From an uncultured Spirochaetales bacterium (lineage in GTDB: Bacteria > Spirochaetota > Spirochaetia > Sphaerochaetales > Sphaerochaetaceae), in assembly GCA_949288415.1 (NCBI GenBank), contig CASEKE010000051.1:1-64000 (forward strand): a stretch of DNA of 64,000 bases, written 5' to 3'. This document shows, in pieces, positions 1 through 64,000 of this stretch. Made by a program: the position numbers and the translations under genes. The notes beneath the pieces are model-generated. The model was not told the origin of the DNA. It saw only the letters and a list, made by a program, of their open reading frames with translations, and did not search any database. Each line of letters begins with the position of its first letter. The first letter of the stretch is position 1.

Positions 1-786
1 ATAGACGGAGATTCTCGGTACAGGATCGACATGGCGCCCCATGCGATCTACACCTGTTCAGGAGATACATACGTAAAAAGCAGGATTTATGCCGAGAAGT
101 TCGGATGCTTTGTCAACACGCATCTATCGGAAACGGAGAAGGAAGTCGACGACTGTCTTGCAGACACCGGCCTTACGCCACTTATGTACCTGCAGTCCAT
201 CGGCGCGCTTACTGGGACCATGTATCTCGCCCATGGAGTACATCTCACCGACGACGAGCTCAGGCTATGTGCAAAGAAAGGAATATCCATCGTGCACAAC
301 CCATCGAGCAATGCGAAGCTTGCCTCAGGCACCTTTAGCGTGGCCAAAGCGAAAAGTCTGGGGGTCAACGTGGCCCTGGGTACGGACGGGGCAAGCAGCA
401 ACAACAATCTGAATATGCTCGAGGAGATGCACGTCGCCGCATTGATCGCAACTGCAGAGAACCGCAGTCCCAGTCTTGTCGGAGCCTACGACGTGCTCGA
501 AATGGCCACAAGGAATGGAGCAGCGGCATTGGGACTGTCCGACCGTCTTGGTACGATAGAAATCGGAAAGGATGCCGACATGATTCTCATCGACACGCGA
601 TGCGCAAACATGACACCGCTTAACGATCCATTCAGCGCAATCGTGTACTCGGCCGGAACGGAGAACATCGACACAGTCATCTGCGCCGGCAACATTCTCA
701 TGGAACATAGGAATCTTCTCACGTTGGACGAGAAGGAGATAGTAAGAAATGCGGCCAGGGTCTGGAAAGACCTTCTCGCACGATGA
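1..786 (+). CDS. mtaD: S-adenosylhomocysteine/methylthioadenosine deaminase (MtaD-like), 5' truncated
   Basis: Amidohydrolase that deaminates 5'-methylthioadenosine and/or S-adenosylhomocysteine in the cytoplasm. The frame is open from the first base of the window, so only the last 261 residues of a protein usually about 430 long are present; the ATG at 31 lies inside the conserved APHA(I)YTC segment and is not the true start. Metal and substrate residues are visible: His in APH, His in NTHLSE, His in LAHGVHL, and Asp in ALGTDGASSNN. The C-terminus has the usual IEIGKDADMILID segment of the beta-sandwich domain. mtnA follows after 15 nt with its own Shine-Dalgarno sequence, so the two probably form a methylthioadenosine salvage operon. 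Exact substrate preference cannot be read from sequence. Confidence 0.9.
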   Translation: MDGDSRYRIDMAPHAIYTCSGDTYVKSRIYAEKFGCFVNTHLSETEKEVDDCLADTGLTPLMYLQSIGALTGTMYLAHGVHLTDDELRLCAKKGISIVHNPSSNAKLASGTFSVAKAKSLGVNVALGTDGASSNNNLNMLEEMHVAALIATAENRSPSLVGAYDVLEMATRNGAAALGLSDRLGTIEIGKDADMILIDTRCANMTPLNDPFSAIVYSAGTENIDTVICAGNILMEHRNLLTLDEKEIVRNAARVWKDLLAR

Positions 787-801
787 TAGGAGAAAAAAAG
801 C

Positions 802-1827
802 ATGGAAGAGAGTTTCAAGGCACTTGAGTTCGTCGATGGAAAACTAAAGCTGATCGACCAGAGGGTACTGCCGACGCAATTGACCTACGTATATGCATCC
901 ACAAGCGAGGAGGTTGCTTTCGCGATATCCGACATGATCGTGCGCGGAGCGCCTGCCATAGGAGGAGCGGCAGGATACGGAATATATCTTGCTGCGAAGG
1001 AAAGCGACGGGAACTGGGATCTGTTCAGGAAGAAATGCGACATAGTAGGATTCTCCAGACCTACCGCAGTAAATCTGATGTGGGCGGTCGACAGGATGAA
1101 AAGAATCGCCGAAGACAGCGGACTCGATCCAGATGCCATGCTTGCTGAGGCGGACAGAATAGTCGAGGAAGACAGGTCGATGAACAAGCTGATCGGAAAA
1201 ATCGGATCGGCCGTCATCCGTCCGGGAGCGACCGTACTCACGCACTGCAACACAGGAGCGCTCGCGACCTGCGGATGGGGTACTGCGCTCGGAGTCATCA
1301 AGACGGCCTACGAGCAGGGAAAGGTCAGACATGTCTACGCCGACGAGACTCGACCAAGATTCCAGGGAGCTAGGCTTACCGCATGGGAGCTGGTCGACGC
1401 GGGAATTCCTTCTACACTGATTCCCGACAGCGCCGCGGCAACGTTGATCAGAGCAGGAAAGATAGACTGCGTAATTCTTGGAGCCGACAGGATAACTACG
1501 GACGGAGACGTGGCAAACAAGCTTGGCACGTTCCCGCTCAGCGTAATCTGCCGTACCTACGGTGTTCCGTTCTACTCGGTCGCACCGACGACTACCATAG
1601 ACTTCTCGATGAAGGAAGGAAAAGACATTCCGATCGAGGAGAGAGACCGGGACGAAGTGATTCGCCCTGGCGGAGTCCTCGTGGCGCCTGCGAACATCGA
1701 TGTATTCAATCCGTCGTTCGATGTGACTCCGCATCAAAACATCACGGGGATAATAACGGAAAAAGGAATCATATATCCGCCCTTCGATGTAAACATAGCA
1801 AAGCTCAAGGATCAGCAAAAAGCCTGA
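802..1827 (+). CDS. mtnA: S-methyl-5-thioribose-1-phosphate isomerase
   Basis: Converts 5-methylthioribose-1-phosphate to methylthioribulose-1-phosphate in methionine salvage. The 341 residues match the usual family length and the eIF2B-alpha-like fold. The catalytic Cys is Cys149 (in THCNTG) and the catalytic Asp is Asp229 (in ILGADRITTDGD), followed by the ANKLGT substrate segment. The start is supported by AGGAG 9-10 nt upstream. It lies 15 nt after the deaminase gene. With a deaminase rather than an MTA phosphorylase or nucleosidase next to it, the route to its substrate would go through methylthioinosine and a phosphorylase encoded elsewhere; this is inference. Confidence 0.95.
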   Translation: MEESFKALEFVDGKLKLIDQRVLPTQLTYVYASTSEEVAFAISDMIVRGAPAIGGAAGYGIYLAAKESDGNWDLFRKKCDIVGFSRPTAVNLMWAVDRMKRIAEDSGLDPDAMLAEADRIVEEDRSMNKLIGKIGSAVIRPGATVLTHCNTGALATCGWGTALGVIKTAYEQGKVRHVYADETRPRFQGARLTAWELVDAGIPSTLIPDSAAATLIRAGKIDCVILGADRITTDGDVANKLGTFPLSVICRTYGVPFYSVAPTTTIDFSMKEGKDIPIEERDRDEVIRPGGVLVAPANIDVFNPSFDVTPHQNITGIITEKGIIYPPFDVNIAKLKDQQKA

Positions 1828-2143
1828 GCGAAGAATAACGACAATACCACGGGCATCCATGGCGGACGAAGAAAGACGTCGATGCCGTAGCACGGGGAGA
1901 CGGCCAAGAAAACAAGTTCGGCACGATTGTCCGATATTCGATTCCGATCGAAAAAAGAATGCTCGAAGCGTTTGTAGAGCAACGTCCGACCGTATTGCAT
2001 CGCAAGAACTGAAGACAGAACGAAGCCGCCTGTTTTCAGAAGGAAACAGGCGGCTTGACGAGCCTATCATAGAGGCCCGATCAAAAACAGGAGCCGACCG
2101 CGAAATGCCTGATCACGCATAAGGTCCGCTCCCGTCTTCCGGA
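1828..2143. other. Intergenic region between mtnA and mglC, with an orphan open frame
   Basis: This 316-base gap separates the convergent mtnA and mglC genes. A + strand frame stays open from 1839 to a TGA at 2010-2012 (57 codons), with protein-like composition in its second half (GTIVRYSIPIEKRMLEAF), but it has no start codon near its beginning and no Shine-Dalgarno sequence. It could be a decayed gene end or chance; I do not recognise it. The rest of the gap holds the hairpin at 2023-2056 and nothing else that I can identify. No tRNA-like fold was seen. Confidence 0.4.
2023..2056. terminator. 13-bp perfect hairpin between convergent genes
   Basis: A perfect 13-bp inverted repeat (AAGCCGCCTGTTT / AAACAGGCGGCTT) with an 8-nt loop lies between the ends of mtnA and mglC. 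There is no strong T-run on either side; the minus-strand flank is only moderately T-rich. It is probably a bidirectional transcription end or a 3'-end stabiliser for both operons. Confidence 0.6.
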
Positions 2144-3829
2144 TCACTTCTTCTTGAGATATTTCACCGAGTCAAGCGAAACGGCGGCAAGGATGATGAA
2201 TCCCTTGAACACGAACTGCAGGTTCGTATCGATTCCGAGGAATGTCAGGCAGTATGTGAGCGACGTAAAGATTATCACTCCGATCACCGCACCGCCGATC
2301 TTTCCTATTCCGCCGTTGAACGATATTCCACCTACGACGCAGGCCGCAATGGCATCAAGTTCGAATCCCTGTCCGGTGCCGGCCGAAGCGTTTGCCCTGA
2401 ACGCCTCCAGGAAAGCTCCGCAACCGTAGAAGATGCCGGCCATGATGAACACGCCCATCGTCACCCAGAATACCGAGATTCCGGAGACAGCTGCAGCCTC
2501 TCCGTTTCCTCCGACCGCATACATGTTCTTTCCGAACGTCGTCTTGTTCCAGATTATCCAAGCGACGATGATCGCGACTACAGCAGGCACGATCAACTTC
2601 GGGAACGTCACGTACTGGCCGCCTATGACGCCTATGATCCAGCGTCCGCCGATCAGGTCCTTTATCGAGGAATCGATGCTTCCAACCGGGGTTCCGCTGG
2701 TTCCGAAGAACATTATTCCATAGATGATCAGCTGGGTCGCAAGAGTACAGATGAACGGGTGCATCTTGAGCTTTGCACAGAAAAATCCGGCAAATGCGCT
2801 GAAAGCGGTACACAGTACGATCGAAAGGCCAAGAGCCATGAACACCCTCAAAGCCATGGGTATGCCCGTGAAATCCCATGGGCCCATTCCGAAGAACGTG
2901 ACGATGTTCATTCCGGGATGAAGTATGAGACCCGTGAATACGCTTCCAAGAGCAACCATCCTTCCGATGCTCAGGTCGGTTCCGGCAAGCAGGATCAGAC
3001 CGGCGACGCCAAGTGCATAGAACATCCTGGTGGAGCACTGCTCAAGAATGGTGAAGATGTTCGGAAGCGTTAGAAGGTTTCCCATTCCCTTCAGCGGAGC
3101 TGCGATGATGCAGAAGATGAAGAAAATCAGGATGGCTATGTATAGTCCGTTTGAAAGGAAGAACGTGGAAGCCTTGAAATTGAAGAGGAAGTTCTTCCAT
3201 TTGAGCTTCATATCCTCGCTGAAACGACTCTTTCCGTTCCTGAGTTCCCTGTTTTTCTGGATATGATCCACGAAAACCTGGTTTTTTACGGCCTTGGCCT
3301 TGTATATCTCGTCGTTGAAACGGCTCTTCGAATCGAAGAGAGCGCTCTTGAGCTCGTAATCGCAGATGTCGAGCTCTCCCTTCAGAAGCTTAGGATCGCC
3401 GCCTGCGAACTGACGCTCGACCTCGGCCCTCCTGGCAGCGGCATCCTCCTTGATCTTGGCGACTTCTTTCTCGTAGAAGGCCTTTGCGCCGGCCATTTTC
3501 CTATTCTGCTTCTCTTCGACGGCGGCTTCGATATCCTTGCTGATCCTGTTGACATATGCCACGGCTTCGCGACTGAGCGCGGCTATCTCTGCCTTGTTTT
3601 TTTCAGCGACTGCCTTCGCCTTCTCGATCTCCTTCCCGAGTTCGGCGATCCTTTCGGCCTTCTCTTCAGCTCCTATAAGCATGTTCTTCTTCAAAGTCGC
3701 CATTTCGATGCGGCAATCTGAAAGTTTTGTCACACCGTCGGCTCTGAGAGCCTTCAGCTTCTTCGAATATTCAAGGACCTTGCCGTCCTCTTCAATCGAC
3801 ATGATCGTCTTGTTGTTAAGTTCTGCCAT
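2144..3829 (-). CDS. mglC: Galactose/methylgalactoside ABC transporter permease MglC with long N-terminal coiled-coil extension
   Basis: Inner-membrane permease of a CUT2-type sugar importer. The permease domain runs from about residue 220 to 561 with roughly eight to ten hydrophobic segments, the AGTDLSIGRMVALGSV motif and the GG(I)SFNGGIGKIGGA cytoplasmic-loop motif of the BPD_transp_2 family. Canonical MglC is about 335 residues; here about 210 extra charged residues precede it. Residues 15-140 are rich in Lys, Glu and Ala with heptad-like spacing (coiled coil) and show no signal peptide, so they should lie in the cytoplasm. It ends the mglBAC operon, 11 nt after mglA, with GGGAGG before the ATG. 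The membrane part is confidently assigned; the role of the extension is unknown. Confidence 0.93.
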   Translation of the reverse strand: MAELNNKTIMSIEEDGKVLEYSKKLKALRADGVTKLSDCRIEMATLKKNMLIGAEEKAERIAELGKEIEKAKAVAEKNKAEIAALSREAVAYVNRISKDIEAAVEEKQNRKMAGAKAFYEKEVAKIKEDAAARRAEVERQFAGGDPKLLKGELDICDYELKSALFDSKSRFNDEIYKAKAVKNQVFVDHIQKNRELRNGKSRFSEDMKLKWKNFLFNFKASTFFLSNGLYIAILIFFIFCIIAAPLKGMGNLLTLPNIFTILEQCSTRMFYALGVAGLILLAGTDLSIGRMVALGSVFTGLILHPGMNIVTFFGMGPWDFTGIPMALRVFMALGLSIVLCTAFSAFAGFFCAKLKMHPFICTLATQLIIYGIMFFGTSGTPVGSIDSSIKDLIGGRWIIGVIGGQYVTFPKLIVPAVVAIIVAWIIWNKTTFGKNMYAVGGNGEAAAVSGISVFWVTMGVFIMAGIFYGCGAFLEAFRANASAGTGQGFELDAIAACVVGGISFNGGIGKIGGAVIGVIIFTSLTYCLTFLGIDTNLQFVFKGFIILAAVSLDSVKYLKKK

Positions 3830-3840
3830 CCTTGTCCTCC

Positions 3841-5337
3841 CTATAGATACTTAGCAGAAAGTCTCAGGAGCTCTTCCTGATCGGTTTCCTTGGTGTTCAC
3901 GATACCCGCAAGCCTGTGATGGCTCATTACAGCGATCCTGTTGGTTATTCCGAGGATCTCCGGCATCTCCGAGGATACGACGATTATTGTCTTTCCTTCC
4001 TTTGCCATGCGGATGATCAGCTGGTAAATCTCGTACTTCGCCCCTACGTCTATTCCACGCGTGGGCTCGTCCATCAGGAAAATGTCGGGACTGCGCTCGA
4101 GCCATTTTCCTATGATCACCTTCTGCTGGTTTCCTCCGGAAAGGGCGCTTATGAGCTCGTCGGCACTCACGCACTTGGTCTTCATGGTTTCGATCTCGCG
4201 CTTTGCGGCATCGAACATCTTCCTGTTGTCAAGGAATCCGTGCGTCTTGTACGCATCGAGGTTGGTTATGCAGGTATTGAACTTGATGGTGTCCTTACCG
4301 AACATGCCATTGAGCTTTCTCTCTTCGGTCACGAGAGCAAACGAGTGCTTCATGGCTTCCGCGGACGAGTTGAACCTCATCTTCTTTCCACCGACCACAA
4401 GTTGGCCGGAAGCGATCGTACGGATGCCGAACATTGCCTCGAGAAGCTCGCTTCTTCCAGCTCCTACAAGTCCATAGAGCCCGAATATCTCGCCCTTACG
4501 GACGGTGAAGCTGATATCATGCAGAACGGGATCGTACTTCGTGTTAAGGTTTCTCACCTCCAGGAAGGCGTCGCCCGGGTTGTTGTCCACATCAGGGAAA
4601 CGCTTGTCGAGCGAGCGACCGACCATTGCCGCGATCAGCTCGTTCATGTTCGTATCTTTGGTCTTCTTCTTGAAGATCATCTTGCCGTCTCTGAGAACCG
4701 CCACATCGTCGCATATCTCGAATATCTCGTCCATCTTGTGGGAGATGTAGACGAACGAGACGCCTTCCTTCCTTAGGTCGCTCACTATACTGAACAGTTT
4801 CTTGACCTCGGGTTCGGTAAGGGAGCTGGTCGGCTCGTCGAGCACGATAAGCTTCGCTCCATAGCTTACGGCTTTTGCAATTTCGACCATCTGCCGCTGC
4901 GATACGGACATGGTCCGCATGATCGTCTTGGGGTTGACGTTCATCTTGAGGGAAGCGAAAAGATTGTTGCTCTCCTTGAGCATCCTCGCCTCGTCGACCA
5001 CACCGGCACGTGTAGGATACCTGCCCAGGAAAAGGTTGTCCTGGACCGTTCTGTCCAGACACTGCTGCAGCTCCTGATGCACCATCGCCACTCCGTTCTC
5101 GAGGGCATCCTTCGGATTGCGGAAATCCACAGGCTTGCCGAACAACGATATCTGTCCTTCGTCCTTTGCATAGATTCCGAACAGACATTTCATCATCGTG
5201 GACTTGCCGGCCCCGTTCTCGCCCATCAGACCGCACACAGTGCCTTCCTCGACAGTCAGGTTGATTCCGTCGAGGACTTTGTTCTTGGAAAAAGACTTCG
5301 ATAGATTCTTTATCTCCAATACTATCTTATCACTCAT
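3841..5337 (-). CDS. mglA: Sugar ABC transporter ATP-binding protein MglA
   Basis: Double-domain ATPase of the galactose/glucose importer, 498 residues, normal for the family. The N-terminal cassette has Walker A GENGAGKST and a TMSVSQRQMVEIAKA signature region; LIVLDEPTSSL is its Walker B. The C-terminal cassette has the degenerate P-loop GLVGAGRSELLEA and an intact LSGGNQQKV signature, with IFLMDEPTRGIDVGAKYEIY as Walker B/D-loop. This asymmetry is typical of MglA/RbsA/XylG. AAGGA precedes the ATG. A hairpin with a T-run in the 105-nt gap after mglB (5390-5417) would reduce its transcription relative to the binding protein. Confidence 0.95.
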   Translation of the reverse strand: MSDKIVLEIKNLSKSFSKNKVLDGINLTVEEGTVCGLMGENGAGKSTMMKCLFGIYAKDEGQISLFGKPVDFRNPKDALENGVAMVHQELQQCLDRTVQDNLFLGRYPTRAGVVDEARMLKESNNLFASLKMNVNPKTIMRTMSVSQRQMVEIAKAVSYGAKLIVLDEPTSSLTEPEVKKLFSIVSDLRKEGVSFVYISHKMDEIFEICDDVAVLRDGKMIFKKKTKDTNMNELIAAMVGRSLDKRFPDVDNNPGDAFLEVRNLNTKYDPVLHDISFTVRKGEIFGLYGLVGAGRSELLEAMFGIRTIASGQLVVGGKKMRFNSSAEAMKHSFALVTEERKLNGMFGKDTIKFNTCITNLDAYKTHGFLDNRKMFDAAKREIETMKTKCVSADELISALSGGNQQKVIIGKWLERSPDIFLMDEPTRGIDVGAKYEIYQLIIRMAKEGKTIIVVSSEMPEILGITNRIAVMSHHRLAGIVNTKETDQEELLRLSAKYL

Positions 5338-5389
5338 GTTCCGTCCTTTCTCTCGTCAGTTGCAATCTTCATGCATCCATGAAAATCCG

Positions 5390-5417
5390 AAAAAAGCGGA
5401 AGCCCAGAGGCCTCCGC
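5390..5417 (-). terminator. Internal hairpin with T-run between mglB and mglA
   Basis: On the minus strand a GCGGA...TCCGC stem with an inner GCC/GGC stem and one mismatch is followed by six T residues. It sits after the stop of mglB and before mglA, where it would act as a leaky terminator so that more binding protein than ATPase and permease is made. Confidence 0.75.
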
Positions 5418-5442
5418 CTTCCACCTCCACTGCAAACGCAGA

Positions 5443-6678
<1,236 letters not shown>

Positions 6679-6696
6679 TCAAGCATCCATACACAC

Positions 6697-6725
6697 ATTA
6701 GAACATCAGCCTACATTGTGCGCAA
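6697..6725 (-). promoter_or_regulatory. Candidate sigma-70 promoter of the mglBAC operon
   Basis: On the minus strand TTGCGC is followed after 17 nt by TCTAAT (five of six matches to the -10 consensus). Transcription would start near 6690 and give a leader of about 40 nt that holds AAGGAGG before mglB. Confidence 0.6.
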
Positions 6726-6796
6726 CTAAATTTTTGCAAAGAATCGCTTTTCCAGGATAAAAATGCCACATTGGAGGGTGCAAATGAATACTAATG

Positions 6797-6833
6797 AAAA
6801 AAGTGCATGCAATGGAATTTGTTGCATACACTT
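6797..6833 (-). terminator. Rho-independent terminator of trhA
   Basis: On the minus strand a 12-bp stem with one mismatch (AAGTGTATGCAA / TTGCATGCACTT, 9-nt loop) is followed directly by a run of T residues. It lies 23 nt after the trhA stop codon and upstream of the mglB promoter. Confidence 0.85.
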
Positions 6834-6855
6834 CTGTTCATGAATAGGCATCCAG

Positions 6856-7536
6856 TCAGATTTTGAAAAGCAAAGCGGAAATTATCCCGAAATAGAACAG
6901 CGCCGATCCCAGCAGGACGAACAGATGCCATATGAAATGATAGTGCGGTATTTTCTTCATCGCATAGAATATGACGCCGAACGAATATGCAAGCCCTCCG
7001 GAGACAAGATATTTCACCAGATGACGAGGAAGCAACGGAATCACGTCCGAGGCAAAGAATACGACAGCCCATCCCATCAGCAGATACAGAACGACATGCA
7101 GGGGCTTCAGGCGTCCCCAGAAGAATATCGTGAAAGCCACTCCTACGAGCGCGATGGCCCACATCATCGCAGTGAGCTTTACAGCAAGCGACGTACCGAT
7201 GTATAGGAGTACGGGCGTATACGTACCGGCTATGAGGAAGTATATGTTGCAGTGATCCAGAACCCTGCATATTCTCTTGCCATCTCCGGCAGGAAGACTG
7301 TGATACAGACCGGAAGCCGTATAGAGCAGAACGTTTGAAAGCGCATAGATCACGAGCCCTGAGCGGAAAAGGACGCTGTCCGTCCTGTACAGGTTGAATA
7401 GTACGAACACGAACGCCAGAATGCTCATCGCAGATCCGGCCAGATGGCTTGCGGCATTGAGTCTTTCGTCCTTTGCATCATCGTAGGAATGCAGTGTTAT
7501 ATGGCGTTCGAGCCACGAGGTTTCCTTCTTTTGCAT
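6856..7536 (-). CDS. trhA: PAQR-family membrane protein (hemolysin III / TrhA)
   Basis: Seven-helix inner-membrane protein of the hemolysin III/PAQR family, 226 residues as usual. Family motifs are present: ERLNAASHLAGS near residue 28, ALSNVLLYTASGLYHSLP, the DHCNIYFLIAGTYTP segment with the conserved Asp and His, and a C-terminal HFIWHLFVLLGS with the second His pair. Members influence membrane lipid homeostasis; haemolysis is a historic label. It is monocistronic, with its own terminator. No clear Shine-Dalgarno sequence precedes the ATG. Confidence 0.9.
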   Translation of the reverse strand: MQKKETSWLERHITLHSYDDAKDERLNAASHLAGSAMSILAFVFVLFNLYRTDSVLFRSGLVIYALSNVLLYTASGLYHSLPAGDGKRICRVLDHCNIYFLIAGTYTPVLLYIGTSLAVKLTAMMWAIALVGVAFTIFFWGRLKPLHVVLYLLMGWAVVFFASDVIPLLPRHLVKYLVSGGLAYSFGVIFYAMKKIPHYHFIWHLFVLLGSALFYFGIISALLFKI

Positions 7537-7783
7537 ACGGATAAGCTACCCCATCGGGGGAAAAGGAGTAAATGGTGAATTTCTCCATTCGCGACGACTG
7601 GTGATAATTAACCATGGGTATGTGCCATGGCCGACATGGTCGAATCGCCTCACATTGAAAGAAAAAAAACGACCCGGACAACTTGAACTAACCCCACAAA
7701 GTTGGAGGAATTAAGACATATGCTGTCTGGTCATGGTATAATTTACTGGACACAAAGTTAAGAGAATAGAAGGAAGGTGCAGT

Positions 7784-8089
7784 GTGAGTATTCGACAGGG
7801 ATTACAAGCTAGCAGCTGTCAATCTGATAGTCGAGAAGATGATATGGATGCCAAGGAAGTGTCGGGACTTCTCGACATCCACTACAACGCCCTTTACCGA
7901 TGGGTCTCCGAGTACGAGAAGTATGGCCAGTCGGCCTTCCCCGGTAACGGGGTCAAGATATACGACCACCAGGCGGAGATCTGGTGGTTGGAGAAGAAGA
8001 ACCGTGAACTTGAGGATGAGCTGGAACTTTTAAAACAGTTCCGGGTCTTCAGACACGAAAAAACGGTAAGATACCAGTACCTTAAATGA
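7784..8089 (+). pseudogene. IS3-family transposase OrfA, disrupted by two compensating frameshifts
   Basis: Helix-turn-helix OrfA. The frame from the GTG at 7784 reads DMDAKEVSGLLDIHYNALY and then the Glu/Lys-rich leucine-zipper tail typical of IS3 OrfA. Between about 7791 and 7836 the conserved N-terminus is instead readable in the next frame (RDYKLAAVNLIVEK), so one indel near 7790 and one near 7838 appear to have shifted this stretch. It stops at TGA 8087-8089; the same frame then continues directly into OrfB sequence. It should not be functional. Confidence 0.8.
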
Positions 8090-8425
8090 CAACAGGCCTG
8101 CAAGACGCTTGGAATCTCGAAGAGCGGATTCTGCGAATATCTTGGGAGGAAGCCTTCCAAGAGGAACAAGGAGAACGAGTCGATCCCCGAAAGTATACGC
8201 AGCATATTCGAGAAGAGCGATGGACGCTATGGCAGCATCAGGATCTCGAAAAGCTTGGAAAGGGAGCTTGTAGCAGGAAAAAAGTTCGGATCGAGGGAGG
8301 AAACGAAAAAGGAAGTGTTTAAGTTCATAGAGCTGTATTACAACGGCATCAGGATGCATTCGGATCTAGGATATGCCTCTCCACGGGAATTTGAAGAAAG
8401 GCATTCGCAAATCAACTTGGCTTAG
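8090..8425 (+). pseudogene. IS3-family transposase OrfB, catalytic core deleted
   Basis: In the frame following the OrfA stop, 111 codons read the OrfB N-terminal helix-turn-helix (QQACKTLGISKSGF, then SDGRYGSIRISKSL) and jump directly to the C-terminal end (KKFGSREETKKEVFKFIE, LYYNGIRMHSDLGYASPREF). Roughly 150-180 residues in between, including the DDE catalytic acids, are missing. The join lies near SLERELV, where the two ends have similar sequence, as expected for recombination over short homology. There is no start codon of its own. Confidence 0.85.
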
Positions 8426-8449
8426 TGTCCAATTTTCCTTGGCTAGTCC

Positions 8450-8485
8450 AAAAAAAACCCCAAATGTTGGAGACAACATTTGGGG
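8450..8485 (-). terminator. Rho-independent terminator of the gltX-glyQS-tyrS operon
   Basis: A perfect 12-bp stem (CCCCAAATGTTG / CAACATTTGGGG) with a 4-nt loop is followed on the minus strand by eight T residues. It lies 41 nt after the tyrS stop, between tyrS and the IS remnant. Confidence 0.93.
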
Positions 8486-8526
8486 GTTGATTCAACTTGC
8501 CTGGGTCATATGCTCGACAGCGTGAC

Positions 8527-9774
8527 CTATTTAATCACGATGCGGAAGAATCTCTTCTTTCCTGCCTTGAGAATGAACTCACCGTTCTCGTCGGCCATGT
8601 CTGCAGTGATCATGGTTTTCGGGTCGGTTATCTTGGTTCCATTGACCTCTGCGCCACCCTGTGTGACGATCCTTCTGGACTCGCCGTTGGAAGCACACAG
8701 ACCGGAAAGCGTGAAGAGATTGAGAATTCCCATTCCCTTTCCCTCGAATTCCGTGCGGGAGACTTCTTTGGATGGCATGCCCTCCTTATCAGCGCCGACG
8801 CTGAAGAGAGCCTTGGCGGCAGCCAGAGCCTTGTCGGCCTCTTCCTGTCCATGGATGATCCGCGTTACCTCGTAGGCAAGCTTTTCCTTGGCTTCGTTGA
8901 TGTTTCTTGCCGGATCGGCATACTCGGCGATCTCGTCAAGATCCATGAACGTAAACAGTTTCATGAACCTGATCGTATCCTCGTCGGTCACGTTTCTCCA
9001 ATACTGATAGAAGTCGTATGGAGAGTACATGTCCGCAGCAAGGAACACTGCGCCCTTCTCGCTCTTGCCCATCTTCTTGCCGTCGCTCCTCATTATGAGG
9101 TTGAACGTGAGTCCGAAGCACTCGGGGCCTCCCATCCTCTGGATGAGATCGATTCCGGCCACGATGTTTCCCCACTGGTCGGCACCGCCTATCTGCATAC
9201 GGCAACCTGTCCTGTCGTAAAGAACCTTGAAGTCGTAGCTCTGCAGAAGCTGGTAGTTGAACTCTATGAACGAAAGCCCTCTTTCCAGTCTCTGCTTCAC
9301 ACCTTCGAAAGTCAGCATGCGGTTTACGGAGAAATACTTTCCGACATCCCTGAGAAACTGGATGTAATTCAAGTCGACGAGCCAGTCGGCGTTGTTCATG
9401 AGTCTGGCCCTGCCGAGACCTGGCTTCGGATTTTCGGAGAAGTCGATTACGGATGAAAGCTGATCCTTTATCCTCTCCGCGTTGCTCTTGATCTGCTCGA
9501 CGGAAAGAATCTTCCTCATCTCGGTCTTTCCGGACGGATCCCCGATCAGTCCGGTGCCTCCGCCGACGAGAGCGATCGGGTTATGGCCAGCCTCCTGGAG
9601 ATGGTGCATCGCAAAGAAAGGTACGATGTGACCGATGTGGAGACTGGCACCGGTCGGATCCGTGCCGCAGTAGAATGTAACCTTCTCCTTGTCCATCAGA
9701 TCCGACAGTGCATCGAGGTTCGTGCAGTCCTTGACGAATCCACGGTCGAATAATGTCTGAAGCGCCTTGTTCAT
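8527..9774 (-). CDS. tyrS: Tyrosyl-tRNA synthetase
   Basis: Class I synthetase charging tRNA-Tyr, 415 residues. The HIGH box is seen as ASLHIGHIVPF near residue 43, preceded by YCGTDPTG, and the KMSKS loop as KKMGKSEKG near residue 230. The C-terminal 70 residues form an S4 RNA-binding domain (ESRRIVTQGGAEVNG). It is the last gene of a three-synthetase operon, one base after the glyQS stop, with a strong terminator downstream. Confidence 0.97.
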   Translation of the reverse strand: MNKALQTLFDRGFVKDCTNLDALSDLMDKEKVTFYCGTDPTGASLHIGHIVPFFAMHHLQEAGHNPIALVGGGTGLIGDPSGKTEMRKILSVEQIKSNAERIKDQLSSVIDFSENPKPGLGRARLMNNADWLVDLNYIQFLRDVGKYFSVNRMLTFEGVKQRLERGLSFIEFNYQLLQSYDFKVLYDRTGCRMQIGGADQWGNIVAGIDLIQRMGGPECFGLTFNLIMRSDGKKMGKSEKGAVFLAADMYSPYDFYQYWRNVTDEDTIRFMKLFTFMDLDEIAEYADPARNINEAKEKLAYEVTRIIHGQEEADKALAAAKALFSVGADKEGMPSKEVSRTEFEGKGMGILNLFTLSGLCASNGESRRIVTQGGAEVNGTKITDPKTMITADMADENGEFILKAGKKRFFRIVIK

Positions 9775-9775
9775 C

Positions 9776-11104
9776 TCAGATCCTCACATATTCCTTGTTC
9801 TTCGCATGGATGAACTCGACGAGCTTGTCTACAGATACTCTCTCCTGAGCCATGCTGTCGCGGAAACGGACGGTGACTGTGTCATCCTGAAGAGTCTGGT
9901 AGTCGACGGTGACGCAGTACGGAGTTCCGATCTCGTCCATTCTCCTGTATCTTCTTCCGACGGCCCCGCTCTGGTCGAAGAACGTCTTGAAATCGGCACG
10001 TAGTCCGTGCTCGAGCTTCTGTGCATACTCGCCGAGTCCGTCCTTTTTCACCAGCGGAAGAACTGCCACCATGACCGGTGCGATGAGCGGATGGAAATGG
10101 AGGACGGTCCTGACATCTCCTTCCGGGGTCGGCTCCTCGTCGTATGCGTCAGAAAGCGCCATGAGGACGTTTCTCGTGAGTCCTGCGGATGTCTCGACGA
10201 CATACGGAATATATCTCTCGTTGGTCTCGGGATCAAGGTACGTCATGTCCTTGCCGCTGAACTTCTGATGCTGGGTCAGGTCGTAGTCGGTCCTTGAGTG
10301 GACACCTTCGAGCTCCTGCCATCCCATCGGGAAGAGGAACTGGATGTCGTAGGCATCCTTTGCATAGAAAGCAAGCTCGTCCGGTCCATGCTGATGCCAT
10401 CTAAGATGATCTGCGCGGATTCCCATCTTCTTGTAGTACTCCATTCTCTGCTCTCTCCAGTACGGGAACCACTTCTCGTCTGTTCCGGGCTTGCAGAAGA
10501 ACTGCATCTCCATCTGCTCGAACTCGCAGGAACGGAAGATGAAATTTTTCGTCGTGATCTCGTTTCTGAAGCTCTTTCCGACCTGTGCGATTCCGAATGG
10601 AAGCTTGACTCTCGAGCTCTGCAGGACGTTCTTGAAATCGACGTATATTCCCTGAGCCGTCTCCGGGCGAAGATAGACGACGGACGCGGAATCGGAATTA
10701 GGTCCGATGTGCGTCTGGAACATCAGGTTGAAGTTCCTCGGCTCAGTGAAGCTGTCCTTGTTGCCGCAGACGGGGCAAGGCTTGGAAAGGTCGATCTGAT
10801 CGGCGCGGAAGCGACTCTTACAGACCTTGCAGTCTACCATCGGATCGGTAAAGTTCGAGACGTGTCCCGATGCCTCCCAAACGCGGGGATGCATGAGGAT
10901 GGACGCGTCGAGGCCGACGATGTTGTCGTGCAGCTGCGTCATCTCCTTCCACCAGAAATCCCTGATGTTGTTCTTGAGCTCGACTCCGAGCGGACCGTAG
11001 TCATATGCTCCGTTGAGACCTCCGTAGATCTCGCTCGACTGGAAAATGAAACCTCTTCTTCTGCAGAGGGAAACGATCTTGTCCATTGTAACTGTATCAG
11101 CCAT
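9776..11104 (-). CDS. glyQS: Glycyl-tRNA synthetase, dimeric alpha2 type
   Basis: Class II synthetase of the single-chain (archaeal/eukaryal-like) type, 442 residues; distinct from the split GlyQ/GlyS enzyme. Motifs: RRGFIFQSSEIYGG at the start, FMNLMFQTH-like FNLMFQTHIGP, RPETAQGIYVDFKNV, FRNEITT with motif 2, and a zinc-binding CKVCKSRF...CPVCG insertion around residues 93-118. The C-terminal anticodon-binding domain runs from about residue 335. It overlaps the end of gltX by 8 nt, so translation is probably coupled. Confidence 0.96.
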   Translation of the reverse strand: MADTVTMDKIVSLCRRRGFIFQSSEIYGGLNGAYDYGPLGVELKNNIRDFWWKEMTQLHDNIVGLDASILMHPRVWEASGHVSNFTDPMVDCKVCKSRFRADQIDLSKPCPVCGNKDSFTEPRNFNLMFQTHIGPNSDSASVVYLRPETAQGIYVDFKNVLQSSRVKLPFGIAQVGKSFRNEITTKNFIFRSCEFEQMEMQFFCKPGTDEKWFPYWREQRMEYYKKMGIRADHLRWHQHGPDELAFYAKDAYDIQFLFPMGWQELEGVHSRTDYDLTQHQKFSGKDMTYLDPETNERYIPYVVETSAGLTRNVLMALSDAYDEEPTPEGDVRTVLHFHPLIAPVMVAVLPLVKKDGLGEYAQKLEHGLRADFKTFFDQSGAVGRRYRRMDEIGTPYCVTVDYQTLQDDTVTVRFRDSMAQERVSVDKLVEFIHAKNKEYVRI

Positions 11105-12581
11105 GTATTGCCTCCAATATTCCTATGGCTCTCCCGAGCCTTCTTTTTGTCTCGTCCATACCAAGCAGTCTGATGGAATCGAAAAGCGGCAGCGAGACCG
11201 TGGAATTGGTCAGTCCCACCCTGATCGGCTGGAAGACCCCATTGACCTTTATTCCAAGTTCCTTCGAAAGAGCGACAAGCTCCTCCTCTATCTCCTGTTC
11301 CTCCTTTCCTGCTTCGAGACCTGAAATCAATATCTTCGATCCGCGTTCGAGTGCCTTGAAAGTGCTTTCCTCGTCGCTGCCCTTCGCAACATATACCCCG
11401 ACATCCTCGACAGGCTTGTCCTCGAAGAGGAACCTTGAAAGCTCGACGACGTCGGATACGACCTTCATCCTCTCCTTGCATGGCCCAACGAGCTTCATTA
11501 CGAGCGCCTTCTCATCTTCGCTCGGCTCTTTCGAGATGAACCCGGCTTCCTGGAGATAAGGAGTCATCAGGGAAGCAAGACGCTCGTCCTCGCAGGCCCT
11601 TATGTAGTAGCCGTTGAACCAATCGAGCTTCTTGTAGTCGAATATACCGGGCTTCTTGTGGATGTTTTCCATGCGGAAGCACTTCTCGAGCTCCTGCTTG
11701 CTGAATATCTCAGTGGATCCGTCGAGCGACCATCCGACAAGCGTAACGTAGTTGATTATGGCCTCCGGAAGATAGCCCTTTGTCCTGAAATCCCTGACGC
11801 TCGTCGAACCGTGCCTCTTGCTCAGTTTCTGGCCGTCCTTGCCCATGACCATCGGAAGGTGGCAATAGACGGGCGGTTCCCAGCCGAAGGCCTTGTAGAG
11901 AAGGATATGGAGCGGTCCGGAAGGAATCCACTCCTGAGCCCTCATGATATGAGTAACTCCCATCAGATGGTCGTCGATCACGTTCGCAAGATGATATGTC
12001 GGAAATCCGTCACTCTTGAGAAGGATAGGATCGGGCGAAACATCCCTGTTGCGACGGGTGATATCACCCATAAGGACATCGTGGAATGTCGTCGAGCCTT
12101 CGGTCGGGACCCTGAGCCTTATTACCGGCTTTATTCCCTGTCTCTCGTATTCCGCACGCTCCTCGTCAGTGAGATTCGCACAGTGCCTATCGTATCCCTG
12201 GTACTCGCTCTTTGATGCGATCTGTTCCTGTCTGACCTTCTCAAGGCGTTCCGGGGAACAATAGCAATAATAGGCCTTTCCGTCCTTGACAAGCTGTTCG
12301 GCATACTTCCTGTAAAGCTCGAACCTCTCGCTCTGTATATACGGGCCAAACGGACCGCCGACGACAGGACCCTCGTCCCATTCTATGCCGAGCCAGTCGA
12401 GGGTATCGTAAAGATCCTGCAAGGACTCGTCCGAATACCTTTCCCGGTCTGTGTCCTCGACGCGGAGTATGAACTTTCCGCCATTGGCTTTGGCGAAGAA
12501 GTAGTTGTACAGCGCGGTTCTGACTCCACCGATGTGCTGCAGCCCGGTCGGAGACGGGGCGTAACGAACACGAACTTCCAT
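11097..12581 (-). CDS. gltX: Glutamyl-tRNA synthetase
   Basis: Charges tRNA-Glu; first gene of the synthetase operon; 494 residues from the chosen start. The ATG at 12581 is preferred over the upstream TTG/ATG options because AGGAG lies 8-10 nt before it and the protein then begins with MEVRVRYAPSPTG, the normal N-terminus. The HIGH-type motif is GLQHIGGVRTALYNY and the KMSKS motif is GQKLSKRHG near residue 245. The C-terminal anticodon domain is alpha-helical and complete. The enzyme may be discriminating or not; this cannot be decided here. Confidence 0.96.
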   Translation of the reverse strand: MEVRVRYAPSPTGLQHIGGVRTALYNYFFAKANGGKFILRVEDTDRERYSDESLQDLYDTLDWLGIEWDEGPVVGGPFGPYIQSERFELYRKYAEQLVKDGKAYYCYCSPERLEKVRQEQIASKSEYQGYDRHCANLTDEERAEYERQGIKPVIRLRVPTEGSTTFHDVLMGDITRRNRDVSPDPILLKSDGFPTYHLANVIDDHLMGVTHIMRAQEWIPSGPLHILLYKAFGWEPPVYCHLPMVMGKDGQKLSKRHGSTSVRDFRTKGYLPEAIINYVTLVGWSLDGSTEIFSKQELEKCFRMENIHKKPGIFDYKKLDWFNGYYIRACEDERLASLMTPYLQEAGFISKEPSEDEKALVMKLVGPCKERMKVVSDVVELSRFLFEDKPVEDVGVYVAKGSDEESTFKALERGSKILISGLEAGKEEQEIEEELVALSKELGIKVNGVFQPIRVGLTNSTVSLPLFDSIRLLGMDETKRRLGRAIGILEAIHG

Positions 12582-12606
12582 TGTTATCTTTCTCCTGAAT
12601 ATGATG

Positions 12607-12660
12607 GTGTCCGCTGGTGGCGGACACATAAATACTAAAGTGTTTTCTTTTTTAAGACAA
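12607..12660 (-). promoter_or_regulatory. Candidate promoter and 5'-terminal hairpin of the synthetase operon
   Basis: On the minus strand TTGTCT (12655-12660) and TAGTAT (12632-12637) are 17 nt apart, giving a start near 12625. The transcript would begin with the perfect 8-bp hairpin GTGTCCGC/GCGGACAC (12607-12627), which has no T-run and is therefore more likely a 5' stabiliser or leader structure than a terminator. Confidence 0.45.
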
Positions 12661-13497
12661 CAGGCAGAGGAAGTCGACGCACTCCTTAATCGTTATTTCC
12701 TCGGCTTTTTCATCCTTGTCGTAGAAGAGCATGTGCGTGCCGCCGGGTACGACGACCTTCTTCGTGAAGGAAAGCCTTTTTCGGTCGAAGTAGCCAAGCA
12801 CATCCACAGGTACAAGAGGATCATCTTTTCCCATTATGGCCAGCGTCGGGCAATCGAGATCCGGAATGCGGTTTCTCGCCTCCCGCTCCATATCCAGGAA
12901 CGAGGAAAACTGTCTAGGATAGAAATGCGACCAATACTGCACTCCTAGTTCCAGGTCATCCTTTGGAGCTCCGTCGTAATGCAGGTGGTAATCGGGATCG
13001 CTATGCCACTCCACGTCCAGAACCTTGTCGAGTGCGCAGAGCGTCTTGAGCGCGACAGAAGAAGGCCTCTGCCTGAGCTTCAGCGCAGGCGCGACGAGCT
13101 CTATGCACTTGAGTTCATGGCGAAGCGAAAGAAGAATCGCGATCAGGGCACCCATGGAGTGTCCGAGCACGCTTACCTTGCCGTATCTGCCGATCATGAC
13201 CATTAGCGCATTCTCGCTCGCTCCGATCCAGTCCGCGGACGAAGTGTTTCTGAAGTCGCTCGAGCTGGTGCCCATTCCCGGCAGTCGAGGGACGTACACG
13301 TCGAATCCGCGCGAATACACGGCCTTTGCCACGGAACACAGCTCCCCAGGATATCCGGCATAGCCATGCAGCATAAGGACCGCTTCCCGTGCGCCCTCTT
13401 CATGTATGAGCTTGAACGGCTGTGCTGCATCGATTATGTCTTCCTTATCACGATAACAGCCGGCAAGTATCAGTTTCTCGTCGATCGGGTATCTCAC
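12652..13497 (-). CDS. Alpha/beta hydrolase, carboxylesterase or monoglyceride-lipase type
   Basis: Cytoplasmic serine hydrolase of 281 residues with the Est30-like fold. The oxyanion segment is MLHGYAGYPGEL, the nucleophile elbow is LGHSMGALIA, the acid is Asp in MGKDDPLVP, and the base His is in PGGTHMLFY. The GTG start is supported by AAGGAGG 7 nt upstream and shares four bases with the stop of the regulator gene (GTGA), so the two are translationally coupled. It closes the five-gene operon that starts at 16955. Natural substrate unknown; short-chain esters or monoacylglycerols are typical of relatives. Confidence 0.85.
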   Translation of the reverse strand: MRYPIDEKLILAGCYRDKEDIIDAAQPFKLIHEEGAREAVLMLHGYAGYPGELCSVAKAVYSRGFDVYVPRLPGMGTSSSDFRNTSSADWIGASENALMVMIGRYGKVSVLGHSMGALIAILLSLRHELKCIELVAPALKLRQRPSSVALKTLCALDKVLDVEWHSDPDYHLHYDGAPKDDLELGVQYWSHFYPRQFSSFLDMEREARNRIPDLDCPTLAIMGKDDPLVPVDVLGYFDRKRLSFTKKVVVPGGTHMLFYDKDEKAEEITIKECVDFLCLLS

Positions 13498-14393
13498 CAG
13501 GATGCCTCCTTGAGCAGATTCAGCAGATCGATCCTGCAGCGTACGCCAGTCTTGGTGAAGGCGTTCGATATGTGATTGTTCACCGTGTTGACACTTATGT
13601 TGAGCTCCGATGCGATCTCCTTGTTCGTCAATCCCTGCTTTATCAGCTCTATGACCTCCATTTCGCGGTCGGTTATGTGATACTTCTCAACGATGGACCG
13701 TCTTACGTCCTCACGATCGATTTCGACGTCCTTCTCCTCGTTAAGTTGCTTGTTGATCGCGATGAAGAGGAACACAAGGACCATCACAAAATAACAGAAG
13801 GCGACAATGGGAAGAGCCAGAGATGAAAAAGATACTGCAAAAAGCGGTACGACGAGAAACGGAATCATCGAAATGGAGACAATCTCTATCGTAAGGGCCG
13901 CAGCTCGGGAATCCTTTTCTGCTATGTCCATTCTCGCCTGCGCCATGACGACCACCGTGTAGACAATCACCGGAAGAAAGCAGACGAATTTCATTTTTTC
14001 CGCAAGGTCGCTGCGGGTGACCATCGAAACTATCGCGGAAGCGACGAATGCGGAGGCAAGGACGATGGACACCAGTTTCTCCCTCGTCTGGAAAGGACGC
14101 GCTATGACCCAGTTGATGAAAATCGGGATGAACACGAAAAGGAAAGCGACGTCGCAGATGTATATAGCCTCCCAGACTATCGAGAAGACTAGGCTAGCTG
14201 TCCCCGTCAGCAACAGAGGCGAAAACGATACCAGAGCGTAAGAGAAGACAAGTCCGAGCACGGTGGCCATGAAGACTATCAGGAACTTCGACCATCTGTA
14301 CTCGGCCCTTCGCCCCCAGACAATGGCGAGGGCGAGATCCATTGATGATATCGATATCGCCAGCACGCTGAACAATATCGTGAATGCCTGCAT
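13494..14393 (-). CDS. Membrane-anchored LuxR-family regulator
   Basis: 299 residues: about seven hydrophobic segments in residues 1-215, then a linker and a LuxR-type helix-turn-helix at residues 240-299 (ITDREMEVIELIKQG, LTNKEIASELNISVNTVNNH). It is probably an inner-membrane one-component regulator; the membrane part may sense a small molecule or envelope state. Such 7-TM LuxR proteins are common in spirochaetes. It begins one base after the RloB stop and overlaps the hydrolase start. Its targets are unknown; its own operon is an obvious candidate. Confidence 0.85.
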   Translation of the reverse strand: MQAFTILFSVLAISISSMDLALAIVWGRRAEYRWSKFLIVFMATVLGLVFSYALVSFSPLLLTGTASLVFSIVWEAIYICDVAFLFVFIPIFINWVIARPFQTREKLVSIVLASAFVASAIVSMVTRSDLAEKMKFVCFLPVIVYTVVVMAQARMDIAEKDSRAAALTIEIVSISMIPFLVVPLFAVSFSSLALPIVAFCYFVMVLVFLFIAINKQLNEEKDVEIDREDVRRSIVEKYHITDREMEVIELIKQGLTNKEIASELNISVNTVNNHISNAFTKTGVRCRIDLLNLLKEASW

Positions 14394-14394
14394 C

Positions 14395-15027
14395 TTACTT
14401 GAAGGCCTTCTGGTTATGCGACATGTCGGCCTTTCCGCAGACTTCCTGGATCATCTCGTCGAATTCCGGCATCGTAGTGGCCTCCAGTCCGTGGGAATAG
14501 CTTATCGCATTGTTGTAGTTTCTTGCATTGATATCGGCCGTTGCATGTCTGCCGAACAGCTGCAGATGCAGATTGATTCCCTTGGTCAGAAGAAATTCGG
14601 GGGTTATGTCTCCTCCCACTGCTCCCTTGACCTTTGCCCTTATGCCTTCCGCATCTCCGACATACGTGTTGAGAGCGCCGAGGTGCAGCAGGAACCAGAG
14701 CTCGAAACAGGGATCGAACCAGCATAGTCCGATTCTCTTCTTTTCAGCATACTCCCTGAGAACCTTGACCTCCTCGACATCGGTACCGACTTCGTCGAAA
14801 CCGAAAAGAGCCCATACTTTCTCGTACTTGCCGAGGTTCTTCCTCTTTGCGGTGATGTCTATGAGTTCCTTGAGCGAAAGGCCGTCGCGCCCTGCATACT
14901 CGACCGTCAGGTTCATGTAGCGGCAATCCTTCCTCATCTGGGAAAAGTATGCGCTCTCGGCCTTGGTCGCCGTCACCAGAAGGATGGTTCCCTTGGCCTC
15001 TGTGGTATTCTTCTTGCGCTTTGTCAT
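14395..15027 (-). CDS. RloB family protein with altered acidic residues
   Basis: 210 residues. The family signature is clear at residues 106-114 (PCFELWFLLH), with the preceding aromatic segment and a C-terminal Ala/Arg-rich helix (ARNYNNAISYSHGLEA). RloB proteins are partners of AAA ATPases in AbiL-type and related phage-defence loci and are thought to have a TOPRIM-like fold. From memory of the family, the first motif reads VEG..TE and the second FDRDE; here they read ILLVTATKAES (Ala20 at the Glu position) and ALFGFDE (Gly76 in place of the first Asp, Asp78 kept). GGAGGAG precedes the ATG. It follows the ATPase gene after one base. It may be catalytically altered or inactive. Confidence 0.8.
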   Translation of the reverse strand: MTKRKKNTTEAKGTILLVTATKAESAYFSQMRKDCRYMNLTVEYAGRDGLSLKELIDITAKRKNLGKYEKVWALFGFDEVGTDVEEVKVLREYAEKKRIGLCWFDPCFELWFLLHLGALNTYVGDAEGIRAKVKGAVGGDITPEFLLTKGINLHLQLFGRHATADINARNYNNAISYSHGLEATTMPEFDEMIQEVCGKADMSHNQKAFK

Positions 15028-15028
15028 C

Positions 15029-16306
15029 TTACTCCTCCTCCTTTACGAAAGCCTCATCCTCGACGGGAGTTCCGTCATGCAAGAAATAGAAATCGCTGGT
15101 GACAGGAAGCGCACCGAATGCACCCTGCATGTAGCGGGCGCTGTAGCTTGCCTTGCTTCTGCCCTTGAAGTCGGAAAGGCTGTAGAACACAGTCGAGCTC
15201 TCAGCATCCTTCTGGGCGAACCAGACGGCATCCTTTCTAAGAAGATTCTCCCTGAGCAGGGAAGGATTGCAGTCGACTACGAGCATCTGGCTCTGCTTGT
15301 TGCAGTCCTCGAATATCTCAACGAGATGGCAAAGGAGATCCGGATGCAGAAGCTGGCCGAAATCGTCGATCAGCAGAACCTTCTCTTTCACGAAGCTTTC
15401 AAAGAATGCGACGCCTATCGCTACGATTCTCCTGAGGGAAAGGGATTCCATCAGGAAGCTCTGGCTGTAGCCATCGACCTTCTTGTCGTTCACATATACG
15501 TGCGTGAAGACGACGATCTTGCTTCCGTCCTCCTTCGTCTTCGTACCGACTCTTCTGATGTCGGTGATGTCGAGAGCCCAGAGGTAGTTCACCAGCATGT
15601 CGCCCCATCCGGGATGTTTCTCCAGCATAGCCGCAACGAACTGCTCCGCCTGGGTTCCGACGCCCATCGGAAGGATGTTCAGCGTGTTCACGAACCATGA
15701 ATAGAGCTCTCCCGATGTGAGTCCGCCGGTCAGAGCGGAAGCCTGGAGGAAACTCTTTGTCTCGGAAAGATTCTTGGCCGCCCTCTTCTTCTCACCTCTG
15801 TAGAGCTTGCCGAAGCGATACTTGTAACCCTCTCCTTCGGCCTTGCGCTCAAACATGATCTTCTTCGAACCGTTCACGACGTAGTAGAGGCTCTCCTCGA
15901 AGATTTTTTCCCTGTTGGCCACCAGTGTATAGCGGGCGATGACGGTCGGATTGTTCTCCAAATCGTCGTCCTTTCCCTTTGCAAGGAGCACGTCGATCGA
16001 GATTTCCGCAGGGGTAGCCTTGTCTATTCCGTAAGCGAACACCGTTCCGGAAAGGGACGAGGAAAGCGGATTAGCAACATCCTCGGGGCTCGTCACGATC
16101 CTCTTGAGGACCTCGAGCGCTCTTACGAACGAGCTTTTTCCTGCACCGTTCGGACCGATGACCGCACTGGTCTTTATAACGTTCATCCTGTCATTGACAC
16201 AAATGACCTTGTTCTTGTCCAGGCGATTGTCCTTGACAGCTTCGAAGCTGATAGTCTGCTTCGACTTCACTGATTTGAAGTTTGCGATACTCATGCTTAA
16301 AAGCAT
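15029..16306 (-). CDS. AAA family ATPase of the RloA/AbiLi type, with altered catalytic motifs
   Basis: 425-residue SMC/OLD-like ATPase partner of RloB. The N-terminus is typical (MSIANFKSVKSKQTISF), Walker A is GPNGAGKSS at residues 51-59, and the C-terminal half carries LLRKDAVWFAQKD and YSLSDFKGR as in the RloA/AAA_15 family. Residues normally needed for hydrolysis look changed: the Walker B acid pair reads LLIDDFGQLLHP (Asp315 where Glu is expected), the switch histidine region reads VVDCNPSLL (Cys346 where TTH or TSH is usual), and the signature region reads MESLSLRR instead of ESxGT. AAGGAGG lies 5 nt before the ATG and overlaps the stop of the PHP gene. The frame is intact and codon use is like its neighbours. 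Confidence 0.85.
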   Translation of the reverse strand: MLLSMSIANFKSVKSKQTISFEAVKDNRLDKNKVICVNDRMNVIKTSAVIGPNGAGKSSFVRALEVLKRIVTSPEDVANPLSSSLSGTVFAYGIDKATPAEISIDVLLAKGKDDDLENNPTVIARYTLVANREKIFEESLYYVVNGSKKIMFERKAEGEGYKYRFGKLYRGEKKRAAKNLSETKSFLQASALTGGLTSGELYSWFVNTLNILPMGVGTQAEQFVAAMLEKHPGWGDMLVNYLWALDITDIRRVGTKTKEDGSKIVVFTHVYVNDKKVDGYSQSFLMESLSLRRIVAIGVAFFESFVKEKVLLIDDFGQLLHPDLLCHLVEIFEDCNKQSQMLVVDCNPSLLRENLLRKDAVWFAQKDAESSTVFYSLSDFKGRSKASYSARYMQGAFGALPVTSDFYFLHDGTPVEDEAFVKEEE

Positions 16307-16316
16307 TCTGTCCTCC

Positions 16317-16955
16317 TTAGCGAGTAAGCCCGTAACGGCTCATCTTCTTCATTATATCAGGCCATCTTCCGAACGCCTTCGACAGAGCGATTATATCCTC
16401 CTTTCTGCCATGGCAGTCGCTTGCGAAAAGATCGACGATCCCGCTTGCGACATAGCGTTCGGCTTTTCCCCCTTTCTCCAGGGCCTTGCCATTGACCTGG
16501 AAAAGGCATCCAAGTGCCTTCATTTCGTCTATGACTGCGCTGTCCGGCTCAAGCCAGCTGTAGCGCTCGACATGGGCGATTATCGGAATAAAAGGCTTGA
16601 GAGATGCGATCTTCCCCAGCATGTCCATAGGAGCATACGTGGTGGAGAACTCGATGAGTGCGAATTCACCGAAGATGGGAAGGACTCTGGGGGTTATGTA
16701 GTCGTTCACGTATACCTCGCTTCCGATTGCGGTCATAATGCCGACACGGTCCGCCATTTCCTTAGCTCTGGCGTATGCTTCCCTTATTCCGAGCACGTCG
16801 GTCTTGACGTGCGGGTTATATAGGTGAGGTGTAAAGCATACTCCATCAAGTCCGCAATCAAGATATACGCGAAAGATCTCCTCAAGACCTTCCCACTTCG
16901 CCTTGCTGTCGTCGATTCCCGGCAGCAGATGCGAATGCACATCAAACAAGCCCAT
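16317..16955 (-). CDS. PHP-family protein tyrosine phosphatase, CpsB/YwqE type
   Basis: 212-residue metal-dependent phosphatase of the polymerase-and-histidinol-phosphatase superfamily. All expected metal ligands are present: DVHSHLLPGIDD (His7, His9), TPH (His44), GSE (Glu80), AHVERY (His128, Glu130), and ASDCHG (Asp180, His182). Relatives dephosphorylate bacterial tyrosine kinases controlling capsule or exopolysaccharide. No kinase or polysaccharide gene is nearby. It is the first gene of the five-gene operon, 10 nt before the ATPase gene. There is no Shine-Dalgarno sequence; a TATAAT box ends 6 nt before the ATG, so the mRNA is probably leaderless. Confidence 0.85.
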   Translation of the reverse strand: MGLFDVHSHLLPGIDDSKAKWEGLEEIFRVYLDCGLDGVCFTPHLYNPHVKTDVLGIREAYARAKEMADRVGIMTAIGSEVYVNDYITPRVLPIFGEFALIEFSTTYAPMDMLGKIASLKPFIPIIAHVERYSWLEPDSAVIDEMKALGCLFQVNGKALEKGGKAERYVASGIVDLFASDCHGRKEDIIALSKAFGRWPDIMKKMSRYGLTR

Positions 16956-16961
16956 GGAAGA

Positions 16962-16991
16962 ATTATAAGCAGAAAAAAAACAAAAAGTAAA
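16962..16991 (-). promoter_or_regulatory. Promoter giving a leaderless mRNA for the PHP-RloA-RloB operon
   Basis: On the minus strand TTTACT and a perfect TATAAT are 18 nt apart; TATAAT (16962-16967) ends 6 nt before the ATG at 16955, so transcription should begin at or within a base or two of the start codon. Confidence 0.7.
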
Positions 16992-17049
16992 AAAGAACTT
17001 GAAAAAAGCCGGTAATACAGTTTGATATCCCGTATGTTTATCGAAATAA

Positions 17050-17082
17050 CCAATAAATGATAGTTTATTGGCATAATATGCC
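17050..17082. promoter_or_regulatory. Two adjoining palindromes upstream of the PHP-RloA-RloB operon
   Basis: CCAATAAA-6 nt-TTTATTGG (17050-17071) is immediately followed by GGCATA-A-TATGCC (17070-17082), the two sharing GG. They lie about 80 bp upstream of the operon's -10 box, in an AT-rich gap. Such paired palindromes suit a dimeric regulator; the LuxR protein of the operon is one candidate. Confidence 0.5.
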
Positions 17083-17137
17083 CCGATTTTGTTGTATCAT
17101 AGATTAAAATGAGGATATCAATCAAAAAAAAATTAAA

Positions 17138-17167
17138 AAAACTACCTAACATTTGTCAGGTAGTTTT
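17138..17167 (-). terminator. Rho-independent terminator of the lipoprotein gene
   Basis: A 10-bp stem (AAAACTACCT / AGGTAGTTTT) with a 10-nt loop is followed on the minus strand by a long T-rich run. It lies 45 nt after the stop of the lipoprotein gene at 17213. Confidence 0.9.
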
Positions 17168-17212
17168 CTATTTCAATGGCGTGGAGCATAGATTTCCGCA
17201 ATGCAAGGTACG

Positions 17213-18349
17213 TCAAAAGCCAAGAAGGGCATCGTATACATCGCCGCCCTCGGATATCTTCGGCTTCTCCGTCAAGCCTTCGATCTGGGCTCTCGCAACC
17301 TCATTGCTCCTTATGATGTAGTCTATATTCCCCTGCAGCTCTAGGACTTTGCTGTTTCCCGGGTATTCATCGAGGACCTCTCCGACCATTGCCGCCGCCT
17401 CGTCATACCGTCCGAGCGCAGCCAGAAGCAATGCGGAATTGTAGCCGGACGGAAGATGCCGGGACGAGTCCCACTCGTATCTGAACACTGCAAGGGCCGC
17501 ACTGTAGTTTCCGTCCTCGACGCTCTTGTAGGCAGTCTTGACTCCATTGACCTTCGGGTCGTTTTCCATCAGGTTCTCATATCTCATCACCTTACGGGGC
17601 ACCAGGGCAGCAAGAATATCGTACTGTATAGAGTCTATCATGTCATAGAACCGGGAATCCGTATCCGAGGGAGCGAAGAACGGAGATGATATGTCGCAGG
17701 AATAGGAATCCGCAAGCGGGTAGCTCTTTTTGGCGATGATTCTCTCGCTCTTTGCATCGACGACGGTGAAAGTAAACACCATGCCCTGATCGGCCGTGTA
17801 GTGATAGTCGACATCCCTTGCAATATGGCTATGCCCATCCTTGTCGACGACCACGCGTTCCCTGACGGTCGAATAGATGTACTCGTTCACAGTCATGGAC
17901 TCTATACGAGGAATTATGACGGCATCAATCCCGTTTCTCTCGAACGTCTCCTTTCGGTCATAACCTATGCTGCCGCTTGCAAGCATGCGGTCGGTAATGT
18001 TCGGGCCGGTTATGTCGAAATACCCCGACGAGGAAAGGGTCCTCACAAGGCTATTGGTCGCGTATGATGCCACGCTGTCCTTGAGGTTGTAGCCATAGCT
18101 CGAGAAAACTAGACCATAGGACGCATATGAATAGCTGTCCATTGTACGAACGTAGCTCGATGGTCTGATAAACCCTGAAAAAGGAACAGTCGAGGCAATC
18201 GCTATGTTCCTGTAGGGTCCCATGTCTATCTCGCTTGCCTCTGCATATTCGATGCCGACGCTTGTGGCGCAGGAGGCAAGGAGGACGATTGCCGAAAGCA
18301 GCAATGCAAGTATCTTCTTCATTTCTTTTTTACGGTCGTCTCCTTTCAC
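17213..18349 (-). CDS. Uncharacterised lipoprotein with CsgG-like N-terminal part and C-terminal TPR-like helices
   Basis: About 378 residues. A signal peptide ends in a lipobox (LLASC, the Cys being residue 27 or 18 depending on the start). After it, YRNIAIASTVPFSGF resembles the start of CsgG/LpoB-type lipoprotein domains, and residues near 290-350 contain alternating helices (NYSAALAVFRYEWD, GRYDEAAAMVGEVLDEYP) like a pair of TPR units. The GTG at 18349 forms a GTGA overlap with the preceding stop and has AGGAG 7 nt upstream; the ATG at 18322 is an alternative that begins directly with MKKILALLL but is poorly spaced from a ribosome site. Function unknown; probably an envelope assembly or scaffold factor working with the upstream gene product. 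Confidence 0.75.
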   Translation of the reverse strand: MKGDDRKKEMKKILALLLSAIVLLASCATSVGIEYAEASEIDMGPYRNIAIASTVPFSGFIRPSSYVRTMDSYSYASYGLVFSSYGYNLKDSVASYATNSLVRTLSSSGYFDITGPNITDRMLASGSIGYDRKETFERNGIDAVIIPRIESMTVNEYIYSTVRERVVVDKDGHSHIARDVDYHYTADQGMVFTFTVVDAKSERIIAKKSYPLADSYSCDISSPFFAPSDTDSRFYDMIDSIQYDILAALVPRKVMRYENLMENDPKVNGVKTAYKSVEDGNYSAALAVFRYEWDSSRHLPSGYNSALLLAALGRYDEAAAMVGEVLDEYPGNSKVLELQGNIDYIIRSNEVARAQIEGLTEKPKISEGGDVYDALLGF

Positions 18350-19134
18350 GACCACTCTCCTCTGTTCTCGTACTGTACCATGGTCCTGATGAAATTGCAG
18401 GCCTCAAGGAAATTGCTTCTGATGTTGACGTATTCGAACGGCAGACCGTAGCTTATGGTAACGTTCGAGTACTCTATTCCCTTCACTGTCAGAATGGCCC
18501 TGTAGCGCGAAAGGTCGGCAAACGCCTCCTCTTTCGTCGTCGCGACAAGGGAGATTCCCATGTGTGCCGCCACAATGACGAGCTGACCTGTGATGGTGTC
18601 ACCTATGATGTCGGAAAGCACTACCATCGGCTTGTCATGGTCGAAGAACGGACTGTGCGAAAGGCTATCGACATTTATAAGCTGGTCGACAAGGGTTTCG
18701 TACGAAAGATCGCTGTCGGACGAGCACTTGAATATCTTGTCGCCATTCTCTGTGAGCTGCAGCATGAACGTCGGGCGGATGAACCTATGCATGGCAAGAG
18801 CTCTCTCGTCCGGCCCCAGAGTGAAGATCACGGAACAGTTCATCTGTCGGCTGATGTAGAGCGCCATATCGAACGGGTCCGAATCATGGACATCGAATCC
18901 TATTATCTGTTCCCCGTCCGCGACCTCGCGCTTGAGCGACTCGGTTGAATCGACAAGGGAATTGAAGCATATCGGATTGCGACTTTTCAGTACCGATGTG
19001 GTATACGCATCGAGATTTCCGAGGACGACGGCCTTTCTTCCTTCGTCGTGGAGGAACGAAATCAGCAAAGAGTTCACTTCCTCAAAATATTCGTCGCCGC
19101 TCGAAAGCAGGACGATCAGCGTGTAGCTTTTCAT
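18346..19134 (-). CDS. Conserved-looking protein of unknown function
   Basis: 262 residues, no signal peptide or membrane segment. I do not recognise the family. Alternating hydrophobic strands and helices (SYTLIVLLSSGDEYFEEV, KAVVLGNLDAY, GEQIIGFDVHD, QLVIVAAHMGISLVATT) suggest two alpha/beta domains; no P-loop is visible. The start at 19134 (MKSYTLIVLL) is chosen because an extended -10 (TGGTATACT) ends 8 nt before it; upstream in-frame codons would place the start in the promoter. It is coupled to the lipoprotein gene by a four-base GTGA overlap, so the two products probably act together. Confidence 0.7.
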   Translation of the reverse strand: MKSYTLIVLLSSGDEYFEEVNSLLISFLHDEGRKAVVLGNLDAYTTSVLKSRNPICFNSLVDSTESLKREVADGEQIIGFDVHDSDPFDMALYISRQMNCSVIFTLGPDERALAMHRFIRPTFMLQLTENGDKIFKCSSDSDLSYETLVDQLINVDSLSHSPFFDHDKPMVVLSDIIGDTITGQLVIVAAHMGISLVATTKEEAFADLSRYRAILTVKGIEYSNVTISYGLPFEYVNIRSNFLEACNFIRTMVQYENRGEWS

Positions 19135-19142
19135 ATGCCATG

Positions 19143-19190
19143 AGTATACCACACAGCCCTCTTTTCCGCCACTGTCGCAGTATATATAAT
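19143..19190. promoter_or_regulatory. Divergent leaderless promoters
   Basis: The minus-strand extended -10 TGGTATACT has its hexamer at 19143-19148, 8 nt before the ATG at 19134. The plus-strand TATAAT at 19185-19190 ends 6 nt before the ATG at 19197, with TTTTCC (19162-19167) 17 nt upstream. Neither gene has a Shine-Dalgarno sequence, so both mRNAs should start at or next to the initiation codon. Only about 36 bp separate the two -10 boxes. Confidence 0.65.
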
Positions 19191-19196
19191 ATGTGT

Positions 19197-19373
19197 ATGG
19201 CAAATTTCTATTTCGACGATCTGGATGACGAAGACGAAGAGGACGAAAAGGAGGAAAGCGTATACTTCACCGACCTCGGCAAGCTTGTCGACGAACTTGA
19301 AAAGACAGAGGAGATCGACGATGAGCTGCTGCTCGAGGACCTGGACGACGAAGATGGGGACATCGATTTCTGA
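19197..19373 (+). CDS. Small highly acidic protein, 58 residues
   Basis: Reads MANFYFDDLDDEDEEDEKEE and ends DLDDEDGDIDF; more than half of the residues are Asp or Glu, with a hydrophobic middle (SVYFTDLGKLVDELEK) that could form an amphipathic helix. The symmetrical acidic ends around a helix resemble small partner or nucleic-acid-mimic proteins, but I recognise no family. The ATG at 19197 is preferred because the TATAAT box ends 6 nt before it; another in-frame ATG lies 6 nt upstream. It is transcribed away from the unknown gene at 19134. No terminator is obvious. Confidence 0.6.
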   Translation: MANFYFDDLDDEDEEDEKEESVYFTDLGKLVDELEKTEEIDDELLLEDLDDEDGDIDF

Positions 19374-19424
19374 GACGGGAAACATTTTGCATCCAGATTG
19401 CATAAATATTCATGTTTGTGCATA

Positions 19425-19453
19425 TTGCATTCATTTTTTCTTTAGGCTATCAT
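19425..19453 (+). promoter_or_regulatory. Promoter of the TrpXYZ-type importer with upstream TTGCAT repeats
   Basis: TTGCAT (19425-19430) and TATCAT (19448-19453) are 17 nt apart. Two further TTGCAT copies begin at 19387 and 19398, 11 nt apart (one helical turn), with a TGTGCAT at 19416-19422. The repeats may be a regulator-binding site. The leader carries GAGGGAGG before the ATG at 19486. Confidence 0.6.
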
Positions 19454-19485
19454 TTCTCCCATAAACAAAGAGGGAGGCTCTTACC

Positions 19486-20496
19486 ATGAAAAAAACTATT
19501 GCCATGTTGCTTGCAATGCTCCTCGTCGTTTCGACGATATTCGCAGGCGGAGCTGCCGAATCGGCAGCGGGAACCGGGGAGAAGGCCTATCGCGTCGGCG
19601 TCAGCAAACTGCTGGCCCACCCTGCACTCGACCAGGTCGAGGTCGGAATGCAGGACTACCTTGCTTCGACAGGTTTGAACATTGTATACGACTTCCAGAA
19701 CGCACAGGGCGACATTGCGTCATGCGCATCCATCGCACAGAAGTTCAAGGCCGACGGAGACGATGTCGTACTCGGCATCGCTACGGCCACGGCGCAGGCG
19801 CTTGCGAACGTTTTCATCGATACTCCGGTGGTCTTCTCCGCAGTCACCGATCCGGTCGATGCAGGACTCGTCGATTCATATGAGGGAAGCGCGGACACCA
19901 ACGTATGCGGCGTCAGCGACATGAACCCTGTCGAATCGCAGATCAAGCTGCTCATGGATATCACCGGTGCGAAAAAAATCGGAAACATCTATGCATCCGG
20001 CGAAGCCAACGGCGTCACGCTCATGAACCAGGCCAAGGAAGCCGTCGAAAAGCTCGGAGGCGAGTTCATCGAAGTTGCAGTCGCCAATTCGGCGGAGGTC
20101 AAGATGGCAGCCCAGTCGATCATCGACCGCGTAGACGCCATCTACATTGCGACGGACAATACGGTCATCTCGGCTCTGGCCGCAGTCGACGATGTCTGCG
20201 CCAAGGCAGGCAAACCGCTGTTCAGCTCGGATCCGACAGCCGTCGACGGGCTTGAATGCCTGATCGCCTGGGGCTTCAATTACTACTCGCTCGGAGTACA
20301 GACAGGCAAGGTGATCGAACAGATCCTGAAAGGCTCGGAAGCCGGTCCGATCGGAACGATCTTCCTCGAAGATCCGGCAGATTTCGAGCTCTGGTTCAAT
20401 CTCGACACAGCCAAGAAGCTCGGTATCACGATTCCGGAGGAGAATCTCGCAGCCGCAGCCGTAGTCATCGAGAACGGCGAAAAGATCGAGAAGTAA
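19486..20496 (+). CDS. ABC transporter substrate-binding protein (TrpX/ABC_sub_bind family)
   Basis: 336 residues; residues 1-25 form a signal peptide ending FAGGAAES. The mature part has the Peripla_BP ABC_sub_bind pattern: QVEVGMQDYLASTGLN, a GIATATAQAL segment, TPVVFSAVTDPVDAGLV, KKIGNIYASGEAN and ADAIYI-like DAIYIATDNTV. Proteins of this family with this gene order (binding protein, permease, ATPase) are the TrpXYZ-type importers for tryptophan or other aromatic amino acids; the ligand here is not proven. A stable hairpin follows the stop and precedes the permease gene. Confidence 0.88.
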   Translation: MKKTIAMLLAMLLVVSTIFAGGAAESAAGTGEKAYRVGVSKLLAHPALDQVEVGMQDYLASTGLNIVYDFQNAQGDIASCASIAQKFKADGDDVVLGIATATAQALANVFIDTPVVFSAVTDPVDAGLVDSYEGSADTNVCGVSDMNPVESQIKLLMDITGAKKIGNIYASGEANGVTLMNQAKEAVEKLGGEFIEVAVANSAEVKMAAQSIIDRVDAIYIATDNTVISALAAVDDVCAKAGKPLFSSDPTAVDGLECLIAWGFNYYSLGVQTGKVIEQILKGSEAGPIGTIFLEDPADFELWFNLDTAKKLGITIPEENLAAAAVVIENGEKIEK

Positions 20497-20514
20497 ACAT
20501 CATACCAAGTATGC

Positions 20515-20541
20515 GAAGGCCACAGAGCTCCTGTGGCCTTC
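20515..20541 (+). repeat. Perfect 11-bp hairpin between binding-protein and permease genes
   Basis: GAAGGCCACAG / CTGTGGCCTTC with a 5-nt loop, no T-run. It starts 18 nt after the binding-protein stop and ends before the permease ribosome site. It probably protects the upstream mRNA from 3' decay or limits transcription into the permease gene. Confidence 0.8.
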
Positions 20542-20562
20542 TGTGCAAGGAGAGGTACAACA

Positions 20563-21492
20563 ATGATAGAAGGAATATTCGTGGAGGGACTGATCTTCTC
20601 CATCATGGTCATGGGCATCCTGATAAGCTACAGGATACTCGATTTCGCCGACCTTACGTGCGACGGATCGTTTGCGACAGGAGCCGCGGTGGCGACGATG
20701 TGCATCATGAACGGACTTGGAATCACCGTCGGTCTCATACTTGCATTCCTTGTCGGAATACTCTGCGGAATGGTTACTGCGGAGATACACAACCGCCTGA
20801 GAATACCGGGTCTGCTTGCAGGTATCCTTACGATGACGATGCTCTATTCAATAAATATAAGGATACTTGGAAACAGAGCAAACGTTCCTCTTCTCAAAGT
20901 CGAGACGCTCTACAAAGTCTTTCCTGAAGTTTTCTCGTTCATGCCTAGCGCATTTGCAAGCCTTACGGGCACGATCCTGTTCGTTCTCGTGGTAAAGATT
21001 CTCATGGATCTGTTCTTCCGTGCGGACCTCGGGCTTGCTATCGGAGCGCTCGGAGGCAACGAGCAGATGGTGATCAGCCAGGGCATGAACCCGGCGACTC
21101 TAAAGCTCATCGGAATCGGACTATCCAACGGTCTGATCGCACTCTCCGGCGGACTTCTGGCCCAGTATCAGGGGTTTGCCGACGCCAACCTCGGACAGGG
21201 AATGGTCGTCCAGGGCCTTGCGGCGATAATGATCGGAGAATTCCTTTTCTCGTCGAACAGGATCAGCCTGATAACTCTGCGGTGCATCTTCGGCGCAATC
21301 ATATACAAAGGCCTCATGTTCTTCGGAAGGAAATACGGCTATCTGATAGGAATCACGACGAACGACTTCAAGCTCCTCACAGGAATACTCGTCATAATAA
21401 GCCTTGCCGTGGCCAAGACCAGAAGCGCCGCAAGCGACGCGGATGCCCGCAAAAAGGCACTCAAGAGGACAAGGGAGGCGAAGAATGCTTAA
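20563..21492 (+). CDS. ABC transporter permease (TrpY-type)
   Basis: 309-residue inner-membrane permease with about eight hydrophobic segments, related to branched-chain amino-acid permeases (BPD_transp_2). The motif RILDFADLTCDGSFATGAA near residue 25 and the loop GFADANLGQGMVVQGLAAIMIGE near 210 are characteristic of this importer family. The ATG at 20563 has AGGAG 8-10 nt upstream; the upstream in-frame start lies inside the hairpin region. It overlaps the ATPase gene by 8 nt. Confidence 0.9.
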   Translation: MIEGIFVEGLIFSIMVMGILISYRILDFADLTCDGSFATGAAVATMCIMNGLGITVGLILAFLVGILCGMVTAEIHNRLRIPGLLAGILTMTMLYSINIRILGNRANVPLLKVETLYKVFPEVFSFMPSAFASLTGTILFVLVVKILMDLFFRADLGLAIGALGGNEQMVISQGMNPATLKLIGIGLSNGLIALSGGLLAQYQGFADANLGQGMVVQGLAAIMIGEFLFSSNRISLITLRCIFGAIIYKGLMFFGRKYGYLIGITTNDFKLLTGILVIISLAVAKTRSAASDADARKKALKRTREAKNA

Positions 21493-22273
21493 GATAGAGC
21501 ATGTCACGAAGGTCTTCTTTCCGGGGACCATCAACGAGAAGGTAGCGCTCGAGGACATAAACCTCAACGTCGAGAAGAGCGACGTCATCTGCGTGATCGG
21601 AAGCAACGGAAGCGGCAAATCGACGCTCTTCAACATGATTGCAGGAACGTTCCCTGTGACGAGCGGAAAGATCACGCTCAACAACAAAGACATAACGCAC
21701 AAAAGCGAATTCAAGAGAGCTTTCGACATCGGACGCATCTTCCAGGATCCGACAAAGGGAACAAGTGCGAACATGTCGATCCAGGACAACATGATCCTCG
21801 CCTATTCCAAAGGAATGAAAGGTCTCAGATTCAGCCTCACGGCAGAGAAAAAAGAGTATTTCAAGAGTCTTCTCGCCCCTATCGGCCTGTCGGACAGGCT
21901 CGAGGACAACGTAGGTCTTCTTTCCGGAGGCCAGAGACAGGCACTGACCCTTCTCATGAGCACCATGAGTCATCCGAGCCTGCTGTTGCTCGACGAGCAC
22001 ACGGCGGCACTCGACCCGAACAACGCGAAAACCGTCATGGACCTTACTAAGGAATACATCGAAAAGGACAAGCTGACAGCGATGATGGTCACGCACAACA
22101 TGCAGTTCGCGATAGACTACGGCAATCGCCTTGTCATGATGGACGAAGGTCACATAATCTTCGACATCAAGGGTGAGGACAAGGAGAAGCTCACTGTTCC
22201 GATTCTGGTGGAAATGTTCAAGGACATAAGGAAGAAGGACTTCGCCTCCGATGAGACGCTGCTCACGAAATAA
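21485..22273 (+). CDS. ABC transporter ATP-binding protein (TrpZ-type)
   Basis: 262-residue ATPase: Walker A GSNGSGKSTL near residue 40, signature LLSGGQRQALTLLM, Walker B LLLLDEHTAALDP (His rather than Pro after the catalytic Glu, as usual in this importer family), and switch MVTHNMQFA. GGGAGG lies 7 nt before the ATG, which overlaps the permease stop. It completes the importer operon. Confidence 0.92.
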   Translation: MLKIEHVTKVFFPGTINEKVALEDINLNVEKSDVICVIGSNGSGKSTLFNMIAGTFPVTSGKITLNNKDITHKSEFKRAFDIGRIFQDPTKGTSANMSIQDNMILAYSKGMKGLRFSLTAEKKEYFKSLLAPIGLSDRLEDNVGLLSGGQRQALTLLMSTMSHPSLLLLDEHTAALDPNNAKTVMDLTKEYIEKDKLTAMMVTHNMQFAIDYGNRLVMMDEGHIIFDIKGEDKEKLTVPILVEMFKDIRKKDFASDETLLTK

Positions 22274-22289
22274 CATTCATGAATGAAGA

Positions 22290-22317
22290 GCGGTCCGCAC
22301 TTTTCTATGCGGACCGC
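22290..22317 (+). terminator. 10-bp GC-rich hairpin after the importer operon
   Basis: GCGGTCCGCA / TGCGGACCGC, 8-nt loop, 17 nt after the ATPase stop. There is no T-run, so termination may be Rho-assisted or the hairpin may mark an RNA 3' end. Confidence 0.6.
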
Positions 22318-22446
22318 CTATTCGGCGTAAACCTGCTACATGCCAAGATAATTTCCCTCGGATGCCATGGAACAAAACCCCTGAAAACCGTTATAATGCA
22401 ATCGGTGGTTTTCAAAACGGGTGTCGTGGAGCAAGAGGGATTCGCT

Positions 22447-22953
22447 ATGAAAGACGATCGCAACGCCGACATTGTTCTTCAGAAACCTAGGATTTCCATC
22501 ACCGACATCGTGTCGGAGGACAATCCCGAGGACAGCCACCACTACTATTCCACTCCGACATTCCGGGGACACTGGGCGCTTCTGTCCGAATTTACGCAGG
22601 ACACGGCAACGCTCGCGGAAACATACCTGGAAACCCATGACCAGATCTATGCGGCCCGCCTCGAGGAGGATCTATACAGATTCTTCGGCAACCCGGGAAC
22701 GGCCATCGCACCATCGTTGTCCGCATCGCCGAAAGCCGGGCTGACGGACTTCGCATCGTTCGTGGATATTCCATTGCTGATCGCCAGGATGAGGGACGAG
22801 GACGACATAGACAGCGAGGTACTGTACGTCATGACGTCCTGGGCAAGAAAGTTCGTCGAATACCTGGAACGGACGCGAATCCAACTGGTAAAAGACGAGG
22901 AATCCGACCTGGCATATGGGAAGGTGCTATCAGCGTTCTCCCTCATTTTGTAG
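22447..22953 (+). CDS. Hypothetical protein, 168 residues
   Basis: Soluble, mostly helical protein that I do not recognise. Recognisable features are TPTFRGHWALLSEFTQDTATLAE, an acidic MRDEDDIDSEVLYV and a helical C-terminus. The ATG at 22447 is chosen because AGAGGG lies 7-8 nt upstream and a TATAAT box at 22392-22397 would give a leader of about 45 nt; the longer frame from 22279 would start within the preceding operon's terminator. It stands alone between the importer operon and the MATE genes. Confidence 0.65.
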   Translation: MKDDRNADIVLQKPRISITDIVSEDNPEDSHHYYSTPTFRGHWALLSEFTQDTATLAETYLETHDQIYAARLEEDLYRFFGNPGTAIAPSLSASPKAGLTDFASFVDIPLLIARMRDEDDIDSEVLYVMTSWARKFVEYLERTRIQLVKDEESDLAYGKVLSAFSLIL

Positions 22954-23011
22954 GAAGAACGTAACGGCAGTTCTGCGTGCAATGGAAAAACGGACAATGA
23001 CGCCTCTTCGA

Positions 23012-23029
23012 CGGAACAAACTTGTTCCG
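23012..23029. promoter_or_regulatory. Perfect 18-bp palindrome upstream of the MATE pair
   Basis: CGGAACAA-AC-TTGTTCCG lies about 30 bp before the -10-like CATAAT (23058-23063) of the first MATE gene. Operators of MarR- or TetR-type repressors of drug pumps often look like this; the regulator is not encoded next to it. Confidence 0.6.
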
Positions 23030-23070
23030 CCATATGGAGAAAAAAAACTTTTTGGTCCATAATGGCAATC

Positions 23071-24429
23071 ATGGCAAGAACCAAGATCGAAAAGAGCGAG
23101 CTTCTTTTCACAAACCGGTACATCTTCAACCTCACCCTGCCGCTTCTGATAGAGACGATACTGAACGTGACCATCGGCATGGCCGACACGATTATGGTCT
23201 CAAGCGCGGGCGAGGCCTCCGTCTCGGGGGTTTCGCTTGTCGATTCGCTGGCGAACCTTTTCATATTCATGCTGTCGGCATTCGCCACAGGCGGCGCGGT
23301 GGTAGCGACCCAGTACATGGGCCGACAGGACAAAGAGCATGCCTCGTCCTCGGCAAAACAGCTCATACAGCTTGCATTCATCTCGGCGCTTGCCTGCTCA
23401 CTCATACTTCTGCTGGGACAGGATTTCATGATGGATCTTGTCTTCGGTTCGATCGAGCCGGATGTAGATGCGGCGGCATCGGGATATTTCCTCCCGATAG
23501 TCGCGTCTCTGCCGTTCCTTGCGGTCCTCAACAGCGCGAATGCGATATCGCGAAGCATGGGCAGAAGCCGGATCACCATGGTGGTCGCTCTGATCATGAA
23601 CACGATAAACATATCGGGCAATGCACTTTTCATATACGTATTCAGGCTCGGAGCCACAGGTGCGGGAATTGCCAGCCTGATATCGAGGATCATCGCCTCT
23701 GCGATAATGCTTACGGTACTGTACAACCGGAATCTTCCGATCCACATATCGAAGGTGTTCAAGCCTTCGCTGGAGGCCCCGATGGTCAGGAGGATACTTC
23801 GCATCGCCCTTCCATCCGGAGTCGAGAACAGCATTTTCCAGATAGGCAAGATCCTCACCATGAGCATCATAACCTCCATCGGGACCGCTGCCATAACGGC
23901 CAATGCGGTCATGAACAGCATCGCAACCGTCACCAACATTCCGGGAACTGCAATCAACATGGCGGCCGTGACGATCGTCGGACAATGCTGCGGAGCCGGC
24001 AAATACGACCAGGCGGAGTACTATGCGAAAAAACTTCTTGGCGTGACATATCTGATGCTTCTCGCCATAAGCGTGCTGATCTTCGTCTTCATGGAACCGA
24101 TAATAGGACTGTACAACCTCGGGCCCGAATCGCATGCGCTCACAAGGGAAGTTGTGGTGATGATTCTCGTCCAAACAGCGATCTTCTGGCCGCCGGCATT
24201 CAGTATTCCGAACTACCTCAGGGCTGCCGGCGACGTCAAATTTCCGATGTACGTATCGATTGCCAGCATGTGGATATTCCGCGTCACGCTCGCAAGGATC
24301 CTCGGTCTGAACTTCTCGATGGGTCTCATGGGAGTCTGCTGGGCGATGTACATAGACTGGTACGCCAGACTGCTGTTCTTCATACCTCGCTTCAAATCCG
24401 GCCGATGGAAGACGAAGAGGGTCATCTGA
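23071..24429 (+). CDS. MATE family efflux protein (first of a tandem pair)
   Basis: 452-residue inner-membrane exporter with twelve predicted helices in two MatE repeats. Conserved segments: NVTIGMADTIMVSSAGEASVSGVSLVDS (residues 30-57), GGAVVATQYMGRQD, and the second-repeat counterpart VTIVGQCCGAGKYDQAEYYAKK. Such proteins exchange Na+ or H+ for cationic drugs or metabolites. The ATG at 23071 is preferred over that at 23062 because a CATAAT box ends 7 nt before it and neither start has a Shine-Dalgarno sequence. The second MATE gene follows after 5 nt. Confidence 0.9.
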   Translation: MARTKIEKSELLFTNRYIFNLTLPLLIETILNVTIGMADTIMVSSAGEASVSGVSLVDSLANLFIFMLSAFATGGAVVATQYMGRQDKEHASSSAKQLIQLAFISALACSLILLLGQDFMMDLVFGSIEPDVDAAASGYFLPIVASLPFLAVLNSANAISRSMGRSRITMVVALIMNTINISGNALFIYVFRLGATGAGIASLISRIIASAIMLTVLYNRNLPIHISKVFKPSLEAPMVRRILRIALPSGVENSIFQIGKILTMSIITSIGTAAITANAVMNSIATVTNIPGTAINMAAVTIVGQCCGAGKYDQAEYYAKKLLGVTYLMLLAISVLIFVFMEPIIGLYNLGPESHALTREVVVMILVQTAIFWPPAFSIPNYLRAAGDVKFPMYVSIASMWIFRVTLARILGLNFSMGLMGVCWAMYIDWYARLLFFIPRFKSGRWKTKRVI

Positions 24430-24434
24430 TCGGC

Positions 24435-25784
24435 ATGTCGAATGGAAATTCCGGACTGCTGTTCGACGGCAGATATCTCAGGAGCCTCATAATTCCTCTT
24501 GTTGCCGAGACCCTTCTGGGCGTAACGATCGGCATGGCCGACACGATCATGGTCTCGAGCGCAGGGGAAGCCGCCGTCTCGGGAGTTTCTCTCGTAGACT
24601 CGATCGGATCGCTGTACGTGTTTCTGGTCACGGCATTCGCCACTGGAGGTGCGGTAGTATGCTCGCAATACCTTGGGCGGAAGGATTACGGGAATGCCTC
24701 ATCGGCCGCAAGGCAGCTCGTCATGCTCTCTTTCTTTGTATTCCTGGCTCTCGGCATCCTGATGCTGGCATTCAGGGATGTCATCGTAGGAATGCTCTTC
24801 GGCACAGTGGATGACAATGTGCTTGAAAGCGCGAACGACTACTTCGTGCCGATCATGGTCTCTCTTCCTCTCCTGTCACTTTCGTCCTCAGCCACGGCGA
24901 TACTCAGGACGATGGGGAAAACCAGGATCAGTCTTCTTGCCAGCATTCTTTCCAACGCGGTCAACGTGGCAGGGAATGCCGTTTTCATTTACGGTTTCTC
25001 CATGGGCTCGTTCGGGGCCGGTCTTGCAAGCCTGATCGGACGGGCGACAGGTGCGATACTTCTCATGGCCGTCGTCACGCGTGGAATGCACGAAGTCAGC
25101 GTGGCCGGACTTTTTTCCACCAAGCCCGACAGGAGAATGATATGGCGCATCGTGCGGATCGCCCTTCCCTCCGGAATAGAGAACAGCATATTCCACATCG
25201 GAAAAATCCTGATGACGAGTACGATAAGCAGGATCGGTACCGGTGCAATCGCAGCCTATGCCGTCTCAACTAACCTAGGCAACTTCTCGAATCTCGGTGC
25301 TCAGGCTATCGGCCTGGCATCCATAACGGTGATCGGACAGTGCTGCGGAGCCGGCAGATACGATCAAGCCGAATACTATTCGCGCAAGCTTCTTCTGGCG
25401 GCATATGTGTTGACGGCCTTCAGCTGTGCAGTCCTTTCCGCGGCGATCTCACCGCTTGTAGGACTGTACAACCTTTCCCCGGAAGGCAGAAATCTGGCCA
25501 TCGAGGTATCTCTTCTGCTGTTCGTCCAGACGGCTATCTTCTGGCCGATGGCATTCACGTTGCCGAATTTCCTAAGGGCAGCCGGAGACGTCAAATTCAC
25601 GATGATCGTATCGATTGCAAGCATGTGGATATTCCGAGTCACGCTTGCGGAAATACTCGGAGTGGCTCTGGGCTTCGGTCTTGCCGGAGTATATTGGGCC
25701 ATGTTCGTGGACTGGTACTGCCGTATCGTATTCTTCGCAATACGCTTTCGAAAGGGGAAATGGAAAAGTATGCCCGTGATCTGA
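24435..25784 (+). CDS. MATE family efflux protein (second of a tandem pair)
   Basis: 449 residues, with the same topology as its neighbour and near-identical blocks (GMADTIMVSSAGEAAVSGVS, VIGQCCGAGRYDQAEYYSRK, FLRAAGDVKFTMIVSIASMW), so the two arose by tandem duplication. The ATG at 24435 is 5 nt after the first stop; an in-frame ATG at 24405 inside the first gene is an alternative. No strong ribosome site is visible, so translation is probably coupled. Paralogues may have different substrates or could assemble together; the latter is speculation. Confidence 0.9.
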   Translation: MSNGNSGLLFDGRYLRSLIIPLVAETLLGVTIGMADTIMVSSAGEAAVSGVSLVDSIGSLYVFLVTAFATGGAVVCSQYLGRKDYGNASSAARQLVMLSFFVFLALGILMLAFRDVIVGMLFGTVDDNVLESANDYFVPIMVSLPLLSLSSSATAILRTMGKTRISLLASILSNAVNVAGNAVFIYGFSMGSFGAGLASLIGRATGAILLMAVVTRGMHEVSVAGLFSTKPDRRMIWRIVRIALPSGIENSIFHIGKILMTSTISRIGTGAIAAYAVSTNLGNFSNLGAQAIGLASITVIGQCCGAGRYDQAEYYSRKLLLAAYVLTAFSCAVLSAAISPLVGLYNLSPEGRNLAIEVSLLLFVQTAIFWPMAFTLPNFLRAAGDVKFTMIVSIASMWIFRVTLAEILGVALGFGLAGVYWAMFVDWYCRIVFFAIRFRKGKWKSMPVI

Positions 25785-25846
25785 GGAGATTCGTCGAAAA
25801 AATCTCGCAGCATGCATTATTTTTCCCCAAATCACATCTATGCTTC

Positions 25847-25852
25847 TATAAT
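25847..25852 (+). promoter_or_regulatory. -10 box of the yesM-yesN-type operon
   Basis: A perfect TATAAT lies 20 nt before the ATG at 25873 and upstream of GGAGGAG. The matching -35 is not clear. Confidence 0.5.
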
Positions 25853-25872
25853 TATTGGAAAACGGAGGAGAG

Positions 25873-27651
25873 ATGGGAAAGGCAAAAAAAAGGACCAAGG
25901 ACAGTCATTCGCTTCTTACGGAGCTCCTGGTATCGGTCCTTCTGCTATTCATGCTGAGCCTGCTGATGATCACGGGAATATCGATGAGAGGATCCGGTCT
26001 TCTTGCGGAGGAGCTCTACAGGAAAAACCTTGAGGACAGTTCCAGACTGCTCGAGGACACCATACGGACGAACCTCTCCGAACTGTACTCCAATGCCTAC
26101 ATATTCGGGACCGACAACACGCTCAAAAGCTACAAGCAGTCGTTCGATGCCTTCAGCGACGACCCGCTTTCGTACGTGAAGCTCAACAACTACATCGTCG
26201 AGCAGCTTTCGCAGCTGGAAGCGCTCATGAACGACATCATAAGCTCTTCGGTGTATATATTCCGCGACAACTACTTCTATACATACACGAAAATCCTGCG
26301 GAAGGATGCGGACATCTCGCCTCTGCTGAACGATGGGACTGACACTGTCAGAAACGGCATATCCCGAACTCTGGGCGTGATGCCCAACCCTGTGTTCGTC
26401 GAATCGTCCGAGGTCATTCCGATGGTGTTCGACTACACGGACTCGTACCTTATCTGCTTCATAAGCGTCGAAAAGCTGGCCACACTTATCGACAGCTACT
26501 ATTCGAGTTTCTTCGACGACGTCAGGATATCGTACGCCGACGGTACCTTGCTCAGGCCCGGGAACCTGGATATAGACTACATGGAAGCGGAAAAGGACGG
26601 AGATGACAGCGTCAGGGTGGACGGCAAGGAATACGTCCTACTGTCCACGGCCTTTCCGTTCTTCGGATGGAACATTGATCTGGCGAAGGACAATTCCGCC
26701 GTATCCGCCCGCCTGATGGAATACAATATATACCTCACCATCATCACATTGATCCTCCTGATCCTGACCTACGTCACGATACTCAAGACCTATTCGCGTT
26801 TTCGCAGACCCTTCGACAGGCTGTCCGCACTGATGAGAGAGAACAGCGACAACATCTGCTACGAACATTTCAACTATCCGGGCAACAACGAAATCGGCCA
26901 GCTGGGAAGGCTCTACAATGAAATGATAGAAGAGATCGAGAACCTCATACTCCAGCTGGAGGACAAGATATCTCAGCTGGAAGAGGAAAAGAGGATGAAG
27001 GAATGGGAACAGGAGCAGAAACGACTTGCCGAGATAAAGGCTCTGCAGGCCCAGATCAATCCCCACTTCTTATACAACGCGCTCAACTCGATCGTATGGA
27101 TCGCCGAGGACAAGGGGGACAGCGAGGTGAAGGAGATCACGCTGAGGCTTGCGAACTACTACAGGACAGGCCTGAGCAAAGGCTCGGACACGATACGGTT
27201 GGAAGAGGAGATCAAGCACGCGGAAAACTATCTATGGATACAATGCCAGCGCTATGACCAGATAGAGTTCTCCATCGACGCCAGAAGCGACATCCTCTGC
27301 GCCATAGTTCCGAAACTAATATTGCAACCATTGATCGAGAATGCCATATACCATGGAATAAAGCCGGTGGGAGGACAGGGAAAGATAACGGTCGATGCAA
27401 ACGAGATTGACGGACACATAATCCTGGAAGTATCGAACACGGGGGAGAAAATCGGGAAAGAGAAGCTTGCCGAGCTCAACAGGAACCTTTCGGACGGCGT
27501 CATCGACTCGAGCACCGGATATGGAATATACAACGTCAATTCCAGGATAAAGCTGACATACGGGACCGAGTGGGGGCTGCATCTTGAAAGCAACGACGAA
27601 ATCACGAAAGCGACATTGACGCTTCCGCTTGTGAAGGAGGAAAGGAAATGA
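25873..27651 (+). CDS. YesM-type sensor histidine kinase
   Basis: 592-residue membrane kinase. A transmembrane helix lies at about 20-40, an extracytoplasmic sensor of about 240 residues follows, then a second helix near 285-305, a HAMP-like linker, a short coiled coil (LEDKISQLEEEKRMKEWEQ), the His_kinase domain with QINPHFLYNALNSIVWIAED (the phospho-accepting His) and the ATPase domain with LILQPLIENAIYHGI and STGYGIYNVNSRI. GGAGGAG precedes the ATG. Pairs with the overlapping response-regulator gene. It likely senses an oligosaccharide or a loaded binding protein and controls the lyase/CUT1 genes at 29219-34416. Confidence 0.92.
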   Translation: MGKAKKRTKDSHSLLTELLVSVLLLFMLSLLMITGISMRGSGLLAEELYRKNLEDSSRLLEDTIRTNLSELYSNAYIFGTDNTLKSYKQSFDAFSDDPLSYVKLNNYIVEQLSQLEALMNDIISSSVYIFRDNYFYTYTKILRKDADISPLLNDGTDTVRNGISRTLGVMPNPVFVESSEVIPMVFDYTDSYLICFISVEKLATLIDSYYSSFFDDVRISYADGTLLRPGNLDIDYMEAEKDGDDSVRVDGKEYVLLSTAFPFFGWNIDLAKDNSAVSARLMEYNIYLTIITLILLILTYVTILKTYSRFRRPFDRLSALMRENSDNICYEHFNYPGNNEIGQLGRLYNEMIEEIENLILQLEDKISQLEEEKRMKEWEQEQKRLAEIKALQAQINPHFLYNALNSIVWIAEDKGDSEVKEITLRLANYYRTGLSKGSDTIRLEEEIKHAENYLWIQCQRYDQIEFSIDARSDILCAIVPKLILQPLIENAIYHGIKPVGGQGKITVDANEIDGHIILEVSNTGEKIGKEKLAELNRNLSDGVIDSSTGYGIYNVNSRIKLTYGTEWGLHLESNDEITKATLTLPLVKEERK

Positions 27652-29189
27652 GGATTCTACTTTGCGAGGATGAAAGCAGGACACGCTCGAGGATGGCAAA
27701 GGCCATCAGACGTCATCGTGGAGTCGACGAGGTCCTGGAAGCGGAGGATGGACAGCAGGCTCTGGAAATGGTCCGGGAATCGGCTCCGGATGCGATCATA
27801 ACCGACATATGCATGCCCCGTATGACCGGCCTCGAGCTGATCGGAAGCATCCGCGAATCCGGCACCGACATCGAGATTGTGATCATGAGCGGCTACAACG
27901 ACTTCGAGTATGCACGGCAGGCGATCAGATACGGCGTCGGCGAATATCTGCTCAAACCTGTGGATCCAGCCGAGCTGGAGCAAATGCTGGACAAGCTGTA
28001 TTCGAAAATAGAGGAAAACAGATATCATGAGAGCAATGTCCGCAACCCATTCTTCAACCGCCTGCTCTCCGGCTCGGAAGCAAGCGCAAAGGAGCTTCTG
28101 GGCGAGATGGAAGTCCTGAAGCTACCTAGGGATTCCAACCTCTATATACTCTCATTCATGATCTCAGGAGTCGACGGGGAAGAAAATCCGGATGCACTTC
28201 TGGGTGCCGCCCAAACCGCAGCAGATGCGCTCGATGACAGCTGCATGTCCGCCTACCCGTTTTCCAGCCCCTTCTTTCCAGCGATACTTTTCATGTTCAG
28301 AAACGGGACGGAGACCAAGGCGAAAGCTTCCGTGGAAGCATTTGCCGCGGACTTCGCGGCAAGGCTGGACAAGGTATCTTTGATGCTTGCCTGCTCAAGT
28401 CCGAAGACCAGTCTGAATGCGATTGCAGCCGCAAAGGACGAAGCGCTTCTGACCGCGAGACTTGAAATGGATTTCGACAGACGTTGCAGGTTCTATGACG
28501 AAGATGCGAGAAAACCGCAACAGGATGCGCAGAGGATACCGCTTGAGGAGATATCCAGGCTTGTGGACGTCGAGATGCTCGAGGACAGGAAGGCAATCGA
28601 AGACGAACTCGGCATCTTCATATCGGAACTCGGAAGACAGGCCTCGGCATCTTTCGCTTCCGCCATGGATTCGCTGCACCTGCTCACGCTGCGACTGGGG
28701 GAACGCATTGCGCAGGACGCGGAGACCGACGAATGCGAAAAACTGCAGAAGATGCTCGATGACCTCAAGGCCTCGAACAGCCTATGGGAGATATCGTCCA
28801 GACTGAAGAAGCTTCTTTTCGCGATGAAGGACATGTACGTCAGAAAGGATCTGTCTCCCAGCGACATCATATGCAGAAGCGTCAAGGCCAGGATAGAAGA
28901 AAATGTCTCCAACGGCTTCTTCAGTGTCCAGGATGCGATAGCAGGATTGAACTACAGCGAGAACTACATCAGATACATCTTTTCCAACCACTTCGGGATG
29001 AGCATCAAGGAATATACGATAAAGACGAGGATGGAAAAGGCTAAGGACCTCCTGCTGAAAGGAATGCAGATAAAGAAGATCGCGGAACTGACAGGCTACG
29101 AGAACCAGCGGTATTTCGCCAGCTGCTTCAAGGATTACACGGGCATGACCCCTACCGAGTGGCGGGAAAACATGACAAGCCGCAAGTGA
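27648..29189 (+). CDS. YesN-type response regulator with AraC-family DNA-binding domain
   Basis: 513 residues. N-terminal receiver domain (residues 1-120) with acidic pocket CEDE, phospho-acceptor Asp53 in IITDICMP, and the KP of LLKPVDP. A long middle helical region precedes two AraC-type helix-turn-helix units in the last 100 residues (LNYSENYIRYIFSNHFGMSI, and IKKIAELTGYENQRYF with FKDYTGMTPTEWR). It overlaps the kinase gene by 4 nt (ATGA). Expected to activate the convergent polysaccharide-utilisation operon. Confidence 0.93.
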   Translation: MRILLCEDESRTRSRMAKAIRRHRGVDEVLEAEDGQQALEMVRESAPDAIITDICMPRMTGLELIGSIRESGTDIEIVIMSGYNDFEYARQAIRYGVGEYLLKPVDPAELEQMLDKLYSKIEENRYHESNVRNPFFNRLLSGSEASAKELLGEMEVLKLPRDSNLYILSFMISGVDGEENPDALLGAAQTAADALDDSCMSAYPFSSPFFPAILFMFRNGTETKAKASVEAFAADFAARLDKVSLMLACSSPKTSLNAIAAAKDEALLTARLEMDFDRRCRFYDEDARKPQQDAQRIPLEEISRLVDVEMLEDRKAIEDELGIFISELGRQASASFASAMDSLHLLTLRLGERIAQDAETDECEKLQKMLDDLKASNSLWEISSRLKKLLFAMKDMYVRKDLSPSDIICRSVKARIEENVSNGFFSVQDAIAGLNYSENYIRYIFSNHFGMSIKEYTIKTRMEKAKDLLLKGMQIKKIAELTGYENQRYFASCFKDYTGMTPTEWRENMTSRK

Positions 29190-29192
29190 TAA

Positions 29193-29214
29193 GGAGGACC
29201 GTCACCGGTCCTCC
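29193..29214. terminator. Hairpin between convergent yesN-type and lyase genes
   Basis: GGAGGACC / GGTCCTCC with a 6-nt loop fills the 29-nt gap between the two convergent stop codons. No T-run; probably a shared bidirectional end. Confidence 0.65.
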
Positions 29215-29218
29215 GATC

Positions 29219-31183
29219 TCAGATCATATAGGTCTTTTCCTGCCCGTTCTCCATCATCAGACGGATTCCTCCGTCCAGGAACTCGACATCGCGCACGCGT
29301 ACGTCCAATCCCGACGAAACGAAGCTTTTGTAGCATACAGGTCCGCCCACATGTCTTCTTGTGACGTAATGCATCTTCCTGTTGGACGGGTTGTCGGCGC
29401 CTTCGGACAGTATGCACTCCGCATCGTCCGTAAGGAAGAAATAATCGGTGACTATGCCGTCGTTGCGATAGACTGCATGGCAGATGCCTCTGTCGACGAC
29501 CGCACGGGAATTCTCGAACCTCGCATATGCTCCCTTGCCGCCGAGATCTGCCCGTTCCGGGCAATCCGGTAGAGCGACGGCCTCGCCGTGGAAATGCTGG
29601 TTCAGATCGACCGTAGCCGTTGCATCTGCCCCCGATATCTCCACGATATCCAGAAATCCTTCGTCCACGAGCACTATCGTCCTGACGGCTTTCACCCCCA
29701 GATAGGCCTCCTGGCTCCACTGAAGTATAGTGAACGAGTCGGGCATCCTGTAGTCGGCAGTCCATTCCACCTCGGCCTTCATCAGAATACGATCGTCCTC
29801 CTCGCGGAATTCCAGCAGCCTTCCGGCCGAAGGTGCCTGGTTCTCCGAATCTATGCAGAAGGTATTGTGCGTTTCCGTCCTCTTGTAGTAGGCGTAGTGC
29901 AACGGTGCTCCGTATCCTGTAGTTCCGATGTCTATGGATACAGGGACGTTGTTTCTGCAATACGATATCGAAAGCCTGTCGTAGTGGTCGTGCTCCCCGC
30001 CGTACGGACCGTGTCTGAAGAGAAGATAGTCCCCTCCTCTTCTGGCGACGCTTGTCCCGAGTCCTGTCCAGCCTTCCACGGACGACAGATGCAGCTCGGC
30101 TTGCGACATGTCGATGTTTCTTTCCCCGTAGAAGAAGGACTCCTTGGTGATGCCACTTCTTTTTCCGGCCAGGCTGCAAAGTATCGCACGGACCTGCTCG
30201 TCGTGCCAGATGCTGTACGCGAAATCAAAAAGTCCGTACGCCTCGGCACCGCCCTGGTCGACATGGGAATCGTTGAGAAGCGGGAACGAAAGATCGTCCT
30301 TCTCGAGTCTGAGAATGGAAAGCAGCATGTCATGGTACCGAGGATTGGACAGGTTCGAGAACCCGGTATGCCTTGCAAATTTCTCGTAGTAGAGAAAATT
30401 CTGCAGCGCATAGAAATGGTATGCGGTAGAGCATTCGAACCAGAATCCGTCGTCAAGGGTACCGTTCTCGAGCTGGTACACCAGCCCATACTTTCCATAG
30501 ATGGCCGTCCTCAGCATCTCATCGTCACCGAGAATCAGCGCCAGGACTCCGATCGCACCGTCTATTATGACTTCATGGTTATGAAGCTGCGGATGTCTGT
30601 GCCCCATGAGGAAATCGGCTCCTTCGCGAAAAAGATTCCTTTCCACGAATGCCTTCTGTCCCTCGTCCATGGCTGACGAGACAAGATCGTATGCATAACC
30701 CATAGTCCTCAGAAAGACAGCCTCGTCAAGAGTCTGGGCCGTCAGCTTCCCCGGGCCGTTGTACGGGATGTCCCCATGTACCTCGTAGCCCGGATAGTAC
30801 CTGGCATATTCCATCAGCATGTCCGCGACGCAATCGGCGTAACGTTTCTCGCCGGTAAGCATATGCAGCAATCCCAGATCCTCTGCGGCATCGGAATTGA
30901 ACACGTTCACGAGCATCCACCATGCCCCGTTCATCCTTTCGTCGGAAAAGCTTCTGCCGCAGGAAGGACAGACGTGGCTTTCAGGACTGTCCAGATCGAG
31001 CTCCAGCTTTATGGAACAGTCCGGACAGTAGTAGTAATGGCTCCAGTTCGACACTCCGGTCTTCGGCACGAGGAGTCTGTGCGACAAGAACTTCCCCGTG
31101 CGGGACTTCAGCAGGTCCGTTATCTCGCCGAAGGCGGGATCCGATCTGAAGCCCCTGATCTCCTCGTCGGTGAATCTGATCAT
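29219..31183 (-). CDS. Heparinase II/III family polysaccharide lyase
   Basis: 654 residues. An alpha/alpha-toroid N-terminal domain (about 90-360; PHDWW-like segments, MGHRHPQLHNHEVIIDGAIG with conserved His and Asn, FWFECSTAYHFYALQNF) is followed by the Hepar_II_III beta domain (HGPYGGEHDHYDRLSISYCRNN with catalytic His/Tyr, then GTTGYGAPLHYAYYKRTETHNTFCID). There is no signal peptide, so it should act in the cytoplasm on oligosaccharides brought in by the adjacent importer. Cys53, Cys56, Cys72 and Cys75 form a CPxC...CPxCG zinc-knuckle-like insert. Substrate may be an unsaturated-uronate glycan (heparin, alginate or similar). It lies 3 nt after the permease gene. Confidence 0.87.
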   Translation of the reverse strand: MIRFTDEEIRGFRSDPAFGEITDLLKSRTGKFLSHRLLVPKTGVSNWSHYYYCPDCSIKLELDLDSPESHVCPSCGRSFSDERMNGAWWMLVNVFNSDAAEDLGLLHMLTGEKRYADCVADMLMEYARYYPGYEVHGDIPYNGPGKLTAQTLDEAVFLRTMGYAYDLVSSAMDEGQKAFVERNLFREGADFLMGHRHPQLHNHEVIIDGAIGVLALILGDDEMLRTAIYGKYGLVYQLENGTLDDGFWFECSTAYHFYALQNFLYYEKFARHTGFSNLSNPRYHDMLLSILRLEKDDLSFPLLNDSHVDQGGAEAYGLFDFAYSIWHDEQVRAILCSLAGKRSGITKESFFYGERNIDMSQAELHLSSVEGWTGLGTSVARRGGDYLLFRHGPYGGEHDHYDRLSISYCRNNVPVSIDIGTTGYGAPLHYAYYKRTETHNTFCIDSENQAPSAGRLLEFREEDDRILMKAEVEWTADYRMPDSFTILQWSQEAYLGVKAVRTIVLVDEGFLDIVEISGADATATVDLNQHFHGEAVALPDCPERADLGGKGAYARFENSRAVVDRGICHAVYRNDGIVTDYFFLTDDAECILSEGADNPSNRKMHYVTRRHVGGPVCYKSFVSSGLDVRVRDVEFLDGGIRLMMENGQEKTYMI

Positions 31184-31186
31184 GGC

Positions 31187-32047
31187 CTAACCCTTGACCG
31201 CTCCGGCCGTAAGGCCGCTGATGAACTGCTTGTTGGCAAAGAGGTACAGAATGAGGATAGGTATGATCGATATCGACGCACCGGCCAGCATTATATGCCA
31301 TTCGGCAGCGGCATTCACGCTGTACTTCATCTGGACGACCGCGACGGTGAGAGTCTTGATCGACGGCGTGAAGATGCTGATGATGAACGATGTCAGATAG
31401 TCGTTCCATGCAGTCCTGAACGAGAACAGCGCTACTACAGCCAGAATCGGTTTGAGCAGAGGCAGGATGATCTGGAAGAACGTCCTGTACTGCGAGCATC
31501 CGTCTATTATCGCAGCCTCGTCTAGTTCTGCCGGTACGGTCTTTACGAACCCGGTGACAAGCAGGACGTTGGTTATCTGTCCGCCTACGAGGGCAAGTAT
31601 CAGGCCGACGAGACTCTTGTTTATGTGGAACGTCGTCAGCACCGTATATGTAGGATACAACGTGACCGAACCCATCGCCACGAACACCAGGGCGCCGTAA
31701 AGCGAGAAGAGTATCTTCTTGCCGTAGAAGCTCTTTCTGGCGAACACATATCCGGCCATGCTAGTCGTGAGTACGGCAAGGAACAGCACTCCCAGACTGA
31801 CTATGACGCTGTTGAGGCCGTATCGCAGGAAATTGCTCTGTATGAAAGCCTGCCTATAGTTCTCGAAGTGCCATACTTCTGGCAGCAAGCCGCCGCCCTG
31901 GGTCAGTTCGGCATTCGTCTTGAAGGATCCCAGCAACGTGTAAATGATAGGATAGAGCGTGAAGACCACTGCCAGCAATACGAAGATGTAGCTTATGATC
32001 AGGAAAGCGGGACTTCCTTTTCTTTTTCCGTTGATTGTCTTTTCCAT
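31187..32047 (-). CDS. CUT1 carbohydrate ABC transporter permease, MalG/UgpE type
   Basis: 286 residues with six hydrophobic segments. N-terminal segment PIIYTLLGSFKTNAEL and the EAA motif EAAIIDGCSQYRTFFQIILPLLKP near residue 195 are characteristic. Starts 13 nt after the partner permease. Pairs with it in the membrane for oligosaccharide import; the ATPase is not in this window and is probably a shared MsmK/UgpC-type subunit encoded elsewhere. Confidence 0.93.
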   Translation of the reverse strand: MEKTINGKRKGSPAFLIISYIFVLLAVVFTLYPIIYTLLGSFKTNAELTQGGGLLPEVWHFENYRQAFIQSNFLRYGLNSVIVSLGVLFLAVLTTSMAGYVFARKSFYGKKILFSLYGALVFVAMGSVTLYPTYTVLTTFHINKSLVGLILALVGGQITNVLLVTGFVKTVPAELDEAAIIDGCSQYRTFFQIILPLLKPILAVVALFSFRTAWNDYLTSFIISIFTPSIKTLTVAVVQMKYSVNAAAEWHIMLAGASISIIPILILYLFANKQFISGLTAGAVKG

Positions 32048-32060
32048 CTTTTTCCTCCTA

Positions 32061-32975
32061 TCAATACACGTCGTCGAGGCGTCGCGCGAACTTCATGAAG
32101 AGAATGGTCACGAGACCAGCGATGATCGCGCTGACGAAGCTGAGCGCTGCACCGTACCCGAACTGCGGGATGCTGGATTCGGAAGCGGATACCGGGAAGA
32201 AGTACTTGTATGCATACAGCGTCATGACCATCGTTGAATTGAACGGTCCGCCTTCGGTCAGGACGAGTACCATGTTCATGTCGTTGAATGCGGTGGCTAT
32301 GGCCAGCATGAGGATGATCTTCAAAATCGGGCCCATCATGGGGATCGTGATGTACCATAGTCTCTTGAGGCCCGTTGCACCGTCGACCTCCGCACTCTCG
32401 AGGACCTCGTTCGGAATCTGCTGCAGACCTGCAAGGAAGTAGACCATGTAGTTTCCGATTGCACCCCAGATCGACACGATGATCAGAGTCTGCATCGCAT
32501 GGTCGGCTCCGAGCCAGTTGAGCGGCTGCGAGATTATATGCAGGGACGTAAGTATCCTGTTCACTTCTCCGTTGTAGACGTTGAAGAGCAGGTAGAACAC
32601 GAGGCCCATGACCGCCGAGCTCATTATAGTCGGAAGGAAGATCAGGGACTGGAAGAGCCTGCTTCCCTTGATTTTCTTGTTGAGTATGTATGCAAGAGCG
32701 AACGATACAGGTATCGTCACGACGATCTTGCCGAGAGCATACACGAAGGTATTGATCACCGATTTCCAGTAGATCGAATCCCTGAAGACCCTCGTGAAGT
32801 TGTCCAGGCCTATGAAGACGGCACTGGTTCCGATTCCGCCGTACTTGTAGAACATGTACTTGAGCGTCCATATGACCGGGAAAAGGGAGAAAGCCAGGAA
32901 GAGAAGCAGGTTCGGCCAGAGCAGCGAGTAGGCGTTTGCCGTGTCCTTGAGCTTTCGTCGGGTACTTGTAGTCAT
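32061..32975 (-). CDS. CUT1 carbohydrate ABC transporter permease, MalF/UgpA type
   Basis: 304 residues, six hydrophobic segments, beginning with a cytoplasmic stretch and LLWPNLLLFLAFSLFPVIWTL. EAA loop: ESAEVDGATGLKRLWYITIPMMGP near residue 200. AAGAGGTG lies before the ATG. It is second in the binding protein-permease-permease-lyase operon and follows a hairpin in the 82-nt gap after the binding-protein gene. Confidence 0.93.
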   Translation of the reverse strand: MTTSTRRKLKDTANAYSLLWPNLLLFLAFSLFPVIWTLKYMFYKYGGIGTSAVFIGLDNFTRVFRDSIYWKSVINTFVYALGKIVVTIPVSFALAYILNKKIKGSRLFQSLIFLPTIMSSAVMGLVFYLLFNVYNGEVNRILTSLHIISQPLNWLGADHAMQTLIIVSIWGAIGNYMVYFLAGLQQIPNEVLESAEVDGATGLKRLWYITIPMMGPILKIILMLAIATAFNDMNMVLVLTEGGPFNSTMVMTLYAYKYFFPVSASESSIPQFGYGAALSFVSAIIAGLVTILFMKFARRLDDVY

Positions 32976-33016
32976 TTGATAACACCTCTTTCATTCCCCA
33001 TGGGGGCTGAAACGAT

Positions 33017-33040
33017 GAGGGATGGAGAATTCCATCCCTC
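33017..33040 (-). repeat. Perfect 10-bp hairpin between binding-protein and permease genes
   Basis: GAGGGATGGA / TCCATCCCTC with a 4-nt loop lies 18 nt after the binding-protein stop. There is no T-run. A second short palindrome, CCCCATGGGG, follows at 32997-33006. It probably stabilises the binding-protein mRNA. Confidence 0.75.
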
Positions 33041-33057
33041 CTCCGTATGAAGATTAC

Positions 33058-34416
33058 CTACTTTCTTGCGTAATCCAGATTGATTATCCTTTCGTAGAGG
33101 CCCTGCTCGATGAGCTTCTCGTTCATGTCGTTGTATCTCTTGTTGAGATCTGCGATTCCCTTCTCGATGTCCATCTGTCCGAAGATCATGGCGCTGAAGG
33201 TGTTGTACATGTCGAGTCCCTCAAGGATGAAGTCCTGCGGATAGAGCTCGTCCGGAGTCTTCGGATAGATCACGTCGTGCTCCGTCTTGAGGAGTGCAGG
33301 GTTGGATGCGTAGACCTCGTTCATCGTCGCAGTGTCAAGAATCTCCTGGAAATTGCTGATTCCATAGCCCTGCTCGAAGTGCTCCTTGAGGTTTTCCTTG
33401 TCGAGGAAGATAGCCTTGTATGCCTTGACGGAAGCATCGACGTTCTTGCTTGCTGCATTGATCAGGAATGCCGGGGTTCCGGTGTAGTACTCGGCACCTT
33501 TGATCTCTCCGTCGACGACCGGCATGTAGGTGCATCCCCACTCCTGTCCCTCGACGAACGGGAACTGGTTCTCATAGACGCCTGGCTCGGATGCAGTGTA
33601 GGACATGTACATTCCGATCTTTCCCGCTGCGAACTGGCTTCTGAGCGGATCGATGTCAAGGGATTCGCATCCGGGGAATCCGTTGGCGATCATCTCCTTC
33701 CATGCCTCCAAGTACGGAATGTAGGCAGTGAAATCGTATACTCCCTTTCCGAAGTCGTATCCCTTGTATACGCCCTCTCCGAGCTCTACCTGAGGCTCGA
33801 GCGATCTCATGATGCCGCTGTTCGCACCCTTGAGGTTGCATGCAAAGCCGTAAATTCCCTCGCCGGAAAGTTCGTTCGTGATGGTCAGTGCGGCTTCCTT
33901 CATCTCCTCGAGAGTCTCAGGAACCTTGAGTCCGAGGCGCTCAAAGATGGTCTTGTTGTAGAAGAGCCTCATGCAGGAGTTCTCGAGAGGTATGAAATAG
34001 AGCTTGCCGTCGATAAGGTTGTAGCCGTTGTACCATACGCTCTCCGTAAGAGCCTTCTCCTCGTCGGAAAGATAAGGCAGAAGATCTACGAACCTTCCGT
34101 CGAGAACATACTTGTCGAAGTACTGTGCATACTTCATGATGTCAGGGGCCTCTCCCGTCTGGAATGCCAGATCCACAGCCTGCTGGAAGTTGTCAGCGTA
34201 GATCTCGTACGAGACCTCGATGTTGTCGGTATTGGTCGCATTGTACTCGTCGACCTTTTCCGTCCAGAAGTTCGCATCGTGACGGTCTACCGTCCAGATT
34301 CTGACCTTTATCTTGCCGTTGTCGGCAGAAGACGATGTACTCTCGCTTGCTCCGCCTGCGAAGACGCTCGAGGCGGCAAGGAGAACGATAAGAGCGATTG
34401 CAATGAGTTTCTTCAT
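33058..34416 (-). CDS. CUT1 extracellular sugar-binding protein
   Basis: 452 residues; signal peptide MKKLIAIALIVLLAASSVFA followed by GGASES. The mature part is an SBP_bac_1 protein: KVRIWTVDRHDANFWTEKVDEYN, DIMKYAQYFDKYVLDG, the KIGMYMSYTASEPG loop and KAIFLDKENLKEHFEQG. GGAGGGAG precedes the ATG. First gene of the importer/lyase operon; the upstream 147-bp gap is shared with a divergent MFS gene and contains the 11-bp palindrome TTCCGTCGGAA at 34455-34465, a possible operator. The ligand is probably the lyase's oligosaccharide substrate. Confidence 0.92.
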   Translation of the reverse strand: MKKLIAIALIVLLAASSVFAGGASESTSSSADNGKIKVRIWTVDRHDANFWTEKVDEYNATNTDNIEVSYEIYADNFQQAVDLAFQTGEAPDIMKYAQYFDKYVLDGRFVDLLPYLSDEEKALTESVWYNGYNLIDGKLYFIPLENSCMRLFYNKTIFERLGLKVPETLEEMKEAALTITNELSGEGIYGFACNLKGANSGIMRSLEPQVELGEGVYKGYDFGKGVYDFTAYIPYLEAWKEMIANGFPGCESLDIDPLRSQFAAGKIGMYMSYTASEPGVYENQFPFVEGQEWGCTYMPVVDGEIKGAEYYTGTPAFLINAASKNVDASVKAYKAIFLDKENLKEHFEQGYGISNFQEILDTATMNEVYASNPALLKTEHDVIYPKTPDELYPQDFILEGLDMYNTFSAMIFGQMDIEKGIADLNKRYNDMNEKLIEQGLYERIINLDYARK

Positions 34417-34563
34417 CTGAAGCTCCCTCCTTATTCATTTTTTACAGTTCCATCTTCCGTCGGAAAAAGTCGGACGTATATCCACTTTTCCACTTTGGGA
34501 TGTTCAATTTTCCTCACATCGGCATTTCCGCTTCGCGAAAAAAAGACAATATGATGCCACGTT

Positions 34564-35778
34564 ATGGAATTTGCAGGAAAAAGGTGGTACAAATCCGATA
34601 TGGGCAGACTAACCTATCGCAGCACCATCGGGGCATGCTTTGCAGGACACGTGGTCCAGGCCGTCGTGAACAACTATGCCCCGCTGCTTTTTCTGACTTT
34701 CCAGAGAGAGTTCGGCATACCGCTGGAAAAGATAACCGTCCTTGTTTCCTGGAACTTCATGGTACAGCTTGCAGTGGACCTGATATCCAGCAAGGCAGCG
34801 GACCGGATCGGCTACAGAGCCAGCATGGTACTGGCACACCTCTTTGCGTTCCTGGGGCTGGCGGCCATGGCTCTGTTGCCGTTTCTGATGGATCCTTTCA
34901 CCGCGCTCATGACAGCGGTGACGCTGTATGCCATAGGAGGAGGCATCACCGAGGTGCTCCTATCTCCTATGGTGGAAGCATGTCCTACAGCAAACAAGGA
35001 GAGGATAATGAGTCTGCTCCACTCATTCTACTGCTGGGGAGTAGTTGCCGTCATCCTTCTGTCAAGCATATTCTTCCTTGCATTCGGGACAGTCAACTGG
35101 AGAATCCTTGCAATTTTCTGGGCGATGCTCCCTCTTTTGAACGGAATACTGTTCTTGTTCGTTCCGATAGCACCCCTGCTTCCTGCAGGAGAAGGCAGCG
35201 GAATCGGGAAACTCGTCTCGCAGAGGACATTCCGTCTTCTTTTTGTCGTGATGATCTGCTCCGGCGCCGCGGAACAGAGCATGGCGCAATGGGCAAGTCT
35301 TTTCGCAGAAGAGCAGCTTGGAATGGCCAAGGCGGAAGGAGACATCGCTGGAGCAATGCTGTTTGCAGTCGCGATGGGAACGGTAAGGGCGCTATACGCA
35401 AAGTTCTCGAAACGCATCGCGATCGAACGCATCATGATCGTCTCGGCGTTCACTTGCATCGCAGGCTACCTGATGGTCTCATGTGTGGCCGACGGGATGA
35501 TTCCTTTCATCGGGATGATTGTCATCGGACTGTCGGTGGCACTGTTCTGGCCGGGAACTTTCATGATCGCACCTCGGGCATGTCCAAAGGGAGGCACGAC
35601 GATGTTCGCACTGCTTGCCCTCGGAGGCGATCTGGGCTGTTCCCTCGGACCGGGCGCGGTCGGAGCAGTTTCGGCAGCATGCGGGGACGATCTGGCATTC
35701 GGCCTCGCCTCGGCAATCTTATTCCCTCTTGTCCTCGCAATGGCAATACGCGCCTTGAAAAAGAAAAAGGCGGAGTGA
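34564..35778 (+). CDS. MFS transporter
   Basis: 404-residue inner-membrane transporter with twelve predicted helices. MFS motif A is weak (SSKAADRIGYRASM between helices 2 and 3). The sequence YAIGGGITEVLLSPMVEACP and GLSVALFWPGTFMIAP resemble FucP-type sugar symporters or related permeases, but the substrate is not identifiable. TATGAT at 34550-34555 lies 8 nt before the ATG and there is no Shine-Dalgarno sequence, so a leaderless mRNA is likely. Divergent from the lyase operon, so it may serve the same sugar. Confidence 0.85.
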   Translation: MEFAGKRWYKSDMGRLTYRSTIGACFAGHVVQAVVNNYAPLLFLTFQREFGIPLEKITVLVSWNFMVQLAVDLISSKAADRIGYRASMVLAHLFAFLGLAAMALLPFLMDPFTALMTAVTLYAIGGGITEVLLSPMVEACPTANKERIMSLLHSFYCWGVVAVILLSSIFFLAFGTVNWRILAIFWAMLPLLNGILFLFVPIAPLLPAGEGSGIGKLVSQRTFRLLFVVMICSGAAEQSMAQWASLFAEEQLGMAKAEGDIAGAMLFAVAMGTVRALYAKFSKRIAIERIMIVSAFTCIAGYLMVSCVADGMIPFIGMIVIGLSVALFWPGTFMIAPRACPKGGTTMFALLALGGDLGCSLGPGAVGAVSAACGDDLAFGLASAILFPLVLAMAIRALKKKKAE

Positions 35779-35780
35779 CG

Positions 35781-35806
35781 AAAAAGGGACCGGCATTGCC
35801 GATCCC
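35781..35806 (-). terminator. Rho-independent terminator of the rplU-rsfS operon
   Basis: On the minus strand GGGATCGGC / GCCGGTCCC (9 bp including a G-T pair) with a 3-nt loop is followed by five T residues, 17 nt after the rsfS stop. Confidence 0.85.
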
Positions 35807-35822
35807 CGCCTCTGCAAAGTTA

Positions 35823-36161
35823 TCAGAGTTCTTCCGTAGCCTTCCAGAGCTTCTCCAGATTGTAGAACTCCCTGAGCTCGGCACTCATCAGATGGATGAC
35901 GATGTCGCCGCAGTCGATGAGCTCCCAACCGTCGTCCCCCGGAGTCTTGTGCCGGTTGTTGACCTCCAGACCGAGGTCCTTTATTTCGCCCCATAGCTGA
36001 TGCGCCACACCGCGCAGGTGGGCGACGCTGGTAACGGTCCCGACGACGAAACAATCCGTCCAGGAACAATTCCCGAGGTCGAGAACGACCACATCCTTAA
36101 CTTTGTGCTCCTCAAGATACGTCTTGAGGGCTTCCGCCTTTGCTGCTATTTCTTCCTTCAT
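35823..36161 (-). CDS. rsfS: Ribosomal silencing factor RsfS
   Basis: 112 residues, the normal size. Binds ribosomal protein uL14 and blocks subunit joining in starvation. Conserved segments: VKDVVVLDLGNCSWTDCFVVGT, the acidic/basic GWELIDCGDIVIHLMS and a C-terminal REFYNLEKLW. Last gene of the rplU operon, 3 nt after the lipoprotein gene, in the common nadD-yqeK-rsfS order. Confidence 0.95.
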   Translation of the reverse strand: MKEEIAAKAEALKTYLEEHKVKDVVVLDLGNCSWTDCFVVGTVTSVAHLRGVAHQLWGEIKDLGLEVNNRHKTPGDDGWELIDCGDIVIHLMSAELREFYNLEKLWKATEEL

Positions 36162-36164
36162 AGT

Positions 36165-36701
36165 CTACCTCAAAATCCTTCTGGTCCATTCGCCGATGAA
36201 AGCCTTGTTGTCCTCCCAGTCGCCTTTCGGCGAGAATACAGTGGAGAACTCGTATTCTCTGACCCTGTCCTTCAAGCTCATGAGCCTGGACAGCGTCCTG
36301 TCGTCAAACGACCCGGAAAGCTCGTTTATCATGTCCAGATATCTGCTGCCGCGGATATCGTCATAACTTTTTCTCAGCGCCTCCAGAACGTTGCCGCTGT
36401 CGGTCTCATGCCTAAGCAGTTCCAGCAGATCCCTGCGCTCTTCGTAGGCCTCCGTGGAAATCTCGACGTACTCTCCCGAGCCGAAAAGCTCGAAAAGGGA
36501 TTCGGTCTCGCTCTTTCCCGAAAGTCTCCTTATCTCGTCCATGGTCTCGCTGTCAATAGTGATATGCACACCACTGTCGGCAGAAAGTATGTACAGGCTC
36601 GCTTCCTCCGGACTCGAAAGGACCATCACCTTCCCCTGTCTGGAGCACGAAAGAAAAAGAGCCAGGACGGATGCGACGACAATGAGCAGCCTAGTCCTCA
36701 A
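36165..36701 (-). CDS. Uncharacterised lipoprotein in the nadD-rsfS cluster
   Basis: 178 residues. A TTG start at 36701 is chosen: GGGAGG lies 5-6 nt upstream and the protein then begins MRTRLLIVVASVLALFLSC, a signal peptide with lipobox Cys19. The rest is charged and helical, with repeats of Asp/Glu/Arg and a segment (SADSGVHITIDSETMDEI) like other small envelope proteins. In many bacteria this position between yqeK and rsfS holds a LytR-CpsA-Psr gene; this protein is too short and lacks that domain's Arg and Asp motifs. It overlaps yqeK by 11 nt. Function unknown. Confidence 0.7.
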   Translation of the reverse strand: MRTRLLIVVASVLALFLSCSRQGKVMVLSSPEEASLYILSADSGVHITIDSETMDEIRRLSGKSETESLFELFGSGEYVEISTEAYEERRDLLELLRHETDSGNVLEALRKSYDDIRGSRYLDMINELSGSFDDRTLSRLMSLKDRVREYEFSTVFSPKGDWEDNKAFIGEWTRRILR

Positions 36702-37284
36702 ACCTACCTCCCCGGAGAAGGAAGGAATACAGGTTGTCGGTGACAAACGCGTTCTTCTTTCCGGTCTCCCTGAAATAGTCGTTCTGGCTTTCTATCACAT
36801 GAAGCACCATCTCCTCGAGCGAATCGAGGGTAAGTATCCTTTTCTTCTCCTTGTCCGAAAGGTGCTTTCTTCCGGGCTCCGCAAAATCCGCCACATATAC
36901 TGCGGCTCCAAGCACTCCCATGTCCTTACTGCCGAGCGTATGCCAACGTACAGCAAGCCGCCATCGGTCGGGAACGTCCTCTCCTACGATCTCCCTCATG
37001 TGGCACGCAGCGACAGGGCCGTGCAGCAGCATCGGAGATTCAATCTCCTCGTATTCGACCGACAGTCTGTTCCTGTACACCTCGTCCAGAGCCTCCTCGG
37101 CAGAGATATATCTGTACCAATCGTGATATATTCCGCATATCAGTCCGGCATTGCCGTCCCTGCCGAATCGCTCGAGTATGCTTCTGGCTGTCTTTGCGAC
37201 CCCGACGGAATGTTCGTACCTGGAACTCTTGAGATGATTCCTGGCAAGCCTGTCAAGATCCGTATAGTCCATTATCCTCAGCAT
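36691..37284 (-). CDS. yqeK: HD-domain bis(5'-nucleosyl)-tetraphosphatase, YqeK type
   Basis: 197 residues. HD motifs: RYEHSVGVAKTARSI, ICGIYHDWYRYI (metal HD), MLLHGPVAA, LAVRWHTLGSKDM and VYVADFAEPGR. It should split diadenosine tetraphosphate symmetrically to ADP. The ATG at 37284 has AGAGGG 9 nt upstream; an internal ATG at 37272 is possible. Its start overlaps nadD by 32 nt. The C-terminal 40 residues extend beyond the HD core. Gene order nadD-yqeK-rsfS supports the call. Confidence 0.88.
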   Translation of the reverse strand: MLRIMDYTDLDRLARNHLKSSRYEHSVGVAKTARSILERFGRDGNAGLICGIYHDWYRYISAEEALDEVYRNRLSVEYEEIESPMLLHGPVAACHMREIVGEDVPDRWRLAVRWHTLGSKDMGVLGAAVYVADFAEPGRKHLSDKEKKRILTLDSLEEMVLHVIESQNDYFRETGKKNAFVTDNLYSFLLRGGRFED

Positions 37285-37843
37285 ATCGTCTGACCCTCTT
37301 GGAAAGCATCGCGAAATCGCCTTCCCTCACATCGCTCGACGAGGCAACCAGCACTGGGCTGTCCACATATTTTATTCTGCATTCCTCGTCAGGGCAGCGG
37401 GCTCCGCCGCCCCGGTTGAAGCACAAAAACGTCACATGGTCTCTCAGATATCCGTAGTCATGCCACTTCGGCAACGATGCTGGTATATCATCGCCCACGA
37501 TGAAGAATATCCGACCATCCGTACCGTACTCGGGAAGAAGCTGACGCACGGTGTCACTGGAATATGAAACACCCTTGCGGTCGCCTTCGACCCTGGAAAC
37601 GACCAGTTCCAGACCATCCTCCGGGTAGATATCCCGATAGTCCTCTGTCGCGAGCAGAAGCATGGCATATCTGTCCTCGAACGAGACCGGAGGACGACCC
37701 TGCTTGAAATTGGAGACGTTCGTAGGAACTATGACGATCCGTCGGATATCCGCCTTGGCATATGCCTCATGCATGAGATGCAGATGGCCCAGATGCACAG
37801 GATCGAACGATCCGCCCAATATGGCGGTCCTCCTACTGCTCAT
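37253..37843 (-). CDS. nadD: Nicotinate-nucleotide adenylyltransferase
   Basis: 196 residues from the ATG at 37843, the usual size. Adenylates nicotinate mononucleotide for NAD synthesis. Nucleotide motif TAILGGSFDPVHLGHLHL at the N-terminus (GSFDPxHxGH), and the second motif SSSDVREGD, equivalent to the usual ISSTxIR, near residue 170. An upstream in-frame codon (37858) is possible, but ATGAGC at 37843 places the protein start just before the motif as in relatives. It overlaps the end of obgE by 11 nt. Confidence 0.93.
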   Translation of the reverse strand: MSSRRTAILGGSFDPVHLGHLHLMHEAYAKADIRRIVIVPTNVSNFKQGRPPVSFEDRYAMLLLATEDYRDIYPEDGLELVVSRVEGDRKGVSYSSDTVRQLLPEYGTDGRIFFIVGDDIPASLPKWHDYGYLRDHVTFLCFNRGGGARCPDEECRIKYVDSPVLVASSSDVREGDFAMLSKRVRRYAEDNGLYGS

Positions 37844-38888
37844 CCCTGTAGACGGCATCGGTCACGACCTTGGCGGTGAATCCGCCATTCTCGTTGCTCT
37901 TCTCCTCCGATTTCCCCGCAAGAGCCATGAAGGCCTGCTCGATCGGCAGAAGAAGCTCGTCCATGTATATCGAAAGAGGAAGCACCTGCTTGCTGCCGTA
38001 CTTCTTCCTGAATTCCTCGAAATGTTCCATTCCCTCCGGCTCGTCCACCTTCGTACCTATGAGAATCTCTCTCTTGGCGGCAAGCTCCGGCGAATACTCC
38101 TCGAGCTCGCGTCGAAGCACGTCATAGGCCTCAAGATAGTTACCGTCGCTCATGTCGACAAGATAGCAGAGTCCTTTCGTACGGGAGATGTGCCTGAGAA
38201 ACTTGAAGCCCATACCCGCACCTTCGCTGGCACCCTCTATTATACCGGGGATATCGGCAAGAACGATGTCCTGGTCCGCATAGCGCATGACACCCAACTG
38301 CGGTATCTTCGTCGTGAACGGATATCCGGCGACCTTGCTTCTGGCATTTGTCAGCAGATTGAGAAGACTACTCTTTCCGGCATTCGGGAAGCCGACGAAC
38401 CCGATGTCGGCTATGACCTGCAGCTCCACGCCGACGCGCATGCTTACGCCTTTCTCTCCAGGCTGGGCGAAGCGTGGAGTCTGTCTCGTAGCCGTCCTGA
38501 AATGCCAGTTGCCGAGTCCGCCGCGACCTCCCTTGAGAAAAACAAAGCGGTCCATTCCCGTGAGGTCCTGGATCGTTTCACCCGTTTCGGCATTCTTTAT
38601 GACCGTGCCGGGAGGAACCGGGATCTCGACGTCCCGGCCGTCGCGGCCGAAGCATCTGGCCCCCTGTCCGTTTCTCCCGTTCTCAGCACGATAGGTCCTG
38701 ACCATCTTGAGATGGCCGAGGGTCCTTAGGTTGGACTTCACCACGAAGACGACATCTCCGCCTCTTCCTCCGTCGCCGCCGTCAGGGCCTCCCTTGGGTA
38801 CGAACTTCTCCCTATGGAAGCTCACGCATCCGGCTCCGCCGTTTCCGCTGGAGACGTCTATGTATGTCTCGTCTGAAAATCCGAACAT
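37833..38888 (-). CDS. obgE: GTPase ObgE
   Basis: 351 residues. N-terminal Gly-rich Obg fold (GNGGAGCVSFHREKFVPKGG, GGRGGLGNWHF), then the GTPase domain with G1 GFPNAGKSSLL, G2 region PFTT, G3 DIPGIIEGA and G4 GTKVDEPE (in place of NKxD). Acts in late 50S assembly and stringent response. Two bases separate it from rpmA, the classical rplU-rpmA-obgE order. Confidence 0.96.
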   Translation of the reverse strand: MFGFSDETYIDVSSGNGGAGCVSFHREKFVPKGGPDGGDGGRGGDVVFVVKSNLRTLGHLKMVRTYRAENGRNGQGARCFGRDGRDVEIPVPPGTVIKNAETGETIQDLTGMDRFVFLKGGRGGLGNWHFRTATRQTPRFAQPGEKGVSMRVGVELQVIADIGFVGFPNAGKSSLLNLLTNARSKVAGYPFTTKIPQLGVMRYADQDIVLADIPGIIEGASEGAGMGFKFLRHISRTKGLCYLVDMSDGNYLEAYDVLRRELEEYSPELAAKREILIGTKVDEPEGMEHFEEFRKKYGSKQVLPLSIYMDELLLPIEQAFMALAGKSEEKSNENGGFTAKVVTDAVYRDEQ

Positions 38889-38890
38889 CT

Positions 38891-39151
38891 CTACTCTGTC
38901 GCAACCTCTACGATGTTGCAGTACTTTCTGTGGTTCCTCTCGGAGAACTCGACCTTGCCTGCAACCTTGGCAAAGAGCGTATAATCCTTGCCGAGTCCGC
39001 AGTTGGTTCCCGGATGGATCTTCGTGCCCTTCTGGCGGACGATGATCTCGCCGGCGTTCACAACCTGGCCACCGAATCTCTTGACGCCAAGGCGCTGTGC
39101 ATTGGAGTCTCTTCCGTTCTTCGAGGAACCGCCACCTTTCTTATGTGCCAT
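38891..39151 (-). CDS. rpmA: 50S ribosomal protein L27
   Basis: 86 residues, starting directly with [22 protein letters not shown] as in processed-type L27 (no Firmicute N-terminal extension). AAGGAGG precedes the ATG. 11 nt after rplU. Confidence 0.98.
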
Positions 39152-39162
39152 ATCCTTCCTCC

Positions 39163-39474
39163 TTAACCTTCAATCCTGGAGATTGTGATCTCTGTGTACT
39201 GTTCACGATGTCCCTGGGTCCTTCTGTAGCCCTTTCTTCTGTGGAACTTGTAAACCTTGATCTTCTCGCCCTTCTTCATCTCTCCGACCGTGGCCGTGAC
39301 CTTCGCACCCTCTACATAAGGAGTTCCGAACTTCACGTTCTCGCCGTCGACAAGAGCAAGAACCTTCTCCACCTCGTAGGTGGAACCGGCCTCGAGATCG
39401 AGATGATCGACAAGAATCGCCTCACCCTCGACAGCCTTGTACTGCTTTCCCAAAATCTCAACTAATGCGTACAT
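39163..39474 (-). CDS. rplU: 50S ribosomal protein L21
   Basis: 103 residues, complete, with [18 protein letters not shown] at the start and [21 protein letters not shown] (the L21 signature) at the end. First gene of the operon; the 157-nt gap upstream is shared with a divergent tetR-type gene. Confidence 0.98.
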
Positions 39475-39597
39475 TCGTCTGGTTCCTTTGTTCTTTGTTT
39501 TAGTTTCTCCATGCTTTCTACCTCAAAGCGGGAATCGAGGCAACAGCAAATCGGCGAAAAAGAGACGCGGATGGCGAAAAAAAGCGAAAAACTACCT

Positions 39598-39625
39598 ACC
39601 GTTCGGTTGATTTTGCTGTTAGACT
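39598..39625 (+). promoter_or_regulatory. Operator-like palindrome and -10 box of the TetR-type gene
   Basis: ACCGTTCGGT (39598-39607) is a perfect palindrome of the kind bound by TetR-family dimers. TAGACT (39620-39625) ends 6 nt before the ATG at 39632, and there is no Shine-Dalgarno sequence. The palindrome covers the -35 position, fitting autorepression. Confidence 0.5.
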
Positions 39626-39631
39626 GAAACC

Positions 39632-40195
39632 ATGAAGATAAGAGGAAAGAACGAAATAGTCGAAAAGGCTCAGGAAATGATCGCATCTGACGGCCTTGCC
39701 GGATTCTCGCTGTCGGATCTTTCGAAAAAACTCGGACTGACGAAGGCGAGTCTCTACCATTACATCGACAGCAAGGAGGAGCTGCTGGACACGATATATT
39801 CGGCAGGACACGAGCGCCTGATGAGACAGGGTTACCGCCTCAGACTCGACTGCAGCCTCGAGGAAGCGCTGCTCTCGCTCATATCGCATTGGCAGGAAAT
39901 TTTCTTCAGCGACGGAAACTACGACTACGTAAGGCTGCTTTTCTCTCTGCGCCCGACGGAAGAAAGAGCGCGAGAAGAATACTCCGCGCTCATGGAAATG
40001 CTGGATGCGCAAAGCGAAGTGGTAATATCCCACTTTCTTGGATCAAAGACATCGCCGCTTGTTTCCAAGCTGTTCTCGGCTCTGATGAAGGAAGAGCTGG
40101 AGAAAGGGCTCATGGAAGGCGAAAGCGGCGATCTCGAACGCATGGTAAGGGAGTTTGCCGCCCTTACATCGACTCCAGGAACGGCACTCCGATGA
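39632..40195 (+). CDS. TetR/AcrR family regulator
   Basis: 187 residues. N-terminal helix-turn-helix FSLSDLSKKLGLTKASLYHYIDSKEELLD (about 25-53), then a variable helical ligand/dimer domain. No target gene is obvious; the neighbouring operons are housekeeping. Its last 32 nt overlap the end of argS on the opposite strand, so no terminator separates the two. Confidence 0.88.
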   Translation: MKIRGKNEIVEKAQEMIASDGLAGFSLSDLSKKLGLTKASLYHYIDSKEELLDTIYSAGHERLMRQGYRLRLDCSLEEALLSLISHWQEIFFSDGNYDYVRLLFSLRPTEERAREEYSALMEMLDAQSEVVISHFLGSKTSPLVSKLFSALMKEELEKGLMEGESGDLERMVREFAALTSTPGTALR

Positions 40196-41972
40196 GAGCG
40201 AAGGCATTCCTGAGCGTCTGGAGAACCAGGGCAGAAAGCGTCACCCTGGCCTTCACGAGCGGCGCATCGCCAGCCTTGAGTATCTGATTGTCGTGGTAGT
40301 AGTGGCTGAACGTCTTCGCAAGGTCATAGAGGAACGAAGCGATGACAGACGGATCGTAGCCCGCTGCAGCTGCAGAAACCGCCTCAGGATACGAAAGGAT
40401 CAGCTTCATGAGAGTCTTCTCGTCTTCTTCCACGAGCAGTTTCGCGTCGAACGGCACATCTGAGAGGCTGCCGTCCTCATCGCTCTTCCTGAGTATTGAG
40501 GAAATCCTTGCACCCATGTACTGCAGATACGGTCCGGTGTTGCCGTTGAAGGATATGCTCTTCTTCGGATCGAATATCATGTCCTTTGTCGGGGTCACCT
40601 GCAGAAGATAGTAATTGAGAGCGGCAAGAGCGATCTTCTTGCTCGTCGCTTCCACATCCCCTACGGCCTCGGCCCGGTCCTTCTCGACAATCTCGTTTCT
40701 GGCAAGCTCGCTCAGCTCGGCAAGCAGATCGTCTGCGTCGACTACCGTTCCTTCGCGGCTCTTCATCTTTCCCTCCGGCAGGTTTACCATTCCGTAGGAC
40801 AGGTGGAAAAGCTCGTTTGCCCATGAATATCCAAGGCGCCTGAGAACCTCGAAGAGTACCTTGAAGTGATAGGTCTGCTCGGAAGCAACGACATATATGA
40901 GCGAATCGAACGGATAGTCGTCATGCCGTCTTATGGCGGTTCCGATGTCCTGGGTGATGTATATCGTCGTACCATCCTTGCGGAGAAGGACCTTTTTATC
41001 GAGTCCGATATCTGTGAGGTCGATCTGCACTGATCCGTCAGCTTCGCGATAGAAAACTCCTTTCTCCAATCCTTTCAGTACTTCGTCCTTGCCGTACTTG
41101 TACGTCTCGCTCTCGTAGTAGTATCGATCGAACGAGATGCCCATGTTCCGATAGCTCTCGGCAAGACCTTCCAGCGTCCAGCCGTTCATGGTCTGCCAAA
41201 GGGCCCTTACGTCCTCGTCGCCATCTTCCCAGAGCTTGAGCATCTTCTGGGCACGTACATCAGGATGGTCGGCTTTCAGATTCTCCGCTTCCTCGATCCT
41301 TCCTTCCTGCTCGAGGGCCGCGATCCTGGCATCAACCTCTTTCTCCCAGGTGGCAAAGCGTACATAGTAACGTCCGACGAAGTGGTCACCCTTCTCTCCT
41401 GTGGACTCCGGAGTCTCACCGTGGCCGAACTCCTGATAGGCAAGCATGCTCTTGCAGATATGCACTCCCCTGTTGTTGATCAGGTTGACCTTCATAACCT
41501 CGGCGCCGTTCGCCTTGAGGATCTCCGCAACGCTCTCGCCGATGCTGTCGTTTCTCATGTGGCCGAGGTGCAGAGGTTTGTTCGTGTTGGGGCAGGAGAA
41601 TTCGAGCATTATCTTCTTTCCGCCGAGACTATCGTTCGTACCATACCTGTCGCCCTGGGCCTCGATCGAAGCGACCGCTTCGCCGAATATCTCGGCAATG
41701 TCGAGCCGGACATTGAGATATGGACCTGCGAGGATCATCTCTCCCGAGGGAGCATCGCCGCTTTTATCTATTCTGTCCTTTATCTCGGCCGCTATTGCAG
41801 CGGGAGCCTTGCGGGCCATCTTGGAGTACTGGAACATGGGGAACGCAATGTCCCCGAGCTCCGGCTTCGGAGGGATTCCGGCCACAAGAGCCGGAAAGTC
41901 GGAGGTACCGAAATAGGCCTCGAGCTCGTTGCTCACCCTGTTCTTCCAATCATTCTTAACTTTCTCAAGCAT
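40164..41972 (-). CDS. argS: Arginyl-tRNA synthetase
   Basis: 602 residues. Class I synthetase with N-terminal Add1 domain, HIGH box PNTNKPLHLGHMRNDSIG (about 125), the segment MKSREGTVVDADDL in place of KMSKS, and a C-terminal DALR anticodon domain ending LIGVPFLESM. Lies 10 nt after birA in the same direction. Converges on and overlaps the TetR-type gene. Confidence 0.97.
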   Translation of the reverse strand: MLEKVKNDWKNRVSNELEAYFGTSDFPALVAGIPPKPELGDIAFPMFQYSKMARKAPAAIAAEIKDRIDKSGDAPSGEMILAGPYLNVRLDIAEIFGEAVASIEAQGDRYGTNDSLGGKKIMLEFSCPNTNKPLHLGHMRNDSIGESVAEILKANGAEVMKVNLINNRGVHICKSMLAYQEFGHGETPESTGEKGDHFVGRYYVRFATWEKEVDARIAALEQEGRIEEAENLKADHPDVRAQKMLKLWEDGDEDVRALWQTMNGWTLEGLAESYRNMGISFDRYYYESETYKYGKDEVLKGLEKGVFYREADGSVQIDLTDIGLDKKVLLRKDGTTIYITQDIGTAIRRHDDYPFDSLIYVVASEQTYHFKVLFEVLRRLGYSWANELFHLSYGMVNLPEGKMKSREGTVVDADDLLAELSELARNEIVEKDRAEAVGDVEATSKKIALAALNYYLLQVTPTKDMIFDPKKSISFNGNTGPYLQYMGARISSILRKSDEDGSLSDVPFDAKLLVEEDEKTLMKLILSYPEAVSAAAAGYDPSVIASFLYDLAKTFSHYYHDNQILKAGDAPLVKARVTLSALVLQTLRNAFALIGVPFLESM

Positions 41973-41982
41973 ATCTGAATCC

Positions 41983-42936
41983 TCAACCGTTTTCTCTTAT
42001 GCGGAGCGAGACCTCCGCGGAGGAGAGACTCTCCTCCCTTCCATCCGGGTATCTTACTACAAGATGGGCCTTTTCATCCACATCGACCGCATACGCCTCG
42101 CGTCTTTCGTCACCCTTGATGACGAAAATGTCCTTTCCCAGGACGAAGCATCGGCTTCTGTATGCCTCGATGAAGTCCTCCTTCTGGAGCTCGATTGTAC
42201 GCTTAACGGCTTTAGTTACCATCTCCAGCCTGCTGAACATCCTGCCTCCGGCCTCGTCACGCAGACTTGTCACCGTTCCTCTGAGTTCCTCAGGATAGTC
42301 CTCGGCTGTCGTATTCAGGTTGATTCCGGTCCCGATTATGACCTTGTCCAGTCCCCCGAGCTCGAGATTGACTATGCCTTCGGTAAGGATTCCTACGCAC
42401 TTGCGTCCTCCGGCATATACGTCGTTCACCCACTTTATCGCCGTCTTTATTCCGGTGACATCCTCGATCGCTTCCGCAGCGGCAAGAGCCGCACGCGTCG
42501 TGATGAGATCGACATCCCCGCAGAGCTCGTTGGGGAGCACAAGGGAAAAATACACACCGCCCTCCGGGCTGCAGAATCTGCGTCCGAGCCTTCCTCGCCC
42601 GCCATCCTGGCTCTTGCACACTACCACGAACGGGCCCACGACCTCGTCTGCCAGCCGTTTCGCGACATTGTTGCTCGACCCTTCGATCGTATCGTGGAAG
42701 AATACCCTGAGCGGAGACAGAGCTGCTTCGATTGCCCTGCCGTTGTAGACGTCGGCCATGACGAGACGGTACCCCTTCCTCGGGACGGCATCGATCACGA
42801 ATCCCTCGTCCTGCAGGCTTCTGACCGCCTTGTTTATGCTCATGCGGCTCAGCTCCAGATTGCGGGCGAGCTCCTCTCCTGAAACGAATTCGCCTTCCCT
42901 GGTTTTCAGTATTGAAAGCACCTTGTCCTTTGTCAT
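41983..42936 (-). CDS. birA: Bifunctional biotin-protein ligase / biotin operon repressor
   Basis: 317 residues. An N-terminal winged helix (FVSGEELARNLELSRMSINKAVRSL) precedes the ligase domain with SQDGGRGRLGRRF (biotinyl-AMP loop), KWVNDVYAGGRKCVGIL and GTGINLN, and a small C-terminal SH3-like domain. The ATG at 42936 is chosen because TATGAT ends 6 nt upstream; the TTG two codons earlier would fall in the promoter, and there is no Shine-Dalgarno sequence. A matching operator precedes bioY at 44968-44999, so it should act as repressor as well as ligase. Confidence 0.95.
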   Translation of the reverse strand: MTKDKVLSILKTREGEFVSGEELARNLELSRMSINKAVRSLQDEGFVIDAVPRKGYRLVMADVYNGRAIEAALSPLRVFFHDTIEGSSNNVAKRLADEVVGPFVVVCKSQDGGRGRLGRRFCSPEGGVYFSLVLPNELCGDVDLITTRAALAAAEAIEDVTGIKTAIKWVNDVYAGGRKCVGILTEGIVNLELGGLDKVIIGTGINLNTTAEDYPEELRGTVTSLRDEAGGRMFSRLEMVTKAVKRTIELQKEDFIEAYRSRCFVLGKDIFVIKGDERREAYAVDVDEKAHLVVRYPDGREESLSSAEVSLRIRENG

Positions 42937-42942
42937 GCCCAA

Positions 42943-43003
42943 ATCATACTCCCTGGACGTTTTTTTTCATAGGGGTGACAGCATCCATGATTTCCCCTAT
43001 AAT
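42943..43003. promoter_or_regulatory. Divergent promoters of birA and ktrB
   Basis: Minus strand: TATGAT at 42943-42948, 6 nt before the birA ATG. Plus strand: GTGACA (42975-42980), 17 nt, TATAAT (42998-43003), then 10 nt to the ktrB ATG at 43014, so the leader would be at most 3-4 nt. Neither gene has a usable Shine-Dalgarno sequence. Confidence 0.7.
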
Positions 43004-43013
43004 CGAAAAAGGT

Positions 43014-44288
43014 ATGAAAAAACTGAAACGGGGAATTCCGACCGGATTCGCCATGGTCATCGGCTTCGGCATTCTGATCCTTGTCGGCTTCCTCTCATTG
43101 CTTCTCCCGGTGAGCCAGAAGGAGCCGACCAGCGCGCTGGATTGCCTGTTCGTCGCGACAAGCGCAATATGTGTGACAGGACTCACCCCGGTTGACATCT
43201 CGTCGTCCTTCACCCTGTTCGGACAGAACATGATCATGCTCATGTTCCAGACCGGAGGACTCGGCTTTGCAGTAATCGTCGTGTTCATTCTTTCCGCCAT
43301 GTCCAGAACCGGTCTCTACTCGAAGACTCTGCTCAGGGAATCCCTCGGATTCTCCAATTCCGTCACTGTAAAGAAGATAGTCAGGTATACGCTTCTCTCT
43401 ACGTTCATCATTGAAGCGATGGGAGCATCTGTGCTTTTCTCTGTGTTCGTGAAGGACTTTCCGGTAACGGAAGCGCTGCACAAGGCTGTTTTCCACAGCA
43501 TATCGGCATACAACAACGCAGGATTCGACCTTTTCACGACGTCAATGACCAGATATGCGGACAATCCGGTCGTCATGATCACAGTCGCCGCGCTCATCGC
43601 ACTCGGGGGCCTGGGATACTTCGTATACTACGACCTGCTGCACTACCGCAGGAGAAGGCACCTTTCCCTTCACTCGAAGATAGTCCTTTCCACTACATTC
43701 TGGCTGATAGTATCTGGCACGATCGCCCTACGTCTCACCGGCGGTGAAAGCTGGCTGGTATCATTCTTCCATAGCGTATCTACGCGCACTGCAGGATTCT
43801 TCGCCTCCGACCTGAGCGGCATAGGAAACTCGACGGCGCTCGTGATGATAATACTTATGTTCATCGGGGCAAGCCCCGGAAGTACGGGCGGCGGAATAAA
43901 GACTACGACCTTCTACACGATATTCTTCTCCGCTACGAGGGCGTTCCGCAAAAGCGAGGCAACTGTATTCTCCCGCAGGATATCCCCAGATTCCGAAAGG
44001 AAAGCCTTCGCACTGCTCTCCATCTCGATTTGCGTGACGATCCTGGCGCTTCTTCTCCTCACCATCAGCGAGGACAAAGACTTCATAAAGCTGTTTTTCG
44101 AGGTGATCAGCGCATTCGCGACCGTAGGTCTTACAATGGGCGTCACCGGAGAGCTGACGGCGTTCGGAAAGCTGGTGATAATCCTCGTCATGTTCATAGG
44201 CAGGGTCGGAATAATTTCGATAATAACGGCGACACACTCGAGGGAAAGCCTTGTGACATTCCCCGAAGAGACGATAAGCATAGGATAG
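43014..44288 (+). CDS. ktrB: Potassium uptake protein, membrane subunit (KtrB type)
   Basis: 424 residues, four M1-P-M2 repeats. Selectivity-filter segments: SAICVTGLTPVD, ISAYNNAGFDLF, VSTRTAGFFASDL and ISAFATVGLTMGV, each with the central Gly. The conserved Arg of the last M2 helix is in MFIGRVGIIS. It is shorter than TrkH, which fits KtrB. ATG chosen by the promoter position and by homologous N-terminal length; ktrA follows after 4 nt. Confidence 0.92.
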   Translation: MKKLKRGIPTGFAMVIGFGILILVGFLSLLLPVSQKEPTSALDCLFVATSAICVTGLTPVDISSSFTLFGQNMIMLMFQTGGLGFAVIVVFILSAMSRTGLYSKTLLRESLGFSNSVTVKKIVRYTLLSTFIIEAMGASVLFSVFVKDFPVTEALHKAVFHSISAYNNAGFDLFTTSMTRYADNPVVMITVAALIALGGLGYFVYYDLLHYRRRRHLSLHSKIVLSTTFWLIVSGTIALRLTGGESWLVSFFHSVSTRTAGFFASDLSGIGNSTALVMIILMFIGASPGSTGGGIKTTTFYTIFFSATRAFRKSEATVFSRRISPDSERKAFALLSISICVTILALLLLTISEDKDFIKLFFEVISAFATVGLTMGVTGELTAFGKLVIILVMFIGRVGIISIITATHSRESLVTFPEETISIG

Positions 44289-44292
44289 GTTT

Positions 44293-44967
44293 ATGAGAAA
44301 GAAAAGAAACACATTCGCGGTGATCGGGCTCGGCCGCTTCGGCATGGCGGTCGCGAAATACCTACTCGAGGAAGGCAAGCCTCTCATCTGCATCGACAAC
44401 GACATGTCGAAGCTTCGGCAGCTTCAGGACACATCCGCCACTCTATGCCATATCGAGGAAATCTCCTACGAGAGCCTCAAGGAGGCGGGACTGGGAGACT
44501 GCGACGTTGCGATCGTCGGCATAGGCAAGGACATAGAGTCGAACATCCTCGCCGCCATGGACTCCCTTGAACTGGGAGTCAAGACAGTCGTCAGCAAGGC
44601 CAGCACCGACGAACATGCAAGAATACTCGAGAAGCTGGGCGCCGAGGTCGTATTCCCTGAGGTCGAGACAGGTCGCCGACTTGCAGTAAGGCTCGTCCAC
44701 GACTTCACGGAGGATGTCGTACCGCTCTCCGACGACTTCTTCATCATGCAGTTCAACATCCCCGACTCTCTCGACGGCAAGACCGTCCTCGAGGCCGACC
44801 TCAGGCACAAGTACGAAGTCAACATCGTCGCGATAATACAGGATGGCAAGGCAAATGCCACGATACGTCCGGACACCGTGTTCCTCAAGGGAGAAAGCAT
44901 GGTGGTCAGCGGAAGCGCGAAGAACGTCAACGCCCTGCAGAACTGGTTGACAAAGGAAATGTCATAA
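44293..44967 (+). CDS. ktrA: Potassium uptake regulatory subunit (KtrA type)
   Basis: 224-residue cytoplasmic ring-forming gating protein. RCK_N nucleotide fold with GLGRFGMAVAKYLLEEG and CIDND (adenine-nucleotide-binding Asp), then a TrkA_C domain in the last 75 residues. Binds NAD(H)/ATP and gates KtrB; operon with ktrB. Confidence 0.94.
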   Translation: MRKKRNTFAVIGLGRFGMAVAKYLLEEGKPLICIDNDMSKLRQLQDTSATLCHIEEISYESLKEAGLGDCDVAIVGIGKDIESNILAAMDSLELGVKTVVSKASTDEHARILEKLGAEVVFPEVETGRRLAVRLVHDFTEDVVPLSDDFFIMQFNIPDSLDGKTVLEADLRHKYEVNIVAIIQDGKANATIRPDTVFLKGESMVVSGSAKNVNALQNWLTKEMS

Positions 44968-44999
44968 TTGTAAACTCTGAATCCATTAGAGGTTTACAG
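44968..44999 (+). promoter_or_regulatory. BirA operator in front of bioY
   Basis: TTGTAAACT-14 nt-GGTTTACAG is a near-perfect inverted repeat matching the known BirA box (TTGTAAACC-N14-16-GGTTTACAA). It ends two bases before the bioY ATG and covers the AGAGG ribosome site and the likely promoter, so biotin-loaded BirA would block bioY expression. Confidence 0.9.
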
Positions 45000-45001
45000 T
45001 T

Positions 45002-45529
45002 ATGAGAAAACTACTTGTACCATTGTTCACTGCGCTCATAATCACGGGCGCATACGTCAGAATTCCCATTCCGCCTGTACCGGTGACGCTCCAGAGTCTC
45101 TTCATCATGACGGCTGCGCTGATGCTCAAACCCGGCGAGGCTGCTTCGACTGCGGTGCTATGGGTTTTTCTCGGTGCCATAGGTCTGCCGGTATTCACTT
45201 CCGGCGGCGGCATCGCGGCACTGCTCGGACCGACAGGAGGATACATCATCGGCATGGCTCTGTCGCTCGTGGCAGGATCCCTGATGTTCAGAGGGAAAAG
45301 ATCCTCGATACCATTCAATCTTGTCGACACGCTGATCATGAACCTCATCATCTACACAATCGGCACGCTGTACCTCGCACATGAGCGCAACATGGGTCTT
45401 ACGGCGGCACTGGCCGCCGGCGTAGTACCGTTCCTCGTCGGAGATGCGGTGAAGATGGCAATCTCCTCTACGCTCTCACCCGTCCTTTCCAAGGAGCTGG
45501 AGAAGTACGGGAAGTCGGAAGACGAGTGA
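45002..45529 (+). CDS. bioY: Biotin transporter substrate-binding subunit BioY
   Basis: 175 residues with five to six hydrophobic helices. Family motif RIPIPPVPVTLQSLFIMTAALMLKPGEA near the N-terminus and GLPVFTSGGGIAALLGPTGGYIIG in the middle. S-component of an ECF transporter, or a stand-alone biotin carrier; no EcfT/EcfA genes are in the window. Its operator and the nearby birA gene support biotin as ligand. Confidence 0.93.
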   Translation: MRKLLVPLFTALIITGAYVRIPIPPVPVTLQSLFIMTAALMLKPGEAASTAVLWVFLGAIGLPVFTSGGGIAALLGPTGGYIIGMALSLVAGSLMFRGKRSSIPFNLVDTLIMNLIIYTIGTLYLAHERNMGLTAALAAGVVPFLVGDAVKMAISSTLSPVLSKELEKYGKSEDE

Positions 45530-45532
45530 CAA

Positions 45533-45561
45533 TTGCCAAGGACAAGGCATACTTCTATAAT
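45533..45561 (+). promoter_or_regulatory. Promoter giving a leaderless cysE mRNA
   Basis: TTGCCA (45533-45538), 17 nt, TATAAT (45556-45561), then 7 nt to the ATG at 45569. There is no Shine-Dalgarno sequence, so transcription should start at the initiation codon. Confidence 0.75.
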
Positions 45562-45568
45562 CTGAGGC

Positions 45569-46471
45569 ATGAACTACAACTGCGAGAAATACATCGATTC
45601 ATACATAGCATCATTCTCCAGAACGCAGGAGGCGCGCGACAACAAAAGGGGTCTCGTGCTTCCCCAGATGGACGACATCGTCTCTCTCGAGGACGAGCTT
45701 GTCAAGCTTTTCTTTCCGGGACTCTCCGGAGGGGAATCAAAGAGCAAGCTCATCAGCGTCGTCACCTACCACATGGAGAACGTCACGAGACTGCTTTCCG
45801 ACTCGATCTTCCTTGCACTCTGCTACGAAGACAAAGGAAAGCATGCCGACGTATCGATTTTCGAGAAGCAGGCTGCGGCATACGTAGACGACCTTGCCAG
45901 CCATTTCCCGGACATAAGGAACCTTCTCAAGCTCGATGCCGAAGCCGGATTCAACGGAGATCCCGCAGCAAAGAGCATCCATGAGATTATCCTGGCCTAT
46001 CCTGCCATAAGGGCTCTTGCCGTACACAGGGTCGCTCATCATCTCTACCGGCTCGGTGTTCCGCTGATTCCGAGGATGATGAACGAGCTCATGCATCGCT
46101 ACACGGGCATAGACATCCATCCAGGAGCCGAAATCGGAGAAAGCTTCTTCATCGACCACGGTACGGGAGTCGTCATCGGAGAGACCACAGAGATAGGCAA
46201 CCACGTGAAAATCTACCAGGGCGTCACGCTCGGAGCGCTGTCTTTCCCGAAGGACGCGTGCGGGATGTTTCTCAAGGACATCAAGCGCCATCCGACGGTG
46301 AAGGACAACGTGACGATCTACGCAAACGCCACTGTGCTCGGGGACATAACCATAGGAGAGAATTCCATAATCGGCTCCTCAGCATGGATCAAGGAGGACA
46401 TTCCGCCATGCTCCCTCGTCATGACACCGACGCCGGAGGTGATCATCCGAAAGAGGTTTGTAAAGGAATGA
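45569..46471 (+). CDS. cysE: Serine O-acetyltransferase
   Basis: 300 residues, the longer EpsC-like form. Makes O-acetylserine for cysteine synthesis. An N-terminal helical domain precedes the left-handed beta-helix of hexapeptide repeats: GIDIHPGAEIGESFFIDHGTGVVIGETTEIGNHVKIYQGVTLGA, with the catalytic His in DHGTGVVIG, then PTVKDNVTIYANATVLG. A leaderless mRNA is likely. Confidence 0.94.
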   Translation: MNYNCEKYIDSYIASFSRTQEARDNKRGLVLPQMDDIVSLEDELVKLFFPGLSGGESKSKLISVVTYHMENVTRLLSDSIFLALCYEDKGKHADVSIFEKQAAAYVDDLASHFPDIRNLLKLDAEAGFNGDPAAKSIHEIILAYPAIRALAVHRVAHHLYRLGVPLIPRMMNELMHRYTGIDIHPGAEIGESFFIDHGTGVVIGETTEIGNHVKIYQGVTLGALSFPKDACGMFLKDIKRHPTVKDNVTIYANATVLGDITIGENSIIGSSAWIKEDIPPCSLVMTPTPEVIIRKRFVKE

Positions 46472-46476
46472 CGACG

Positions 46477-46505
46477 AAAAAGGGACGCGACGGTGTCCCT
46501 TTTTT
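46477..46505. terminator. Bidirectional terminator between cysE and mtaB
   Basis: AAAAAGGGAC / GTCCCTTTTTT with an 8-nt loop provides a T-run on both strands. It overlaps the last base of mtaB and begins 5 nt after the cysE stop. Confidence 0.9.
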
Positions 46506-47809
46506 CATCTTGTCCGGCAATCAACGGTTATCGGAGCTATCGAGACGATCCTTCCCGAGAGAAGATCGCCCTTTCGTATGAGCCTGCCATCGTCCACAAG
46601 AGCCTCGGCCTTCAGATAGTTTCCCGTGGTACCTAGAAGCTTTCCGCCTTCATTCTCCTCTACAAGGATTTCCACGTCTTTTCCAAGCTGTCTGGAAACA
46701 TAACGCCTCTGGTGTACCAGAGAAAGGCGACGGAGCTTTTCCGCTCTCTCGTCGCGGACTCTTTCCTCGACGTGCATCGCTGAATCGAAGAGAGCAGTCC
46801 CCTTCCTCGGAGAATACGGGAACACGTGGAAAGCGGAGAATTCGTACTGTTCCAGGAAATCGTACGTCATTCTGAAGTCCTCGTCGCTCTCGCCGGGAAG
46901 TCCTGTTATGATGTCGCAGGCGATGAACGGATCGTCCCTGTATTCCCGCAGCTTTCCAATCACGTATTCGACTTTCGCAATCTGGTACTTCCTTCCCGCT
47001 ATCGCAAGCACCTTGTCGCTTGCACTCTGTATCGGGAGATGGAAATGAGGCTGTATCCTGTGATCCTTGACGCACTCCAGGAGCCTGTCGTCGATGTGGT
47101 CCGCCTCCATCGAAGAGAACCTGAGCCGCATGTCCGGGCCAAGGGACGACAGCAGCATCTCGCAAAGCTCTCCCAATCCGCCCTCGTCATGGTTGTACAT
47201 GGTGAGGTTGACTCCTGTAAGCATTATCTCATGGAAGCCCTCGGCTTCGAGCCTGAGCGCGCGACGGACGACCTCGTTCTTGTCAAGCGATACGGACGAA
47301 CCTCTGGCGACGCTCGTGCGGCAATAGCCGCAGTGGTTGTCGCAGCCGTCCTGGATCTTCAGATAAGCCCGGGAATGGCGAGAGAAGCTAGATGCATCGA
47401 AGAGGAACGGATCCTTCTCGACCTTCCGGAACGATCTCAGAAGAGCCAGAAGATCCTGTCCCTGGGCCAGTCCTTCCCTGATGTATCCGGGCAATTCCAG
47501 TATCGCGGCCTTCGCCGCAAGATTGAAAATCACAAGCCTGTCCGACAAAGCAGCTACCTCGTCATGATCCATCTCGGCGTAGCAACCGGTGACGACGAGA
47601 GCCTGTGCGGTGGAGGAAAAGAGGCGAATCATCCGTCTGGCCTTCTGTTCGGCCTTGCCAGTGACCGTACAGGTGTTGACTATCACGAGATCGGCTTTGC
47701 GAGGATCCGACAGGACCGGGAAGCCGAAAGACGAGAAAGCATCCATAATGGCCTCGCTCTCGCATTGGTTGAGACGGCATCCGAGAGTGTACGAGCTGAC
47801 GGTCGTCAA
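46505..47809 (-). CDS. mtaB: tRNA N6-threonylcarbamoyladenosine(37) methylthiotransferase
   Basis: 434-residue radical-SAM enzyme. UPF0004 domain with YTLGCRLNQCESE and VNTCTVT, two of the auxiliary-cluster Cys, and Cys in VTGCYAE; radical-SAM CDNHCGYC near residue 158; then the LPGESDEDF segment and a C-terminal TRAM-like domain. GCRLNQ.ES and overall length favour MtaB over MiaB or RimO. Start overlaps the upstream gene by 4 nt. Confidence 0.92.
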   Translation of the reverse strand: MTTVSSYTLGCRLNQCESEAIMDAFSSFGFPVLSDPRKADLVIVNTCTVTGKAEQKARRMIRLFSSTAQALVVTGCYAEMDHDEVAALSDRLVIFNLAAKAAILELPGYIREGLAQGQDLLALLRSFRKVEKDPFLFDASSFSRHSRAYLKIQDGCDNHCGYCRTSVARGSSVSLDKNEVVRRALRLEAEGFHEIMLTGVNLTMYNHDEGGLGELCEMLLSSLGPDMRLRFSSMEADHIDDRLLECVKDHRIQPHFHLPIQSASDKVLAIAGRKYQIAKVEYVIGKLREYRDDPFIACDIITGLPGESDEDFRMTYDFLEQYEFSAFHVFPYSPRKGTALFDSAMHVEERVRDERAEKLRRLSLVHQRRYVSRQLGKDVEILVEENEGGKLLGTTGNYLKAEALVDDGRLIRKGDLLSGRIVSIAPITVDCRTR

Positions 47810-48543
47810 AATTTGTCCTCCTCTTCGGCAAGGCGGTTGAGCACCTTCTCTATGGCGACCTGCAAGGAGAGCCTCATCTCCTTTGCATATGGATTGTAGC
47901 GCTGCAGGTCGAAGAACAGCTGCTCAGGGTCGTTGCAGGTCTGGTCCACGATCTGCATCAGGGCCTTGTAGCCCTGTGTGGCGATTTCCGTGGGCTGCAT
48001 TCCCATTTTTTTGAGCGTTCTTCCGACGAAGTGCGTGACGCCCTGCGAATATGCAGCCTCCATGTCATGCTCCCTCTCGCTCATCTCGAGAATCTTGAGT
48101 CCCAGGCCGGCAAAGTATCGCCTTATTTCCATGTATCTCCCGTCCACGGGGGAAATCGGACACATGACTATAGGCAGTCCCTTCACCCCGTACTTTCCGC
48201 TATCCGGACCAAACATGGGGTGTGTGGCTATCTTGTATGTCTCCTGAGGAAGTATTTCACGCATCCACTTCGCCGGATAAGTCTTGACGGAGCACGTGTC
48301 CAGCACGACTGTATCATTCCCGATCGCATCCGAAACTTTCCTCAGAACCGACTCGAAGGACGATATCGCAACGGCGAAGAAGAGGTAGTCCGCATGAAGA
48401 ACCTCGTCCTCAGCGGCAAGGCGGACACCCTCCGGCGCCTCGTGGGGACTGCGAGAGCAGGCAATCACCTCGGCTCCGCCCTTGGCGAGCATCGAGGCAA
48501 AGAACGAACCGAATCTTCCTAATCCGTAAACACCGATTTTCAT
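47806..48543 (-). CDS. Prephenate dehydrogenase-like protein (TyrA family)
   Basis: 245 residues. N-terminal Rossmann motif GVYGLGRFGSFFASMLAKGG, YLFFAVAISSFESVL, VVLDTCSVKTYPAKWM, ATHPMFGPDSG (catalytic His region) and a C-terminal helical domain with QGVTHFVGRTL. The domain is somewhat shorter than in canonical TyrA (about 280-370) and lacks an ACT or mutase domain. Makes 4-hydroxyphenylpyruvate or arogenate product for tyrosine. TAATAT or GATAAT lies 6-8 nt before the ATG with no Shine-Dalgarno sequence. Confidence 0.85.
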   Translation of the reverse strand: MKIGVYGLGRFGSFFASMLAKGGAEVIACSRSPHEAPEGVRLAAEDEVLHADYLFFAVAISSFESVLRKVSDAIGNDTVVLDTCSVKTYPAKWMREILPQETYKIATHPMFGPDSGKYGVKGLPIVMCPISPVDGRYMEIRRYFAGLGLKILEMSEREHDMEAAYSQGVTHFVGRTLKKMGMQPTEIATQGYKALMQIVDQTCNDPEQLFFDLQRYNPYAKEMRLSLQVAIEKVLNRLAEEEDKF

Positions 48544-48548
48544 GCTTG

Positions 48549-48588
48549 TATATTATCTTATCCGAGCCCCGTCTTTCAATAAAGACGG
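48549..48588 (-). promoter_or_regulatory. Leaderless promoter and overlapping palindrome of the tyrA-like/mtaB operon
   Basis: On the minus strand TTGAAA (48574-48579) and GATAAT (48552-48557) are 16 nt apart; the -10 region ends 6-8 nt before the ATG. CCGTCTTT-CAAT-AAAGACGG (48569-48588) is a perfect palindrome over the -35 box, a likely operator. Confidence 0.55.
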
Positions 48589-48683
48589 AAAAAACGGCAA
48601 ATAGCCTTTGAATGAAAATGGAATGTTATTCCATTTTACATTTTTAGTCTCCGACAACCCTTTTCTTTACTGGAAAACAGTCT

Positions 48684-48689
48684 TATAAT
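48684..48689 (+). promoter_or_regulatory. -10 box of pta
   Basis: A perfect TATAAT 37 nt before the ATG, giving a normal leader that includes AGGAG. The -35 is weak. Confidence 0.5.
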
Positions 48690-48726
48690 CCTAATGTAGA
48701 AAAACCAAAGACACAGGAGACTTAGA

Positions 48727-49734
48727 ATGAGCGCATTCAGTGATAAGATGAAAGGTCTTGCAAAGGCCGCCGGGAAGAAGCTCGTGCTTCCGGAAGGACT
48801 CGAGAAGCGAACAGTGCAGGCCGCAAGGATAATCAAGGACGAGGGTCTTGCCTCCGAAGTTACCCTCATCGGTGCAAAGGACAAGGTCGAGGCGTTCGCA
48901 AAGGAACTCGGAGTCAGCCTCGAGGGAATCGAGATCGTCGATCCTGCAGCAAGCAGCCACTTCGAGGAGTTCGCAAACGAGTATTACGAGCTCAGGAAGC
49001 ACAAGGGAATGACCATCGAGCAGGCCAGACTTGACATCGTCGACATGCTCCGCTGGGGAGCCATGATGGTGCATCTCGGATACGCGGATGCGATGGTCGC
49101 AGGAGCTGAGAGCACGACAGCCAACGTCCTCAGGGCATCGTTCACCATCATCAAGTGCAAGCCGGGCATCAAGAGCGCATCCTCCTGCTTCGTGATGGCC
49201 ACGGACAAGAAGCAGTACGGAGTCAACGGCTCGTTCATCTTCGCAGACTGCGCAACGATTCCGAATCCGACAAGCGAGCAGCTTGCAGAGATTGCAGAGG
49301 CATCCGCAGAGAGCTGTCGGACGTTCCTCGGCGCAGAGCCGGTCGTTTCCCTCCTCTCGTATTCGACCAAGGGAAGCGCAAAGGGAGAGCTGATCGACAA
49401 GGTAACGGCTGCACTTGCCCTCGTCAAAGAGAAGTGCCCCGATCTCAAAGTCGACGGAGAGCTCCAGCTCGATGCATCGATCGTCGACAGCGTAGCCAGA
49501 CAGAAGGCTCCGGGAAGCTCCGTTGCGGGACATGCGAACACGCTGATCTTCCCTGACCTCCAGGCAGGAAACATCGGCTACAAGCTCGTGCAACGCCTTG
49601 CAGGAGCCGAGGCATATGGCCCGATTCTCCAGGGCTTCGCAAAGCCGGTATCCGATCTCTCCAGAGGCTGCAGCGTCGAGGATATCGTCGTTACAAGCGC
49701 GATAACCCTCGCACAGGCAGGAAGCATGAACTGA
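48727..49734 (+). CDS. pta: Phosphate acetyltransferase
   Basis: 335 residues, single PTA_PTB domain (short form without the DRTGG regulatory part). Converts acetyl-CoA to acetyl phosphate in acetogenic fermentation. Motifs: KLVLPEGLEKRTVQAA, ADAMVAGAESTTANVLRA, VSLLSYSTKGS, and a C-terminal VTSAITLAQAG. No ackA gene is adjacent. Confidence 0.95.
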   Translation: MSAFSDKMKGLAKAAGKKLVLPEGLEKRTVQAARIIKDEGLASEVTLIGAKDKVEAFAKELGVSLEGIEIVDPAASSHFEEFANEYYELRKHKGMTIEQARLDIVDMLRWGAMMVHLGYADAMVAGAESTTANVLRASFTIIKCKPGIKSASSCFVMATDKKQYGVNGSFIFADCATIPNPTSEQLAEIAEASAESCRTFLGAEPVVSLLSYSTKGSAKGELIDKVTAALALVKEKCPDLKVDGELQLDASIVDSVARQKAPGSSVAGHANTLIFPDLQAGNIGYKLVQRLAGAEAYGPILQGFAKPVSDLSRGCSVEDIVVTSAITLAQAGSMN

Positions 49735-49756
49735 GGCAGAGTGCGTACAGCATAGA

Positions 49757-49799
49757 AAAGCCCTCCGGGTCGGGGAAACCGGCCGGGAGGGTTTCTTTT
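49757..49799 (+). terminator. Terminator of pta
   Basis: CCCTCC...GGAGGG outer stem extended by flanking AAA/TTT, with inner pairing in a 19-nt loop, followed by TTTCTTTT on the plus strand. Confidence 0.8.
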
Positions 49800-49830
49800 C
49801 GGAAAAACGGAAGAAAATCTCTTCCCGCAT

Positions 49831-49853
49831 AAAAAAAACTCCCCGAGGGGAGT
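49831..49853 (-). terminator. Rho-independent terminator of the XRE gene
   Basis: ACTCCCC / GGGGAGT with a 2-nt centre, followed on the minus strand by eight T residues, 19 nt after the XRE stop codon. Confidence 0.9.
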
Positions 49854-49872
49854 CGGACAATTCGGCAAGTGC

Positions 49873-50148
49873 CTAGTCCTTCTTCTGTCTGCCGGTCCTG
49901 TCGGGGACAAGCGAGATGCGCAGCTGCATGCCGAGCCCCTCCGCAAGCTTCTTCGCCGTCTGGAGGTTGATGTTGACCTTCGCCTTCTCTATATTGCTTA
50001 TATCCGCCTGGGTCACGTGAGTCAGCTCTGCCAGCTCCTTCTGGGTCATCCGCCTTCTTCTCCTGGTCTCCCAGACAAGATCCCCGATCATCTTCGGAGT
50101 ATATAGTTCCGTAGTGACCCCATCAATCGTCTTTTCGAGTTTTGCCAT
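49873..50148 (-). CDS. XRE-family helix-turn-helix regulator, 91 residues
   Basis: Single HTH_3 domain (residues 22-78: MIGDLVWETRRRRRMTQKEL, THVTQADISNIEKAKVNI, LQTAKKLAEGLGMQL) with a short basic tail. Size and architecture fit an antitoxin-like or autoregulatory repressor; no toxin gene is adjacent (the gene is flanked by its own promoter and terminator). AAGGTGG lies 7 nt before the ATG. Confidence 0.85.
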   Translation of the reverse strand: MAKLEKTIDGVTTELYTPKMIGDLVWETRRRRRMTQKELAELTHVTQADISNIEKAKVNINLQTAKKLAEGLGMQLRISLVPDRTGRQKKD

Positions 50149-50177
50149 ATCGATCCACCTTGATTTCCTTAGTTTCC

Positions 50178-50206
50178 ATAATATGGCTGCATGAAAATGA
50201 CGTCAA
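50178..50206 (-). promoter_or_regulatory. Strong promoter of the XRE gene
   Basis: On the minus strand TTGACG and TATTAT are exactly 17 nt apart. The -35 overlaps the perfect palindrome TGACGTCA (50199-50206), which could be the protein's own operator. Confidence 0.7.
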
Positions 50207-50248
50207 CATCCGCAGGATGACAAAAAGACAATTGCCCTGACAAAAGTC

Positions 50249-51100
50249 CTATTTCGCCTTGATTCTGCGTTCGGCGGCTGCAAGCGCAAGCAGCTCGTCG
50301 AAGCTCAGCGCCTCGGCCCTGGACGTACCGTCGATACCCGAATACTCAAGTACGCGTGAAACCTCATCCTTCCCGAGACGTGACGCAAGATTGTTCCTGA
50401 CGGTCTTTCTGCGCTGGGCGAAAAGAACCCTGACAAGCGAAAGAAATTCGCTTCTCTCCTGGCCGGAAAGCGGACTATCGATCTTTCTCTGCATCACGAC
50501 GACAGCCGAATCCACGTTCGGTTCCGGGTAGAAGTTCCTCCTGCCTATCTGAAAGGCGCAGCGATTTACGTAATCGAGCTGGGTGAGGACCGAAAAAGAC
50601 GAGTAGTCCTTCTCGCCAGGTCGGCTGGTCATCCTGTCGACGACTTCCTTCTGCAAGGTGAATACCATGCGCTCGGGCAGCCTGCCCTTCTCTATTATCG
50701 ATGCGATGATCTGCGACCCGACATTGTACGGAAGATTTCCGCATATGATATCGGGCACATCCTCTCTCGGAGGAATGGTTCTGAGAGCATCCCCCTCTAC
50801 AAGGGAAAAGTTCTTCTCGTCTCCGAAAGCCTCGCCTGAAAGGATCTCCGCAAAACCGTGGTCTATCTCAAAACAGGTCAGCATGGCCTCTCTCGCAAGC
50901 ATCAGGCTCGTGATAGCACCGAGCCCCGGTCCGATCTCCCAGACCGCTCTGCCCGCGAGGAGGCCCATCTCTCCGACGATTCTCTCTCTGACGGATCTTG
51001 AAAGCAGGAAGTTCTGTCCGAACTTTTTGCTCATTGCAAGCGAACCGCCGTCGAGCTTGGCCTTTATTTCAGATATGCTTTCGTAATTCAGGTCCCACAC
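50249..51100 (-). CDS. rsmA: 16S rRNA (A1518/A1519-N6) dimethyltransferase RsmA
   Basis: 283 residues. SAM-dependent dimethylase: GQNFLLSRSVRERIV, motif I EIGPGLGAITSLML, DALRTIP and motif IV GNLPYNVGSQII. The GTG at 51100 is chosen because it gives the usual N-terminus (DLNYESISEIKAKL before MSKKFGQNF) and overlaps the comEC stop by 13 nt; an upstream continuation of the frame is only an antisense shadow of comEC. No clear ribosome site, so coupling to comEC is likely. Confidence 0.93.
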   Translation of the reverse strand: MWDLNYESISEIKAKLDGGSLAMSKKFGQNFLLSRSVRERIVGEMGLLAGRAVWEIGPGLGAITSLMLAREAMLTCFEIDHGFAEILSGEAFGDEKNFSLVEGDALRTIPPREDVPDIICGNLPYNVGSQIIASIIEKGRLPERMVFTLQKEVVDRMTSRPGEKDYSSFSVLTQLDYVNRCAFQIGRRNFYPEPNVDSAVVVMQRKIDSPLSGQERSEFLSLVRVLFAQRRKTVRNNLASRLGKDEVSRVLEYSGIDGTSRAEALSFDELLALAAAERRIKAK

Positions 51101-52389
51101 AGGTGTGATGATATAGCATTTTCGATCTTTTTTGAAGTCGCAAGACGGCATGTTGCAATCACGAACAGCAGGACGGCATAGCTTTCCGCAAACCCTAGGG
51201 GAATATCCTCGATGTCTGCAGAGAGTACAAGATGGATAAGGAAATATAGGATTTCCAGAACAGTTCCGGGAAGAGGAAGAAAGAGAAAAATAGTCAGATA
51301 TCCGAGGAAAATCCGCACGAGAAACGACATGGCAGGCGAAAAGGCGAAGGCCAGAAGACTGTAGGAGCCGAATGTGACGAAGGAGTACGGCATAGTCGCC
51401 GCAAGACAGGAAGCGGTAATCGCGACGGACCGGACCGGACGGCATCCTCCGTGGGTGCGAATCGCCGAGTGCATGGCTGCAATGGAAAGATAGCTGAGGA
51501 CGCTTCCTGCCGAGAACAGCGAGCATGGACTGAGAACGGCATGCAGGGCGAACGTACAGGAAAGATTCAGCTCCCATCCAGAGGACGGGAACAGCGATCT
51601 CAAGGCGCGGGAGATGAACGCCCTGAGAAGCGACGGTCCGAAAGCGGAGAGGAACGAGAACATGAACAGAGGAACGATGAGCAGCATGTTCTTTCTTTTC
51701 CGATCCCTGACGAAGAACAGCATGCTCCCCGCGGCCGAAGCCACTATCTCCAGATGCATTCCGGAAAGCGCAAGGACATGGCTGACACCCTTCTTTCTCG
51801 CCATGTCGGAAATGGCAAACGCTCCATCGTATCCATATGCCATCAGCAGTCGCAGCGCAAGCTCCGAAGTTCCGTCCGACAGGGACGACAACCTTCCAGC
51901 TACAAGTGCGCACAGGTTCTTTCTCAGACTTCTGAATACCGAAGGGGATGACAGAAATACTCTGTCTGCCACAAAAAGACCATCATCGACAATGCGCCCG
52001 TAAAGCAAAGCCTCATCCCAGGCATAAAGTTCCGTAGAGGGCGAAATGACATGGATGCTTCCTTTTGCCGATGCGAGACGTCCCTGCCCATCCTCCACCC
52101 AGAGCGCGGCTACGGGAAAGCTTGACGAACGCGAGGGAAGGAACGAGGGATCCCGAAGGACCCTGCAGCCAAGGACGCTTACATCCGCTTCGCATATCGA
52201 TACGGAGAAAGTCGAGACTTCGAGAGCGTACGAAGCGGAAACGACGACAATCAGCAAGGAAATCGACGCAAGAAAAGCCCTATCGGAAAAAAGAGTCGTC
52301 AAAAGCAGTACAGCGACCACGCAGACACCAAGTCCGGGAGCGATCGAGACCGGGAAAAAGACAGCCGAGTATATGACGACGATGAACAA
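51088..52389 (-). CDS. comEC: ComEC/Rec2-type competence membrane protein, without beta-lactamase domain
   Basis: About 433 residues: N-terminal hydrophobic segments, an OB-like DUF4131 region, and the Competence domain with KKGVSHVLALSGMHLEIVASAA (the family signature) near residue 200, then several helices. The metallo-beta-lactamase domain found at the C-terminus of full-length ComEC (700-800 residues) is absent; the protein ends within a helix-rich region. The start is uncertain: TTG at 52389 is the best placed, but CTG codons nearer GGGGAGG are possible. Forms the DNA channel in competent bacteria; whether this one does is not known. Confidence 0.82.
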   Translation of the reverse strand: MFIVVIYSAVFFPVSIAPGLGVCVVAVLLLTTLFSDRAFLASISLLIVVVSASYALEVSTFSVSICEADVSVLGCRVLRDPSFLPSRSSSFPVAALWVEDGQGRLASAKGSIHVISPSTELYAWDEALLYGRIVDDGLFVADRVFLSSPSVFRSLRKNLCALVAGRLSSLSDGTSELALRLLMAYGYDGAFAISDMARKKGVSHVLALSGMHLEIVASAAGSMLFFVRDRKRKNMLLIVPLFMFSFLSAFGPSLLRAFISRALRSLFPSSGWELNLSCTFALHAVLSPCSLFSAGSVLSYLSIAAMHSAIRTHGGCRPVRSVAITASCLAATMPYSFVTFGSYSLLAFAFSPAMSFLVRIFLGYLTIFLFLPLPGTVLEILYFLIHLVLSADIEDIPLGFAESYAVLLFVIATCRLATSKKIENAISSHLCGT

Positions 52390-52437
52390 TATCGGAAACA
52401 GAAAGGCCTCCCCTTTCTGTTCCAGTCCTCGACGATG

Positions 52438-53193
52438 CTATTTCGTCCGGAAAACAGACATTGCAAGTGCAAGCAGATAGATGTCGTAGGCACCAGTGGA
52501 GTAAGCATGGACTATCCGGGCCTTGAGCTTCGGTCCGCGCTCCTTCTTCTCCATTATATCCTTCAGCGTTTTAAGAAGACTCTTCTCCTCGCGGGACAAG
52601 AAACCGTGGAACACCACTTTGAACGACCCGAAAAGCTCTGCATCATCGGCAGCGATGTCCATGGCGGGAATGTCGTCAATGCTTATCTTTTTGGCAATGT
52701 CGAGCACATCAGAGCACGAAAACTCCTCGTATCGTCTCTCGATGTCTTCGACAAGTGCGGAATATGAGACATCAGTCTCCTCTATGGCCTTGTAGAGCAT
52801 ATCGCGGCTCACCAAAGCGAGCTCGGTCTTCTCGTCATGCCTCTTCTCCCAGATCCAGTACAGCGTGGACAAGGCGAATGCGATCACAAGCTCGTCGATG
52901 ACAGGAAGGGGATCGCGCACGGCAAGAGAAAACACGAAATACGATATGACGAAAATGACCGCCGACACCAGAAGACGAAGTATGTACCTCTTCTCCTGTA
53001 TCCATCGGCTGACTGCCATGCGAGCTTCGCTCTTGAGCTGGATCGTCAGCTTCTGTTCCTCGTCCCAGTCCAGAAGACCCGAGGAATAAATCTCCAGCTT
53101 CCTGTTGTCGAGGCTTCCGGAATCCAGGGAAATCGTCGGTATGGACGACACTGCAAGACCCGCATCTCGGAGCCTAAGATAGAAACACTTCAC
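52438..53193 (-). CDS. Membrane protein of unknown function
   Basis: 251 residues from a GTG at 53193. This start is chosen because TATAGT (53200-53205) ends 6 nt before it (a leaderless arrangement), while the longer frame to 53253 would run into the terminator of the gene upstream. Two transmembrane helices lie together at about residues 70-115 (LRLLVSAVIFVISYFVFSLA, LPVIDELVIAFALSTLYWIW); the rest is charged and helical, cytoplasmic on both sides. I do not recognise the family. It is 48 nt upstream of comEC and co-oriented with it. Confidence 0.65.
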   Translation of the reverse strand: MKCFYLRLRDAGLAVSSIPTISLDSGSLDNRKLEIYSSGLLDWDEEQKLTIQLKSEARMAVSRWIQEKRYILRLLVSAVIFVISYFVFSLAVRDPLPVIDELVIAFALSTLYWIWEKRHDEKTELALVSRDMLYKAIEETDVSYSALVEDIERRYEEFSCSDVLDIAKKISIDDIPAMDIAADDAELFGSFKVVFHGFLSREEKSLLKTLKDIMEKKERGPKLKARIVHAYSTGAYDIYLLALAMSVFRTK

Positions 53194-53199
53194 AAGAAA

Positions 53200-53205
53200 A
53201 CTATA
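53200..53205 (-). promoter_or_regulatory. -10 box giving a leaderless mRNA for the membrane protein gene
   Basis: TATAGT on the minus strand, 6 nt before the GTG at 53193; the -35 is weak. Confidence 0.5.
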
Positions 53206-53237
53206 GCCAATTGCCTCGAAAAAAGAAAGACGGGCGA

Positions 53238-53265
53238 CGGGAAAGCGGCCCATTCCGCTTTCCCG
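53238..53265 (-). terminator. Terminator of the phosphohexomutase gene
   Basis: A perfect 11-bp stem (CGGGAAAGCGG / CCGCTTTCCCG) with a 6-nt loop, 19 nt after the mutase stop, followed on the minus strand by a T-rich stretch. Confidence 0.8.
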
Positions 53266-53284
53266 CTATGCCGCGACGAAAGGC

Positions 53285-55003
53285 TCAAAGAGCGTCTTTG
53301 AAATCCTTCACGATTTCGGGAACACGTTCCTCGAGGGCCTTCCGTCCATCCTTTCCTTCTGTGAGGAACACGTAATACTTGATCTTCGGTTCGGTTCCGG
53401 AAGGACGGACCACAAGTTTCTCCCCCGTAGAGAAGCGTATGACGATGACATCGGCCTTCGGGAATCCGGTATTCTCACCCAGAAGGTCCTCGACGCTGTC
53501 GATGGTCCTTCCGACGAGAACGTCGCCTGCCTTGAGCGACCTGAAATGCTTCATGATTGCAGCCATTTGCTCCTTACCGGCAGCCCCTTCGTAATCACGG
53601 CTGAACACGACTTCAGTGCTGTAGCCATATGCAGCATAGATCGCATCGAGTCTCTGCTGGAGGGATATTCCCTGCTTCGCGTAGTAGCACATCATCTCGA
53701 CCGCAGCAACGGCACTGGAGACCGCATCCTTGTCCCGTACGTCGTTGACTGTGAGGAAGCCATAGCTCTCCTCGCATCCGAACAGGAACTTGCGCCCGCA
53801 CCCTGGGTCGTCGTCGATCGCCTGCATCTGGGCAGCTATGTACTTGAATCCGGTAAGCACGTCGCGACACATTCCGCCGTTCTTTTCGGCAATCTTCTTC
53901 ACCAGGTCCGTGGTGACCAGGCTCTTCACCACGAGAGGTTTTGCAGAGGAATCCGCATTCATCTCCTTGTAAGTCACGAGGAGATAGTCCGCGAGCAGCG
54001 TCGCAATCTGGTTTCCCGTCAGCAGAAGATAGTCGGTTTTCTCGCTGTTGCGCGGAATGGCGATGCCGAGACGATCCGCATCTGGATCGGTTCCGAGTAC
54101 GATATCCGCCTTGACCGACTTTGCAAGCTCGATAACCTTCGTCATGGCCTCATGGCTTTCGGGATTCGGAAGCTTGACCGTCGGGAACGAACCATCCGGT
54201 TCCTCTTGCTCCTTCACTACATGGACGTTTATTCCGAGCTCCTTGAGCATCGTTCTGACAGGTACGTTTCCCGTTCCGTGCAGCGGTGTATATGCAACCG
54301 TCACAGGAGCGTTTTTGACGAGATCGGGACGGCGAAGGGACGAAATGACCATGCGGTAGTATGCTTTATCGACCTCCTCCGGTACGCCCGAAAGGATACC
54401 GCTGGCCCTTGCCTCCTCCTCGCCGATGTCCTTGATGTCCTTCGCCTCGACCCTGTTCGCAAGCTTGGCTATCTCTATGTCGTGCGGCGGCGTGACCTGT
54501 CCGCCGTCCGACCAATACACCTTGTATCCGTTGTACTTGGACGGATTATGGCTTGCAGTGACTACTATTCCCGCAGTCGTGCGGAGATATCTGAGACAGA
54601 ATGAGAGCATCGGTACCGGGTGAAGAGTATCGTAGAGATAGACTCTCACGCCGTTGGCTGCAAGAACGAGCGCCGCGGAAAGGGCGAAATCCTTCGAGAA
54701 ATGCCTGCTATCATATGCGATTGCGCACGATGCGCCCTCGATCGACGACAGATAGTCCGCAAGACCCTGCGTGACCTTTCTGACCATGTAAGTATTTATC
54801 CTGTTCGTGCCTCCTCCGATCACGCCGCGCATTCCCGCGGTCCCGAAAGCAAGAGACGTGTAGAAACGGTCGTATAGCCCCTCCCAATCCTGCATCTCTA
54901 TGGCCTGCTCGACTTCGCTTCTGAATACCTCGTTCTTCTCGCTCGAGATATAGAGACGTGCCTTGTCCAGTACCTCGTTCTTCATTTTCTCGGTGATTTC
55001 CAT
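53285..55003 (-). CDS. Alpha-D-phosphohexomutase (phosphoglucomutase/phosphomannomutase)
   Basis: 572 residues, four-domain mutase of the PgcA type. Domain 1 has FGTAGMRG and the phosphoserine loop VVTASHNPSKYNGYKVYW; metal loop VLGTDPDADRLG (DxDxDR); sugar loop LFGCEESYGFL (GEESxG-like); phosphate-binding VRPSGTEPKIKYY at the C-terminus. The ATG at 55003 is preferred (MEITEKMKNEV) with GGGAGG upstream; a TTG at 55042 would extend it by 13 residues. Interconverts glucose-1- and glucose-6-phosphate, perhaps the mannose forms as well. Confidence 0.92.
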   Translation of the reverse strand: MEITEKMKNEVLDKARLYISSEKNEVFRSEVEQAIEMQDWEGLYDRFYTSLAFGTAGMRGVIGGGTNRINTYMVRKVTQGLADYLSSIEGASCAIAYDSRHFSKDFALSAALVLAANGVRVYLYDTLHPVPMLSFCLRYLRTTAGIVVTASHNPSKYNGYKVYWSDGGQVTPPHDIEIAKLANRVEAKDIKDIGEEEARASGILSGVPEEVDKAYYRMVISSLRRPDLVKNAPVTVAYTPLHGTGNVPVRTMLKELGINVHVVKEQEEPDGSFPTVKLPNPESHEAMTKVIELAKSVKADIVLGTDPDADRLGIAIPRNSEKTDYLLLTGNQIATLLADYLLVTYKEMNADSSAKPLVVKSLVTTDLVKKIAEKNGGMCRDVLTGFKYIAAQMQAIDDDPGCGRKFLFGCEESYGFLTVNDVRDKDAVSSAVAAVEMMCYYAKQGISLQQRLDAIYAAYGYSTEVVFSRDYEGAAGKEQMAAIMKHFRSLKAGDVLVGRTIDSVEDLLGENTGFPKADVIVIRFSTGEKLVVRPSGTEPKIKYYVFLTEGKDGRKALEERVPEIVKDFKDAL

Positions 55004-55098
55004 ACGATTTTGAACCTCCCAACGATTTTCGGTCTCTGCCAACCTTCTTTTCTATTTATTTTCCCATAGTTTTGGCGGAAAATAAAGCCTTCGCGGGC

Positions 55099-55773
55099 TC
55101 AAATGAGCCCGGAAAGCGCCTTTTGAAGTTCAAGAGGAGACGACACCATCATACCTTCGACCACACGGGACAGATCGGAAGCATCCCGGAAGCCATACGT
55201 GACGATGATCGAACGGGCGAAAGCCGCCTCGGCTGTCCGATAGTCCACCTCGCTGTCGCCTACAAAGAGCGTATGTGCCGCATCTACGCCGATGTCGGCC
55301 ATCACCGCAGTGCTGAGCTCGGTGGAAGGCTTGAGCGGCGATGAGGGACGCTTTCCCCTCACGACCGAAAAAGGAAAGTCGGGAAAGAAACGTTCGGCAA
55401 GAAGGACCACAAGATCATCGTCCTTGTTGGAAAGAATGGAAACCTTGACTCCGGACGATGCAAGGAATCCGAGAAGATTGTCGATGCCGTCGTATTTGCA
55501 GGTATACGTCGCAGGATGGCGGCGGTAGGTCTCTATCATCAGGCGATACATCAGCTCCTGGTCCTCCTCCGATATCGGGCATCGGCTCTTCTCCGCGATC
55601 GCCCGTGCGAGCGTCAGCCGCAAGCCCGAGCCGACATAGCGTCTTGTCTCATTTCTTGAGGCCTTTTCGATGTCATAACAGGAAAGCGCGTAGTTCAATG
55701 CGTATCTTATATCTTCGATCGTATCCAGAAGCGTACCGTCGAGATCGAATATGACACTTTTTATCTTTTCCAT
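55099..55773 (-). CDS. HAD-family phosphatase, phosphoglycolate phosphatase-like
   Basis: 224 residues. HAD motif I IFDLDGTLLDT at the start, motif II SILSNK, motif III Lys in PSSPLKPS and motif IV FVGDSEVDYRTAEAA; cap domain in between, so class IA like Gph/PpaX. The ATG at 55773 is chosen because TATCAT (55781-55786) ends 7 nt upstream with no ribosome site for any start. Substrate unknown. Separate from the mutase gene downstream (95 nt). Confidence 0.88.
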   Translation of the reverse strand: MEKIKSVIFDLDGTLLDTIEDIRYALNYALSCYDIEKASRNETRRYVGSGLRLTLARAIAEKSRCPISEEDQELMYRLMIETYRRHPATYTCKYDGIDNLLGFLASSGVKVSILSNKDDDLVVLLAERFFPDFPFSVVRGKRPSSPLKPSTELSTAVMADIGVDAAHTLFVGDSEVDYRTAEAAFARSIIVTYGFRDASDLSRVVEGMMVSSPLELQKALSGLI

Positions 55774-55780
55774 AGTCGAC

Positions 55781-55786
55781 ATGATA
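55781..55786 (-). promoter_or_regulatory. -10 box giving a leaderless mRNA for the HAD phosphatase
   Basis: TATCAT on the minus strand, 7 nt before the ATG; no Shine-Dalgarno sequence. Confidence 0.5.
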
Positions 55787-55894
55787 CAACCATGAGGGAC
55801 AAATGAGAACTTCCCCATCGAAAAAACGACGCAGGAACATGTACGCCGCATCAGGCGGCGTCGTCGCTTTCCTCACTGTGTCTTTCTGCCAAGA

Positions 55895-55924
55895 TTGACA
55901 GAACAGGCTAGATGAAACTATCCT
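55895..55924 (+). promoter_or_regulatory. Promoter giving a leaderless mRNA for the rRNA methyltransferase
   Basis: A perfect TTGACA (55895-55900), 18 nt, TATCCT (55919-55924), then 7 nt to the ATG at 55932. Confidence 0.65.
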
Positions 55925-55931
55925 GAACGGG

Positions 55932-57167
55932 ATGTACAGGATAACTATTGCAGAAGGCAAGGAGAAGCAGCTTCTCCGCCATCATCCGTGGGTTTTCACG
56001 GGAGCGATCACGAAGACCGAGCCGAAGTTCGAGAAAGCGGACTTCGCCGAGGTATATACAAGCGACGGGACCTTCATTGCGAGGGGCTACTACGACGAGA
56101 AGAGCCATATCGTTCTCCACCTTCTCACATGGTCGTTCGTGGAGAAACCGGGAGAGGAGTGGATCAGGGCAAAAATACGCGATGCAGTGGAGAGACGCAA
56201 GGCGTTCCTGACGACCGAATCCACTACAAACGCTTTCAGGATAATCCACGGAGAAGCGGACTTCCTGCCAGGTCTTGCGGCCGACGTATACGGCTCGATG
56301 ATCCGCATCGTCGTCTCATCCCGCTTTGCCAACGCATTCATGACCGTCATCGTGGACGAGCTGTGGAAGATGCTCACCCCGGCACTTATCAGCGTCGCAG
56401 CAGATCCCAACTACGCTTCTGCGGAAGGTATCGGGGAGCGGACTCGGTTCTTCGTCGAAGGGAAAGAGAGAAAGGAAAGTGATATCGAGGACCGCGAGAC
56501 GAGGATTCTGGAGAACGGCATATACTACGTCGTCAGTCCGAAAAAAGGACAGAAATCCGGTTTCTACTGCGATCAGAGGGACAACCGGGTGATCATCGAA
56601 AAATATGCCAAGGACAGAACGTGTCTGGACGTATGCTCCTATACGGGGGCCTTCTCGCTGCATCTTCTCAAGGCAGGCGCGAAATACGTGAAGTCCATCG
56701 ACGCATCAGAAACCGTGCTTCGGCATCTTCTGTACCAGTGTCACATAAACGAGGACAAGGGAACCATCCCGCCGGCCAGCAGGGAAAGGCTTGAAATCGA
56801 ATCAGGCGACTGCTTCGAGCTGCTCAGGAAGCAGGAGGACGGAAAATATGACCTCATGGTCCTCGATCCACCCAAACTTGCAAAGACGAAAGGCCAGAAG
56901 GAAAACGCGATGAAGGCCTACAAGGACCTCAACAGGGTCGCCATGTCAAAGATACGCAACAACGGGATAATAGCGACATTCTCGTGTTCCGGCGCACTGT
57001 CCCGCGAGGATTTCCGGACGGTCCTTTCGTGGAGCGCAAAGGATGCAGGCGTCGAAGTGCAGATACTGGAGACGCTGAGTGCGGGATGCGACCATCCTAT
57101 CAGGCTCTCGTTCCCCGAGAGCGAATATCTGAAGGGATACGTGCTGAGAGTGATCAAGGAGAAATGA
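55932..57167 (+). CDS. rlmI: Class I rRNA (cytosine-C5) methyltransferase, RlmI type
   Basis: 411 residues. N-terminal PUA domain (LLRHHPWVFTGAI, near residue 15-85), a middle EEHUD-like domain, then the Rossmann methyltransferase: DVCSYTGAFSLHLLKAGA (motif I), SIDASE, LMVLDPPKLAKTK (motif IV, DPPK) and FSCSGALSREDF with the catalytic Cys. Fits RlmI (23S rRNA C1962). Convergent with corA. Confidence 0.9.
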   Translation: MYRITIAEGKEKQLLRHHPWVFTGAITKTEPKFEKADFAEVYTSDGTFIARGYYDEKSHIVLHLLTWSFVEKPGEEWIRAKIRDAVERRKAFLTTESTTNAFRIIHGEADFLPGLAADVYGSMIRIVVSSRFANAFMTVIVDELWKMLTPALISVAADPNYASAEGIGERTRFFVEGKERKESDIEDRETRILENGIYYVVSPKKGQKSGFYCDQRDNRVIIEKYAKDRTCLDVCSYTGAFSLHLLKAGAKYVKSIDASETVLRHLLYQCHINEDKGTIPPASRERLEIESGDCFELLRKQEDGKYDLMVLDPPKLAKTKGQKENAMKAYKDLNRVAMSKIRNNGIIATFSCSGALSREDFRTVLSWSAKDAGVEVQILETLSAGCDHPIRLSFPESEYLKGYVLRVIKEK

Positions 57168-57220
57168 CCGACGAGAGGAGGAACCGAACCACCGTCCGGA
57201 CCGCAAGGCCTTCGCCACGG

Positions 57221-58240
57221 TCAGTTCCCCTCTTTCTCTTCCTTCAGGGCCTGACGCTTCCTGGAAAGGTATTTTCTTTCGCTGGGACTCCTGTCGACCT
57301 TGCTCTTGTTCGCCTTCAGCAGCATCTTGTTTTTCCGATCGGAAATGAAGAAAGTCCCTATCGCGGCGACAAGAGCGCAGGCGCCCACCAGGAACAGCCA
57401 GGCAAACGGACTGTCCGTTCCGGGTATGTGGACGTTCATGCCGAAGAATCCTGTGATGAACGTCGGGAACATGAGCGAGAGCGATATCATCGTAAGACGC
57501 TTCATTATAATGTTCATGTTGTTTCCGATTACGGAAGCGAAAGCATCCATCGTCCCCGTGAGGATGTCCGAATAGATGTTGGCCATCTGGATCGCCTGAC
57601 GATTGTCGGTTATCGCATCTTCGAGGAACTCCACCTCCTCGTCGCTGTTGAGATGGAAGTATGGCGTCTTCTGGAGCTTCTCCAGGAGCATCTCGTTCCC
57701 CGTAAGGGATGTGGTGAAGTAGACGAGCGACTTCTGGATCTGCAGCAGCTGTATGAGCTCGTAGTTCATGATCGACTTGTGGAGCTGTTCCTCCACCAGG
57801 TCCTTCTGACGGTTGATGTACTTGAGAAGCCTGATGTACACGAGGGCACTCCGCCCGAGTATGGATATGACGAGACCTTCCTTGGTGTCCACCGGGCAGG
57901 AGCGGACGCGACGCCTTGCAAGATCGTCTATGACGACGCTGTCCTCCTTGCATATGGTAATTACCTTGTCCGGATATACCACTATTCCAAGCGGTATGCA
58001 GGTCCTCACGAGGGGATTGTCCTCGTCCTCCTCGTCGGATGGAAGACGGCATATTATGACAGTATAGTCGTCTTCCTTCTCTATTCTGGCCTGTTCGTCC
58101 GAGTCCATGATATCGGCGAGAATCTCGCTTTCGAGCATGTATTCGTCGGTGAGGGTCGATATGTCATCCCTGTCGATGTTTCTCGCATCGATCCAGGTAT
58201 AGTTCTGGTTTGCTGTGATATCTGTTCTTTTTACAATCAT
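57221..58240 (-). CDS. corA: CorA-type magnesium/cobalt transporter
   Basis: 339 residues. A large N-terminal cytoplasmic funnel (to about 275), then TM1 with the signature FFGMNVHIPG (YGMN variant with Phe) and TM2, ending in a basic tail (KYLSRKRQALKEE). Forms a pentameric divalent-cation channel. The ATG at 58240 has AAGGA 8 nt upstream, which lies in a 9-bp hairpin of the leader. Confidence 0.93.
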   Translation of the reverse strand: MIVKRTDITANQNYTWIDARNIDRDDISTLTDEYMLESEILADIMDSDEQARIEKEDDYTVIICRLPSDEEDEDNPLVRTCIPLGIVVYPDKVITICKEDSVVIDDLARRRVRSCPVDTKEGLVISILGRSALVYIRLLKYINRQKDLVEEQLHKSIMNYELIQLLQIQKSLVYFTTSLTGNEMLLEKLQKTPYFHLNSDEEVEFLEDAITDNRQAIQMANIYSDILTGTMDAFASVIGNNMNIIMKRLTMISLSLMFPTFITGFFGMNVHIPGTDSPFAWLFLVGACALVAAIGTFFISDRKNKMLLKANKSKVDRSPSERKYLSRKRQALKEEKEGN

Positions 58241-58245
58241 TCTAT

Positions 58246-58266
58246 GTGTCCTTCTCCGAAGGACAC
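58246..58266 (-). promoter_or_regulatory. Hairpin sequestering the corA ribosome site
   Basis: GTGTCCTTC / GAAGGACAC, a perfect 9-bp stem with a 3-nt loop, ends 5 nt before the ATG of corA. The AAGGA ribosome-binding sequence lies inside the stem, so translation could depend on opening it. The rest of the 278-nt gap upstream contains a further GGTAA/TTACC hairpin (58332-58345) but no known magnesium riboswitch motif that I can recognise. Confidence 0.55.
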
Positions 58267-58518
58267 ACTCTCATCGAAGCTGCCTTCGGGACTCTGTCGA
58301 AAACCTGTACGATGGTAATGGGTTACCTGCACTGTCGTCCATCCAAGTCAGCTCCTGTCAATGAGATACATGGTCCGAAGACCCAATTCAGATTACCACA
58401 AACTCCGTACAAGGGAAAGTGGGCAGACAACTGCGAATAAGCCGAATTTTCACTTTATACGGTGTACTTTTTAAGGCCAAAGGGTTAAGGTTAGAGCATA
58501 CGGAGGAAAGAGACGATT

Positions 58519-59040
58519 ATGAAAAAGGTACTCTTGACAGTTCTTATTCTCTCCCTTGCTCTCGCAGGGGTATCCGCTGGGACGACGGATGTGGGCGTCG
58601 GACTCAGCCTCACCGGCAACTACTTCCACTTCGGCTTCACAGCTGGCGAAAACACATCGACCAAGCCTGATGCGAAGGTCGGAATCAATGCCGATGCGAC
58701 CATCATCTTCGACCATCACAACGGCTTCTATGTCAACCTCGGATTCGACATGGAGGAGCAGAACACGATCACGATCGGCGGAGGCTATGCCTACACCACT
58801 CCGATCGAGTCGTCCAAGCTCGTAGTCGGCGTAGGTCCGCACTTCCTGATCAAGGGGAGCGACTTCGTCATCGGAGCAGATGCATTCGCAGATTTCAAGC
58901 TTTCCATGACCAAAAGCATGTTCTTCCGCATCGGCGGCGGCGTGGGGTTGAACTTCGTGACCATCAGCGACAAAGATACGACCGGCTACTTCGAAATGAA
59001 CCTCATCATTCCGAGAGTCGCAGTCGGCTGGGATTTCTGA
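58519..59040 (+). CDS. Small outer-membrane beta-barrel-like protein
   Basis: 173 residues: signal peptide MKKVLLTVLILSLALAGVSA, then alternating polar/hydrophobic strands with many Gly (VGVGLSLTGNYFHFGF, GFYVNLGFDMEEQNTITIGG, FFRIGGGVGLNF). It ends in WDF, the terminal Phe typical of outer-membrane barrel proteins. Suggests an eight-stranded barrel; no family assigned. AGGAGG-like GGAGGAAAG lies before the ATG. It is monocistronic with a strong terminator. Confidence 0.75.
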   Translation: MKKVLLTVLILSLALAGVSAGTTDVGVGLSLTGNYFHFGFTAGENTSTKPDAKVGINADATIIFDHHNGFYVNLGFDMEEQNTITIGGGYAYTTPIESSKLVVGVGPHFLIKGSDFVIGADAFADFKLSMTKSMFFRIGGGVGLNFVTISDKDTTGYFEMNLIIPRVAVGWDF

Positions 59041-59060
59041 CAGATCGCGACAAGACGACA

Positions 59061-59096
59061 AACGGCATCAGGACTTTTCCCGATGCCGTTTTTTTT
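59061..59096 (+). terminator. Rho-independent terminator of the beta-barrel gene
   Basis: AACGGCATC / GATGCCGTT with a 12-nt loop, then a run of T residues on the plus strand, 20 nt after the stop. It faces the end of pyrC and may act in both directions. Confidence 0.93.
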
Positions 59097-59119
59097 CATG
59101 CCGAGACACTTTTTTCCTT

Positions 59120-60157
59120 TCAGGACCAGAGAAATGGCTTGCAAGGATATTCGTCGTCTATTTCAAAAAATCTCGCCTTCGCATCGTCGGGCAGGAAAAC
59201 ATCCTCGTCCAAAAGGGCGAAGGTCCTGATTGCGTTCTTTCCGAACAGATCTGCAAGCCTTTCTTCGGATGCACCGGCGCGCCTGAGCCTGTCAAGCAAA
59301 AGCAGCGTGCCCTGAAAGCCCGGTATGCCGCTTGCACCCTTCTCCTTGTCCGCCCGAGTATGCGGGGCATGGTCGGACTCCACTAAATCGACCGCGCCGT
59401 CGAGAAGAGCGGAGAATACCGCATCGCGGTCCGATGCGGTCCTCAGCGGAGGATTCATCTTGAGTCCTCTCGAGCTATCCCGGGCATCGTCGCTGCAAAG
59501 AAGAGCATGGTGCGCAGTCGCGCCGGCCGAGATTCTCATTCCATCAGCCTTTGCCTCCTTTACCAGCGCAATTGCTCCTGCAGTGGATACATGACAGATA
59601 TGCAGATGACCTTTGAATCCCGTCTCGCGGCATATCTTCACTATTCCGGCGACGCTCATTACCTCTGACGCGGCAGGACGTGCAAGCGAATGTGTGCTCA
59701 AATCCGCCGGATCGAACAAAGAGGGATCGTTCAGAGCCTCGCACTCGGCATGAACGGCCAGCACGCCTCGATAGCCTATCTCGGCAAGCTTTCCGACCAC
59801 GCGGCGCTGGGTCTCCTCGTCGACAAGTCCCATGTTCCCGGTGGAATGCGCAAGGAACATCTTGAGACCTACCACGAGAGGAAACAGCTCGTCCCTGAGC
59901 CTTGCCATGGCCTCCACCTGCGCAAGATCGCCTGTCAGCCCGGCATACACGTGATACCCCATGCCCAGTTTCCGGGCCTCGGCACTTCCGAGCGAAAGCC
60001 GATCGAGCACGGTGGCACGATCAGTGAGAGGAGGATTCGTATTCGGCATGTCGAAGACTCTCGTGATCCCCGCAGCCTTGGCAACCCGAAGGCCATGGGC
60101 GACTGTCTCCTTGTCCTTCTGCTTCCAATCCCGCAGATGTACATGAGGGTCTATCAT
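59120..60157 (-). CDS. pyrC: Dihydroorotase
   Basis: 345 residues. Amidohydrolase closing carbamoyl-aspartate to dihydroorotate. Metal site: DPHVHLRD at residue 3-10 (no preceding beta-sandwich, so a short N-terminus), Lys in VGLKMFLAHS (carboxylated), His in AVHAEC, His in HICHVSTAG, Asp in ESDHAPHT. Lacks the usual 40-residue N-terminal sandwich of PyrC type I; the ATG is preceded by the end of pyrDK 3 nt away. Last gene of the pyr operon. Confidence 0.93.
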   Translation of the reverse strand: MIDPHVHLRDWKQKDKETVAHGLRVAKAAGITRVFDMPNTNPPLTDRATVLDRLSLGSAEARKLGMGYHVYAGLTGDLAQVEAMARLRDELFPLVVGLKMFLAHSTGNMGLVDEETQRRVVGKLAEIGYRGVLAVHAECEALNDPSLFDPADLSTHSLARPAASEVMSVAGIVKICRETGFKGHLHICHVSTAGAIALVKEAKADGMRISAGATAHHALLCSDDARDSSRGLKMNPPLRTASDRDAVFSALLDGAVDLVESDHAPHTRADKEKGASGIPGFQGTLLLLDRLRRAGASEERLADLFGKNAIRTFALLDEDVFLPDDAKARFFEIDDEYPCKPFLWS

Positions 60158-60160
60158 CGC

Positions 60161-61843
60161 CTAAAGCTCCACATCGTTTCTCAGGATGTAGTCCCAGGAA
60201 AGGAAAGTCCCTTCCCTGCATGGAATCCTATCGCCGCATACGCACTCGCCGCACATGCCTATGCCGCACATGGTCCGCGTCTCTACGCTTATGTTTATCC
60301 TTTCGGGAGCGACGCCAAGGGACATGAACTTTTCTGCTGCCTTCCTCATGAGCACGGTAGGTCCTACCACGTACACTGCGACATCGCCTTCAACATCATT
60401 CTTGGTATATGTGGAAAGAACTCTGCCGGGAATCCCGTCGTCGGCGACGACGCGATAGGAACCATACTTGCCGAGCTCGTCCTCGAGCAGTCCTTTTCCG
60501 CCCTCGGGGAATGTCGGTACTCCGAGCCTCGTGTCTATCGCGGTTCCATCGGCATGAAGCTTCTCTGCAAGGAGGTTGAGCACGACTATTCCCGTTCCAC
60601 CTCCGACAAGCAGGGCCTTCTCGGTTACAGTCTCCTCGATAGGCTTTCCGCAGAGGCCTCTGACATAGATGTCATCTCCCTTCTCGAGGGTCGCGACTTT
60701 CTCCGTGAATGGTCCACGGACCTTTATTATGAAGGAGAGAGGCTTGTTTTTGGCGACGCTGAACGGCCTTTCTCCTGCCTCCGGTATCCACAGGAATACA
60801 AACTCGCCGGCCTGGCAATGTCCTTCCCCGTCCAGGGTGAGGACGACCGTATCGTCGCTGTACATGAACTTGTCGAGCACGGTATGCTTCTCGTACTCGA
60901 GAGCCGAATGGTCGTCGGAGAGGTAGCTTTTCTCATCCAAGCCGTTTTTCACGGCTCCGAGGTAATCGTTCCATGACGGAGGATACACACGCGATAGCGC
61001 ACTTCCGATTCCGACGCTGTCCGCACCGGCAGCAATCATGGCAAGCGCATCCTCATGGGTCGACACGCCGCCCATGCCGAGGATTATCGGGTCTTCCCCT
61101 ATGGCTTTCCTTATCGCGCGGATCGACTCCAAGGCCTTTTCCTTCACCCATTCGCCGGAAGCACCGCCCTTTCCGCCTACATTGTTGTGCAGGATCGGAT
61201 GGCCGTCCTTTTCGTAGAGCAAGGGTCCTACGGTGTTGATAGCCGCGATGGCATCCGCTCCTGCGTCGACCGCCGCTACGGCGATTGATGCGATGTCGGG
61301 AACGTTCGGAGTCAATTTGACGACGAGAAGACTCTTTCTCTCTGGATATGACTCGACGATGTATTCGACGAACTCTCTCACTGCCGCTATGTCGCTGCCG
61401 ATGGAGGCTCCATACCCCTTTGCCGCATGCGGGCAGGAAAAATTGAGCTCGAGAAGATCGGCTATATCGTCGAACTTCTTCACAAGGGTAAGGAAATCCT
61501 CCTTTGTCGATGCGGAGAGGGAAACATTAAGAAGCGCTCTCATCCCCTCTTTCCTTATAGTGGCAAGAGGTGGGTATGCAGCATCCATTCCTGGGTTTCT
61601 GAGTCCGACCGAATTGCCGAAATCACCGAGGCGAGGGCTGGTCACTACCGGTCCGGTATTGCCCGGATTGGCGACGACCTGGAAGCTCTTGGTCGTGATG
61701 ATGTCGATATTGGTGATATCCCGGTCGAAATGCCTCACGAGCTCCGGCTTCGTGCTTGCGACGCCGGAGACGGTGGAAAGTATGATCTGCCCTTTCCTGT
61801 GATTCAGATGAAGGGCCCTGTATGCCTTTGAATCGGTTCTCAA
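60161..61843 (-). CDS. Fused dihydroorotate dehydrogenase PyrD-PyrK
   Basis: 560 residues. N-terminal part (about 1-300) is a class 1B DHODH: TTKSFQVVANPGNTGP, NSVGLRNPGMDA, NFSCPHAAKGYGASIG with the catalytic Cys, VKLTPNVPDI, NTVGPLLYEKDG and GMGGVSTHEDALAMI. From about 325 it continues as the PyrK electron-transfer subunit: FAD motif RPFSVAKNKPLSFIIKV, nucleotide loop LLVGGGTGIVV and the 2Fe-2S Cys set CGIGMCGECVCGDRIPC near the end. Normally PyrD and PyrK are separate genes. The TTG at 61843 is chosen because AAGGAGG lies 10 nt upstream and it shares TTGA with the pyrF stop. Uses NAD+. Confidence 0.92.
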   Translation of the reverse strand: MRTDSKAYRALHLNHRKGQIILSTVSGVASTKPELVRHFDRDITNIDIITTKSFQVVANPGNTGPVVTSPRLGDFGNSVGLRNPGMDAAYPPLATIRKEGMRALLNVSLSASTKEDFLTLVKKFDDIADLLELNFSCPHAAKGYGASIGSDIAAVREFVEYIVESYPERKSLLVVKLTPNVPDIASIAVAAVDAGADAIAAINTVGPLLYEKDGHPILHNNVGGKGGASGEWVKEKALESIRAIRKAIGEDPIILGMGGVSTHEDALAMIAAGADSVGIGSALSRVYPPSWNDYLGAVKNGLDEKSYLSDDHSALEYEKHTVLDKFMYSDDTVVLTLDGEGHCQAGEFVFLWIPEAGERPFSVAKNKPLSFIIKVRGPFTEKVATLEKGDDIYVRGLCGKPIEETVTEKALLVGGGTGIVVLNLLAEKLHADGTAIDTRLGVPTFPEGGKGLLEDELGKYGSYRVVADDGIPGRVLSTYTKNDVEGDVAVYVVGPTVLMRKAAEKFMSLGVAPERINISVETRTMCGIGMCGECVCGDRIPCREGTFLSWDYILRNDVEL

Positions 61844-62724
61844 CTTAGGCAAGCCTCCTTGACGAGAGACGATATCCCCGCGATGCACATATCGAGCCAG
61901 CCGTCGGGAGCCGGTCCTTTCTTCCATGGATGCGTAAGCCCACTTGAGGAATTGATTCTGGCGAGCTCGAGAGGATAGCCGGCCCTCTTGAGAGCGGCGA
62001 CAACCTCGACGGCGGATCCCCCCTGGCTTCCGACACCCGGAATCAGCATTGCGATCGCCTTGTCATGATAGTACACGGCTATGTCCTCCAGTTCCCTCAT
62101 GTTCGTAGCTCCCACGACCGCTCCGAAACCGGGCCGTCCTGCGGCCCACGAGGCGATTTTCTGTGCCACAAGCATGTATACAGGATAGTGGATATGCTCG
62201 TCCACCATGTCGAGAATCGTCTGGTTCTGCAGATCCGCACCTCCGGGATTGGATGTCCTGTCGAGTACGTACATTCCCTTGCCCTCGAACACGAACGGGG
62301 AAACGCTGTCAGTACCCATGTACGGCGAGACCGTCACCGAATCCGTCTGCCAGGACTCGAAAGCCTCCTTTGCATAGTTGAGGCTGCTCTTTGCTATGTC
62401 CCCTCTCTTGCTGTCCAATATCACAGGAATTCCAGGAAAATGCTTTGCGATGAGATCGAGAACCGCGGCAAGAGCCTCGGATCCCTGGAAGTTTCCTTCT
62501 CTCGGCCTGTCGAGAATGGCATAGTAGCCGATGTTCGGCTTGAATGCGGCCGGGGATATGTTCTCGGCGACCATCTTCTCAAACAGGACGGAAAAGAACT
62601 TGACTATCCTTTCCTTTGCAGGAAGCTCTGCGAACGGCAGGACATCGAGTATCGGATCAAGACCCATACAAACGATGTTGCCCGTCTTTCTTGCACTTTT
62701 CTCAAGCAACGTATTGTAGTCCAT
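61840..62724 (-). CDS. pyrF: Orotidine 5'-phosphate decarboxylase, type 2
   Basis: 294 residues. Type 2 PyrF: VCMGLDPILDVLP, FKPNIGYYAI, the catalytic LDSKRGDIAKSS (Lys and Asp), PYMGTDSVSPF and LIPGVGSQGG (phosphate loop). The ATG at 62724 is chosen over 62730 because GGGAGG is 7 nt upstream. Starts just inside the end region of pyrE and runs into pyrDK by the TTGA overlap. Confidence 0.95.
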   Translation of the reverse strand: MDYNTLLEKSARKTGNIVCMGLDPILDVLPFAELPAKERIVKFFSVLFEKMVAENISPAAFKPNIGYYAILDRPREGNFQGSEALAAVLDLIAKHFPGIPVILDSKRGDIAKSSLNYAKEAFESWQTDSVTVSPYMGTDSVSPFVFEGKGMYVLDRTSNPGGADLQNQTILDMVDEHIHYPVYMLVAQKIASWAAGRPGFGAVVGATNMRELEDIAVYYHDKAIAMLIPGVGSQGGSAVEVVAALKRAGYPLELARINSSSGLTHPWKKGPAPDGWLDMCIAGISSLVKEACLS

Positions 62725-62726
62725 CG

Positions 62727-63422
62727 TCATACCTCCCTTGGGAATCCGCGCTTCTCGCCCCATCCGAACGGATCCTCCCGCCACTCTCTCAAGGCCTCCG
62801 CTTCCTCGGCGTCGATGTAGCCGATATCGGTTGCGGTTCTGACCATCTGGTCGTAAGAGAGAATCGTGTGATATTCGCACTTCGGATCCAGTGCGGCGAA
62901 CGCATCCGTGCTGGCCTTGAGTCCGTAAGTGAATATTCCGAGGCATACGGAGACATCTCCGCCGGCATTCCTTATCGCTTCCACGGCCTTAATGGACGAA
63001 GAGCCGGTCGAAATGAGATCCTCGATAAGAAGGACCTTGGCGCCATTGTACGAACCGTCCCTGCCGAGGCCCTCTATCTGATGGCCCAGACCATGATCCT
63101 TGTTCCCGCTTCGCACATATGTAAGCGGCTTGTTGAGTCTATCCGCAAGACTGGTGGCATGAGGGATTCCCGCCGTCGCCGTGCCCGCGATGTTGTCTAC
63201 GCTCAGGCCAAGGGAATCGATCATGTCGGAGAATGCATCGCAGATAAGAGCCCTGTAGCCTGCGTTCGCAAGGAACTGCCTGTTGTCGTTGTAGATGGGC
63301 ATCCTGTATCCGCTTGCCCATCTGAACGGATCGGCTATGCTGAGTCTGATGGCTCCGAGCTCCAATGCCGCCTTGGCAAGCTGTGTGCCGTAATACTGTG
63401 TTATCTCTTCCAAAGTCTTCAT
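62727..63422 (-). CDS. pyrE: Orotate phosphoribosyltransferase
   Basis: 231 residues. PRPP-binding motif VLLIEDLISTGSSSIKAVEAI near residue 130; flexible-loop region RSGNKDHGLGHQIEG; SGYRMPIYNDNRQFL near the start. GGAGAAG precedes the ATG. Between pyrBI and pyrF in the operon. Confidence 0.94.
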   Translation of the reverse strand: MKTLEEITQYYGTQLAKAALELGAIRLSIADPFRWASGYRMPIYNDNRQFLANAGYRALICDAFSDMIDSLGLSVDNIAGTATAGIPHATSLADRLNKPLTYVRSGNKDHGLGHQIEGLGRDGSYNGAKVLLIEDLISTGSSSIKAVEAIRNAGGDVSVCLGIFTYGLKASTDAFAALDPKCEYHTILSYDQMVRTATDIGYIDAEEAEALREWREDPFGWGEKRGFPREV

Positions 63423-63459
63423 CTTTTCTCTTCTCCTATCCTCACTATTCTAGCATATA

Positions 63460-64000
63460 TCATCTGTTCTTTTTCCAGATTTCCTTGAACGAATGCACTT
63501 TTCCGCAGTATGCGCACTTGAACTGACCGTCATGGGTGCGATAGAACTTTGCAGGAACGCCTTCCCCGTTGAGCGGATGGCTTATACAGGCTTCGTTCGA
63601 ACAGCAGAGGTCCGAAAAATTGTAGATCCTCGGAGGAGTATGCGTCCTGAATTTCTTCTCCACCTTCCCGTCCCGGACTATGTTTAGCGTGCAGGACGGA
63701 GCAAGTGCAGCAAGCCTCTTGAGATCTTTGCGTCCGAGATCGTACTCGCCGGGGCGGAAGATTATTCCCTTGAACTTGCCGTCGGCACCACAGCTTACCC
63801 ATTCGCCGCCCTTGCCGTCGTCGATGCCGAGGACGGAAGATATCAGGCGCATGTGTGTGCGTATCTCGCTCGGAGTGTCGCCTTTGCAGATATGGTCGAT
63901 GACTATTCCGTCGCGTATCGGACGGACTCCCTCGCTGTAGTTCTTTTCCTTCTTGTTTCCGTCCCCGGGAGCGACCTCGATTATGTACTCCTCGCTCCTG
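63460..64000 (-). CDS. pyrI: Aspartate carbamoyltransferase, regulatory part of a probable PyrB-PyrI fusion; 5' truncated
   Basis: The visible 179 codons are open to the window edge. From about the 26th visible residue the sequence is PyrI: VRPIRDGIVIDHICKGDT at the allosteric domain start, PSCTLNIVRDGKVEKKFRT, and the zinc domain with four Cys (LCCSNEACISH ... FKCAYCGK). Before it runs a charged linker (EVAPGDGNKKEKNYSEG) in the same frame with no start codon placed as in a free PyrI, which points to fusion behind the catalytic PyrB chain as known in Treponema and Thermotoga. The ATG at 63852 lies inside the PyrI domain. First gene of the operon in this window; PyrB would lie beyond the edge. 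Confidence 0.85.
   Translation of the reverse strand, partial: RSEEYIIEVAPGDGNKKEKNYSEGVRPIRDGIVIDHICKGDTPSEIRTHMRLISSVLGIDDGKGGEWVSCGADGKFKGIIFRPGEYDLGRKDLKRLAALAPSCTLNIVRDGKVEKKFRTHTPPRIYNFSDLCCSNEACISHPLNGEGVPAKFYRTHDGQFKCAYCGKVHSFKEIWKKNR

What the first reader, a model, noticed from the sequence alone, without database searches (positions are those of the whole stretch)
15029..16306. RloA-type ATPase keeps its P-loop but appears to have lost hydrolysis residues
Walker A is intact (residues 51-58) but the Walker B acid pair is Asp314-Asp315 instead of Asp-Glu, the switch position reads Cys346 where His is usual, and the ESxGT signature is ESLSL. The frame is intact and long, so selection seems to keep an ATP-binding but slow or non-hydrolysing protein.
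Basis: partly seen in the sequence, partly recalled or inferred. Interest (0 to 1): 0.65.

Follow-up and report, generated by a model that had tools for sequence, protein, structure and literature searches.

The report
Core pair of catalytically dead defence proteins
An anti-phage defence pair (a Rad50-like ATPase and its nuclease partner) appears to have lost the catalytic residues of both proteins, yet almost every species of one bacterial family keeps the two together as ordinary chromosomal genes, which suggests that a defence weapon was turned into a non-cutting housekeeping component.

Summary
Aligned with 43 canonical relatives that sit next to RloB genes, the changes define a clean clade. 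All 58 orthologues read have Asp for the Walker B Glu (canonical 43/43 Glu), Ser for the signature Gly (43/43 Gly) and Cys for the switch His (40/43 His). The P-loop, Walker B Asp and D-loop His are invariant.

Its Toprim Glu is absent from 58/58 and the first DxD Asp from 56/58. Clade-specific motifs have appeared elsewhere in it.

The ATPase is present in 87 of 92 genomes of one family, probably Sphaerochaetaceae. It lies in a conserved gene order ending gltX-glyS-tyrS and diverges in step with gltX (Mantel r 0.81). Purifying selection is strong (dN/dS about 0.01-0.04 in the closest pairs). Four genomes of two sister families carry an intermediate form.

Best reading: a domesticated AbiL/RloAB pair, ATP-binding but slow or non-hydrolysing, with a dead nuclease, working as an ATP-gated binding switch. 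What it binds is unknown. Automatic defence annotation would call it AbiL.

The parts
15029..16306 (-). Protein A: AbiLi/RloA-like OLD-type ABC ATPase with degenerate hydrolysis site, 425 aa
   Evidence: AlphaFold2 model pLDDT 91.6, Rad50/SMC-head fold
16133..16156 (-). Intact P-loop GPNGAGKS, residues 51-58
   Evidence: K57 and S58 invariant in 58/58 orthologues
15434..15448 (-). Degenerate signature ESLSL, residues 287-291 (canonical ESxGT)
   Evidence: S290 58/58 vs G 43/43; L291 57/58 vs T 39/43
15362..15367 (-). Walker B Asp314 (kept) and Asp315 (canonical Glu)
   Evidence: D315 58/58 vs E 43/43
15269..15274 (-). Asp345-Cys346 at the switch (H-loop) position (canonical Thr/Ser-His)
   Evidence: C346 58/58 vs H 40, Q 3 of 43; D345 58/58
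14395..15027 (-). Protein B: RloB/AbiLii-like Toprim protein with lost metal-A residues, 210 aa
   Evidence: Pfam RloB 3.5e-13; model pLDDT 93.3; OLD Toprim domains among best fold matches
14968..14970 (-). Ala20, at the position of the Toprim catalytic Glu
   Evidence: Glu 0/58 in clade vs 36/37 canonical
14794..14802 (-). Gly76-Phe-Asp78, at the position of the DxD motif
   Evidence: first Asp 2/58 vs 37/37; second Asp 36/58 vs 37/37
14920..14934 (-). Clade-specific motif RKDCR, residues 32-36 of B
   Evidence: K33, D34, R36 58/58; variable in canonical RloB
14407..14439 (-). Clade-specific C-terminal motif CGKADMSHNQK, residues 197-207 of B
   Evidence: G198 58/58, C197 57/58; mostly gaps in canonical RloB
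16317..16955 (-). CpsB/CapC-type PHP phosphatase gene, first gene of the unit
   Evidence: Pfam CpsB_CapC 1.8e-23; synteny
13494..14393 (-). LuxR-type regulator with hydrophobic N-terminal half
   Evidence: Pfam GerE 3.3e-16; synteny
12652..13497 (-). Alpha/beta hydrolase gene
   Evidence: Pfam Abhydrolase_1 4.8e-18; synteny
11097..12629 (-). gltX-like gene (ORF as listed; true start probably near 12581)
   Evidence: named from the sequence; synteny
9776..11104 (-). glyS-like gene (glycyl-tRNA synthetase)
   Evidence: named from the sequence; synteny
8527..9774 (-). tyrS-like gene (tyrosyl-tRNA synthetase)
   Evidence: named from the sequence; synteny
16962..16991 (-). Promoter-like site TTTACT-18-TATAAT upstream of cpsB
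   Evidence: consensus match only
17136..17169 (-). Terminator-like hairpin upstream of the unit
8458..8485 (-). Terminator-like hairpin after tyrS

Best explanation
This is a domesticated, catalytically degenerate descendant of an AbiL/RloAB defence pair (an OLD-type ABC ATPase plus a separate Toprim protein). It became fixed before the family (probably Sphaerochaetaceae) radiated and is inherited vertically. Mechanism, mostly inferred: the ATPase still binds Mg-ATP and changes conformation or oligomerises on ATP, but hydrolyses slowly or not at all. The Toprim partner no longer cuts and serves as a binding subunit. The pair thus acts as an ATP-gated binding switch or scaffold in housekeeping physiology rather than as an abortive-infection toxin. 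Shown by sequence: fixed loss of hydrolysis and nuclease residues in the two proteins, retained ATP-binding residues, vertical inheritance, purifying selection. Inferred: ATP binding, lack of catalysis, complex formation, loss of the defence role. Unknown: the ligand. Candidates are RNA or tRNA (linkage to gltX-glyS-tyrS; the related AriB is a tRNase) or envelope regulation (linkage to cpsB).
For: Motif census: D315, S290, C346 58/58 versus E 43/43, G 43/43, H 40/43; P-loop, D314 and H321 kept. One clade with motif columns removed, 100 support. Partner lost the Toprim Glu (0/58) and first DxD Asp (2/58) and gained clade-specific motifs. Present in 36/36 genus genomes and 87/92 family genomes. 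Conserved gene order. Divergence tracks gltX, r 0.81, and B, r 0.92. dN/dS 0.009-0.04 in the closest pairs. In P2 OLD, H-loop and Toprim single mutants abolish killing (PMC7049728); AriB E26A is inactive (PMC12409363); Glu-to-Asp plus altered signature and H-loop mark slow ABC sites (PMC7756269).
Against: No activity was measured. Glu-to-Asp sites can still hydrolyse slowly. [quoted passage not shown] scotoductus OLD hydrolyses ATP, and alanine at Walker B E246 or E247 of Cran1 had no effect. Single metal-A mutants of B. pseudomallei OLD kept cleavage activity. D78 and E109 survive in about half of the B proteins. Five family genomes lack the gene, so it is not universally essential.
Confidence: 0.6

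Rival explanations
1. Remodelled but still active ATPase: D315 acts as the base and the new invariant Asp345-Cys346-Asn-Pro loop replaces the switch His, giving slow but real hydrolysis that drives a new function.
For: D345, N347 and P348 are invariant in 58/58 and not canonical; Glu-to-Asp ABC sites still hydrolyse slowly; Cran1 tolerates Walker B changes.
Against: The signature Gly, Thr and the switch His are all gone together, and the partner's catalytic residues are gone as well.
Confidence: 0.2
2. Immunity or modulator role: the dead pair interferes with active AbiL/RloAB systems that come and go in the same genomes, or senses phage and signals through another effector.
For: Canonical RloB genes occur patchily in the same family; in AAA-RloB pairs the AAA protein can neutralise the toxic partner (PMC10440598).
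Against: The pair is near-universal and syntenic, also in genomes where no canonical RloB was found at the threshold; nothing ties it to defence islands.
Confidence: 0.12
3. Ordinary active AbiL/RloAB defence system with sequence drift.
For: PADLOC AbiLi 6.1e-60 and AbiLii 2.4e-13; two-gene architecture as described for AAA-RloB pairs.
Against: Toprim Glu gone from 58/58 and first DxD Asp from 56/58; hydrolysis residues gone; vertical, syntenic and near-universal.
Confidence: 0.05
4. Decaying relic without function.
For: Loss of catalytic residues; two copies in other genomes carry one in-frame stop.
Against: dN/dS 0.009-0.04 in the closest pairs, invariant P-loop, new invariant motifs, and A more conserved than its neighbours.
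Confidence: 0.03

Closest known systems
AbiL (AbiLi/AbiLii) and RloA/RloB pairs
   Same: Two adjacent genes, OLD-type ATPase then RloB-type Toprim protein; PADLOC and Pfam matches
   Different: Hydrolysis residues of A and metal-A residues of B are lost in the whole clade; vertically inherited core genes instead of patchy defence genes
PARIS (AriA/AriB)
   Same: ATPase and Toprim protein encoded separately; A also matches AriA models (4.4e-14)
   Different: Partner is RloB/AbiLii-like and lacks the Toprim Glu that AriB needs (E26)
Cran1, an OLD family ATPase of Sulfolobales (PMC12796447)
   Same: OLD-family protein conserved in a lineage and used outside antiviral defence
   Different: Cran1 is one fused protein with active ATPase and nickase; here two genes with degenerate sites
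Degenerate nucleotide sites of ABC exporters (TAP, TM287/288)
   Same: Same kind of changes: Walker B Glu to Asp, altered signature, altered H-loop (PMC7756269)
   Different: Those pair one degenerate with one active site; here a homodimer would have only degenerate sites, and the protein is not a transporter

Membership tests
AbiL/RloAB (by descent) | OLD-type ATPase gene next to an RloB/AbiLii gene | tested here: met
   Pfam AAA_21 and RloB; AbiLi 6.1e-60, AbiLii 2.4e-13; adjacency in all loci read
AbiL/RloAB (by descent) | Canonical ATPase motifs: ESxGT, Walker B DE, switch His | tested here: not met
   S290, D315, C346 in 58/58
AbiL/RloAB (by descent) | Toprim Glu and DxD in the RloB partner | tested here: not met
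   Glu 0/58, first Asp 2/58
AbiL/RloAB (by descent) | Patchy, mobile distribution typical of defence genes | tested here: not met
   87/92 family genomes, syntenic, tracks gltX
AbiL/RloAB (by descent) | Phage protection or toxicity | not testable with these tools
   needs expression in a laboratory strain
PARIS | AriB-type effector with active Toprim | tested here: not met
   No AriB-model match at E up to 1 for B, which matches AbiLii; Toprim Glu absent
Degenerate ABC ATPase | P-loop kept; catalytic Glu, signature and switch His altered | tested here: met
Degenerate ABC ATPase | ATP bound but hydrolysed slowly or not | not testable with these tools
   biochemistry needed
OLD-type ATPase fold | Rad50/SMC-like ABC head | tested here: met
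   model pLDDT 91.6; Rad50 Z 21.2, PtuA Z 18
Toprim fold (protein B) | Toprim alpha/beta domain as in OLD C-terminal regions | tested here: inconclusive
   OLD Toprim domains rank 2-5 at Z 6.8-7.5, under the level that excludes a common arrangement; supported by RloB sequence match

The most novel reading that the evidence does not exclude
A tRNA- or RNA-targeting abortive-infection pair was converted, by loss of both catalytic sites, into an ATP-gated RNA or tRNA binding regulator of translation, kept in one transcription unit with three aminoacyl-tRNA synthetase genes as a core function of a whole bacterial family.
Probability: 0.15. Interest if true: 0.85.

Novelty: new variant of a known kind. 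Interest (0 to 1): 0.62.

Why it matters
Defence genes are usually patchy and mobile. Here both proteins of a defence pair have lost catalytic residues in concert and become a near-fixed core feature of a whole bacterial family. It gives an alignable series (canonical relatives, a half-changed form in two sister families, a fully changed clade) for asking how an abortive-infection machine becomes a housekeeping one, and what ATP binding without hydrolysis does in OLD-type ATPases. It also warns that motif-blind defence annotation will report AbiL in these genomes. Complete genomes in the family, with sizes matching cultured Sphaerochaeta globosa, S. pleomorpha and S. coccoides, make it testable.

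Tried and rejected
No organism names were therefore obtained directly, and the family was named only by matching three complete genome sizes to a published table (PMC3726837). A viral-contig scan with the single protein found no relative. PDB sequence search gave mostly P-loop-level matches. AriA/PARIS structures were not among the 50 entries shown, which is no evidence against relationship. Neutral decay was rejected on dN/dS and conservation. A dependence on the cpsB/LuxR/hydrolase neighbours was rejected: in two genomes of one genus (L086, L099) those genes were not found, while A-B remains directly next to gltX. A strict dependence on the synthetase genes is not supported either: in the two f4 genomes (L032, L097) A-B follows a Wzc-like kinase and cpsB, and no gltX was found in the stretch read.

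Full report
Observation. The frame 15029-16306 is an intact 425-codon gene on the minus strand. Pfam assigns AAA_21 (5.7e-15), and the next gene, 14395-15027, RloB (3.5e-13). PADLOC calls the two AbiLi (6.1e-60) and AbiLii (2.4e-13).

Orthologues were collected from same-genus genomes and from a sample of the class. The outgroup was ATPases next to RloB genes across the phylum plus canonical paralogues in the same genomes. In one alignment of 58 orthologues, 4 intermediate proteins and 43 canonical proteins, position 315 is Asp 58/58 versus Glu 43/43. Position 290 is Ser 58/58 versus Gly 43/43. Position 291 is Leu 57/58 versus Thr 39/43. Position 346 is Cys 58/58 versus His 40 and Gln 3 of 43. 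The residues that bind Mg-ATP (G51, G56, K57, S58, D314) are invariant. So is His321, which lies seven residues after the Walker B Asp like the D-loop His of OLD proteins (spacing in P2 OLD). The 43 canonical rows include a few near-duplicates, since three loci were fetched twice. With the motif columns removed, the changed proteins still form one side of a fully supported branch, with a single change of state.

A stepwise series. Four proteins from two other families of the class (L031 and L098 from f3; L032 and L097 from f4) are intermediates. They have Asp315 but keep the signature Gly (ESLG), and have Val at the switch position. The Glu-to-Asp change is therefore shared by stem and clade, the signature changed only in the main clade, and the switch position differs between them.

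The partner is degenerate too. In canonical RloB the Toprim Glu is present in 36/37 and both DxD Asp in 37/37. In the clade the Glu is present in 0/58 (Ala 48), the first Asp in 2/58 (Gly 46), the second in 36/58 and the downstream Glu109 in 30/58 (37/37 canonical). The metal-A ligands of OLD Toprim domains are this Glu and the first DxD Asp (PMC6755086). In AriB the E26A Toprim mutant is inactive (PMC12409363). In P2 OLD, single Toprim or H-loop substitutions abolished killing (PMC7049728). Meanwhile new invariant features appear in the partner: K33, D34 and R36 of RKDCR (58/58) and a C-terminal CG.AD..HNQK motif that is mostly a gap in canonical RloB. Loss at the active site with gain elsewhere argues for new function rather than decay.

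Core and vertical. The pair is found in 36 of 36 genus genomes. In the class sample the ATPase is found in 87 of 92 genomes of the family (my count of the rows). The five without it are four small genomes of 1.2-1.6 Mb from other genera and one 80%-complete genome. Matches below E 1e-100 were seen only in this family and in f3 and f4. The gene order Lp - cpsB - A - B - luxR - abh - gltX - glyS - tyrS is kept, with local losses, across the family's genera. Pairwise divergence of A follows gltX (Mantel r 0.81) and B (r 0.92), with 0 of 2000 permutations as high. dN/dS in the closest pairs is 0.009-0.04 for A and 0.007-0.04 for B (pairs at larger dS are less reliable, and the upper range is 0.26 and 0.42). 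A is more conserved (57-59% mean identity) than its neighbours Cps, LuxR and Abh (38-39%). By contrast, canonical RloB genes are patchy, and none of the operon neighbours was found near five canonical copies from the same genus (L035, L043-L045, L050).

Which family. The session gives no names. Three complete genomes in the family have contigs of 2.227, 3.316 and 3.591 Mb. These match the published 2.23, 3.32 and 3.59 Mb of Sphaerochaeta coccoides, S. globosa and S. pleomorpha (PMC3726837). Locus GC of 50.5, 49.4 and 47.5% is close to the published 50.6, 48.9 and 46.2%. I infer Sphaerochaetaceae (Spirochaetota).

Structure. AlphaFold2 models are confident: A pLDDT 91.6, B 93.3. A matches Rad50/SMC heads (Z about 21) and Septu PtuA (Z 18). 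B's best matches are 2p62 (Z 8.2) and OLD Toprim domains (Z 6.8-7.5), which is suggestive but under the level that excludes a common arrangement.

Transcription unit. Consensus scans place a terminator upstream (17169-17136), a promoter-like site just before cpsB (16991-16962) and a strong terminator after tyrS (8485-8458). The pair is thus probably transcribed with three aminoacyl-tRNA synthetase genes; this was not tested. In one genus (L086, L099) A-B sits directly beside gltX and the other neighbours were not found. In L031 (f3) and in L032 and L097 (f4) the pair lies after a Wzc-like kinase gene (Wzz, GNVR, AAA_31) and cpsB. The only constant companion of A is B.

Mechanism. Retained and lost residues divide cleanly: binding residues kept, hydrolysis and trans-contact residues lost. 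The same combination marks degenerate sites of ABC exporters, where Glu-to-Asp gives very slow hydrolysis (PMC7756269). I therefore favour an ATP-binding, slow or non-hydrolysing switch coupled to a non-cutting Toprim partner. Caution is needed, because OLD-type ATPases tolerate unusual motifs (PMC7049728; Cran1, PMC12796447), and no activity was measured. My own weights: fixed degeneracy, vertical inheritance and purifying selection about 0.9; loss of efficient hydrolysis about 0.75; a dead nuclease about 0.8; a role outside phage defence about 0.7; any named ligand no more than 0.2.

Novelty. Domestication of OLD-type proteins is known (Cran1), and so are degenerate ABC sites. I found no description of a two-protein AbiL/RloAB-type pair that lost both sets of catalytic residues and became a family-wide core feature. 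The literature search was limited to an open-access library and few queries.

Noticed in passing
L031 6121-9419, L032 4945-8101, L097 2876-5974: In three genomes of the sister families f3 and f4 a Wzc-like protein (Wzz, GNVR and AAA_31 domains) lies just upstream of cpsB and the A-B pair, hinting at an ancestral exopolysaccharide context.
   Followed up: partly
window 15269-15274 (-): Asp345 is invariant (58/58) beside Cys346, in place of canonical Thr/Ser, and Cys346 is the only Cys of the ATPase conserved in all 58 orthologues; a redox or alternative catalytic role is possible.
   Followed up: no
window 14395-16306: PADLOC models AbiLi and AbiLii match this degenerate pair strongly, so defence-system surveys may report AbiL in these genomes.
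   Followed up: partly
window 7784-8089 (+): An HTH_Tnp_1 (IS3-type orfA-like) transposase gene lies close to the end of the operon, past the terminator after tyrS.
   Followed up: no
window 23022-25784 (+): A MatE-type transporter gene (23062-24429) is followed by a second similar stretch inside a longer overlapping frame, which looks like a tandem pair.
   Followed up: no
G031:C198 and G382:C34: Two orthologues of the ATPase carry one in-frame stop each; assembly error or local loss was not distinguished.
   Followed up: no
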